From Oligoflexales bacterium (GTDB lineage Bacteria; Myxococcota_A; UBA9042; DTJE01): 37,382 nt of DNA. Positions within the stretch are counted from its first letter, which is position 1, and each line of letters opens with the position of its first letter. The notes beneath the pieces were generated by a model, which was not told the DNA's origin, did no database searches, and saw only the letters and a program-made list of their open reading frames with translations. The stretch is taken from assembly GCA_012840965.1 (NCBI GenBank), contig DUVQ01000072.1, positions 1 to 37,382 of the forward strand, read 5' to 3'. This document shows, one piece after another, positions 1 through 37,382 of the stretch. The position numbers were made by a program, and so were the translations under genes.

Positions 1-54
1 GTCCGGGCCAAAAGGATGAACGTACACGTTAGCAATCGTATATTTCGCCCGGAC
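1..54. repeat. Short inverted repeat at window edge
   Basis: GTCCGGGC (1-8) is perfectly inverted as GCCCGGAC (47-54), and a smaller perfect palindrome, AACGT-AC-ACGTT, lies inside at 19-30. The CCGG-centred arms resemble the hairpin of the dispersed repeat that begins at 100, so this may belong to the same element. The element may continue beyond the left edge of the window. I see no coding potential here. Confidence 0.4.
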
Positions 55-99
55 GATGTCACTAAGAGACAGTCGGGGTGGCTACGGGAGATTTTGGGC

Positions 100-177
100 C
101 CGGAAGGATGCCCCCGGACATGTTTTACGACTGTAACGAAGAGATCAAACGCAAAAAAGAACAAACAATCAGGAACC
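100..177 (-). repeat. Dispersed palindromic repeat, copy A (partial)
   Basis: These 78 bases match 35258-35335 in inverted orientation, without gaps and with about five mismatches by eye. The copy contains the hairpin CCGG-AAGGATGCCC-CCGG and the flank on one side of it. The other flank, towards base 1, diverges from copy B. It lies in the otherwise empty leader of rpmB. Confidence 0.8.
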
Positions 178-238
178 AAAACGTGCTAGTTGGCAGGATT
201 TGTAGCGGGAACAGGGGGCGGTTGAGCGAAAATCTTGG

Positions 239-267
239 TTGACGCGCCTAGATTTTGCGAGTATCAT
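239..267 (+). promoter_or_regulatory. Predicted sigma-70 promoter of rpmB
   Basis: TTGACG (239-244), a 17-bp spacer and TATCAT (262-267) lie about 30 bp upstream of the L28 start codon. The spacing is ideal. The same hexamer pattern recurs upstream of other genes in the window, which supports the call. Transcription start is not shown. Confidence 0.65.
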
Positions 268-295
268 TTGCCGCCTTTGTTTCTGGAGACCTTAA

Positions 296-535
296 ATGGC
301 TAGATGTCAATTAACTGGAAAACGACGCCTCAAGGCGATGAATGTATCCCATGCCCATAACCGCACTGGCAGATGGCAGCACCCAAACATTCAATCAAAA
401 CGCATTTATGTAGAAGAACTAGGACGTCACGTTAGACTCTCGCTTTCTACACGCGCAATGCGTACAATAACGAAAGTCGGCCTAGTAGCGTACGCCCGTA
501 AGACCGGAATCGATCTGGCGTCGTTGTTAGACTGA
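296..535 (+). CDS. rpmB: 50S ribosomal protein L28
   Basis: This is a structural protein of the large ribosomal subunit. The 79-residue product has the family N-terminus (CQLTGKRR, then NVSHAHNRT at about residues 16-24), a central PNIQSKRIYVEE segment, and the basic VRLSLSTRAMRTI segment near residues 46-58. It has a single Cys rather than a zinc-binding set, so it looks like the non-zinc form. The length is normal. GGAGACC precedes the ATG by a few bases. The gene appears to be a single transcription unit, with a promoter at 239-267 and a hairpin terminator just after the stop. In many bacteria rpmB pairs with rpmG, but no rpmG follows here. Confidence 0.95.
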   Translation: MARCQLTGKRRLKAMNVSHAHNRTGRWQHPNIQSKRIYVEELGRHVRLSLSTRAMRTITKVGLVAYARKTGIDLASLLD

Positions 536-538
536 CTC

Positions 539-574
539 ACCTGGCAAGCGACAAAGCTTCCCAGGTATTTTCTC
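539..574 (+). terminator. Rho-independent terminator after rpmB
   Basis: ACCTGG (539-544) pairs with CCAGGT (561-566). After a C:C mismatch, AAGC (546-549) pairs with GCTT (556-559) around the loop GACAAA. ATTTTCTC follows. The hairpin sits 4 bp after the rpmB stop. Confidence 0.75.
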
Positions 575-592
575 AAAGGGAGGTCATTAACC

Positions 593-3226
593 ATGTCGCA
601 TCTACCACGAGTCGCTCAAGCCCTGTTGTTATCCCTCATAGCCGTCAGTCTTATCGCTGGTTGCAGCGATGACAAGCGTAAAAAGAAGGTCGGCGATTTC
701 TGTTCTGGTGACACAGAATGCGCCGATGGCATTTGCTATGCAAGTGAATGTCTGGACCCGGACGGAGATTATGACGGTGACGGTCTCAAAAACGGTGTTG
801 AAAAGCACATCCTTGGGACAGACCCTGGTCTCGCCGATACCGACGGAGATGGAGTCCCAGACGGTGAGGAAGTTGGAGACGTAAACAATCCTAACGACCG
901 AGACGGTGATGGGATAATCGACGCCCTCGAATCCAGGTTACCAACGGCTGACGCCGACGGAGACTGTATTCCCGATGAATATGACCCGGAAAACGATGTC
1001 TTTACAGACGACATGTCTCTAATTATCGAAGCTAACTGCCTATTACCAGGGGTCTGTGACACCGGCAAAGAGCACATTACTGCACGATGCGTGGATGGAG
1101 TGCCTCAATGTGACTATTCAGCGGTACCAAACTATGAATCATCCGAGACTTCCTGTGACGGACTAGATAACGATTGTGACGGGAAAGTGGACTTTGAGCT
1201 TGACCGAGAAGCAATTGATGAATGCCCTAAAGAAGGGGTATGTGCTTCAGCTCAGATCAACGTTGTCTGCGAAGATGGTGAATGGAAATGTGATTTCTCA
1301 CAAGTCACTGGCTACGAGGCAGAAGAAACGCTTTGTGATGGCTTGGACAACGACTGCGACGGGGAAACTGACGAAGGTCTCGTTGATCAAGATTGCGAGA
1401 TTTCGAACGACTATGGAACCTGTTCTGGAACTACGGTTTGCAATTCAGAAACAAAACTGGCCATCTGTGACGCAGATACTCCAACCAAAGAAATCTGCGA
1501 TGGCTTAGACAATAACTGCAATGGTGAAATTGATGAGGGGCTTGATGGGCAACCATGTGAATTGAAAAATGAATTTGGCTCCTGCCCTGGAACCACCGAG
1601 TGTGACGCAGAAAAGAAAGAGGTTGTTTGTGTTGGCGAATACCCATCGGCCGAGATTTGTGATGGCATTGATAACGACTGCAATGGGGAAACAGACGAAA
1701 ACGACGTATGTGGTGGTGGTTTTACCACAGGGGTTTATGGCCGATTGCTAACAGCGTTTAACGCTAAGCCTTTGATACACCAAGGTCCTACCAATGCTAC
1801 TCCTGTTGCTGGAGCAAAGGTCTATGCACTGACCGAAGAAGAGTGTGAGATGGGCCCGTCCTCAAGCTCTGACTATGAAACTCTAAGTCTCGAAGATGGA
1901 ACATTTTCGCTGCCATTGGCCAGTGGAACGTGGTGCCTGTTTGTAACAGCTGAAGGGTATGTGCCTTTCCAATCGTGGTTCTTTAACTTGACAGAAGGGG
2001 ATAGATTCCCAATCGATCTTTTGCTTACCCGCACTGACGCATCTATGGGGTTTGGCGCGATCTGTGGACGCATCCAAGAAAAGGCCAGTTACGACCCACC
2101 TATGCCTTCACCACCTTTACGGGCGATTGGAGATGAAGGAGAGGCCGAGCCTGTTGGTGATGCGACTGTAAGGCTTTTGCCTGACGGCGTGACTTCTTTG
2201 GTATCAGCAACCACTGATAGTCGTGGATTTTTCTGTTTCAATGACTGGCAGTCCTACGTTAGTGGGGAATCTAAGCCTCTTACCCTGCAAGTGGTAAAGG
2301 ATGGCTATTACACCAGCAGCAAATGGACATTCACGCCATCGATTGGAGAGTTGCAGTTCCACAACATTGAGGTGTCTGTAGCTGATGAAACCGAAGAGGG
2401 CGTTTGCTTTACAGACTCCTTTGATCATCTTCCCGATCCAGGAGGAAAGGGCCCAGCTGCTATGCCACAACAGGGTCCAAAAGCGGGAGAAGAGCCAAGA
2501 GAATCTGGCAGATGGGGGGTTGAAATGAACCCCTCATCAAACAATGTGTACTGGACACATCTGTATGAGTACACGCCTATGAATTTCTGGGTCGATCATC
2601 AAGACGATTGCATAAGTGTTCCATCTGACGAGTATTGTGTGTCGGGCGAACCTGGGTGTGAACTGTGCTACGATGAGGAACAAACTGGATGTATTCCAGC
2701 ACCAGGGTCGCTTCCAAGGGCGTATTCAGGTCTTGGCGTCATGTATTTTGGAAACAGTGAAAATGGCTGTTATCTAACTATGACGTCGGCTTGTAATGTT
2801 GAAGGCCCGGTGGAGTACGGGTCGTTGATCTCCCCCGAAATCAGGCTTAGCGAAGCTGTTGGCGCAAAACTGTACTTCAGGACGATCTGGGAAGTTGAAT
2901 CTTTCAATCCAAATGCAGATCGGCTGATAGTAGAGGCTTTAAACTCTGGTGAGTCGATTTTCAGGGAATGGATCCAAATCGCCTCTTTGAAGCCATACAT
3001 GACTGTGGACAACCCAGACAGCCGAATCCCAATGACTTCAGGTGGTTACAACAAGCCCCCAAAATGGGTTGAGCACGTAATCGATCTTGATAGATTTGAG
3101 GGTGACTGGATGAAGATCAGATTCAGATTTGACTCGGTAGACGGGTATCGCAATGCCTTCAGAGGCTGGATGATTGATGACGTCTCAGTTAAAGCACGCG
3201 GTTGCCCGACACCTGCTGTGCCATAA
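593..3226 (+). CDS. Large MopE-like metal-binding-repeat lipoprotein
   Basis: This 877-residue protein is predicted to be exported and lipid-anchored: a hydrophobic signal ends in the lipobox LIAGC (Cys24). Asp-rich thrombospondin-type-3 / calcium-binding repeats follow (DGDYDGDGLKNG, DTDGDGVPDGEE, DRDGDGIIDALE, about residues 56-125). Next come four MopE-type repeats of the form CDGLDNDCDGxxDE at about residues 188-370, a motif family named after the copper-binding MopE of Methylococcus. The middle (about 380-620) looks like two carboxypeptidase-regulatory-like beta-sandwich domains (VAGAKVYAL, VGDATVRLLPDG). The C-terminus ends in a jelly-roll-like segment with GWMIDDVSVK. An AGGGAGG site precedes the ATG. 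The substrate is unknown; calcium or another metal is likely bound. Confidence 0.85.
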   Translation: MSHLPRVAQALLLSLIAVSLIAGCSDDKRKKKVGDFCSGDTECADGICYASECLDPDGDYDGDGLKNGVEKHILGTDPGLADTDGDGVPDGEEVGDVNNPNDRDGDGIIDALESRLPTADADGDCIPDEYDPENDVFTDDMSLIIEANCLLPGVCDTGKEHITARCVDGVPQCDYSAVPNYESSETSCDGLDNDCDGKVDFELDREAIDECPKEGVCASAQINVVCEDGEWKCDFSQVTGYEAEETLCDGLDNDCDGETDEGLVDQDCEISNDYGTCSGTTVCNSETKLAICDADTPTKEICDGLDNNCNGEIDEGLDGQPCELKNEFGSCPGTTECDAEKKEVVCVGEYPSAEICDGIDNDCNGETDENDVCGGGFTTGVYGRLLTAFNAKPLIHQGPTNATPVAGAKVYALTEEECEMGPSSSSDYETLSLEDGTFSLPLASGTWCLFVTAEGYVPFQSWFFNLTEGDRFPIDLLLTRTDASMGFGAICGRIQEKASYDPPMPSPPLRAIGDEGEAEPVGDATVRLLPDGVTSLVSATTDSRGFFCFNDWQSYVSGESKPLTLQVVKDGYYTSSKWTFTPSIGELQFHNIEVSVADETEEGVCFTDSFDHLPDPGGKGPAAMPQQGPKAGEEPRESGRWGVEMNPSSNNVYWTHLYEYTPMNFWVDHQDDCISVPSDEYCVSGEPGCELCYDEEQTGCIPAPGSLPRAYSGLGVMYFGNSENGCYLTMTSACNVEGPVEYGSLISPEIRLSEAVGAKLYFRTIWEVESFNPNADRLIVEALNSGESIFREWIQIASLKPYMTVDNPDSRIPMTSGGYNKPPKWVEHVIDLDRFEGDWMKIRFRFDSVDGYRNAFRGWMIDDVSVKARGCPTPAVP

Positions 3227-3251
3227 TCGAACGTGACCTGAAAGGATCTAG

Positions 3252-4334
3252 GTGCCCCAACTAAACAATTCCTCACAACCTGATATTCGCCAGCTTTTGG
3301 CCAAAAATCCCTTCATAGCCGCGCCCATGGATGGTTACTCGGACTATCCATACAGGGAGGCATGCAGAGAATGTGGGGCTGGAATCACTTACTCGGAGAT
3401 GATCCCGGCGATAGCCTTAACTTTTGGCGCAAAAGACGCCAAGCGCAGGGTTAAGGTCTATCCAAATGACTCGCCTTTCATTGTGCAAATTGAGGGATCC
3501 AAACCGGATGTAATGGCCAAAGCGGCGCAAATGGTCCAAGAAGCTGGTGTACAGATTATCGACATCAATGCTGGCTGCCCATCGAGAAGGGTCACCAATG
3601 GTGGCGCAGGCGCGGCGTTGTTGTCCGATCTGCTGCTGATGGAAAGGATCCTGAAGGCCGTTAAAGAAGCGGTCACAATTCCAGTGACCCTGAAGTTTAG
3701 AAGCGGTCCAAGTACTGGGAACTTTGTCATCGAAGAAGTCGCAAAGATGGCCGAAGACAGCGGTATAGACGCGCTTGCTTTGCATGCTAGAACGCGCTCT
3801 CAGGGGTACAGAGGCAGCGCTGACTGGAGCCATATCGCCAAGCTTGTTGAATGCACCAAGATGCCTGTTATTGGTAACGGCGACGTACTAAAAGGTGAAG
3901 ACGGTCTGCAAATGATTAAGCAGACTGGATGCCACGGCGTTATGGTAGGTCGGGGTGCCATTGGAAACCCTTGGCTTTTTGGCGAGCTTTTGGCGGTTTG
4001 GCAGGGGCTTCCCAAACCTCCAAGGCCGACTAGAGCGCAATGGTTTGCAATGGTTTTGGCACATTTCGATGGGATGGCCGAGTACTTTGACAACGACTCA
4101 GAACTTGCGGCCCGGCTGTTTAGAAAGCATTTGTCACGCTACACAAGGGGAATGAAGGGGGCCGTTTCCTTTAGGCGACAGTTGGCAGCAGTTCAAAACA
4201 GAAGCTCACTTTTGTCTGCGATCAACAGTATTTTGGCTGATGAGGGGATAACCACTGATCAGACCAGGGAAAATCCACTTTGGGACCAACCCATGCCTGA
4301 ACACGACTCTCATGGCTTTGTTACGCCGGAGTGA
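3252..4334 (+). CDS. dusB: tRNA-dihydrouridine synthase (DusB-type)
   Basis: This is a flavin enzyme that reduces uridine to dihydrouridine in the tRNA D-loop. The 360-residue product has the FMN-barrel start APMDGYSD (24-31, normally APMAGVTD), YSEM (47-50), and IDINAGCPSRRVTNGGAGAA with the catalytic acid Cys109. HARTRSQGYRGSADW and GNGDVL follow, then GVMVGRGAIGNPWLF, which binds the FMN phosphate. The length is typical of DusB. The start is GTG, six bases after AAAGGA, and no better ATG exists upstream. It opens an operon with thiE, prmC and era. Assignment to DusB rather than another bacterial Dus rests on the NAGCPSRRV pattern and length. Confidence 0.9.
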   Translation: MPQLNNSSQPDIRQLLAKNPFIAAPMDGYSDYPYREACRECGAGITYSEMIPAIALTFGAKDAKRRVKVYPNDSPFIVQIEGSKPDVMAKAAQMVQEAGVQIIDINAGCPSRRVTNGGAGAALLSDLLLMERILKAVKEAVTIPVTLKFRSGPSTGNFVIEEVAKMAEDSGIDALALHARTRSQGYRGSADWSHIAKLVECTKMPVIGNGDVLKGEDGLQMIKQTGCHGVMVGRGAIGNPWLFGELLAVWQGLPKPPRPTRAQWFAMVLAHFDGMAEYFDNDSELAARLFRKHLSRYTRGMKGAVSFRRQLAAVQNRSSLLSAINSILADEGITTDQTRENPLWDQPMPEHDSHGFVTPE

Positions 4335-4337
4335 TAC

Positions 4338-4976
4338 ATGCCTGTGCTTCCAACACCAATCGGCATTTACGCGATTTTAGATGCTGATACCGTGCCTGTG
4401 GCCAAGTTGCCAAAATTAGCGGCTGGATTTGTCCAAGCTGGTGTTCAAGTGTTTCAGGTAAGGGCTAAAAACCTGCCAGGCGGCCCGTTCGTTGAGCTTG
4501 TTGTGGCGATTCGAGCGGCTTTGGGGCCAAAAGCATTGTTGTTGGTAAATGATCGGGTAGATGTCGCGGCGTTAACCCCAAGCGATGGTGTGCATCTTGG
4601 GGACTTGGATTTGGCGCCAAGCGATGCCAGGAAACTGCTTCCAAAGGGTTCCATTGTTGGGTATTCAACGCACTCTCTTGCCGATATTTCCCAAGCCACA
4701 GATGTAGATTACGTTGGATTTGGGCCTGTGTTTGCAACTGCGACCAAGGTTACTGGACGGGCCCCACTTGGCATTGAATTGCTTGACGCAGCCTGCAAGC
4801 TTTCACCAGTTCCAGTGGTTGCAATCGGGGGGATTAACCCAAAAGATGTTGCGACACTTGCCAAAGCTGGCGCCGCTGGAATCGCAATGATTTCAGGCTT
4901 GTTACTTGCGGATTCGCCATTTGAAACTGCCAAAGAGGCTACTGCCGACTTTTTTGCACAAGGTGGCCTGAAATGA
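4338..4976 (+). CDS. thiE: Thiamine phosphate synthase
   Basis: This enzyme is predicted to join HMP pyrophosphate and thiazole phosphate into thiamine phosphate in the cytoplasm. The 212-residue TIM barrel shows the family motifs in order: VFQVRAK (38-44), LLVNDRVDVA (68-77), GVHLGDLDL (84-92), GYSTHS (108-113), DYVGFGPVFATATK (124-137) and VAIGGI near 174. TenI, a close relative lacking synthase activity, is possible, but the NDR and TATK elements favour ThiE. It starts three bases after dusB stops, with GGAG upstream. No other thi gene is in the window, so thiamine synthesis genes are scattered. Its stop overlaps the next start as ATGA. Confidence 0.88.
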   Translation: MPVLPTPIGIYAILDADTVPVAKLPKLAAGFVQAGVQVFQVRAKNLPGGPFVELVVAIRAALGPKALLLVNDRVDVAALTPSDGVHLGDLDLAPSDARKLLPKGSIVGYSTHSLADISQATDVDYVGFGPVFATATKVTGRAPLGIELLDAACKLSPVPVVAIGGINPKDVATLAKAGAAGIAMISGLLLADSPFETAKEATADFFAQGGLK

Positions 4977-5845
4977 CCAAAACCGTTGGCGAAATCTTGC
5001 AGTTATCATCTAAATATCTTCGCGATAAAGGCTCAGAATCTCCAAGGCTGGATGCAGAATTGTTGATAGCTGACGCCTTGAAAATCAGACGGTTGGATCT
5101 TTATTTATCACCAGAAAGGCCGCTGACAGTAGCGGAAACTGATTGCATTCGCGAAGGCTTACGGCGCAGAGCCAAATTGGAGCCTTTAGCTTACATCAGA
5201 GGCGTTAGGGAGTTTTTTGGCCTGAATTTTCATGTAACTCCTGACACGCTAATCCCAAGGCCTGAGACTGAAACCTTGGTGGATGCGGCCATTACGTGGA
5301 TTTCAGCAAATTTGGCCACAAAGGTGGTTGATGTTGGAACTGGCAGCGGTGCCATCGCATGTACACTGGCTGCCAACCTGCCCCAAGTGCATGTCTTGGC
5401 AACAGACATCTCCAAAGCAGCCTTGGATGTGGCTGCCCGTAATGCAGATGCTTTGGATGTAACAAACCGAATTTCCTTCATTAATTGCCATCTACTTGAT
5501 GACATACCAAAAGCGTTCAACCCCCAACTGATCATTTCAAATCCACCATACATAGCTGAGAACGAACGCGAACTCATGGATATCAGTGTGTTACAATACG
5601 AGCCCTTAGGTGCCTTGTTTTCAGGCGATGAGGGAACGGATTTAACTTTTGAACTAATAGAAAGAGCCCGCGAGATTTTACTGCCCGGTGGCGCTTTCAT
5701 TGTTGAAACAGGCTCGCCTGCACAAAGGGACAAAGTTCGAGCTAGGCTTGAATCAGCATTTAGCCACAATGTTTCACCTTTAACCGACCCAGGTGGCACA
5801 ATTCGCGGCTTTTTGGTTGAAGTATCGGATTCCAAGGAGATCTAA
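4973..5845 (+). CDS. prmC: Release factor glutamine methyltransferase PrmC
   Basis: This is an S-adenosylmethionine-dependent enzyme that methylates the Gln of the GGQ motif in release factors RF1 and RF2. The 290-residue protein has the PrmC N-terminal helical domain (LDAELLIADAL, RRAKLEPLAYIRG, FFGLNFHVTPDTLIPRPETE). The Rossmann methyltransferase fold follows: motif I DVGTGSG at 120-126, and the substrate-Gln-binding NPPY at 190-193. The length is normal for the family. The ATG overlaps the thiE stop by 4 bp, indicating translational coupling. prfA, the usual neighbour, is absent here. Confidence 0.93.
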   Translation: MTKTVGEILQLSSKYLRDKGSESPRLDAELLIADALKIRRLDLYLSPERPLTVAETDCIREGLRRRAKLEPLAYIRGVREFFGLNFHVTPDTLIPRPETETLVDAAITWISANLATKVVDVGTGSGAIACTLAANLPQVHVLATDISKAALDVAARNADALDVTNRISFINCHLLDDIPKAFNPQLIISNPPYIAENERELMDISVLQYEPLGALFSGDEGTDLTFELIERAREILLPGGAFIVETGSPAQRDKVRARLESAFSHNVSPLTDPGGTIRGFLVEVSDSKEI

Positions 5846-5848
5846 CAG

Positions 5849-6751
5849 ATGTCAGACAACGCACACCGTTGTGGGGTCATTGCCATCGCTGGCAGGCCAA
5901 ACGTCGGAAAATCCACATTGTTGAATAGGATACTGGGGGCTAAAATTGCCATTGTTACCCCAAAGCCCCAAACGACCAGAGACAGAATCCTAGGCATCTG
6001 GAGCCAACCTGGCGCTCAGATCCTGTTTCACGATACTCCTGGAATTCACGTGGCTACAAAGGCCTTGAATCGACGCATGGTTATGGAAGCACAAGCTGCT
6101 TTGGATGACGCTGACGCCATTTTGATGATGACCGACGCCAGCGATCCTGCCACTTGCTTGAAGCAAGACAACAACGTGATAAGTAGAGTCCGTGAGTCTG
6201 GGAAACCAGCTGTCTTGGCAATCAATAAAATCGATCTTATTGAAAAGGCCAGTCTGTTACCCCTAATCGAGACTTACTCTAAAGCAATGGATTTCAAAGC
6301 AATAATTCCAATCAGCGCCCAAGACGGAGATGGAATCGAAAATCTGACGGACCTTCTTGTCACTTTGATACCTAAAGGGCCCGCGATGTATCCAGATGAC
6401 GATTTAAGTGATCGCCCCCTTCGTTTTTTGGTGGCCGAGATTGTTCGAGAAAAGTTGATGCTGGCCCTGCGTCATGAGCTACCCTACTCTACCGCGGTGA
6501 CCATTGAAGAATTTATCGAACCTGCCCCCCCTGCTGCTGTAAGAATCAGTGCGTTAATTCACGTTGAAAGAGCCTCGCAGAAGGGGATTGTCATTGGAAA
6601 ACAGGGGGCGATGTTAAAAGAAATCGGAACAGCTGCGCGCCATGATATTCAAGACCTTATTGGTCGGCCTGTGATGCTGACCCTTTTCGTGCGGGTTGAC
6701 GAAGACTGGACAACGACAGACGAGGGAATCAGCACCGTCTTGGACAATTAA
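5849..6751 (+). CDS. era: GTPase Era
   Basis: Era is an essential GTPase that binds 16S rRNA and assists 30S subunit maturation. The 300-residue protein contains the G1 loop GRPNVGKST (15-23), the switch region PKPQTTRD (38-45), G3 DTPG (62-65), G4 NKID (126-129) and ISAQDGDG. A C-terminal KH RNA-binding domain carries IGKQGAMLKEIG at about 250-261. All the nucleotide-binding residues are present. AAGGAG precedes the ATG. It closes the dusB-thiE-prmC-era operon. After the stop the DNA becomes AT-rich and a new promoter is likely for the next gene. Confidence 0.96.
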   Translation: MSDNAHRCGVIAIAGRPNVGKSTLLNRILGAKIAIVTPKPQTTRDRILGIWSQPGAQILFHDTPGIHVATKALNRRMVMEAQAALDDADAILMMTDASDPATCLKQDNNVISRVRESGKPAVLAINKIDLIEKASLLPLIETYSKAMDFKAIIPISAQDGDGIENLTDLLVTLIPKGPAMYPDDDLSDRPLRFLVAEIVREKLMLALRHELPYSTAVTIEEFIEPAPPAAVRISALIHVERASQKGIVIGKQGAMLKEIGTAARHDIQDLIGRPVMLTLFVRVDEDWTTTDEGISTVLDN

Positions 6752-6799
6752 TACCCACATATTTGGTTTATTATTTGAATTAGTTCGGTATATTTCTTA

Positions 6800-6815
6800 T
6801 ATAATCAGTTAACAA
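6800..6815 (+). promoter_or_regulatory. Possible -10 element, near-leaderless start
   Basis: TATAAT at 6800-6805 lies only 10 bp before the ATG at 6816. A weak -35 candidate, TTGAAT (6775-6780), sits 19 bp upstream of it. If this is used, transcription would begin within a few bases of the start codon. No Shine-Dalgarno-like sequence is visible between them. Confidence 0.35.
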
Positions 6816-8591
6816 ATGTGGAGAAGCAAGATCACAGCTCACCCTAAACCCACAAAACGTTACGTAGCCTTCATCGGGTTTACTGGCATTGTGGCCCTAG
6901 GGTACTTGATCGCCTTGGCTTTGATAAACCCCAGATATTTGACCTTGCCCATAGTTCAGAATCCTGGGGCGTTTTTAACGTTTGCAGCCCTTGCTCTGGC
7001 CACGAGATTGATGGGCGTATCTGCGAAACCGATGGCAGGATTCGGACTGGATACCCCCCTTTACACCGCAGCAATGCTTTGCATAGGACCTGGTCCAACG
7101 GCAATGGTTGCCTTTGTCGCAATGGCGCTTAAAGGCTTTGTAGACTGGGCAATCAGGGTCAGGTCAGGAATCAGATGGCCACTTTTCACATCGATTGCGA
7201 CTTGGATCTTCAGTCCTGCATTAACAGGTACGATCATCGCTTCAATAGGCTTGGCCTTCGATGCCAGAGAACTGGCATATCACGAGGTTTTGGGACTCCA
7301 CAGGGCAATTTTGGTCTACCTTTTGATGGCTTTAGGGATGTTGGCCCTTCAGTTTGCCACCGTGCTGGTCTCTTACCGTCTTAACGATGTAAGCTGGGCG
7401 GATATAGCCAAGGAAATACGCAGTCCAACATTTCATGGAGATTTACTATTCCTGCCTTTGGGTTTCGCTTTGGCCATCGCATACCGAGACCACCACACGC
7501 CAACCTTGGCAGCGCTGGCGGTTTCGTATGTAACCTTCAGTTACATCTTCAGGCAGATGAGCAAGGCCCTAGAGGCGTTTACAGAATCATCTCAAGAGCT
7601 TGCCCTTTCTGAAGAAGTCGGCAGAACGGTGGCGTCAACTTTGAACGTCGAAGAGGTCGGTCGCAGGGTCGGGATCGCACTACTAAACGCATTATCTGAG
7701 GCAAGGGCAATTGTTTTGACAGTGTTGGACGATACGCAGCGTTATAGACAGTCCTACATTAGGGCCGTTGACCGTTTGGAAAAGCCCGCAATTCTTGAAG
7801 CTGTATTCAGCGACCTGGAAAACAAATTTCAGCTTGATGGTAGTGAAAAAGACCGGCCTCCAGAGGCGGCAGCCCCATACGATGGCAACATTTGGCACTG
7901 TGAGTTGAAAACGCCTGATGTTGGGGTAATTATCGGATACCTGTCCGTTGTCCAGCCTAAAGGAGTCAAATTCAGCCCAAGGGATAAACGGATCATTCGG
8001 GGTGTGGCACGCCAAGCGGCTGTTGCGGTCCAAAACTGGCGACTTTACAGTTTAGCAACTGAAGACGGACTTACAGGGCTTTATGTGCGCCGATATATTG
8101 AGTCGAGGCTGTGTGAAGAGTTTGAGCGGGCGACCAGATCCAAGGGCAATTTCAGCTTAATGATGGTAGACGTAGACGACTTGAAAAAGATAAATGATAA
8201 CCACGGCCACGCCGCTGGGGATAAGTTGCTTAGGTCAGTCGCCACTGCGATGCGCGAAAGCCTGCGTCGAATGGATGTCCCCGGCAGATGGGGCGGCGAT
8301 GAATTCGCCGTTATTTTGCCAGATATTTGCCTTAAAGAAGGGCTTGAAGTTGGCAAAAGGATTATCGACAGCCTAAAAGACTATTCGTTCCAAGTCCGTG
8401 ATCAGATTATTACACCATCGGTCAGCATCGGAATCGCCGCTTTTAACGAGTGTTGTCCGCAAAACGTGACGAATATGTTGGCCCTTGCAGATGGAGCCCT
8501 ATACCAAGTCAAAAATTCGGGAATAAAAGGGTCCGTTACCGCCGCTTGCCCCGATATGGTAAATAAGGTCCAATTGCGTTTGGAATCATGA
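6816..8591 (+). CDS. Membrane-bound diguanylate cyclase (GAF-GGDEF)
   Basis: The product is predicted to make cyclic di-GMP from two GTP at the inner membrane. The 591-residue protein begins with a multi-helix membrane region (about residues 15-245, six to eight hydrophobic segments). A GAF-like sensory domain follows (about 255-415), and then a GGDEF domain (about 420-580). The active-site motif GGDEF is intact at 493-497. A canonical inhibitory-site RxxD (RRMD, 484-487) lies five residues before it, so product inhibition is expected. The metal-binding MMVDVDDLKKIND segment is also present. The membrane part is not a MASE domain I can name. No EAL domain is attached. The start has no clear ribosome-binding site. 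Confidence 0.88.
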   Translation: MWRSKITAHPKPTKRYVAFIGFTGIVALGYLIALALINPRYLTLPIVQNPGAFLTFAALALATRLMGVSAKPMAGFGLDTPLYTAAMLCIGPGPTAMVAFVAMALKGFVDWAIRVRSGIRWPLFTSIATWIFSPALTGTIIASIGLAFDARELAYHEVLGLHRAILVYLLMALGMLALQFATVLVSYRLNDVSWADIAKEIRSPTFHGDLLFLPLGFALAIAYRDHHTPTLAALAVSYVTFSYIFRQMSKALEAFTESSQELALSEEVGRTVASTLNVEEVGRRVGIALLNALSEARAIVLTVLDDTQRYRQSYIRAVDRLEKPAILEAVFSDLENKFQLDGSEKDRPPEAAAPYDGNIWHCELKTPDVGVIIGYLSVVQPKGVKFSPRDKRIIRGVARQAAVAVQNWRLYSLATEDGLTGLYVRRYIESRLCEEFERATRSKGNFSLMMVDVDDLKKINDNHGHAAGDKLLRSVATAMRESLRRMDVPGRWGGDEFAVILPDICLKEGLEVGKRIIDSLKDYSFQVRDQIITPSVSIGIAAFNECCPQNVTNMLALADGALYQVKNSGIKGSVTAACPDMVNKVQLRLES

Positions 8592-8768
8592 TCGTGCGAT
8601 AAGGTTCCTGACCCGTTGGCCCTGCGGGCATTTGTAGCAGGATGAAGTTTTGAAACTAAAAGCGTTAGCTTCAACAAACTGGTCTAGGCATTTTTGGATT
8701 TCGATCTCAGCTTTTGTGTTTCTACATAGGAACGGGGCATCAAGCCGTACCTGGTTGTTCCGCTTCAT
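8586..8768 (-). CDS. Small CxxC-motif protein, unknown function
   Basis: This 60-residue reading frame fills much of a gap that is otherwise empty. Its ATG is preceded at good spacing by AGAGAGG. The protein is basic and contains Cys residues near 15 and 27, then a C-terminal CYKCPQGQR segment with a CxxC pair, suggesting metal or nucleic-acid binding. It converges on the diguanylate cyclase gene and overlaps its last six bases. I do not recognise the family. A shorter alternative is that the frame is non-coding. The ribosome-binding site, the location and the CxxC pair make a real gene somewhat more likely than not. Confidence 0.5.
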   Translation of the reverse strand: MKRNNQVRLDAPFLCRNTKAEIEIQKCLDQFVEANAFSFKTSSCYKCPQGQRVRNLIARS

Positions 8769-8906
8769 GCAACCTCTCTTTAGGTCAACGAGTGTCACCG
8801 CTGGGAATTATGTTGGCCAGTGTTGTCTGTGTCAAGCCATACCCCCTTTGCCCTTCATAACAAAGGGATTTCAACTTCCATCTTGGATTCATCGTGTGAG
8901 GTACTG

Positions 8907-9908
8907 ATGATATTAGGACTGACTGGAAAAAACGCATCTGGTAAGGGTGAGGTCGCAAAAATTTTGATGGCTGGCGGGTTTGAATACTTCAGTCTTTCAG
9001 ATGAAATCAGGTTGGAACTACAGGCGAAAGGCATTCCAGAATCGCGTGACAATCTGATTGAGGCCGGCAGGATGCTGCGCCAAAATGAAGGCCTGGATAG
9101 CTTGGCGCGCAGGGTTACAGGCCGATTTACCGTTGGTTTGAACCAGGTGGTGGACTCCATCCGAAATCCCCACGAGGTACGCTATCTCAGGTCCCTTGGG
9201 TCATTCTTTTTGATTCATGTTGATGCCCCAATCGAAATTCGCTACGAGCGGGCTCAAAAGAGGGCGCGCACTGGCGATCCTGTTGATTTGGAAGCGTTCA
9301 AGGCGGCTGAGGCTAGGGAACTTGCAAGTGATAACCCAGCTGCCCAGCAACTAATCGCAACTATTGAGCTTGCTGATTTTACGGTCACAAATGATGGTGA
9401 TCTGGACACTTTAACTAACAATGTTCGTGCTTTGTTTCAAAAGGCCGTTGCAATGACTCCCAAGATGTCATGGGATGAATATTTCATGAAAATAGCCGAT
9501 GTTGTTGGCACTCGATCCAGCTGTGCAAAGCGACATGTCGCTGCCGTGGTTGTCAAAGATCATCGCATAATTTCCACTGGTTACAACGGAACTCCAAGGG
9601 GCACGCTAAACTGTAATGAAGGTGGTTGTGAGAGGTGCCTTGCTTTGGTGCCGTCAGGGTCAGGCTTGGGCGACTGTCTTTGTTCTCATGCCGAAGAAAA
9701 TGCCATAGTCCAGGCCTCATACCATGGTGTAAGTCTTCGTGGCGCAACGATTTACACCACGTTTCAGCCTTGTATCCTTTGCACCAAAATGATTATCAAT
9801 GCTGGAATTCGCGAAGTAGTTTATCGTTACGCTTACCCGCTACCTGAAAATGCAAGACATCTGTTCAGGGATGCAGGAGTAACAGTACGACAGCACGAGT
9901 CTGGTTGA
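8907..9908 (+). CDS. P-loop kinase-like / dCMP deaminase fusion
   Basis: The C-terminal half is a dCMP deaminase, expected to convert dCMP to dUMP, the substrate for dTMP synthesis. It shows the zinc-ligand motifs CSHAEENA (His261, catalytic Glu263) and PCILC (Cys289, Cys292), plus the Cys-rich insert CNEGGCERC typical of this family. The N-terminal ~190 residues form a P-loop domain (GKNASGKGEV, 7-16) like dephospho-CoA or nucleotide kinases. Such fusions are known in some dCMP deaminases, where the kinase-like part may be regulatory. The start chosen is the ATG after GTGAGG; an upstream GTG at 8820 would add 29 residues of poor quality. The gene is followed by rpoZ and tmk, and the latter acts in the same dTTP pathway. 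Confidence 0.85.
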   Translation: MILGLTGKNASGKGEVAKILMAGGFEYFSLSDEIRLELQAKGIPESRDNLIEAGRMLRQNEGLDSLARRVTGRFTVGLNQVVDSIRNPHEVRYLRSLGSFFLIHVDAPIEIRYERAQKRARTGDPVDLEAFKAAEARELASDNPAAQQLIATIELADFTVTNDGDLDTLTNNVRALFQKAVAMTPKMSWDEYFMKIADVVGTRSSCAKRHVAAVVVKDHRIISTGYNGTPRGTLNCNEGGCERCLALVPSGSGLGDCLCSHAEENAIVQASYHGVSLRGATIYTTFQPCILCTKMIINAGIREVVYRYAYPLPENARHLFRDAGVTVRQHESG

Positions 9909-9952
9909 CATAATGACTGAACTAAACGATACTACCCGGCCGGAGGTGCCAC

Positions 9953-10180
9953 ATGGCTCGAGTCACAATCGAAGATTGTCTGGATACTATAGACAACCGC
10001 TTTGCCTTAACCCTTTTGGCGGCAAAACGTTCCAGGATGCTGCTAAACCAAGCGCCAGCGCAGATCGAAACCGACAACAAGGAAACGGTCACGGCTTTGC
10101 GGGAAATCGCCGCCAACCGTGTTGGATTCAAGCGAGATATTCGCGAAATCCTGAATCTGCCCCCCGCCGATCAAGAATAA
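9953..10180 (+). CDS. rpoZ: RNA polymerase omega subunit
   Basis: Omega assists folding and assembly of the beta-prime subunit. The 75-residue product starts MARVTIEDCLDTIDNRF and continues LTLLAAKRSRML, both highly characteristic of RpoZ. It then has the conserved ETVTALREIAANRV segment (about 44-57). The length is normal. GGAGG lies a few bases upstream of the ATG. A longer overlapping frame starting at 9913 covers this whole gene, but its first ~88 codons look like a shadow. The genes before and after it are a dCMP deaminase fusion and a lipoprotein leading into tmk; the usual gmk and spoT neighbours are not present. Confidence 0.93.
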   Translation: MARVTIEDCLDTIDNRFALTLLAAKRSRMLLNQAPAQIETDNKETVTALREIAANRVGFKRDIREILNLPPADQE

Positions 10181-10953
10181 CTACAGTTTTCATAGCACTG
10201 CTGCCCGCGTTACTTAGCGGGTGTGGTGCGTATTTGTACCCACTTCCAGACAACCCTTTGGACGATCCGACCACCCTTTTGGACAAGGCCCGCGCAAAAA
10301 CAGACGGCCTTTTGACTTTAAGCGCGGAAGCTAGGATTAGGGGACGCTCCAAGATGGGCCGGGCCATGGGAAAAGTATCCATTTTGGCAAATCGAAGCAC
10401 AGAGCAGCTGAGAGTCGACGCCTGGACACCTACTGATGACTTGGTGCTTTCCCTGGTTGCAGATAAAGACGGTTTTCACTATTTCACGCGTGGTGAGCCA
10501 ATTTGCCTTATAGGTCCAGTCTGCCCTTCTAACGTCAGAGCGTTGCTGCCTTTGGGATTGGACATCAAATCCATAATCGGCGCCCTGTTTGCAGTTCCTC
10601 CAGATATTGACCTTGAAGGTACTTGGAGCATGGCATTTGACAGAAAAATTGGAGCTTATCTGCTTGAACAGGCGCCAAAACATGGCACCCTGGTCAGGAT
10701 GTGGATTCGGGAAGATGGTCAAGTGGTTGGGGCAGAACGAACAATGGATGGAAAGCTTGATTATCGAATCAAATTCCAATTCTCTAAAGGAAAGTCGATT
10801 CCTGGTGCTCTGGAGTTTCAATCTGATATTGATTCAACAAACGCGACGGTTAAAATCCAAAGCTTTGAGCTAAACCAACAGTTTGGTGATGAGGACTGGG
10901 AACCACCTTGTAACACTAACTTCAGATGGCTTGAATGCCTGGAGGACGAATGA
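10177..10953 (+). CDS. LolB/DUF4292-like lipoprotein, start uncertain
   Basis: About 258 residues encode a lipoprotein: a hydrophobic stretch ends in LLSGC and is followed by a ~240-residue domain. Alternating strands (SAEARIRGRSKMGRA, SILANRSTEQLRVDAW, GTLVRMWIREDGQVVG) resemble the LolA/LolB-like beta-sheet fold of outer-membrane lipoproteins. The start is a problem. The frame is open back to ATG 9913, but that region is rpoZ in another frame. Between 9976 (TTG) and the signal peptide no ATG, GTG or TTG exists in frame. An ATA at 10177 overlaps the rpoZ stop as ATAA and is used here only as a placeholder. A start inside rpoZ or an assembly error is equally possible. The stop overlaps the tmk start (ATGA). 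Confidence 0.7.
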   Translation: MTTVFIALLPALLSGCGAYLYPLPDNPLDDPTTLLDKARAKTDGLLTLSAEARIRGRSKMGRAMGKVSILANRSTEQLRVDAWTPTDDLVLSLVADKDGFHYFTRGEPICLIGPVCPSNVRALLPLGLDIKSIIGALFAVPPDIDLEGTWSMAFDRKIGAYLLEQAPKHGTLVRMWIREDGQVVGAERTMDGKLDYRIKFQFSKGKSIPGALEFQSDIDSTNATVKIQSFELNQQFGDEDWEPPCNTNFRWLECLEDE

Positions 10954-11627
10954 GCGGAAAATTCATTGTTTTTGAGGGCCTAGATGGTTCTGGGACGACA
11001 ACTCAAAGCAGGTTGCTGTTTAACAAATTGGCGCGTCACACTCCTTTGGTCCATCTGACAGCTGAGCCAAGTACTGGCCCGGTTGGTCAGCTGATTCGCC
11101 AGATTATCAAGGGACGGCTGATTGGACGTACGATCACAGATGTTAAAATTCCGTTTGATTATCAAGCTTTGGCGTTACTGTTCGCTGCCGACCGGCTGGA
11201 CCATGTGGCTTGTGAGATTCGGCCACTGCTGGAGCAAGGATACCACGTGATATCAGACAGATACGTGCTTTCATCGCTGGCGTATCAAGGGTTGACGTCG
11301 CCCAGCGAATGGGTGGCATGCATCAACAGCCATGCACTGAAGCCAGATATTCAGTTTTTCCTTGATGTTCCAGCATCTACCGCGTGGGAGCGATTAAACC
11401 AGGCAAGGCCAGGGAGCGACATATTTGAGGCTCCTGAGACGTTGACCCAGGTGGCCCAGTCATATCAGGAATCGTTAAAAACGCTTTCACCTGAAACATT
11501 GTGCGTTATCGACGGTACTAAATCGCTTGAAGAAATCGAAGGCGAGATATGGCAAACATTGACAGACAGAAAGTTGATAAATCTGGAGACGGAACTTGAA
11601 GTAGAAATAATCACCACAGACGAATAA
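10950..11627 (+). CDS. tmk: Thymidylate kinase
   Basis: This enzyme phosphorylates dTMP to dTDP for DNA synthesis. The 225-residue protein has the family order: P-loop FEGLDGSGTTTQ (8-19), EPSTGPVGQLIR, LLFAADRLDH, then VISDRYVLSSLAYQG with the DR(Y) motif, and FFLDVPASTAWERL. Remarkably, the P-loop reads GLDGSGTTT, so the Walker A lysine position (16) is Thr. The rest of the protein looks intact. The start at the second ATG is favoured because GGAGGA precedes it at good spacing and it overlaps the upstream stop as ATGA. It sits with the dCMP deaminase, which supplies dUMP to the same pathway. Its 3' end overlaps a convergent gene by 17 bp. Confidence 0.9.
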   Translation: MSGKFIVFEGLDGSGTTTQSRLLFNKLARHTPLVHLTAEPSTGPVGQLIRQIIKGRLIGRTITDVKIPFDYQALALLFAADRLDHVACEIRPLLEQGYHVISDRYVLSSLAYQGLTSPSEWVACINSHALKPDIQFFLDVPASTAWERLNQARPGSDIFEAPETLTQVAQSYQESLKTLSPETLCVIDGTKSLEEIEGEIWQTLTDRKLINLETELEVEIITTDE

Positions 11628-12351
11628 CGCTATCTAACCCTTTAATAACTAAGGCTGTTTTGTCTGTTTTGGCTCCATAAACACACTGTCTTACCTCTTG
11701 TTTCACATATGAAATGAAGTAGATTTTGTTGCCTGAAACCTCAGTTACCACACCAGCTGCAATCCCATTTTCGGAACCAAGGCCACACTGTCCTGGGCAA
11801 TTAAACAAGATTATGTCCCCAGGCTTTGCGCTTGATGAAGGCATCACTTTGGAGGCGACCAACTGTTTGTAAGGAATCACCGCAAGACTGACAGAAGACT
11901 GGCCCTTGGGTAACTGGTCGTTAATAATCAGAATGTGACCAAGAAATGAACGCTCATCAAAGGATTTTACAATCCCCAAAAGTCTTGTTGCGGATTTGAT
12001 AATTTCGGCGGTTCCATCATAGGTCGACGCGGCCGCTGTAGTATCTGGAGAAACCACCTTTGGCTCTGGCTGGTCGGGTGCAGGTTTCTTGGGCTCGCTG
12101 GGCTTCTTGGGCTCGCTGGGCTTCTTGGTATCACCTGTTTTTTTGGACTTTTTCGGCTTTTTGGGCTTACTTGGCTTATCTACCTCACTTGGGTCCTCAC
12201 CCTTCTTTAACCCTGTTAGAGCCGGCAGTTCAAATGAACTGGAAACTGACACGACAGAGTATGGATCGTGGCTTTTGTAAGTTGGAGCTGTGACACAACC
12301 CCAAAAAACAACAGGTATTGATAAAGCCAGAACTGCAAGCCGATTTGACAC
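11611..12351 (-). CDS. Lys/Pro-linker lipoprotein with CHAP-like C-terminus
   Basis: This 246-residue protein has an export signal ending in FWGC (Cys19), an imperfect lipobox. A linker of Lys/Pro/Ser repeats (PKKPKKSKK, SEPKKPSEPKKP; about residues 55-90) may cross or bind the cell wall. The C-terminal ~140 residues (KPGDIILFNCPGQC, GIAAGVVTEVSGNKIYFIS) recall the strand pattern of CHAP/NlpC-P60 peptidoglycan amidases. However, the expected catalytic Cys in a DCSG-type motif and the following HVGI His are not evident, so activity is doubtful. The start is GTG, preceded by GGAGG, and a good promoter lies at 12373-12401. The coding strand linker arises from 18-bp tandem repeats. Confidence 0.7.
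   Translation of the reverse strand: MSNRLAVLALSIPVVFWGCVTAPTYKSHDPYSVVSVSSSFELPALTGLKKGEDPSEVDKPSKPKKPKKSKKTGDTKKPSEPKKPSEPKKPAPDQPEPKVVSPDTTAAASTYDGTAEIIKSATRLLGIVKSFDERSFLGHILIINDQLPKGQSSVSLAVIPYKQLVASKVMPSSSAKPGDIILFNCPGQCGLGSENGIAAGVVTEVSGNKIYFISYVKQEVRQCVYGAKTDKTALVIKGLDSVIRLW
12085..12129. repeat. 18-bp tandem repeat within lipoprotein gene
   Basis: The unit TTCTTGGGCTCGCTGGGC is repeated about two and a half times. On the minus strand it encodes the repeated SEPKKP linker of the lipoprotein. Length variation here would lengthen or shorten the linker without a frameshift. Confidence 0.7.
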
Positions 12352-12372
12352 AACTGCCTCCGCGCAAATAAA

Positions 12373-12401
12373 ATAGTAGGGCCTTGACTGTCTTACGTCA
12401 A
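12373..12401 (-). promoter_or_regulatory. Predicted promoter of the Lys/Pro lipoprotein
   Basis: Read on the minus strand, TTGACG (12401-12396), a 17-bp spacer and TACTAT (12378-12373) precede the GTG start at 12351 by about 20 bp. The -35 region lies close to the start of the divergent lipoprotein at 12418, so expression of the two could interfere. Confidence 0.6.
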
Positions 12402-12417
12402 AGAAGAAGGAGTACCC

Positions 12418-13173
12418 ATGAAACGCTTAGCGATAATCCTTGCCATGGGAATGATGTATTCCTGCGGCAGTGGAAGTAGTTTTGGAAGTTTGAATGTCAA
12501 CTGGCTGATAGCGGTTGGAGACTGCGAAGAGTCGGGAGTTGAAGTTTTAAACTTCAGATTGCTGGAAAATGGTGTGGACGCACTTGTTCCTTTTGAAACC
12601 GCTAAATGCAACCGCGGGATTCAAGGAACAAAGGAAGGCATAAAAATTGAGGGTATCCCAGCTGGGACATACACCTTGGTCATCGAAGGTCTCAAAGCCG
12701 TTGAAGATGAAAAAGAGAAAACAACCATTGAGCTTGTTGGTGTTTCAGAAAACGTCGTGATCACAGATCGCCAACTCACCTCTATTCCTCCAGTTATTTT
12801 GACTTTAAAGACCGCCACGCTGCGGCTCAGCTGGAAGTTTTCCAATGGGAAAATGTGTGGCACCAATGGTATATCTTCAGTTCAAGCTTCTTTGATCGAT
12901 GAACCGGGCAACGAAGTGATGCCCCCAACGGTGTTTGCTTGTGAGCTTCCAACCGCGCAAGATGGCAGGGCTCCTGGCATTCTGATAACTAACTTGCCGG
13001 CCAAAGAGGAGCTTACCGTTTTTGCATATGGTCTTGATTTAAATGGTTTTGCAAGATTTTTTGGTGAAACAGACTTTGATACCCTACCTGGAACCGAGGC
13101 TGTTGCCGAGGTGGATTTGAATCCGATCATTGAACCTGACGCTGAGCAAGACGACACCCCACCTGTCAGATAA
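12418..13173 (+). CDS. Putative lipoprotein with Ig-like domains
   Basis: The 251-residue product begins MKRLAIILAMGMMYSC, a short lipoprotein signal with Cys16. Two beta-rich segments follow (about residues 22-130 and 135-235), each beginning with an inward-facing strand such as GSLNVNWLIAVGDC or ATLRLSWKFSNG. Each carries paired Cys and a GIPAGTYTLVIEGL or NLPAKEELTVFAYG element, the signature of carboxypeptidase-regulatory-like / Ig-like surface domains. The tail is acidic (EPDAEQDDTPP). AAGGAG precedes the ATG. It is divergent from the Lys/Pro lipoprotein and upstream of rnpB. I do not recognise a specific family or ligand; a surface-exposed structural or binding role is inferred. Confidence 0.75.
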   Translation: MKRLAIILAMGMMYSCGSGSSFGSLNVNWLIAVGDCEESGVEVLNFRLLENGVDALVPFETAKCNRGIQGTKEGIKIEGIPAGTYTLVIEGLKAVEDEKEKTTIELVGVSENVVITDRQLTSIPPVILTLKTATLRLSWKFSNGKMCGTNGISSVQASLIDEPGNEVMPPTVFACELPTAQDGRAPGILITNLPAKEELTVFAYGLDLNGFARFFGETDFDTLPGTEAVAEVDLNPIIEPDAEQDDTPPVR

Positions 13174-13209
13174 CCAAAATCCTCGAAAACCTTGGCTTGG
13201 GATGGCTTT

Positions 13210-13250
13210 AAAATCACCGCCAATGGGAAGCATGCTCCAAAATCACCGCC
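13210..13250. repeat. Direct pair of AAAATCACCGCC
   Basis: AAAATCACCGCC occurs at 13210-13221 and 13239-13250, spaced 29 bp. A near copy, AAAATCACCGTC, occurs at 37296-37307 next to dispersed repeat copy C. This may be a remnant of the same repeat family or binding sites upstream of rnpB. Confidence 0.4.
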
Positions 13251-13291
13251 TGATTGATATCAAAGCCTAGCGCGGATTTTGGGTTGGCCTC

Positions 13292-13321
13292 TTTACCAGA
13301 CATGAAGCCGCGTGATAGGAT
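13292..13321 (+). promoter_or_regulatory. Possible rnpB promoter
   Basis: TTTACC (13292-13297), an 18-bp spacer and TAGGAT (13316-13321) would place the transcription start at about 13328, matching the 5' end of the RNase P RNA inferred from helix P1. The hexamers are only partial matches to the consensus. Confidence 0.4.
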
Positions 13322-13328
13322 TTCGACT

Positions 13329-13698
13329 CGGTCATGGTGGACCAGGCGACCGCTGGCAACTTTGTTGCGAGAGGAAAGTCCGGGCTCCGCAGGGCAAGGT
13401 GCTGGGTAATTCCCAGTGGGGGCAACCCCAAGGAAAGTGCCACAGAAAACAAACCGCCCTTCGAAAGAAGTGGTAAGGGTGAAAACGTGGGGTAAGAGCC
13501 CACGGAGGCTGCTGGCGACAGTGGCTTCGGTAAACCCCACCTGGAGCAAGGCCGAACAGAAGGCTTGGCTGCCCGTCATGCGCCTTCGGGTATGGCTGCT
13601 TGAGGCGTGTGGTAACACACGTCATAGAAGAATGGTCGCCACAACGGAAATTTGATAGTTCCTTTGTACAGAACCCGGCTTACGGTCCACCATGACCG
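13329..13698 (+). ncRNA. rnpB: RNase P RNA, type A
   Basis: This is the catalytic RNA that removes 5' leaders from precursor tRNAs. The conserved blocks are present in order: GAGGAAAGTCCGGGCTCC from 13371, ACAGAAAACAAACCGCC near 13443, GGGTAAGAGCCCACGGAGGC near 13490, and CAGAACCCGGCTTACGGTCC at 13669-13688. Terminal helix P1 is a perfect 15-bp pairing of 13329-13343 with 13684-13698. The overall length (~370 nt) is normal. The next gene begins 21 bp after P1, and TTTTTGG follows at once, which might serve as a weak terminator. Confidence 0.95.
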
Positions 13699-13718
13699 GC
13701 CAGTTTTTGGGGGATTTT

Positions 13719-14345
13719 ATGGCAGGTAAAAGAGTCGTCCTTCTTTGGGCTACCAATCGCGGGGTTCAAATGATTGTGAACACTGGTTTGGCCCAAATGC
13801 AGCTTGAAGCTGTGTTTTGTACCAGTTTGGGCCAGTTCCAGGAAAACTTGCAGAGGCAGCCAGTTGCAGTGCTGGTGGCTTCCGAGGAACTCAGGTCCTC
13901 AGGCATTGATGTTGCGGCATTAGTCAGCCTAGTCGGCGATGGACCAATCGTTGTAATTTTGAATAGTTCCAGGCAACCAATCGATTCAATGGGTACCAGG
14001 GCTAGGCCTTTGGCCATCCCTTGCACCAGCAAACAGTTAGTACAGGTCCTAAGCGGTGCGGTACAAAGCGCTGAGGATAGCCAGCAAAAAAGCCCAGAAA
14101 CCACCCCCATCGTTCATGACCCTCTTGAAAACCAAAGCCTGGACACTCAAAACCTGAATGAACTAATAGCCGAAGAAGTTGATAAACAATTGAAACAGCT
14201 AATCCAGACCAAATTGGATTCACTGATTCAAAGGCTAGTCCCAGAAATGGCCGAGGCAATAATCAAACAAGAACTGGAACGATTGCTTTCTGAAGCCCAG
14301 GCAAACGCCCCCTTGGACCTTGGGCCTGATAGTGGTGATGTTTAA
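13719..14345 (+). CDS. Pseudo-receiver protein with helical C-terminal tail
   Basis: The N-terminal ~115 of 208 residues show the strand/helix rhythm of a response-regulator receiver domain (RVVLLWATNRGVQMIV, VAVLVASEEL, GPIVVILNSS, RPLAIPCTSKQLVQVL). However, the acidic pocket and phospho-acceptor Asp are missing; ASEEL stands where DxxLP would be. A Gln/Ser linker follows, then an amphipathic helical tail (about 150-195, LIQRLVPEMAEAIIKQELERL). That tail resembles segments at the ends of myxobacterial/Geobacter regulators and PopZ. A role as a non-phosphorylated scaffold or polarity factor is inferred. GGGGGA precedes the chosen ATG; an upstream ATG at 13692 lies inside rnpB helix P1 and is unlikely. 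Confidence 0.7.
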   Translation: MAGKRVVLLWATNRGVQMIVNTGLAQMQLEAVFCTSLGQFQENLQRQPVAVLVASEELRSSGIDVAALVSLVGDGPIVVILNSSRQPIDSMGTRARPLAIPCTSKQLVQVLSGAVQSAEDSQQKSPETTPIVHDPLENQSLDTQNLNELIAEEVDKQLKQLIQTKLDSLIQRLVPEMAEAIIKQELERLLSEAQANAPLDLGPDSGDV

Positions 14346-14366
14346 CGGCTGCCGAAAAAGGCGTTA

Positions 14367-15143
14367 TCAGACGGCGCTGACCAAGATTTTGGCAACTGTG
14401 TCAACTGCAAACCTGGCAAGTACCATTCCAAGGCCAGCTACTACCGTGAAGACTATCCCCTGGAAAAAGCTAAACTTGGTGCCAACATGCATGACTCCAG
14501 CGATTATCAGCATCAAGACAACTGTCAGGCCAATCTGAGCGCCACTAGAGGCAAAGAATTCGAACATCCTAGTCAGTTCCGACGAACCCAACGCAAATCC
14601 CATTCCTACGGCACCCAAGACCACGGTGAATCCCAAAGCACCAAAAAAGGACAGGGATTCACCAGGTACCACTCTGGACAACAGCAGCAGTGCGATAGGA
14701 ATCAAAAGCCCCATAACCAACCCCAACGCCAAAACCGCCACAATCTGGTGCACAAAATCGCCAGTAGAGGCAACTCGAATGCGACTGGCCTCTAACGATG
14801 CCATCGTTCTGTAAAACATGTTAGAGCTGAACAAGGGCTTGAAGCGGTCAGTAGTGACACCATCTATCGTTTCAATGTCATCAAAAGGGACGGCCCTTAC
14901 CTCTGAGGCATGTCCTTGGGCCTGAAACAGCATGTCACTGTCACCACTTTTAATTATCTGTGGTTGGTCCTTTTCACGCTGCCAGAGGAAGTGGATTCCG
15001 GTTGGAGTCAACTTTTCAACAACCCCCGAATAAAACTTACCATCCCTCATTTTCAGCTTTCCGGCATCGGCTGGAAAAGCAAACAAGACAACTGCCGCAA
15101 TTATCGCAAGGTTTCCAAGGAGTAGCTTCACTATGGCCCCCAT
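14367..15143 (-). CDS. Multi-pass membrane protein, unknown function
   Basis: This 258-residue protein starts with a signal-like hydrophobic segment ending in PADA (about residue 26). An exported ~100-residue beta-rich domain follows (KLKMRDGKFYSGVVEKLTP, VPFDDIETIDG), then four hydrophobic segments in the C-terminal half (about 130-155, 165-185, 200-220, 225-255). The early part, with its RDG-GVV-hxFLW pattern, resembles small SH3-like domains found in deltaproteobacterial proteins. I do not recognise a family. It is downstream of two Cys-rich lipoproteins on the same strand, 26 bp after the nearer one, so it may share their transcript. Confidence 0.75.
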   Translation of the reverse strand: MGAIVKLLLGNLAIIAAVVLFAFPADAGKLKMRDGKFYSGVVEKLTPTGIHFLWQREKDQPQIIKSGDSDMLFQAQGHASEVRAVPFDDIETIDGVTTDRFKPLFSSNMFYRTMASLEASRIRVASTGDFVHQIVAVLALGLVMGLLIPIALLLLSRVVPGESLSFFGALGFTVVLGAVGMGFALGSSELTRMFEFFASSGAQIGLTVVLMLIIAGVMHVGTKFSFFQGIVFTVVAGLGMVLARFAVDTVAKILVSAV

Positions 15144-15169
15144 CTGGATGGATTTAACTATTTATATCT

Positions 15170-15949
15170 CTACAACGGAGGGAAACAATCTTCAGCCTGA
15201 TTTGTACAGAAATTCGACTGAATATCGTTTTCACATTGTTCAGTTGGCCAGCCATTTGCCAACGTGTCTGTCAAGGCGCAATCAGCTTGCAAAACGCAAT
15301 CCTGATATTCATTCCAAACCAACCGATCATCAATAGTACCCAAGCTTACACACTTGGCAGGACATCCAAGGTCTGCAGGATCACAAGCCTTACGACACAT
15401 CCAGATGTCACGGCATGTCTTGGTTCCTTCGGGCATGCAGGCATCAACCTGATCCTTACAATTTGTAAAGGCACAATTGTCAGGTGCGTCCCCATCAAAA
15501 AAGGCCACACACTCATTTTGATCCATGCACTCTCGCAGGGCATTGAATTGGTCCAAACCTTCAGCGCTAGTGGCTTCTTTGCACTGCGCTAAAAAGTCCT
15601 CGTCCCCAGGGCAGGCCATTTCACACGCTGCTGTTTCAACGCAGCTTGGGCCGCTGAAAACTGTAGCCTTACTACAACCTTCGGGCTCTTGTCCTGGGTC
15701 ATGCTCAGGCTCATTTGTATCAGTGCCATCATCTGGAGCTGGGGTTTGGTCGTCCGCAGGAGCGTTATCCTGCGGCTCACCAAGATCGTCAGACGTTGCT
15801 GTGTCATCAGTGGGATCCCCTTCATCGGGGGTGTCCACTACGTCCGCGACATCTGACTTTCCAGGGTCAACCACGTCCTCGTCAGACTTTGAATCACCAC
15901 AACCAAAGGCAAATAGTGCCACAACCAAAAACGCAAAGATTTTCTTCAT
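15170..15949 (-). CDS. Cys-rich repeat lipoprotein (two repeats)
   Basis: This 259-residue protein has a lipoprotein signal ending in AFGC (Cys17). An acidic Asp/Pro/Thr linker of about 75 residues follows, then two Cys-rich repeats. Each repeat begins with a block like SCVETAACEMAC or TCRDIWMCRKAC and then spaces further Cys as C-x(5)-C and C-x(5,6)-C around an aliphatic/aromatic core. The arrangement matches the five-repeat lipoprotein encoded just upstream, so the two are paralogues. All the Cys are probably disulfide-bonded outside the cytoplasm. The repeat is not one I can name. It may share a transcript with the membrane protein 26 bp downstream. Confidence 0.8.
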   Translation of the reverse strand: MKKIFAFLVVALFAFGCGDSKSDEDVVDPGKSDVADVVDTPDEGDPTDDTATSDDLGEPQDNAPADDQTPAPDDGTDTNEPEHDPGQEPEGCSKATVFSGPSCVETAACEMACPGDEDFLAQCKEATSAEGLDQFNALRECMDQNECVAFFDGDAPDNCAFTNCKDQVDACMPEGTKTCRDIWMCRKACDPADLGCPAKCVSLGTIDDRLVWNEYQDCVLQADCALTDTLANGWPTEQCENDIQSNFCTNQAEDCFPPL

Positions 15950-16083
15950 CCTGTCCCCACTGTTGGTACCGGATGGCTATTTTAACCGAATTCAACGGAA
16001 AAGGGGAATTATTGTAGAGTACAACCTTAAATCTAGTTGTGAATCATTATTGTGAGGGTTTTTAGAAGGTTACTGAATGTTAA

Positions 16084-17670
16084 TTACTCAGCGCTAGTGT
16101 CGTTGAGGCAGTTTTGGAGATCAGTGTAGCAAGTTCCGCCCTGTGCTTGCGCTTGCTGCATACAGGTCCTCCACGCGCTATCTTCCATCGTACTTGGGCA
16201 GGCTGTATTGAGGCACTGGGATAAGTCTCGCAATAGGCCATACCCAGTTTCAGTTGCATTATTGACACATGTCCTTTGACATGATTCGTTGGTCCCACAG
16301 CCGTTCATACACTGCAGCGTTTCACCACAGGTCTTATCACCGTAGGTCGCCGGACCAAAGCAAGCTTCAACCTTGTCAACGCAGGCACCCTCGCCGTTGA
16401 TTGCAGCATTTGCACAAGTGTTGAGTTCGTTGCCTGTCTTGCCTTCGCACACTTCAAAAATGCAATCCATAATGTCATCGAAAAGGCCATTGGCTTCTTT
16501 GGTAGCAGCCTCCCTACAGTCATTAGCACACTGCGCATCACAATTGACATTGTTGATGCAATTCCACAAATCCCCACAGTTGCCATCGCCATAGACCTGC
16601 TCTCCGATACAGTTGGTGAAGTCTTCATCACAGACACCACCTTCCTTTAGAGCCGCGTTGGCACAAGTTTGCCATTGATCATCTGGCATGGTGCTGGGGC
16701 AATGGTCATCCTTTAGGATACAGTCCCACACTTTGCCATAAAGGTCGATGGCTTCTTTGCTTGCTGCCGCGCCACACGCCTGCACACATTCCCTATCATT
16801 ACCACCGCAGTTCTGAACGCAGATCCAAAGAGTGCGGCAGTTACCTTCGCCATACCTTACGCACTTGTCCCACTCAGACTCACAGGTGGTGCTTGCCGCT
16901 TCTTCCCAACAGTCATCGCACTGCTGCTCCTCCTGTGGCGTGGCATTTTGTTTGGCACAAATTGGGCAAGCTTGCTGAGTGCACTTGATGGCATTGCTGA
17001 GATCTATCTGTGCCTCTGCGGTAGCTCCACCCCAGCAGTCTCCACGGCATTCATTCGCTGCCTCCTCATTGCTAAGCTTGGCGCAACCGGATAGGCAACC
17101 AACGAGATCGTAGCATTCGCCGTACTCGCAGCCCCAGAAACAGCCATAGTACTGCTCCACGCAGAAATCTTCTAGGCACTGAGAAAATTGTTCATTGGAA
17201 GTGGAATTACTACAGTTTGTCGATAGACAACTGATAAACGCTTGGTAATCCTCCCTACCATCAAAGGACAAGTTACCTTCGCACTGAGTCCTGCATGCCT
17301 CACCGGCAGCTCCCTCGGGGCAGTCATTAATACACTCAAACACTGCCTTGCAGGATCCGACTGGATCGTCTACACAGCCAGGTACCCCGCCACCATCATC
17401 AGTCGACCCTGGATCGTTGTCTGGAACATCAGGAGTAGTATCGGTGTCTCCCCCAGTTCCTGGGTCTTGGTCGGGAGTGCCCGGGTCGTTATCCGGCTCG
17501 TCAATATCCGGACGAGGGGTTTCGTCAGTGCCACCAGGATCGTTAGTGGGGCCACCATGATCAGTGTTTGGGATGATTACCTCTTCACTAGGTTTTGTTT
17601 CGCCATCACCACAAGCGTAGAGCCCGCCGACGAACAGCAGACCGACAGCCAGAATTGCAAGCCGCTTCAT
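16084..17670 (-). CDS. Cys-rich repeat lipoprotein (five repeats)
   Basis: The 528-residue product has a lipoprotein signal ending in LYAC (Cys20). A ~75-residue Asp/Pro/Gly-rich stalk (NDPGGTDETPRPDIDEPDND) follows, then five Cys-rich repeats of about 80-90 residues. Each repeat starts with a block such as NCRTLWICVQNCGG or TCGETLQCMNGCGT. It continues with CxxxC, an Ala/Glu helix (AATKEANGLFDDI), a C-x(3,4)-C pair, and C-x(7-10)-C. The stalk-plus-repeat plan suggests a surface-displayed, disulfide-stabilised protein. The start is taken at MKRLAIL because a GAGG site and the signal peptide follow directly; an upstream extension of 90 codons looks spurious. A strong promoter lies at 17732-17760. 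Confidence 0.85.
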   Translation of the reverse strand: MKRLAILAVGLLFVGGLYACGDGETKPSEEVIIPNTDHGGPTNDPGGTDETPRPDIDEPDNDPGTPDQDPGTGGDTDTTPDVPDNDPGSTDDGGGVPGCVDDPVGSCKAVFECINDCPEGAAGEACRTQCEGNLSFDGREDYQAFISCLSTNCSNSTSNEQFSQCLEDFCVEQYYGCFWGCEYGECYDLVGCLSGCAKLSNEEAANECRGDCWGGATAEAQIDLSNAIKCTQQACPICAKQNATPQEEQQCDDCWEEAASTTCESEWDKCVRYGEGNCRTLWICVQNCGGNDRECVQACGAAASKEAIDLYGKVWDCILKDDHCPSTMPDDQWQTCANAALKEGGVCDEDFTNCIGEQVYGDGNCGDLWNCINNVNCDAQCANDCREAATKEANGLFDDIMDCIFEVCEGKTGNELNTCANAAINGEGACVDKVEACFGPATYGDKTCGETLQCMNGCGTNESCQRTCVNNATETGYGLLRDLSQCLNTACPSTMEDSAWRTCMQQAQAQGGTCYTDLQNCLNDTSAE

Positions 17671-17731
17671 TGTAAACCTCATATACTCAAGCAAACCCAA
17701 TGGGCCACACCTGTGCCCACAAACAAAGGGC

Positions 17732-17760
17732 ATGATACGGAGTTGACGAGGCAGTGTCAA
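17732..17760 (-). promoter_or_regulatory. Predicted promoter of five-repeat Cys-rich lipoprotein
   Basis: On the minus strand, TTGACA (17760-17755), a 17-bp spacer and TATCAT (17737-17732) lie about 60 bp before the chosen start at 17670. The hexamers nearly equal the consensus. The position, inside a longer upstream reading frame, also supports the shorter start. Confidence 0.7.
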
Positions 17761-17929
17761 CCAAAAGCAACCAAATTCTTCTTCGAAATCATCAATTTTT
17801 GCGTGTTTTAGGCATGATTTCTTTGGATGACCGTTCTTTTTGCTCCACAGATCGAACCTAGGTGGCCAGTTTAGGACGATTTTCGAAATCTGGGTTAAAC
17901 TTTTAGGTGGGCTTTCTTGGTGAGATGAC

Positions 17930-19180
17930 ATGTACAGCATTGTGTTTAAAGAGGCTAGACTTCCTTTTAATGACGAGGGTCAGGTTGCAGACGTTGCTGT
18001 ATCCGATGGGGTAATTGTTCGTATAGACCCCACCATTGGACAAAACGCTGGATGTGAAATTAGATGCCGTGGAAACTGGTTGCTGCCAGGAGCCATTGAT
18101 ATGCATGTTCACCTGAGAGACCCCGGGCTGACCCATAAAGAGGATATTGTGTCTGGTACCGAGGCGGCTGTCAGATCTGGAGTCACAACGGTTGCGGACA
18201 TGCCAAATACTGTGCCTCCAACTGTGACGGCAGCAGATTTTTTGGCAAAGGTTGAAAGGGCTAGGAAGGCCGCGAAATGTAACGTCCTTTTTTACATGGG
18301 ATTAGGTGACTCCAACGTTGACGAGATAGAGCGCGTTTGTTCACACCCCTTATTGGCGGGAGTTAAGGTATTCCTGGGGGCGACTACAGGCGACATGGTA
18401 TCTTCGGAAAGCGCCTTATCTAAGGCCATTGAGAACCTAGACCAACTCTTTGTCTTTCACGCTGAAGACGAAGGCGTGTTGCGCCAGGCTAAGGCCAATT
18501 TCGAGGAAACTCCAACTGCCACAGATCATCATGTAATCAGACCCGCCAAGGCTGCAATTGAGGGGGCTAAGCTGATTTCTTCGCTTGCGAAGGAAGGACG
18601 GCGACTGCACATCGCACATCTGTCTACTGCGGCTGAAATTGCGTTTTTGAACCCAAAACTAGGGATCACCGGAGAGGTCAGTCCTCATCATCTTTATTTT
18701 AATGTCGAAGATACCGCTAGGGTTGGAAACTTGTTGAAAGTTAACCCCCCAGTCAGGCTTGAAAGTGATCGTTTGGCTCTTTTGGAGGCTTTAGCTGATG
18801 GCAGAATCGGGGTGATCGCGACGGATCATGCACCACACACTCTTGCTGAGAAGGCCCTACCCTACCCGCAGGCCCCTTCTGGGGTGCCGGGCCTTGACAC
18901 TTTGGTCGCCTCGATCTTGAACCTAGTTAAAAACAAAAGGCTGACAATGACTAGGGCGGTTGATGCCATGTCAACTGCGCCTGCCAAGTTGCTTGGTTTG
19001 ACCAAAAAAGGTCGAGTCGCCGTTGGTGCTGACGCAGATCTGATTTTATGGGACCAACAACAGGCCTGGGTCCCATCAAGCCTTGATATTTACTCACGTT
19101 GTGACTGGTCACCATTTGAGGGGGTGACGCTTGCAAGTAGGCCGTACGGAGTGTGGGTCAAGGGGATTCAGATGGTGTGA
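17930..19180 (+). CDS. pyrC: Dihydroorotase (class I)
   Basis: This enzyme closes N-carbamoyl-aspartate to dihydroorotate, the third step of pyrimidine synthesis. The 416-residue amidohydrolase shows the metal-binding DMHVHLRDPG (57-66, His59 and His61), the substrate-contacting Arg63, and the second-shell MPNTVPP. GVKVFLGATTG holds the Lys that may be carboxylated, and the metal His regions FHAEDEGVL and HIAHLSTA follow. The general-base motif is ATDHAPH (Asp299). Length and motifs fit the class I (PyrC of the AllB/PyrC type) enzymes. GGTGAG precedes the ATG. It appears as a single gene; an aspartate carbamoyltransferase partner is not in the window. Confidence 0.9.
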   Translation: MYSIVFKEARLPFNDEGQVADVAVSDGVIVRIDPTIGQNAGCEIRCRGNWLLPGAIDMHVHLRDPGLTHKEDIVSGTEAAVRSGVTTVADMPNTVPPTVTAADFLAKVERARKAAKCNVLFYMGLGDSNVDEIERVCSHPLLAGVKVFLGATTGDMVSSESALSKAIENLDQLFVFHAEDEGVLRQAKANFEETPTATDHHVIRPAKAAIEGAKLISSLAKEGRRLHIAHLSTAAEIAFLNPKLGITGEVSPHHLYFNVEDTARVGNLLKVNPPVRLESDRLALLEALADGRIGVIATDHAPHTLAEKALPYPQAPSGVPGLDTLVASILNLVKNKRLTMTRAVDAMSTAPAKLLGLTKKGRVAVGADADLILWDQQQAWVPSSLDIYSRCDWSPFEGVTLASRPYGVWVKGIQMV

Positions 19181-19210
19181 GGGGCAGGAGGCAGGAACGG
19201 GGGTGCTGGT

Positions 19211-20104
19211 TTATTGTCCTTGCTCGGCGAGCTCAGCTAGCAGCACTCCGACAGCACTTAGCAGTTGTCTTGCTGGTTCGATGGCTTCGCTTTGTTGCAT
19301 ATCAGGATTAACCAGGAATTTCTTTAGATAGAATTGGGCTTCTTTGTAGCGCTGCTTGCGAACAAGCGCTGTTGCAAGGTTATAGGCCGCCATTCCATCA
19401 TCTGGATCTAGTTCAAGACCACGGCTGAGTTCAGAAACCGCTTCATCAAGTTCACCAAGGGTTAGATGCACCAAACCAAGATTATGGTGAATCGCAGCTT
19501 CATCTGGATTGATTTTCGCGCCTTCGACCAAAACGGCTTTGGCAGCTTCCTCGGCTCCTTGGTTCAAATACAACAGACCAAGTGCCGCAAATGCGCGTCC
19601 ATAAAATGGATCCGCCTCAATGGCCTTGCGGTATTGGTCATCTGCGTCTGAAAGCTTGCCCTTCTTTTCAAGGCATTGACCTGCCCAGTAAAAGGCTGCT
19701 GCAAGGTTCGGATTAAATTGCGCGGCCTCTTGGAAGCGGTTTAACGCAGAGTCAATTTCATTACGCGTCAAAGCCAAGCGCCCAAGCTGGAACAAAACAT
19801 CGGCGTTTTTGGCGTTTTGGGCCAGGGCCTGGTTCAAGAATGATTCTGCAGTATCAAGCAGACGCGCCTTTTCAGCATCATCCTTAGCCTGCTTGTCATA
19901 CATGAAAATCATACCAAGCTGAAACAGTGCTTGGTCATTTTTAGGATTCCTGGTAACAGCGGCATTAAATAAGGTTATCGCCTCCTCAAGCTGGTTGGCT
20001 TGATAAGCTTTAATGCCTTTGTTTGTGAGGGCGATTGATTCGGTGTGCGCCTTTGAGCAGCTAACCGCCAAGATCGCCACTAAGGATATTAAGACCGTCC
20101 GCAT
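19211..20104 (-). CDS. TPR lipoprotein (GltE/AglT-like)
   Basis: The 297-residue product begins with a lipoprotein signal ending in AVSC (Cys16), followed by about seven tetratricopeptide repeats (e.g. AAFYWAGQCLEKKGKLSDAD, AIHHNLGLVHLTLGELDEAV). TPR arrays form superhelices that bind partner proteins. It is the last gene of the five-gene leftward cluster, 27 bp after the FHA-TonB-like gene. In Myxococcus a TPR lipoprotein of the gliding cluster (AglT/GltE) sits next to PglI/GltG, so this gene plausibly plays the same outer-membrane role. TPR similarity alone is weak evidence for orthology. The protein is shorter than its myxobacterial counterpart. Confidence 0.8.
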   Translation of the reverse strand: MRTVLISLVAILAVSCSKAHTESIALTNKGIKAYQANQLEEAITLFNAAVTRNPKNDQALFQLGMIFMYDKQAKDDAEKARLLDTAESFLNQALAQNAKNADVLFQLGRLALTRNEIDSALNRFQEAAQFNPNLAAAFYWAGQCLEKKGKLSDADDQYRKAIEADPFYGRAFAALGLLYLNQGAEEAAKAVLVEGAKINPDEAAIHHNLGLVHLTLGELDEAVSELSRGLELDPDDGMAAYNLATALVRKQRYKEAQFYLKKFLVNPDMQQSEAIEPARQLLSAVGVLLAELAEQGQ

Positions 20105-20131
20105 GTCGCCCCCTTTGTTTAAGAGTTGACC

Positions 20132-21883
20132 CTATTTACTGACCTTGAAGATAAACGGATAGGAAACTCTAACAGTTCCACCACCCTTTGGAGATGGGAA
20201 GCGCCAAGACTGAATCCTAGCGACAACGCATTTCTCGACGGCAGGACTGTTCAAAGTTGTCTGACCGATTTTAACGGAAGCAACATTACCAGTGGGCAAA
20301 ATCACCCACTCAGCCCTTATCTGTCCTGCAAGATTGGGATTTCGCTGAACCTCGCTCTGGTAGCAGTACCTGATTTGGTCAAGTTTGGATTGAATGTAGC
20401 GCTGGACGGTCTGGCGGTCCAACTCGCCGTCGACCGAGATTGGGCCAGTCACAACCCTGGGAGCACCTGCACCCTTGAACTTGACTCTGGTGGCCGCGCC
20501 TTCAGCCTCGTCCTTGCTTAGACCAGCGATACCACGAAGGTCAGACGGCCCAAAATCACCACCACCACCCCAGGCGCCTGTTCCAGCAAACCCGCCACCA
20601 CCGGCACCCATGGTCCCACCGAACGCGTCGAGTCCCATTGCCAGTTCAGCATCAAGGCCCCTATCACCGATGGCCCTGATGCCCATGGTACCACCACCTA
20701 GGCCAGAGCCGGCGGCCTCAAGCACGCGGTCCAACATGGCGGTGTTTTCACCCATAACACGAGTCAGCGCTGTGTTGGCAGCCTGACGGTTTTGTTCCTG
20801 TGTTGCAGCCGGGACCAGCTTAGAGGTAAGTTCCTTGTCATTCCTTGGCACTATTGATAGAGCAGTACCTTCTCCAGCACCCTTTTGGGCGGCTTCATCC
20901 AAGCGCTTACGAATCTCTTCCTCTTCGCGTTTCTTATCCTCTTCAATCTTTCGTTCGAGGATCTGAACCTGGACCTTCTTCATGGCTTGAGTATTACGTT
21001 CGTAGGGGTCCCTAGTGACAACAAGCTGATCTTCAGGAACCAACACAATCATCAATGCCAAAAGCATGTGTAAAATCAAGGAGATTAGCAGGTAAATCTG
21101 GTCCTTAAAGTTGTAACGCTTGATCCAGGAGCCTCTGACCTGCTTAGAAACCGGGGAACGACCAGCCAGGAGGGTGAAATCACCAAAATGTACCCTAGCT
21201 TTTAGCTTTTCATCGAGAGTAACGTACTTTCCCTGTGAAATTAGGCCTCTACGCTCCATCTCTGGAAGGCGCACGACCTTGTCATCCACCAAAAACTCGG
21301 CGTCAACCTTGGCTGTTTTAACATCAAGCAGGAAATTATCGCCACTGGGGGTCGCAATCGTTAGTAATGGAATACCTAAAGCGCTTTCAGGTACGAAAAG
21401 GTCGGCCTTTGCATCTTCGCCGATGGTAACCGAAGCTCCAGCAGGAAAGATTGTCCAATCAAGAACACGATCACCCCAAAGAAGCTTGGCTTCAAAGCCA
21501 TACTTGCCAGATTTAAGCGCCTTATCAAGGTTGCTCGACAAGAAGGCGCCTTCACCCAAGGCAGCGGCGGCCATCTCGAACTTGATTCTGACCTTGACAT
21601 CCTCACCAAAAGTCAGGACGTCATCAGGGCGCAGCATCGTAGGCTCGGTCAGCCTTTCCCCGTTTATCAGGGTCTCAACACCTTCACCGGCGTCTTTTAA
21701 GCGTACCTGACCAGAATCCAAAACCTCAATCAGGGCGTGTTCCCTGGCAACTCCAGGACCGTCAACCTCAAGATGATTCGACTTACCCTTGCCGATTCGT
21801 ATCAGTTTTCTGGTAGTGGTCAGAATCTCTTTGTTTTGGTCCTGAAAATCAGTAAACCGAATCTCCAACGATTCTCGATGCAT
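20132..21883 (-). CDS. FHA domain / AgmX-PglI TonB-like protein (GltG-like)
   Basis: This 583-residue protein has an N-terminal FHA-like domain (KLIRIGKGKSNHLEVDGPGVAREHALIEV within about 1-105; phosphothreonine binding) and a second FHA-like region to about 235. One transmembrane helix follows near 258-280, then a charged coiled coil (about 290-330), a Gly-rich stretch (390-450), and a C-terminal AgmX/PglI domain (about 483-580; RYCYQSEVQRNPNLAGQI, WRFPSP). The last fold is TonB-C-like and occurs in gliding-motility proteins PglI/GltG and AgmX/GltJ of Myxococcus. Energy transfer across the periplasm is the inferred role. It lies between TPR genes and a small secreted protein in one operon. 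AglRQS-type motor genes are not in the window. Confidence 0.85.
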   Translation of the reverse strand: MHRESLEIRFTDFQDQNKEILTTTRKLIRIGKGKSNHLEVDGPGVAREHALIEVLDSGQVRLKDAGEGVETLINGERLTEPTMLRPDDVLTFGEDVKVRIKFEMAAAALGEGAFLSSNLDKALKSGKYGFEAKLLWGDRVLDWTIFPAGASVTIGEDAKADLFVPESALGIPLLTIATPSGDNFLLDVKTAKVDAEFLVDDKVVRLPEMERRGLISQGKYVTLDEKLKARVHFGDFTLLAGRSPVSKQVRGSWIKRYNFKDQIYLLISLILHMLLALMIVLVPEDQLVVTRDPYERNTQAMKKVQVQILERKIEEDKKREEEEIRKRLDEAAQKGAGEGTALSIVPRNDKELTSKLVPAATQEQNRQAANTALTRVMGENTAMLDRVLEAAGSGLGGGTMGIRAIGDRGLDAELAMGLDAFGGTMGAGGGGFAGTGAWGGGGDFGPSDLRGIAGLSKDEAEGAATRVKFKGAGAPRVVTGPISVDGELDRQTVQRYIQSKLDQIRYCYQSEVQRNPNLAGQIRAEWVILPTGNVASVKIGQTTLNSPAVEKCVVARIQSWRFPSPKGGGTVRVSYPFIFKVSK

Positions 21884-21902
21884 TTCGCCCCCTGAACTTA
21901 GA

Positions 21903-22163
21903 TTAGAGGTCTTCGGCAGACTTCAGAATTTCGTCTACAAAGTCCTTTCGCACTTTAATCGAGCTAGCGTCCTTATCAATGAGTAGCGCTTCCGCTATCC
22001 CCTGATTTGGTCTCATGATCTCGCCCTCAAGGACATCGCCCTCGAAGTCCATTTGCTTGACGTTGGGTTCTCCGGCTCCCCCTGGTTCGGATTCTGCCAA
22101 GGCAGGCAAGGCAAGCAGGATTGCGAAAAGGCCCGCTATCAACTTAATCAGTACGCTTCTCAT
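21903..22163 (-). CDS. Small secreted protein of the Glt-like cluster
   Basis: This 86-residue protein has a signal peptide cleaved after LPALA (about residue 27). A short domain follows with MDFEGDVLEGEIMRP and a C-terminal VRKDFVDEILKSAEDL. From memory, small exported proteins with this VEGE / LRxDFxxEhhKSxDDh pattern recur next to AgmX/PglI proteins in deltaproteobacteria, but I cannot name the family. The ATG at 22163 follows GTGAGG at good spacing; a GTG at 22175 is the alternative. It is 19 bp upstream of the FHA-TonB-like gene. The gap before it carries two hairpins. Confidence 0.7.
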   Translation of the reverse strand: MRSVLIKLIAGLFAILLALPALAESEPGGAGEPNVKQMDFEGDVLEGEIMRPNQGIAEALLIDKDASSIKVRKDFVDEILKSAEDL

Positions 22164-22180
22164 CGTACACCTCACGCCGA

Positions 22181-22196
22181 AGGGATCCTAATCCCT
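22181..22196 (-). other. Small intergenic palindrome
   Basis: AGGGAT (22181-22186) and ATCCCT (22191-22196) form a perfect 6-bp stem around a four-base loop. It lies just ahead of the small secreted-protein gene and 34 bp from a second hairpin. Confidence 0.4.
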
Positions 22197-22230
22197 AAAA
22201 GGCTAAATTTGCAAGCGGCTATCAGCCACA

Positions 22231-22260
22231 ATGGTTGATTACTTAAATATAACCAACCAT
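22231..22260 (-). other. Intergenic mRNA hairpin between TPR and small gene
   Basis: In the leftward transcript ATGGTTGGTTA pairs with TAATCAACCAT over 11 positions around an 8-base loop. The single non-Watson-Crick position is a G:U wobble in this strand (an A:C mismatch on the other), which favours an RNA-level structure. There is no T-run after it, so it is unlikely to be a full terminator; RNA processing or stability is possible. Confidence 0.5.
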
Positions 22261-22279
22261 AAACAACGAAACACCTATG

Positions 22280-25200
22280 CTATTCAGAGCCTTTGGAGGC
22301 ACCATCTCCCTTGGCTCCGTCATCCGACTTATCGGCCTCTGGAGTAGGTTCGGGCGCCTTTTCTTGCTCAGCAGCAACCTCCTTCAGGACTTCAATGGTG
22401 GTCACAATACCGGAAATTCGCATTTTGACCGCCTTCGCTCTAGGATCTTGAGGATTAACCATCTGCTCAAACTTGCGGCATTCGGTTAAAGCCTTTTCAT
22501 GCTGCCCTAGATTTTCCTGATATACAAGACACAGATTGAAATGGGGATCCGCATAATTGGGGTCCTTTGCCAGTTCGGTCAGCAGCTTGATAGCGCCGTC
22601 AGCGTCATCGGCACCACGCTTAGCAACAGCCAAGCCAAGGGTGGCTTCGCGATGGCCTGGCTTTATCTGCAGAGCCTTGTCAAACTGGGCAGAAGCCGTT
22701 GCGAAGTCCATATATCCCAAGGTAACGGAGGCTAAGTTGAATCTGGCATCAAAGTTTTTCGGGTCGTCCCTGACAGCCTTTTCAAAAATCTGAACGGCTT
22801 GCCTGACTTCACCCATCTTCAGAAATATGATTCCGAGGATATTTTGGATATCACCGTTGGTTTCATAAATGCTGACGGCGTTCCTACCAACCAAGATACC
22901 AACGTCGAGCAGGCCCATTTCCAGATAGGAAGCAGCCAAAACCATGTATGAATCCATCGAGTCTGGATCCGATACAAGAGCCTTTCTGGCCAAGTTTATC
23001 GCCTCAACAAAATCACGCTTCTCAAACGCCTTGGCTGCATAGTAGTTGTTTGCACCTGAGTCAGCTGGGTCAATCTCAAGGGCCTTGGCAAACTGCGCTA
23101 CTGCGGCGGCTTCATTGCCTTGCGCCAAGTCAACATAGCCCAACCTGGAGATTGCAGCTCTAAAGTCTGGGCGCATAGCGATGGCCTTCTCATACAAGGT
23201 TCTAGCCTGAGCCACGTCGCCTTGTGCCATCAGCAAAGAAGCCATGTTGTAGATCGCCTCGGCAGTTGGATTCTCTTTTGACGCGGCGTCTTTGATCCTT
23301 TGCTCAACACCAGCCTGGGTCCAGTTTGGGGCCTCAAGGCCTTCACCTTCCACAACAAGGGTGGCCCTGCCAGTACCTAAAGAATAAGCGCCAGGGGTCG
23401 GTCGAATGTCAGGTAACGCACGATACTCTGGGTCCAAGGTCAACAAGGCCTCTTCAGCAGCTGCAGAGTACTCGTTGTACCATTTAAGCTCACGGGCAAC
23501 CTCAACGCACTGGCGGTAGGCTTCCTTGGCTCTTTCAAACAAGGGAGTCGCCCTGTCAGCCATACCCTGACGATAAATTGCCCTGGCATCTGGGTTCAAT
23601 CCACGAGGAGTTGGCGATTCTTCAATTGCGACCGCCAGTTCCTGTAGGCCCTGTCCCTTTCTGGTAGTTGCAGCGATTGTCCAGTTGGGCTGGCCAAAAC
23701 CTTCGACAACCGTAAATGTTTCCAAAGCCTTGGTAACCAACTCACCCTTTTGAGCTATACCAGCAATCAAAACCTTCTCAGGAAGCTTCAGTTCAACAGC
23801 CCGCATTTCGGCCATCTGGGCTTCACCTTCCATAAACTGGGCTTCTGCAGCAGCGCTAAGCCCAACAGAGGTTACCTTTCCTTTTTCCTCGTCCGTCAGG
23901 CCGGCATACGCAGCAACGGTCTTGTTGTACCATTCCCTGGCCTTGCGTGCGCCACCACGAGTTTTTTCTTGGGTGCGGGCAATCTGGAGGTGGGTCTGAA
24001 GATACAGGTCCAGGCCACCGCCCTTGCCATACCTAGTCAGCCATCTTTCGAATTCCTTAATGGCCTGATCATACTTGCCCTGCTTCTCGTATGTAGTTGC
24101 GATATTGAAGGCAACGCTTGCGACGTGCTCAGATTTCGGGAAAAGCTGCAGGTACTTGCGAAGGTCCGTAATCGCCTTGTCGTGCTCACCCAATCCACTG
24201 CGGAAAGTGGTGGCAAATCGCAAGGCCTCTTCGGTAAGTTCGTGTTTTGGGTGCAGACCAACAAAAACTTCGTAGATTCGAGCTGCCTCAGAGTAAACGG
24301 CCAGCCGTCGATAGGTGTCCGCGATGTTGTAAAGGGCTCGTGCGGCCAATGGAGAAGTTGGCATTTCGTTTACCAATTGTCCGTTTGCCTCAAGGGAGCG
24401 TTCAACCAAACGAGCCTTGAAGAATTTGTCTGCCGCATGGTACAAAGAACCGTCTTTCAGCTTGGTATTCGGGAACTTACGGATATAGTCCAAGAAACAC
24501 TCGGCTGACTTCGTAAATCGCCCCTGCTGCTCGTATTCGAAGCACAGGTTGTAGTCCTTGCGCTCAATGATTTCCTGGACGATGCGTGGGACATCATCCT
24601 GCATCAGTTTTGGGTTGGCCTTGATTTCTTCTGCGGCTTCGTTTAGAGCACTGATGTTCCTGGAAAGCATCAAAGCAGACAATAAAAGCCTTGCCGCATC
24701 AGGTGCATTGACGTGATCGGGGTATTTGTTGATCAGGTTTCTAAACCCATTCGCAGCTTCATTGTAGTGGTTGTACTGGTACTTAACCATTGAGGCCGCA
24801 AACTGTGCTTCCACCACGTCGGGAGCATCTGGAGTGGCCATTTTCAGATAGCGTTCTGAGGCTGCAATCAACTTCTTTTCAAACTCTGGAAGTTCCTTCT
24901 CTTCAAGGTCTGTAGAGTCGTCGGACTTGGTTTTTTGCTTTGAGACATCCAAAAGTGCGTAGTAGCAACGAACGGCGCCGTGGGCCGACTGCAGGGCCAC
25001 CTCTTGGTCAGGATTCAACTCGGAAACAATGGAGTAGCGCTCGGCAGCCTCCTGATACTTTTCCAACTGTTCCAGCAAAATGGCGTAGTTCAATGTCATT
25101 GCAGCGTAGTCTTTGGAATCTGGGAACAATCGCAGATACTCGTTATACAAGTGATGGGTAAATTCCATCGTGGATTGTTCCTTGGTAACGCCAACTTCCT

Positions 25201-26515
25201 TGTGATAGTTGGTCACGATGACGCGGACCACTTGCTCAGAAGTGGCCAGCTCAGGCTGATAAAACTCGGGGGGTGTCTTATCCCTGAACATATCCAGCAA
25301 ACCGATCAAGCGCTTTGTTTCCTCGACAACTGGCTTTTTTGGACCAAGTCTGTATGCGTTATCAAGGATGTAGCGCTGAAACCCAATGATTCTATAGGCA
25401 TCGGACGCGTCCTTGAATTCGATAATGATCTTCTTGAACAGAACGGTCGACTTTCTGTATTCACCCTGGCTGGCATAACCTTCCGCCAAGCGAATAGCCA
25501 AGTCCAGGTATCCAGTGGCAGAAATTGCCTTGAAAACCTTGATGGCGTTTTCGGGGCTTCCAACCTGAGAATAAACCATAACAAGGTCACGTTGGGCCTC
25601 TCGCAGCAGTTGCGTGCCGTAGCCAATCGCTTGGGCGCCTTCACCACGGGTGTAATCAATGACCTTTAGGAACTGATTCATGGCCTGCTCGTGCATGCCC
25701 ATGTTGTAGTAGCACCATCCCTTTTTATATATGGCCAGACCATATGCACCGGAATTTGGGAAGTTTTCGACTTCCGTGTAGATCTGTTCGGCATCTTCCA
25801 TCGCGCCGTTATTGAAATAGTATTCAGCAATGTTCAACAAGGCGTCTGGGACAAATCGGCTGTCGGACCTTTCACGGACTATCCTGGTAAAGTAAGGGAA
25901 GGCCTTGTGCTGCATGTCCATCTGGACCAAAGCAAAGCCAAGATAGTACAAAACAGAGTCAAGGTTCGGATAATCAGGGAAACGGTCGACGATCATCATA
26001 TAGACGTTGGCCGCCTCTTCTTGCCAATGCTGCCGTTCCTGCAAGTACGCGGCCTGCTGAGCCTCAGCTGCGGCGACCCCGGCTTCATCGTTGGCCAACT
26101 GGGCGGCTCTTAGCTGTTCAAAAAGCTCGTCACCATAGGCCTTGTTGAAGAAGTTCTCTGACTTATCCCAGTAGACCTTGGCTAGCCTGTTGAGGTACTC
26201 GGCCTTGATTTCATCGTCATCGTCCGCCTGATCAATCATCAGGTTCAGGGTCGAGATGAGCTCCTCAAGCTTCTCGTCGGCCATTTGTTCGACTCGGGAG
26301 GCCGTATGCTTTACCCCCATGGGGGCACCCTTACGGGCAGTCACGCCCTCAAGGGGCATGGCAGAAGCAGCCCCACCGGAGCTTTCAGGTAAATCAAAAG
26401 TTTTGACAGCCGTCCCTTGATCCTTTTTGGCTTTGGCCTTTTGAGCGAAAGCTACGGGTGAAACAAGGGAAATGCAGCCAACCAAAAGCATCGCACGAAC
26501 GATACGCGTCGTCAT
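22280..26515 (-). CDS. Giant periplasmic TPR protein (GltD/AgmU-like)
   Basis: This 1411-residue protein is exported (signal ending SPVAFA, about residue 24) and made almost wholly of helical TPR-type repeats. An N-terminal section has TPRs of the YbgF/outer-membrane-assembly kind (SVLYYLGFALVQMDMQHKAF, GAMEDAEQIYTEVENFPNSG). A long middle section of degenerate repeats follows, then about eight regular C-terminal TPRs (e.g. AISRLGYVDLAQGNEAAA, NILGIIFLKMGEVRQAV) and an acidic/Lys tail (PTPEADKSDDGAKGDG). The size and location next to a PglI-like gene match AgmU/GltD, a large TPR protein of the Myxococcus gliding complex. It is 42 bp downstream of another TPR gene. Function is inferred only from architecture. 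Confidence 0.8.
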   Translation of the reverse strand: MTTRIVRAMLLVGCISLVSPVAFAQKAKAKKDQGTAVKTFDLPESSGGAASAMPLEGVTARKGAPMGVKHTASRVEQMADEKLEELISTLNLMIDQADDDDEIKAEYLNRLAKVYWDKSENFFNKAYGDELFEQLRAAQLANDEAGVAAAEAQQAAYLQERQHWQEEAANVYMMIVDRFPDYPNLDSVLYYLGFALVQMDMQHKAFPYFTRIVRERSDSRFVPDALLNIAEYYFNNGAMEDAEQIYTEVENFPNSGAYGLAIYKKGWCYYNMGMHEQAMNQFLKVIDYTRGEGAQAIGYGTQLLREAQRDLVMVYSQVGSPENAIKVFKAISATGYLDLAIRLAEGYASQGEYRKSTVLFKKIIIEFKDASDAYRIIGFQRYILDNAYRLGPKKPVVEETKRLIGLLDMFRDKTPPEFYQPELATSEQVVRVIVTNYHKEVGVTKEQSTMEFTHHLYNEYLRLFPDSKDYAAMTLNYAILLEQLEKYQEAAERYSIVSELNPDQEVALQSAHGAVRCYYALLDVSKQKTKSDDSTDLEEKELPEFEKKLIAASERYLKMATPDAPDVVEAQFAASMVKYQYNHYNEAANGFRNLINKYPDHVNAPDAARLLLSALMLSRNISALNEAAEEIKANPKLMQDDVPRIVQEIIERKDYNLCFEYEQQGRFTKSAECFLDYIRKFPNTKLKDGSLYHAADKFFKARLVERSLEANGQLVNEMPTSPLAARALYNIADTYRRLAVYSEAARIYEVFVGLHPKHELTEEALRFATTFRSGLGEHDKAITDLRKYLQLFPKSEHVASVAFNIATTYEKQGKYDQAIKEFERWLTRYGKGGGLDLYLQTHLQIARTQEKTRGGARKAREWYNKTVAAYAGLTDEEKGKVTSVGLSAAAEAQFMEGEAQMAEMRAVELKLPEKVLIAGIAQKGELVTKALETFTVVEGFGQPNWTIAATTRKGQGLQELAVAIEESPTPRGLNPDARAIYRQGMADRATPLFERAKEAYRQCVEVARELKWYNEYSAAAEEALLTLDPEYRALPDIRPTPGAYSLGTGRATLVVEGEGLEAPNWTQAGVEQRIKDAASKENPTAEAIYNMASLLMAQGDVAQARTLYEKAIAMRPDFRAAISRLGYVDLAQGNEAAAVAQFAKALEIDPADSGANNYYAAKAFEKRDFVEAINLARKALVSDPDSMDSYMVLAASYLEMGLLDVGILVGRNAVSIYETNGDIQNILGIIFLKMGEVRQAVQIFEKAVRDDPKNFDARFNLASVTLGYMDFATASAQFDKALQIKPGHREATLGLAVAKRGADDADGAIKLLTELAKDPNYADPHFNLCLVYQENLGQHEKALTECRKFEQMVNPQDPRAKAVKMRISGIVTTIEVLKEVAAEQEKAPEPTPEADKSDDGAKGDGASKGSE

Positions 26516-26557
26516 GCTATTCCTCCAACACGATAAACAACAACAGTCGTCCGTGTG

Positions 26558-28165
26558 TTACTTGGTACCACACACAGACTTGAGCGGGTAAAAATAGCTA
26601 CCCAATTCGTCTTTCCAATATTCGCCATCAAATGGCCACAAGACGTGCTCTTTATCAACCTGGAATTCAGCAGTAGGCTTTTGCGCCCCTGAAATCTCGA
26701 TAATCTGCTCCTGGCGAAATCGCTCTGTCAGGATACCCTTTTGGGCATTTACAGTTTCGAAACGAACTGCCAGGGCCTGCTGCAACAGGCCGCGAAGCTC
26801 GCGATTGACTCGCGACAGTCGCTCACGCGCAAGCTTTCCGGCCTCACCCATGGTCAGCGCACGATATGCCACTAGGTCTGGCAAGAGGTAATCCACCATT
26901 GGTCTTGCCACTGGCTGATTTTGCAACTCTTCGATTCTTTTCATCTCTTCGCTGATAGCAATCGCAAAACCAAACAAGCGCCGCAATTTGGCATCAGCAA
27001 GAGCAGCGTTAAATATCTTTTTGATCTTCAAAGAGTAGCCCTCACCCTTACCCTGGCGTGAAATGGATGCCAGATAGGTGTAGAAGTCAGACGGGTCCGT
27101 GTAGGTTTCCAAAACTATGCGAAGTTCCTTGGAGATCTCGTAGTACTCTTTGTAGAACGGATCGATGGTCTCCAATGCTTCTTCATACAGGCAGTTTCTA
27201 AAGAAAATAACCGCTTTAAGAACGTTTGCCTCTGGGTAATACTCTTCTTCGAAGTATGGTGAGCCAACGGTCAGCAGGTTTCCAAGGGCTCTTTCATAGT
27301 TTTCAGTCTGGTAAAAAGCCCAAGCCCTTTCAAACAGGCTGTCCAACCACATATCGGAAGTATCAGGAATCATGCCGTAATTTTTGATGGCTTCATGAAA
27401 CTTCGCGGGATCGTGCTGGCCCCCTCCATAGTAAACGCGAGCCAAGGCAATGCGCGTCATAATCTGCAGGCGTTCCGATTCCTTGGACAGTTTTCCCTTG
27501 AATCTACCAAGCAGCTTGCTAAACGTTTCCGCGGCGGCATCAGTGTTATTTTGGCGGACTTGAACGACGCCCTTCAGGTAAAGGGCCTTATTGAACATTT
27601 CAGGATTACTTTCACCGACTTTAGACAGTGATTCCAATGCCTTGGGGAGGTTACCCTCGTAGTAGTAGAACTGGCCGACATAAAAGGAGATTTCTTCAAC
27701 CAAATCGGCCGGGTACATTTCCACCGGATAGTAGGCCATCCTGAACAGGGTGTTGGTTTCACCAGGCAGTTGTCTGTGAATCTTGGCAAGCCAAGGTAGC
27801 GCCGCAGCATAGTGGGGGCTAGAGGGGCCAAACTCGGCTATCCGATCAAAGTATCCAAAGGCTGACACGTAGAATTTTTGCTCATACAGCGCCACGCCCA
27901 TCTCAAACAAGGCATCCTGATAGTAGGCATAGGCCTCATCACCTTCGGCCAGCACCTTGTGGTAAACAAGTGCCGCATCGTAATACCGCCCCTGTCTGCT
28001 AAGCCGCTTGCCCTCCCCCAGGACCAAGTCGAAGGCGCTGGTGGACTGGCTTACAGCTGGTGCGGCAGCCTCGGGTGCCCCTTCGTCTTGGGCCAAGGCT
28101 ACAGCACTAGAGCTGGCAACGGCAACGACCGCTGCCAGTAGAAAAAACTTCGCAAATTCCCGCAT
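26558..28165 (-). CDS. Periplasmic TPR protein, first gene of Glt-like operon
   Basis: The 535-residue protein has an N-terminal signal ending in AVALA (about residue 25), a short Ala/Glu linker, then TPR-like repeats (YDAALVYHKVLAEG, FYVSAFGYFDRIAEFGP, GNLPKALESLSKVGESN). A long helical region reaches the C-terminus, where VLWPFDGEYWKDELGSYFYP forms a conserved-looking cap. AAGGGG precedes the ATG, and a good promoter lies 35 bp upstream (28200-28227). It opens the leftward five-gene cluster and probably works with the giant TPR protein as a periplasmic scaffold. I see no enzymatic motif. Confidence 0.8.
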   Translation of the reverse strand: MREFAKFFLLAAVVAVASSSAVALAQDEGAPEAAAPAVSQSTSAFDLVLGEGKRLSRQGRYYDAALVYHKVLAEGDEAYAYYQDALFEMGVALYEQKFYVSAFGYFDRIAEFGPSSPHYAAALPWLAKIHRQLPGETNTLFRMAYYPVEMYPADLVEEISFYVGQFYYYEGNLPKALESLSKVGESNPEMFNKALYLKGVVQVRQNNTDAAAETFSKLLGRFKGKLSKESERLQIMTRIALARVYYGGGQHDPAKFHEAIKNYGMIPDTSDMWLDSLFERAWAFYQTENYERALGNLLTVGSPYFEEEYYPEANVLKAVIFFRNCLYEEALETIDPFYKEYYEISKELRIVLETYTDPSDFYTYLASISRQGKGEGYSLKIKKIFNAALADAKLRRLFGFAIAISEEMKRIEELQNQPVARPMVDYLLPDLVAYRALTMGEAGKLARERLSRVNRELRGLLQQALAVRFETVNAQKGILTERFRQEQIIEISGAQKPTAEFQVDKEHVLWPFDGEYWKDELGSYFYPLKSVCGTK

Positions 28166-28199
28166 TCTGATACCCCTTAAAAAATCCGGGTTGTTAGGG

Positions 28200-28227
28200 A
28201 TTATTGCAGAAACGCTCGCGGTGTCAA
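28200..28227 (-). promoter_or_regulatory. Predicted promoter of the Glt-like operon
   Basis: On the minus strand, TTGACA (28227-28222), a 16-bp spacer and AATAAT (28205-28200) lie about 35 bp upstream of the first TPR gene. This would drive the five genes from 28165 to 19211, which have gaps of only 19 to 116 bp. Confidence 0.6.
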
Positions 28228-28334
28228 GGTAAGAGAGGCGTTTAAACGAAAATTCAAGCCCCTACCTGAAATCGTTTCAAAATCCAGCTCCTGTTGACAT
28301 CTGGTGCGCTTATGAGGCGCCTAATTGGACAGGT

Positions 28335-28369
28335 AAACCAGGTACTGGTAGGATCCCAGCCGGTTTTTT
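28335..28369 (+). promoter_or_regulatory. Terminator-like hairpin in asnS leader
   Basis: AAACC (28335-28339) pairs with GGTTT (28362-28366), with inner pairs GG-CC and CTGG-CCAG around the loop TAGGATC, and the run GGTTTTTT follows. No gene on this strand ends upstream, so this looks like an attenuator or leader element of asnS. The T-box consensus AGGGTGGNACCGCG is absent. Confidence 0.45.
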
Positions 28370-28398
28370 AATGCCTGCGTTGGAATGGGAGTACAGTG

Positions 28399-29691
28399 AT
28401 GACTAAGGCAGTTGTCGAGAAAATTGCACAATTTGAAGGCCAGGAAGTTTTGCTTCAAGGGTGGCTCGCCGCTAAACGCTCTTCGGGTAAGATTCATTTT
28501 CTTCAGGTTCGAGACGGGACTGGAACCATCCAATGTGTGATGGTTAAGGCCAACTCTGATGAAGAGGAGTTTGCTGCAGCAGACCGCTGTCCTCAGGAAT
28601 CATCCATCGAGGTGAAGGGCACTGTACGCAAGGACGCCAGGTCCCCTATTGGATTTGAGATTGAGGCCACCAGCTTCAAGATCGTGGCTGAAGCAGAGCC
28701 CTACCCTATTTCGCCAAAGGACCATGGAACTGCCTTTTTGATGGAGCACCGCCATCTGTGGCTGCGCAGCCGACGCCAGCACGCCATCCTGCGTATCAGG
28801 GCAACTATTGTTAGGGCCATCCGTGATTATTTCGATAACAACGGGTTTTTATTGGTGGACGCCCCTATTTTAACGCCTGCTGCGTGTGAGGGGACAACGA
28901 CTCTGTTTGAGTTGGATTACTTTGGCGAAAAGGCTTACCTGACCCAAAGTGGCCAGCTTTATAACGAAGCAACGGCTGCAGCCTTTGGTAAGACTTACTG
29001 CTTTGGCCCGACGTTTAGGGCGGAAAAAAGTAAAACCAGGCGCCATTTGATGGAATTTTGGATGGTTGAACCTGAAATGGCATATGCGGATCTGGAAGAA
29101 AACATGCGTGTGGCCGAGGACTTTTTGGTGTACGTGGTCGGCCGCGTGCTGGAAGAAAGGCAGGTTGAGCTGGCGACTCTTGAGCGCGATTTGGCCCCAC
29201 TGGAAGCGGTTAAAGGGCCTTTCCCAAGAGTGCACTACAAGGATGCGGTCGCCAAATTGCAGGAGCTTGGCAGCGACATAGTGGATGGAGAAGATTTCGG
29301 GGCTGACGACGAAACGGTCCTGACCAAACTTTATGACCGCCCAATCATTGTTCACCACTACCCAACGGCGGCCAAGGCCTTCTATATGAAGCCAGATCCT
29401 GATGAACCGAAGTACTGCTTTAGCATGGATGTGTTGGCGCCTGAAGGTTATGGAGAAGTCATCGGCGGTGGCCAAAGGGAAGAGTGCAAAGAGGTGCTTG
29501 AGGCGGCCATTGAGGCTCACAAGTTGCCAAAGGAGGCGTTTGAGTGGTACCTGGACCTGCGCCGCTATGGTAGCGTGCCTCACTCTGGATTTGGGCTGGG
29601 AGTGGAACGAACCGTTGCGTGGATCTGTGGGCTACCCCACATTCGTGAGACGATCCCATTTCCAAGAATGCTTGAAAAAATCACACCTTAA
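28399..29691 (+). CDS. asnS: Asparaginyl-tRNA synthetase
   Basis: This enzyme charges tRNA-Asn with asparagine. The 430-residue class IIb synthetase has an N-terminal OB-fold anticodon-binding domain ([20 protein letters not shown], about 16-100). The catalytic domain follows with motif 1 ([15 protein letters not shown]-like), motif 2 ([20 protein letters not shown]) and motif 3 ([16 protein letters not shown]). The ending [11 protein letters not shown] is typical of AsnRS rather than AspRS, as is the absence of the bacterial AspRS insertion domain. The start is ATG 28399, seven bases after GGGAG; GTG 28396 would add one residue. A terminator-like hairpin lies in the leader. A direct asparaginylation route for tRNA-Asn is therefore available. 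Confidence 0.9.
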
Positions 29692-29702
29692 CGAGGTCTA
29701 CC

Positions 29703-30785
29703 ATGGCCGAACCAATCCTAGCTATAGGCAAATATGAGATAGCTGAACTTGTTGGTTCAGGGGGCATGGCATCTGTTTATCGTGGCAAGGTGATGGGGCC
29801 GATGGGCTTTGAAAAGGCTGTCGCCGTCAAAGTCATGCACGATGAGGCTGCGCAAGATGATGAGCTGGTAAAAATGTTCATCGATGAGGCCAAGCTTGGT
29901 GCGATGCTGACTCATCCTAACATCGCGTCGGTGCTGGATTTTGGGGAATCTGGGGGGCGCTACTGGCTGACCATGGAGTATGTTGATGGGCCGAGCCTTG
30001 CCGTTTTGCTGAAGGCAAATAGGCCAAAGGGCGCAGGCAAATCGAAACCGGCCATGGATTTGGACGCGGTTGGCTGGGTTACTGCTGGAATATTGAAGGC
30101 TTTGGACCACGCCCACAAGTTGAAGGATTCAAAAGGCAAGGCCATGGGGATTGTTCATAGAGATGTCAGTCCTCACAACGTGTTGATCGACTCGGCTGGG
30201 ATGGTCAAGTTGGCTGACTTTGGCATTGCGACGGGCACTTACAGAAGCGAAAAGACAGAGACCGGAATCGTCAAGGGTAAGGCAAGCTACATGTCTCCCG
30301 AGCAGGCCTCAGGAGGGAAAGTAGACGCTCGCACCGACATCTATGCGGTGGGACTGACCATGTATGCGATGCTGACTGGTCAAAGTCCGCTGGCCGATAA
30401 AGATTCAGTAAAAATCCGAGCGGCCGCGGCCAAGGGTGTGGCAGTCAAAGATATTGATGACCTGAATTGTCCTGAACCAATCAAAAAAATCTTGCGAAAA
30501 GCGCTTGCTGTAAAGGCCGGAGATCGTTATTCAGACGCGGCGAAATTTCTGGTTGATCTGAAAAAAGCTATCCCAGATTTGGAGGCAAAAGGCCACAAGG
30601 CATTGGTCAAATTGGTTGGCAAGGGAAGGCAAGGCACCAGAAAGTCCACGGTCATATCATCTGCATCCGAAATCACCCCGTCACATTCCTCATCTGGTAG
30701 GGGATTACAAATTTTGATTGTCGCAGCGGCCATACTGTTGCTTGCAGGTCTTGTGTTGACGATGACTGGCACGTCTTTACCATGA
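29703..30785 (+). CDS. Membrane-anchored Ser/Thr protein kinase
   Basis: The 360-residue protein is a complete Hanks-type kinase (about residues 10-290). The Gly loop is VGSGGMASVYRG (17-28), the ATP-anchoring Lys is Lys43 (AVKVM), and the catalytic loop HRDVSPHN has Asp154. The metal-binding DFG is at 172-174, and the activation segment ends in SYMSPEQ. The VSPHN variant is common in myxobacterial kinases. A Lys/Arg/Ser juxtamembrane segment follows, then one C-terminal transmembrane helix (about 333-355), leaving almost nothing outside. GAGG precedes the ATG, 11 bp after asnS. The FHA domains of the nearby Glt-like operon could read its phosphorylation, but that link is speculative. Confidence 0.9.
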   Translation: MAEPILAIGKYEIAELVGSGGMASVYRGKVMGPMGFEKAVAVKVMHDEAAQDDELVKMFIDEAKLGAMLTHPNIASVLDFGESGGRYWLTMEYVDGPSLAVLLKANRPKGAGKSKPAMDLDAVGWVTAGILKALDHAHKLKDSKGKAMGIVHRDVSPHNVLIDSAGMVKLADFGIATGTYRSEKTETGIVKGKASYMSPEQASGGKVDARTDIYAVGLTMYAMLTGQSPLADKDSVKIRAAAAKGVAVKDIDDLNCPEPIKKILRKALAVKAGDRYSDAAKFLVDLKKAIPDLEAKGHKALVKLVGKGRQGTRKSTVISSASEITPSHSSSGRGLQILIVAAAILLLAGLVLTMTGTSLP

Positions 30786-30829
30786 AACTTCAATAACTCA
30801 CTTTTGGAAAGGATAAAGGAGGGGCCCTG

Positions 30830-31666
30830 ATGCTGGATCGTTTGAAAATTGGTGTACTTGGGGCAGGAAACATCGGAGAGGCCTTGATTTCAGGCCTAGT
30901 GAAAGCCAGTTTGGTCGAAGCCAAGCAGTTGATGGCAAGTCGAAGGTCCGAGGTGGCGCTTGCTTATTTGGCAGACACTTACGGTATCAGGACAACTACT
31001 GATAACTGCGAATTGGTGTTGGAAAATGACATCATAATCCTGGCTGCAAAACCTCAGATATTGCCATCGATATTGGAGGATACAGAGCACTGTTTTCGAC
31101 CTGGACAAGTTGTTATAACGGTTGCCGCGGGTATTTCCACGGCTTTCGTTGAAAGCTGGGTCAAAAACGATATCCCGGTAATCAGGGTGATGCCAAACAC
31201 GCCGGCCTTGGTTGGGCAGGCTATGTCTCCGTATTGTCTTGGGCGCCATGGTTCTGCGGTTCAAGCGCTGGTGGCGGCCCAGATTTTTTCCGCGGTTGGG
31301 GTAACCACCCAGGTTGAAGAGGAAATGCTTGACGCGATTACCGCTCTGTCAGGCTCTGGACCGGCGTATTTTTTCTATCTGCTTGAGGGGCTTATTGAAG
31401 CGGGCGTGTCGATGGGCTTGCCAGAGCATCTAAGCCGGGCATTGGTTCGACAGACCTGTTATGGGGCCGCAAAACTGGTTGTGGAAACCACCAGAACGCC
31501 TCAACAACTGCGAGCTCAGGTCACGTCACCACAAGGTACAACACATGCTGCGATTAGCTTTCTTGAACAGGCTTCTACCAAGGAGCTTATCAAACAGGCA
31601 GTTTTAAAGGCGAAGGAAAGGGCGCACGAGCTTGGGGCGGGCGTGCCAAAGCCGCACTTGGATTGA
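30830..31666 (+). CDS. proC: Pyrroline-5-carboxylate reductase
   Basis: This is the last step of proline synthesis, reducing pyrroline-5-carboxylate with NAD(P)H. The 278-residue protein shows the Rossmann nucleotide loop VLGAGNIGEALISGL (about 9-23), AAKPQ and VITVAAGIS. The family signature segments are VIRVMPNTPALVGQAMS, ALSGSGPAYFFYLLEGLIEA (about 178-197), and VTSPQGTTHAAI near the end, where TSPGGTT is usual. The length is normal. AAAGGAGGGG precedes the ATG. It lies between a kinase and an M20 hydrolase. Confidence 0.94.
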   Translation: MLDRLKIGVLGAGNIGEALISGLVKASLVEAKQLMASRRSEVALAYLADTYGIRTTTDNCELVLENDIIILAAKPQILPSILEDTEHCFRPGQVVITVAAGISTAFVESWVKNDIPVIRVMPNTPALVGQAMSPYCLGRHGSAVQALVAAQIFSAVGVTTQVEEEMLDAITALSGSGPAYFFYLLEGLIEAGVSMGLPEHLSRALVRQTCYGAAKLVVETTRTPQQLRAQVTSPQGTTHAAISFLEQASTKELIKQAVLKAKERAHELGAGVPKPHLD

Positions 31667-31824
31667 TCCGACCTACCCAAATCCGTCGAATAGTTGAGAT
31701 TTCTTAGTAAACTTGCATTAAAAATCAGCAAATAGTACCCAAAGTGACCAAAGAACCAACTACTTGTGTTGACCACCTTATGCCAGGTTGATTGAATTGG
31801 TCACGTACGCAGTGTGAGGTACAG

Positions 31825-33168
31825 GTGGATCTTAGTAGGCCAATCCACGATTTAGCGGCTCGAATACTGTTGGAGCTGATCCCATTGGCAGCTGACAGTC
31901 TGGAGTCGAACTATCCATTACTGGATTACCTGGGCTTGGCTTACAAGGAGCTTGGATGGAGCTTAGCGCTCTATCCGGTCCATGATGATGGTCCACCAAG
32001 AGCCAACCTAGTGGTCTCAAAATCGGCTGCACCTGCAGTTCTGTTTGTGGCGCACACAGACACAGTTCCAGCAGGGGAACAATCATTGTGGGGCCGAAAT
32101 CGAGGCAAACCTAGGGCACCAGTCGTTGAAAATGGACACATCTGGGGGCTTGGAGCATCTGATAACTTGGGCTCTATCGCGTTGTTATTGGCCATGGAAC
32201 GCCAGGGAATGTTTCCTGATGACACTGCGATTGCGTTTACAGCTGACGAGGAAACAGGGGGCTTGGGTGCCAAACAGCTGGTTGAGGCAGGGGGAGTGCC
32301 TTCAACGGTAGAATTGGTGGTTGTCTGCGAGCCTACGAATAACTTGGTGGTTCTTGGTGAAAAGGGTTACATCCCTTTTGATTTGATAGCTTCAGATCTG
32401 ATTGAAACCGGGCATGTGGGCAGTTTCCATGATGATTCAATACATACGATTTTGGTGCGGGGACAGGAATCCCACTCTGCAAGGCCAAGGGAGGGTAGCA
32501 ATGCGCTTTTTGACCTGGCATGGCTTGAGGAAGTCCAGGAAATTGATGGCGATATCGTGCTTTCAGTTGCCTGTGCCGGTGTAAGGAACAAAGTGCCTGC
32601 CCATGTCCAGATCCGCCATGGACGTGAGGGTGATTTGGTGGCTGGCGGTACACATGACCGTATCAAACTTGATAAGTTGCTAGATTTTTTGCGTTATCTT
32701 GATGAGACCAGTGAGGAGTTGCGCAGCGTCGTCGATTCAAGATTTTTGCCGCCAGAGGTCACCTTAAATGTAGGTGCATTAAAACGTTTTGAAAACAAAC
32801 TAGTATTTGCATGTGATCTGCGAGTTATCCCTGGGTTTGACCATGAAAGCTTCTTGGCCGATTTGCTGGAGCAAGCTAGAAGGATTTTGGGCACAGCTGA
32901 AATCAGATATCCCTACCCTTCTTTACCCCCAGTCTGGCAAGAATTAGAGCCTGAATTCTTTGACAAAATGGGTGAAAAACTGGACTCATATGGCAAATCC
33001 GCGTATACGGAAGCAGCCGTCTTTGCCATCAATGGCTTTACGGCAGTAATTGCTGGGCCTGGGAACCTGCACGTTCACAGACACGATGAGTCCATCAGCA
33101 TTGCCGCTTTCAAAGATGGCGCTGAACTGTATATGGATCTTGCTAGGTACGGGATTTCGTTGGTATGA
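31825..33168 (+). CDS. M20-family zinc peptidase/deacylase
   Basis: This is a predicted cytoplasmic zinc amidohydrolase of the DapE/ArgE/carboxypeptidase group. The motifs are LFVAHTDTVPAG (metal His77 and Asp79 counted from this start), GLGASDNLGS (bridging Asp), and FTADEETGG (catalytic Glu142 and Glu143). VVCEPTN is also present, and a C-terminal GPGNLHVHRHDE contains the last His ligand. A lid domain lies in the middle. The substrate is not clear: succinyl-diaminopimelate, acetyl-ornithine or a dipeptide are all possible. The GTG start has GAGG five bases upstream; a TTG at 31792 would add 11 residues. Its stop overlaps the next gene as ATGA. Confidence 0.8.
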   Translation: MDLSRPIHDLAARILLELIPLAADSLESNYPLLDYLGLAYKELGWSLALYPVHDDGPPRANLVVSKSAAPAVLFVAHTDTVPAGEQSLWGRNRGKPRAPVVENGHIWGLGASDNLGSIALLLAMERQGMFPDDTAIAFTADEETGGLGAKQLVEAGGVPSTVELVVVCEPTNNLVVLGEKGYIPFDLIASDLIETGHVGSFHDDSIHTILVRGQESHSARPREGSNALFDLAWLEEVQEIDGDIVLSVACAGVRNKVPAHVQIRHGREGDLVAGGTHDRIKLDKLLDFLRYLDETSEELRSVVDSRFLPPEVTLNVGALKRFENKLVFACDLRVIPGFDHESFLADLLEQARRILGTAEIRYPYPSLPPVWQELEPEFFDKMGEKLDSYGKSAYTEAAVFAINGFTAVIAGPGNLHVHRHDESISIAAFKDGAELYMDLARYGISLV

Positions 33169-33827
33169 GTAACTCAATATTGGGGTTGGTGGCTGCGGCC
33201 CTTTTAGTGTCGGTGGCTCATGGAGCCTTGCCTAACCACTGGGCGCCCTTTGTACTTGTGGGAAAAGCACAGAATTGGACCGCAAAAAGAATGCTTTGGG
33301 TGCTGACCATGGCTGGAATAGCTCACACTGCTGTAGCTGGTGGGCTTGCCTTGGGATTTCTTTTGCTTGGAACAGTGGTTACTGGATGGATCAAGGGATG
33401 GGTACACCTTCTTCCAGGGTTAATCATGCTGGGAGCTGGAGTTATCTATATTGCCTTGGATCTTTTCATGGGGCATAAGCATTCGCATCATCACGGGATT
33501 GAGAATGCAGGCGATCAAGGGATGACCGATCGGTCGGCGACTGTCACTTTAATCCTGATGCTGGCCATTTCCCCATGTGAGGCCATGATTCCGGTGTTCA
33601 TTGGGGCAACTCCGATGGGAGACCCCATCTTTTTGGCAGGCCTTGTGGTGTTGTCTGGGGTCGTTTCTCTTATCGTTATGGGTTCGTTGGCGCTTTTGAC
33701 CTGGCACGGGCTAAAGAAACTATCCTTTGGTTGGTTTGCACGCCACGAGCGCTTGACCATGGGCATTATTTTGGCGCTTGTGGGCATATTGACCCTGTTT
33801 TTGGGCCATAGCCACCATTCGCATTAG
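33165..33827 (+). CDS. His-rich membrane protein, NicO/LysE-like
   Basis: The 220-residue protein has about six transmembrane helices and three His-rich clusters: VAHGALPNHWAPF in helix 1, HKHSHHHG in the central loop (about 104-111), and HSHHSH at the very C-terminus. The helix-1 HGxLPNHW pattern and the SPCEAMIPV element (about 146-154) resemble Ni/Co exporters of the NicO/RcnA group and the wider LysE superfamily. A transition-metal efflux or insertion role is inferred, not shown. The ATG overlaps the M20 gene stop by 4 bp, so the two are co-translated, and the pairing may hint at a metal supply for the zinc enzyme. Confidence 0.75.
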   Translation: MSNSILGLVAAALLVSVAHGALPNHWAPFVLVGKAQNWTAKRMLWVLTMAGIAHTAVAGGLALGFLLLGTVVTGWIKGWVHLLPGLIMLGAGVIYIALDLFMGHKHSHHHGIENAGDQGMTDRSATVTLILMLAISPCEAMIPVFIGATPMGDPIFLAGLVVLSGVVSLIVMGSLALLTWHGLKKLSFGWFARHERLTMGIILALVGILTLFLGHSHHSH

Positions 33828-33844
33828 TGGTTTTGGTCGAGCCG

Positions 33845-34573
33845 TCACTTTCGCTTCATTAATTCGGCAACAATCTCTTGGATTAAGGCTTCTTCGCGTT
33901 CGGCGGCGCTAAAGGCGGACTGTGGGTGACCGCCCATGCTCTGAAGACGGGCCACTTCTATGGGGCTTAGAGGATTAACAGGGCCAAGAGAACGGGCGAT
34001 AAACGTGATTTTTGCGGTGTGTTCCAAGGATTCCAGGCGGTCAAACGCCGAAACCAAGTCAGTACCGATGCAAACCGACCCATGACGAGCCATCATCACT
34101 ATGTCGTGGTCGACCAGCAATTCGGCGACGCCATCGGCCAGCTCTGGGGTGGAGGGGGTTGCATACAAGGCAGTTGGGACACGCCCCAAGGAAACTACTG
34201 ACTCTGGAATCAAGTCCTGGGAAATCGGGAGGTTTGCAATGGTTAAGGCAATGGCAAACGGGGGATGTGCGTGCAACACGGCACGGCAGTCTTTGCGAGT
34301 ATCATAGGCGACTGTATGAAGCCTAAACTCCGAAGAAGCCTTAAGATCACGGCGCTTTGTTTGGCCTTCATCATCTATTGCGACCAACTGTTCAGGCTTT
34401 AAATAACCTTTATTTACACCAGAAGGGGTGATGAGAATTTTCCCGGGAGACAGTAAAACGCTGACATTTCCTTCACATCCGGCGATTAGGCCGCGCTCGT
34501 ACATCCGCCTGCAGATGGCGGTGATCTGCTGTCTTGCCTCGTATTCGTCGATTCTTGAAAATCCAAGGCTCAT
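33845..34573 (-). CDS. Class II aldolase/adducin-family protein
   Basis: The product is probably a metal-dependent sugar-phosphate aldolase of the FucA (fuculose-phosphate) type, which cleaves to dihydroxyacetone phosphate and an aldehyde. The 242-residue protein has GNVS (35-38), TPSG (49-52), the catalytic Glu82 in SSEFRLH, the zinc ligands His101 and His103 (HAHP), and His164 in ARHGSV. It is somewhat longer than FucA because of a C-terminal tail. Related enzymes such as ribulose-phosphate epimerase (AraD) or methylthioribulose dehydratase (MtnB) have the same fold, so the substrate cannot be fixed. It overlaps the upstream lipoprotein gene by 4 bp (ATGA). Confidence 0.85.
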   Translation of the reverse strand: MSLGFSRIDEYEARQQITAICRRMYERGLIAGCEGNVSVLLSPGKILITPSGVNKGYLKPEQLVAIDDEGQTKRRDLKASSEFRLHTVAYDTRKDCRAVLHAHPPFAIALTIANLPISQDLIPESVVSLGRVPTALYATPSTPELADGVAELLVDHDIVMMARHGSVCIGTDLVSAFDRLESLEHTAKITFIARSLGPVNPLSPIEVARLQSMGGHPQSAFSAAEREEALIQEIVAELMKRK

Positions 34574-34983
34574 GGGGCGTCCTCAACTTCACCACGGTTA
34601 ATCAGTTCGGTGGATAGCAGGTCCATTTTCCACCGTGCGTTTTCACGTCTAAACACCAAAAGAGACTTTGCACCTGTACTTTGCATTTCCACCAGCAGGT
34701 GCGCGGTGTCTCCATAGATGGATTCATCGACCACGTTGGCCCTGCTTAGTAGCTTTAAAGGGGTGTAATCCCTTCTTGCGCTTGCTTCTGATTTGGACTT
34801 GTAAAGCGCCAGTAGGCTTTGGGCAAATGGTGTGGATTCCTTGGTAAAGTACTGTCCAAAAGCTTCATGATCGCCCTTGGCGGCGGCTTCTTCCATGGCC
34901 TTTAGAGTTGAGGAAGGTGAGTTGCATCCAGTGAGGCTAAGAAGCAAAAACGGGAGAATGGTTAAAACTCGGTGATAATTCAA
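34570..34983 (-). CDS. Small lipoprotein, NTF2/DUF4878-like
   Basis: The 137-residue protein has a lipoprotein signal ending in SLTGC (Cys20) and a ~115-residue domain. That domain begins with a helix (TLKAMEEAAAKGDHEAFGQY) and ends in strands (AHLLVEMQSTGAKSLLVFRR, ARWKMDLL), the layout of NTF2-like/DUF4878 lipoproteins. The TTG at 34983 is favoured because GGAG lies six bases upstream; a TTG at 34995 would add four residues. It follows tRNA-Leu by 64 bp on the same strand and overlaps the aldolase gene. The function is unknown. Confidence 0.7.
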   Translation of the reverse strand: MNYHRVLTILPFLLLSLTGCNSPSSTLKAMEEAAAKGDHEAFGQYFTKESTPFAQSLLALYKSKSEASARRDYTPLKLLSRANVVDESIYGDTAHLLVEMQSTGAKSLLVFRRENARWKMDLLSTELINRGEVEDAP

Positions 34984-35047
34984 AACGATCTCCAAAGATT
35001 CAAAGTCCGGGTTGGCTAGTCGAGGAAAATCGAGATGTCAAAATCTG

Positions 35048-35131
35048 TGCGAGAGAGGGGACTTGAACCCCTACGGAATCGCTCCCACAAGCACCTCAAG
35101 CTTGCGTGTCTACCAGTTCCACCACCCTCGC
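35048..35131 (-). tRNA. tRNA-Leu (anticodon GAG)
   Basis: This 84-base type II tRNA has an acceptor stem GCGAGGG paired with CTCTCGC (one G:U), discriminator A, and an anticodon stem CAAGC/GCTTG around loop TTGAGGT, giving anticodon GAG. A long variable arm follows, then a T-arm AGGGG-TTCAAGT-CCCCT. CCA is not encoded. It should read CTC and CTT Leu codons. A -35/-10 pair lies upstream at 35152-35181. Confidence 0.95.
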
Positions 35132-35151
35132 GTGGAAAACAAAGTGGGCGG

Positions 35152-35181
35152 AGTTTACACCCGAGCCACGGGAAAAGTCAA
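35152..35181 (-). promoter_or_regulatory. Predicted promoter of tRNA-Leu
   Basis: On the minus strand, TTGACT (35181-35176), an 18-bp spacer and TAAACT (35157-35152) lie about 20 bp before the tRNA 5' end. The transcript may continue into the small lipoprotein and aldolase genes, because no terminator is visible after the tRNA. Confidence 0.5.
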
Positions 35182-35257
35182 TGAATTTTTGACCCCCCGG
35201 ACCGGACCAGTGGCCTGATCCTGCTCCTGATATAGATCCTGCAAATTAGTCTATTAC

Positions 35258-35410
35258 GGTTGCTGATTGTCTGTTCTTTTTTGCGTTTGATCTCTTCGTT
35301 ACAGTTTAAAAACATGTCCGGGGGCATCCTTCCGGACCATGTTGCAGGGTGCCCTCTCGACCTCTTTTTAGCTCCAAATCCTGCAGATCAGCATCTTCCT
35401 GCCCCTGTCC
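35258..35410 (+). repeat. Dispersed palindromic repeat, copy B (most complete)
   Basis: The copy centres on a hairpin, CATGTCCGG (35313-35321) and CCGGACCATG (35332-35341), with loop GGGCATCCTT. Its left flank matches copy A (100-177) in inverted orientation. Its right flank matches copy C (37151-37243) in inverted orientation, with small gaps. The gene-free stretch 35132-35453 contains only this repeat, the hexamer array and the tRNA promoter; I see no other gene in it. Confidence 0.8.
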
Positions 35411-35452
35411 CTGCCCCTGTCCCTGTCCCTGCCCCTGTCCCTGTCCCCTGCC
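35398..35452. repeat. CCTGTC/CCTGCC hexanucleotide array
   Basis: Nine hexamers of CCTGCC or CCTGTC run in tandem, with one extra base before the last. The array abuts repeat copy B and ends two bases before the stop codon of the convergent hydrolase gene. Copy C carries a shorter degenerate version of the same sequence. Confidence 0.85.
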
Positions 35453-35453
35453 T

Positions 35454-36095
35454 CTAATAAGCAAAACACTTGATTTCCCTGGCCACGGTGGTGTCAGGTC
35501 CGTGGCCGCTGTAGACAACTGTCTGGCCTGGGAGGGTGAAGATCTTGTTTCTGATGGAACTTAGGAGAGTTGGCCAACTGCCGCCCCACAAATCGGTGCG
35601 CCCTACTCCGTCGGCAAACAAGGTGTCACCGCAAAAAAGCTTGCCAGGATCTCCTTGGAAATACAGGGCGATACCCCCTGGAGAATGGCCTGGTAGGTGA
35701 ATCACCTTGGCGGTGATAGAGCCGACAGCGATCTCATCACCTTCGTTTAACAAGATTTCAGGGGTAACTAGGTCAAACATTTCAGGGCGGACAGCACCAC
35801 CCATGAACGCTTGGATCTGCTGTGGGATGCTTTTGTATAGGGGCACATCCAATTCGTGCATGGCGATGGGAATACCAAATCTACGAGCAAGTGAACTTGA
35901 ACCAACGCAGTGATCAACGTGTCCATGAGTTTGAACAATCATCTTGGGTTTTAGGCCTTCCAGGCGCTTTATCATGCGCTGGTCATCTGCCGCTGGGTCG
36001 ACTATCACCGTTTCAGAGGTGGCAGGATCTATTAAAAGGTAACTATTGGTTTGAAAAGGGCCTAAAACGAAGGTTTCGACTTTTAACGTTGACAT
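35454..36095 (-). CDS. Glyoxalase II-like metallo-beta-lactamase hydrolase
   Basis: This is a 213-residue metal-dependent hydrolase of the MBL fold, similar to hydroxyacylglutathione hydrolase-like enzymes (GloC/YcbL type). Metal ligands are visible in THGHVDH (56-62), LPGHSPG, FCGDTLF and YSGHGP. It lacks the extra C-terminal domain of true GloB, in keeping with the GloC type. The usual C-terminal NPFL-like ending is replaced here by REIKCFAY, just where the hexamer repeat begins. The ATG follows GTGAG. Thioester hydrolysis is the likely reaction, but persulfide dioxygenase or other MBL roles cannot be excluded. Confidence 0.85.
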   Translation of the reverse strand: MSTLKVETFVLGPFQTNSYLLIDPATSETVIVDPAADDQRMIKRLEGLKPKMIVQTHGHVDHCVGSSSLARRFGIPIAMHELDVPLYKSIPQQIQAFMGGAVRPEMFDLVTPEILLNEGDEIAVGSITAKVIHLPGHSPGGIALYFQGDPGKLFCGDTLFADGVGRTDLWGGSWPTLLSSIRNKIFTLPGQTVVYSGHGPDTTVAREIKCFAY

Positions 36096-36177
36096 AAATA
36101 CTCACCCACTGATTCAGACACTAACCCAGTACAGCTAGCGCTGTAAGTATGAAGACAAAAGGCTGGCCGAGTATAGC

Positions 36178-37023
36178 TTATTTTTTTCCAGGTTTGGCTT
36201 TACCGGATTTGGCGGGCTTTTTTTCTGGTTTAGGGGTAGGGGTAGGAGAAACGCCCAGCATATCGCCGACGGGATCAAAATCTTCACCGTATTCTTCGGA
36301 ATTGGGGTCAGAAGCCCACTCCATCGACTCAAGTATCAAAGGATTGATGGTGTCAGCATCCTCATGAGGCCATTTTGCTTTAACGATGGCATCAACCCGG
36401 GCGTCCGCCCATCTGAAACTGAAACACTGGAACCTTTCGCTGTGATCGGTGACCGAGAAACTGATGCTAGTGTCTGCCCAAACGCGCACAGTTTCGTTTG
36501 CATCGGCGGTGAATCCACCTTTTTCACTGGTAATGGTTGGCTCACCATATGCCCTAACAACGGCCTTCAGAAACTCCTTCTGTTGATCCTTTGGCAAGGT
36601 CATCTGTAATTTGTACAAGGCGCCGTCAACATAGTAGAAGTACAGGTGAGTCGCACCTTCTTTAACATGGAGCATCTCCTCACCAAATCCATGTCTGAAT
36701 TCGTCCTTGACCTCTGAGACATTCCACCTGGTATCAGAGCCATCAAACTTAATGATCTCCGTCCCAATCGTGGCAGCCTCTGCTATCGCCTCACGCCTTA
36801 GCTGGTCACGGTTTCGCACATCCATCGTGTCACGAATCAAGACACCATATCGGTCCTCGACACGTTTTTTCAAAAACTCGACGGTTTGATCGATGGTCCA
36901 GCCAAACTGAAGCCCAGTAAGCGAAACATCAAACTTTTCGGGCAAATGAGGATCTGCGTAAACACGAGACGCAGCGACGATTGAAAAGGCAAAAAAAGTA
37001 ACAAAAACAAGCTTCTTATTCAT
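36178..37023 (-). CDS. Secreted protein, unknown function
   Basis: The 281-residue product starts MNKKLVFVTFFAFS and has a signal peptide ending near RVYA (about residue 24). A ~200-residue domain of mixed strands and helices follows (GLQFGWTIDQTVEFLKKRV, LYFYYVDGALYKLQMTLP, FQCFSFRWADARVDAIVKAK). The C-terminal tail is Pro/Lys-rich (PTPTPKPEKKPAKSGKAK) and may interact with the cell wall or nucleic acid. The domain layout recalls small periplasmic proteins that handle one outer-membrane substrate, but I do not recognise the family. GGGGG lies upstream of the ATG at good spacing; an earlier start at 37053 would add ten residues without a signal. Confidence 0.75.
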   Translation of the reverse strand: MNKKLVFVTFFAFSIVAASRVYADPHLPEKFDVSLTGLQFGWTIDQTVEFLKKRVEDRYGVLIRDTMDVRNRDQLRREAIAEAATIGTEIIKFDGSDTRWNVSEVKDEFRHGFGEEMLHVKEGATHLYFYYVDGALYKLQMTLPKDQQKEFLKAVVRAYGEPTITSEKGGFTADANETVRVWADTSISFSVTDHSERFQCFSFRWADARVDAIVKAKWPHEDADTINPLILESMEWASDPNSEEYGEDFDPVGDMLGVSPTPTPKPEKKPAKSGKAKPGKK

Positions 37024-37150
37024 AGCTAACCCCCAAAACCTTGTTCGCCACAAATGGATAACAACTTATGGGCCGAGGGCATTGTAACGCCTTCAAAAAG
37101 TTGATTGCAAGTTTTGAACCTAATTACCTAATTATGTCGAAGGCAAAAGC

Positions 37151-37246
37151 AGGGGCAGGTACGGGGACAGGAAGACGTTTGTGCTAATCTGCAGGATTTG
37201 GAGCTAAAAGAAGGTCGAGAGGGCACCCTGCAACATGGTCCGGGGG
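37151..37246 (-). repeat. Dispersed palindromic repeat, copy C (partial)
   Basis: CATGGTCCGGGGG (37234-37246) and the bases to its left down to a degenerate GGGGCAGG tract match the right side of copy B in inverted orientation (small indels). The hairpin loop is in the other orientation relative to this flank, and the distal stem half is lost. The stretch 37024-37382 holds no gene that I can see. Confidence 0.8.
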
Positions 37247-37382
37247 CAATCCTGAAGGGCGCTATCGGGAGTTGCCGGGACCCGACGTCGCCCCCAAAAT
37301 CACCGTCTAGTCGATGACGAAGGCTGGCGAGACAGGTTCATATGCAAGGCGCCTTTGCCAATTTGAGTGAAGGTGTACTTGA

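Follow-up and report, generated by a model that had tools for sequence, protein, structure and literature searches.

The window, that is, the whole stretch of 37,382 nucleotides that we analysed, is contig C3 of a 3.09-Mb Myxococcota MAG that is about 96% complete. Between positions 28165 and 19211 it carries five minus-strand open reading frames forming a compact operon, with intergenic gaps of 42, 104, 19 and 27 bp, in the order gltC, gltD-gltE fusion, gltF (also cglF), gltG and a gene for a TPR lipoprotein that we call X. It is bounded by two plus-strand genes, asnS upstream and pyrC downstream. The original prediction had described five leftward genes encoding an exported TPR protein, a giant TPR protein, a small exported protein, an FHA-TM-coiled coil-AgmX/PglI protein and a TPR lipoprotein; all five reading frames, at the coordinates below, and all five descriptions were confirmed. 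The features are as follows.

28200..28227, minus strand: promoter-like TTGACA-16-AATAAT with 11/12 consensus matches and an extended -10 TG, 35 bp 5' of the gltC ATG; a consensus match only
26558..28165, minus strand: gltC homologue (NF033756), 535 aa, signal peptide, TPR
22280..26515, minus strand: gltD-gltE fusion gene, 1411 aa, N-terminal signal peptide, matched co-linearly by the profiles of stand-alone GltD and GltE
23351..26473, minus strand: GltD part, aa 15-1055, 960 bits with a profile made from stand-alone GltD only
23309..23434, minus strand: helix-free linker between the GltD and GltE parts, aa 1028-1069 (AlphaFold2)
22340..23329, minus strand: GltE part, aa 1063-1392, a TPR solenoid without a lipoprotein signal of its own, 271 bits with a profile made from stand-alone GltE only
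21903..22175, minus strand: gltF (cglF) homologue (NF033764), 90 aa from a GTG, with an ATG at codon 5, signal peptide
20132..21883, minus strand: gltG (pglI) homologue (NF033760), 583 aa
21605..21802, minus strand: FHA domain of GltG, aa 28-93 (PF00498, 1.3e-12)
21038..21097, minus strand: transmembrane segment of GltG, aa 263-282, followed by a charged coiled coil
20144..20422, minus strand: AgmX/PglI (TonB-like) C-terminal domain of GltG (NF033768, 5.5e-33, over the cut-off)
19211..20104, minus strand: TPR lipoprotein X, 297 aa, lipid-anchor Cys16 (X profile, 186.6 bits)

Elsewhere in the window, positions 8820-9908 encode a protein that matches both the anti-phage dCTP deaminase model (NF041025, 129 bits, below the cut-off) and ComEB deaminase.

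The exported TPR protein, which had been taken for an extra gene, is GltC. It matched NF033756 with an E value of 1.3e-76 and 258.6 bits over model positions 122-619 of 622 (equivalog cut-off 450), and a gltC orthologue heads the operon in 20 relatives. Comparison of GltC with solved structures returned nothing beyond generic TPR. The small exported protein matched the CglF model NF033764 (E 7e-9, 35.6 bits; cut-off 90), CglF being the same protein as GltF (PMC4488436), and an orthologue of it stands at the equivalent position in relatives. The assignment of the 583-aa protein to PglI/GltG held up, since it combines the FHA domain, a single transmembrane segment, the C-terminal tail scoring over its cut-off and a match to NF033760 with an E value of 4.6e-67 and 227 bits (cut-off 650). 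As GltC and GltG both fall below their equivalog cut-offs, they are relatives of the gliding proteins rather than gliding equivalogs. In the FHA domain of this GltG, AREH takes the place of the SRxH motif, whose serine most relatives, including the sister genome, have kept; judged from this substitution, phosphothreonine binding may be weakened.

The closest GltC among the best 80 of 379 loci is 75% identical and comes from isolate D137_maxbin.042; the nearest named relatives are Myxococcota MAGs, and the best 80 of the 379 loci include none from Myxococcus. Comparison of the relatives' loci showed that C-D-E-F-G(-X) is the normal order across the phylum, and C-D-E-F-G-X is common to the relatives; the cultured Lujinxingia vulgaris TMQ2 (L172) is one of those that have it. 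Because the identical order recurs across the phylum, the operon is far beyond chance, and the view that it had a different order and an additional TPR gene does not stand. What was found is neither generic TPR similarity alone nor a C-terminus lacking the AgmX/PglI domain, but specific matches to NF033756, NF033760 and NF033764 together with the NF033768 tail, which bears out the proposed relation to the Myxococcus Glt machine. On its sequence, the operon is a member of the Glt/Nfs family of Agl-driven envelope machines.

The gltD-gltE fusion and lipoprotein X

The giant TPR protein had been identified as AgmU/GltD, which is correct for aa 15-1055 and incomplete, since the same chain also carries GltE. 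In agreement with the stand-alone GltE profile, the GltE model NF033758 scored 113 bits at aa 1069-1352 of the 1411-aa protein. Relatives from other families and classes have two separate adjacent genes, a gltD of 1042-1280 aa and a gltE of 371-545 aa, whose products correspond in alignments to residues 11-1061 and 1068-1392 of the fused protein, respectively; GltD and GltE of M. xanthus have 1191 and 471 aa (PMC3169522). An AlphaFold2 model of aa 901-1411, with a mean pLDDT of 87, consists of two helical parts and has no helix in fragment residues 128-169.

The fused form was found in all genomes of the window's family with a complete gene, in the order-mate family f2 and at loci L111, L112 and L119, and in family f3 (L076) D is followed by a C-terminus that resembles E more weakly. 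On the GltC tree of 67 loci, 13 of them fused, the fused state changes three times, although a single origin of the fusion may still apply. Several stand-alone GltEs have lipoprotein-like N-termini, and there is no internal one within the fusion. We infer that in this lineage a linker of about 42 residues connects GltE to GltD and that GltE no longer has a lipid anchor of its own. The fusion provides natural evidence that GltD and GltE are neighbours within the gliding/sporulation machine.

The fifth gene had been read as AglT/GltE, an assignment that we ruled out. An X profile trained without the window's own family (f1) scored 186.6 bits on its product, against 82.6 bits for the stand-alone GltE profile, and stand-alone GltE genes lie before gltF, not after gltG. 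X is a distinct conserved lipoprotein, with Cys16 invariant in 14 orthologues. It directly follows gltG in 47 of the 53 loci that extend far enough, or in about 48 of the 53 when L102 is counted; the miss at L102 is an artefact of the ORF start, because X was found there by a separate comparison. The Glt gene table of PMC3169522 lists no gene fitting the description of X. We propose that X is a further member of the complex on its outer-membrane side, and its presence at the equivalent site 3' of gltG in about nine-tenths of the examined loci makes it a concrete candidate component.

Profile searches for the AgmU/GltD, AglT/GltE and PglI/GltG families supported the kinship with Glt and the GltG assignment, spoke against the AglT call, and turned the AgmU protein into a GltD-GltE fusion. 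Judged by these matches, the original prediction was right about the family and wrong in three gene assignments, those of genes 1, 2 and 5.

Motor, barrels and a second cluster elsewhere in the genome

The motor proteins had been reported as missing from the window, which is true of the window itself, but an AglRQS-like cassette is present on contig C12 (L007, 7078-10917). There, a second GltG-like gene is followed by one MotA/ExbB gene and two ExbD genes, with consecutive matches to PF01618 (7e-28) and PF02472 (3.1e-21 and 9.1e-14). Ten relatives from the window's family have an AglR-like protein of 69-85% identity, and the cassette is syntenic in most family genomes whose contig covers the region. 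The GltG-like protein directly upstream of this AglR-Q-S-like cassette has extra N-terminal transmembrane segments. On contig C42 (L023, 10793-11563), we also observed a lipoprotein-like protein whose AgmX/PglI tail and linker closely resemble those of the C12 GltG-like protein; it is apparently a truncated duplicate of the latter.

On contig C214 (L022, 9741-12844), a GltJ with zinc ribbon, GYF domain and tail (PF13717, 6.4e-14; PF14237, 2.3e-15; NF033761, 120.7 bits, below the cut-off of 450) is followed by two OMP_myx_plus barrels. A third such barrel lies beside a second, diverged Glt-like cluster on the minus strand of contig C16 (L087, 3255-13584). The two barrels on C214 are GltA/B-like, and each of the three may correspond to A, B or H; the genome-wide search recovered both an AglRQS-like motor and barrels of this kind. 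The C16 cluster encodes a 796-aa putative lipoprotein, the OMP_myx_plus barrel, GltC, GltD, a separate GltE lipoprotein and a GltF-like 84-aa protein. The 796-aa protein appears vWA-like by eye only and has no Pfam or NCBIfam match; the C16 GltC is 24% identical to that of the window. Altogether, the genome has one AglRQS-like motor, and both the GltC-D-E-F set and GltG occur twice in it; the window operon may therefore pair with the C12 motor or with another ExbB/ExbD pair.

MglA and the possible function of the operon

MglA is the Ras-like switch of gliding. The query sequence used to search for it gave matches of up to 83% identity in relatives, which serve as its positive control. No MglA was found in the window's own genome, a MAG about 96% complete, at E 1e-3, and the sister genomes are also without it. 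At 1e-25, MglA was present in only 1 of 52 genomes of the window's class versus 199 of 232 other genomes of the phylum (200 of 284 in total); the Fisher test of class against rest on these counts ignores shared ancestry. Since 51 of the 52 sampled class genomes have GltC, GltC and MglA are decoupled. Two candidates were rejected: an Arf-profile match (L096) is ObgE, and L095 lies within an 849-aa frame, far longer than MglA. The reverse pattern, MglA without a GltC match, was seen across whole genomes of families f17, f21, f37 and f39. The GltJ homologue on C214 is kept in a genome without detectable MglA.

The five genes probably code for the trans-envelope transducer of a machine of the Agl-Glt/Nfs type, and proton-driven envelope transport is the function that we favour. 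By analogy with M. xanthus, we infer that an AglRQS-like proton-driven motor would engage GltG, which would have a cytoplasmic FHA domain, one transmembrane segment and a periplasmic TonB-like tail; in M. xanthus, AglR binds both GltG and NfsG (PMC3858216). Movement would then be relayed by the periplasmic proteins GltC and GltD-GltE, together with GltF, to barrels and lipoproteins at the outer membrane, with X as a presumed member on the outer-membrane side; GltC of M. xanthus binds the GltA and GltB barrels (PMC4488436). A surface component, be it a polymer, an adhesin or a lipoprotein, would in this way be dragged or distributed along the cell, as spore-coat polymer is moved by Agl-Nfs, and one Agl motor serves both Glt and Nfs in M. 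xanthus (PMC3858216).

Given the absence of MglA from this genome and from 51 of the 52 class genomes, canonical MglA-steered gliding is unlikely, although another control of gliding may exist. A true gliding machine equal to the M. xanthus Agl-Glt, with some other switch replacing MglA, is to our mind distinctly improbable. It is true that the genome carries most of the structural parts (C, D, E, F, G, J, A/B-like barrels and R/Q/S), that possession of AglRQS together with GltA-G has been speculated to make any bacterium a potential glider (PMC3169522), and that the 796-aa putative lipoprotein by the second cluster could, by eye only, take the role of CglB. Yet MglA is missing class-wide, none of GltC, GltG, GltJ and CglF reaches its NCBIfam gliding-equivalog cut-off, and M. 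xanthus itself has non-gliding Glt paralogue clusters in nfs, G4 and G5. These paralogues and the absence of MglA led us to rank transport or coat deployment above gliding: a reversible, polarity-controlled engine of the M. xanthus type is unlikely without MglA, the likelier task is constitutive surface transport or the deployment of a coat or adhesin, and the original job was probably not ordinary gliding.

An Nfs-like machine that moves coat polymer in sporulation or another envelope remodelling seems to us a rather unlikely, if somewhat better, alternative. The genes nfsA-H are homologous to gltA-H, form a single cluster and have no counterparts of I, J and K (PMC3858216), and the window's C-D-E-F-G is contiguous as in nfs, whereas glt of M. 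xanthus is split over two clusters. However, contiguity is the phylum-wide state, and the gene order therefore does not favour Nfs; moreover, GltJ is present in the genome and no sporulation is known in this uncultured group. That the operon might be a generic TPR scaffold unlinked to the Glt machine can hardly be credited. TPR proteins do cross-match many profiles, but the matches to GltC, GltF, GltG and the AgmX/PglI tail are specific and lie in order, TPR is absent from GltF, and the order is conserved across the phylum, so this reading is already refuted.

Returning to the transducer of an envelope transport machine, we tentatively offer a broader possibility, about which we remain doubtful: C-D-E-F-G-X might be an ancestral, MglA-independent envelope transport machine of the Myxococcota, in which X would be an overlooked constant component, and a whole class, with GltE fused onto GltD, might employ it to carry out some surface transport rather than gliding. 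In a class that has the transducer and a motor but lacks detectable MglA, the force machine and the polarity switch are uncoupled, and this retention bears on the evolution of gliding from an older envelope transporter.

Comparison with known systems

The Agl-Glt machine of M. xanthus (GltA-K and AglRQS) resembles the present system in having homologues of C, D, E, F and G in the window, while J, A/B-like barrels and R/Q/S are found on other contigs of the genome. In contrast to Agl-Glt, D and E are fused in the window, C adjoins D where the two are split in M. xanthus, the conserved lipoprotein X follows G, the genome itself is without MglA, and the scores stay below the gliding-equivalog cut-offs.

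The Nfs system of M. xanthus (nfsA-H, the G3 cluster) shares the contiguous C-D-E-F-G arrangement, and its precedent that a single Agl motor may drive several transducers (PMC3858216) is a further likeness. Unlike Nfs, the window operon contains no A, B or H, has D fused to E, and carries X.

The core complex of Group B, which comprises GltC, D, E, G and AglRQS in gamma- and deltaproteobacteria, differs from the window in that the latter also has GltF, has D and E fused and has its motor genes outside the operon. The window nevertheless shares C, D, E and G with this core complex (PMC3169522), and it is like both Group B and the M. xanthus clusters G4, G5 and M2, with G4 and G5 compared by description, in that its function may lie outside gliding (PMC3169522).
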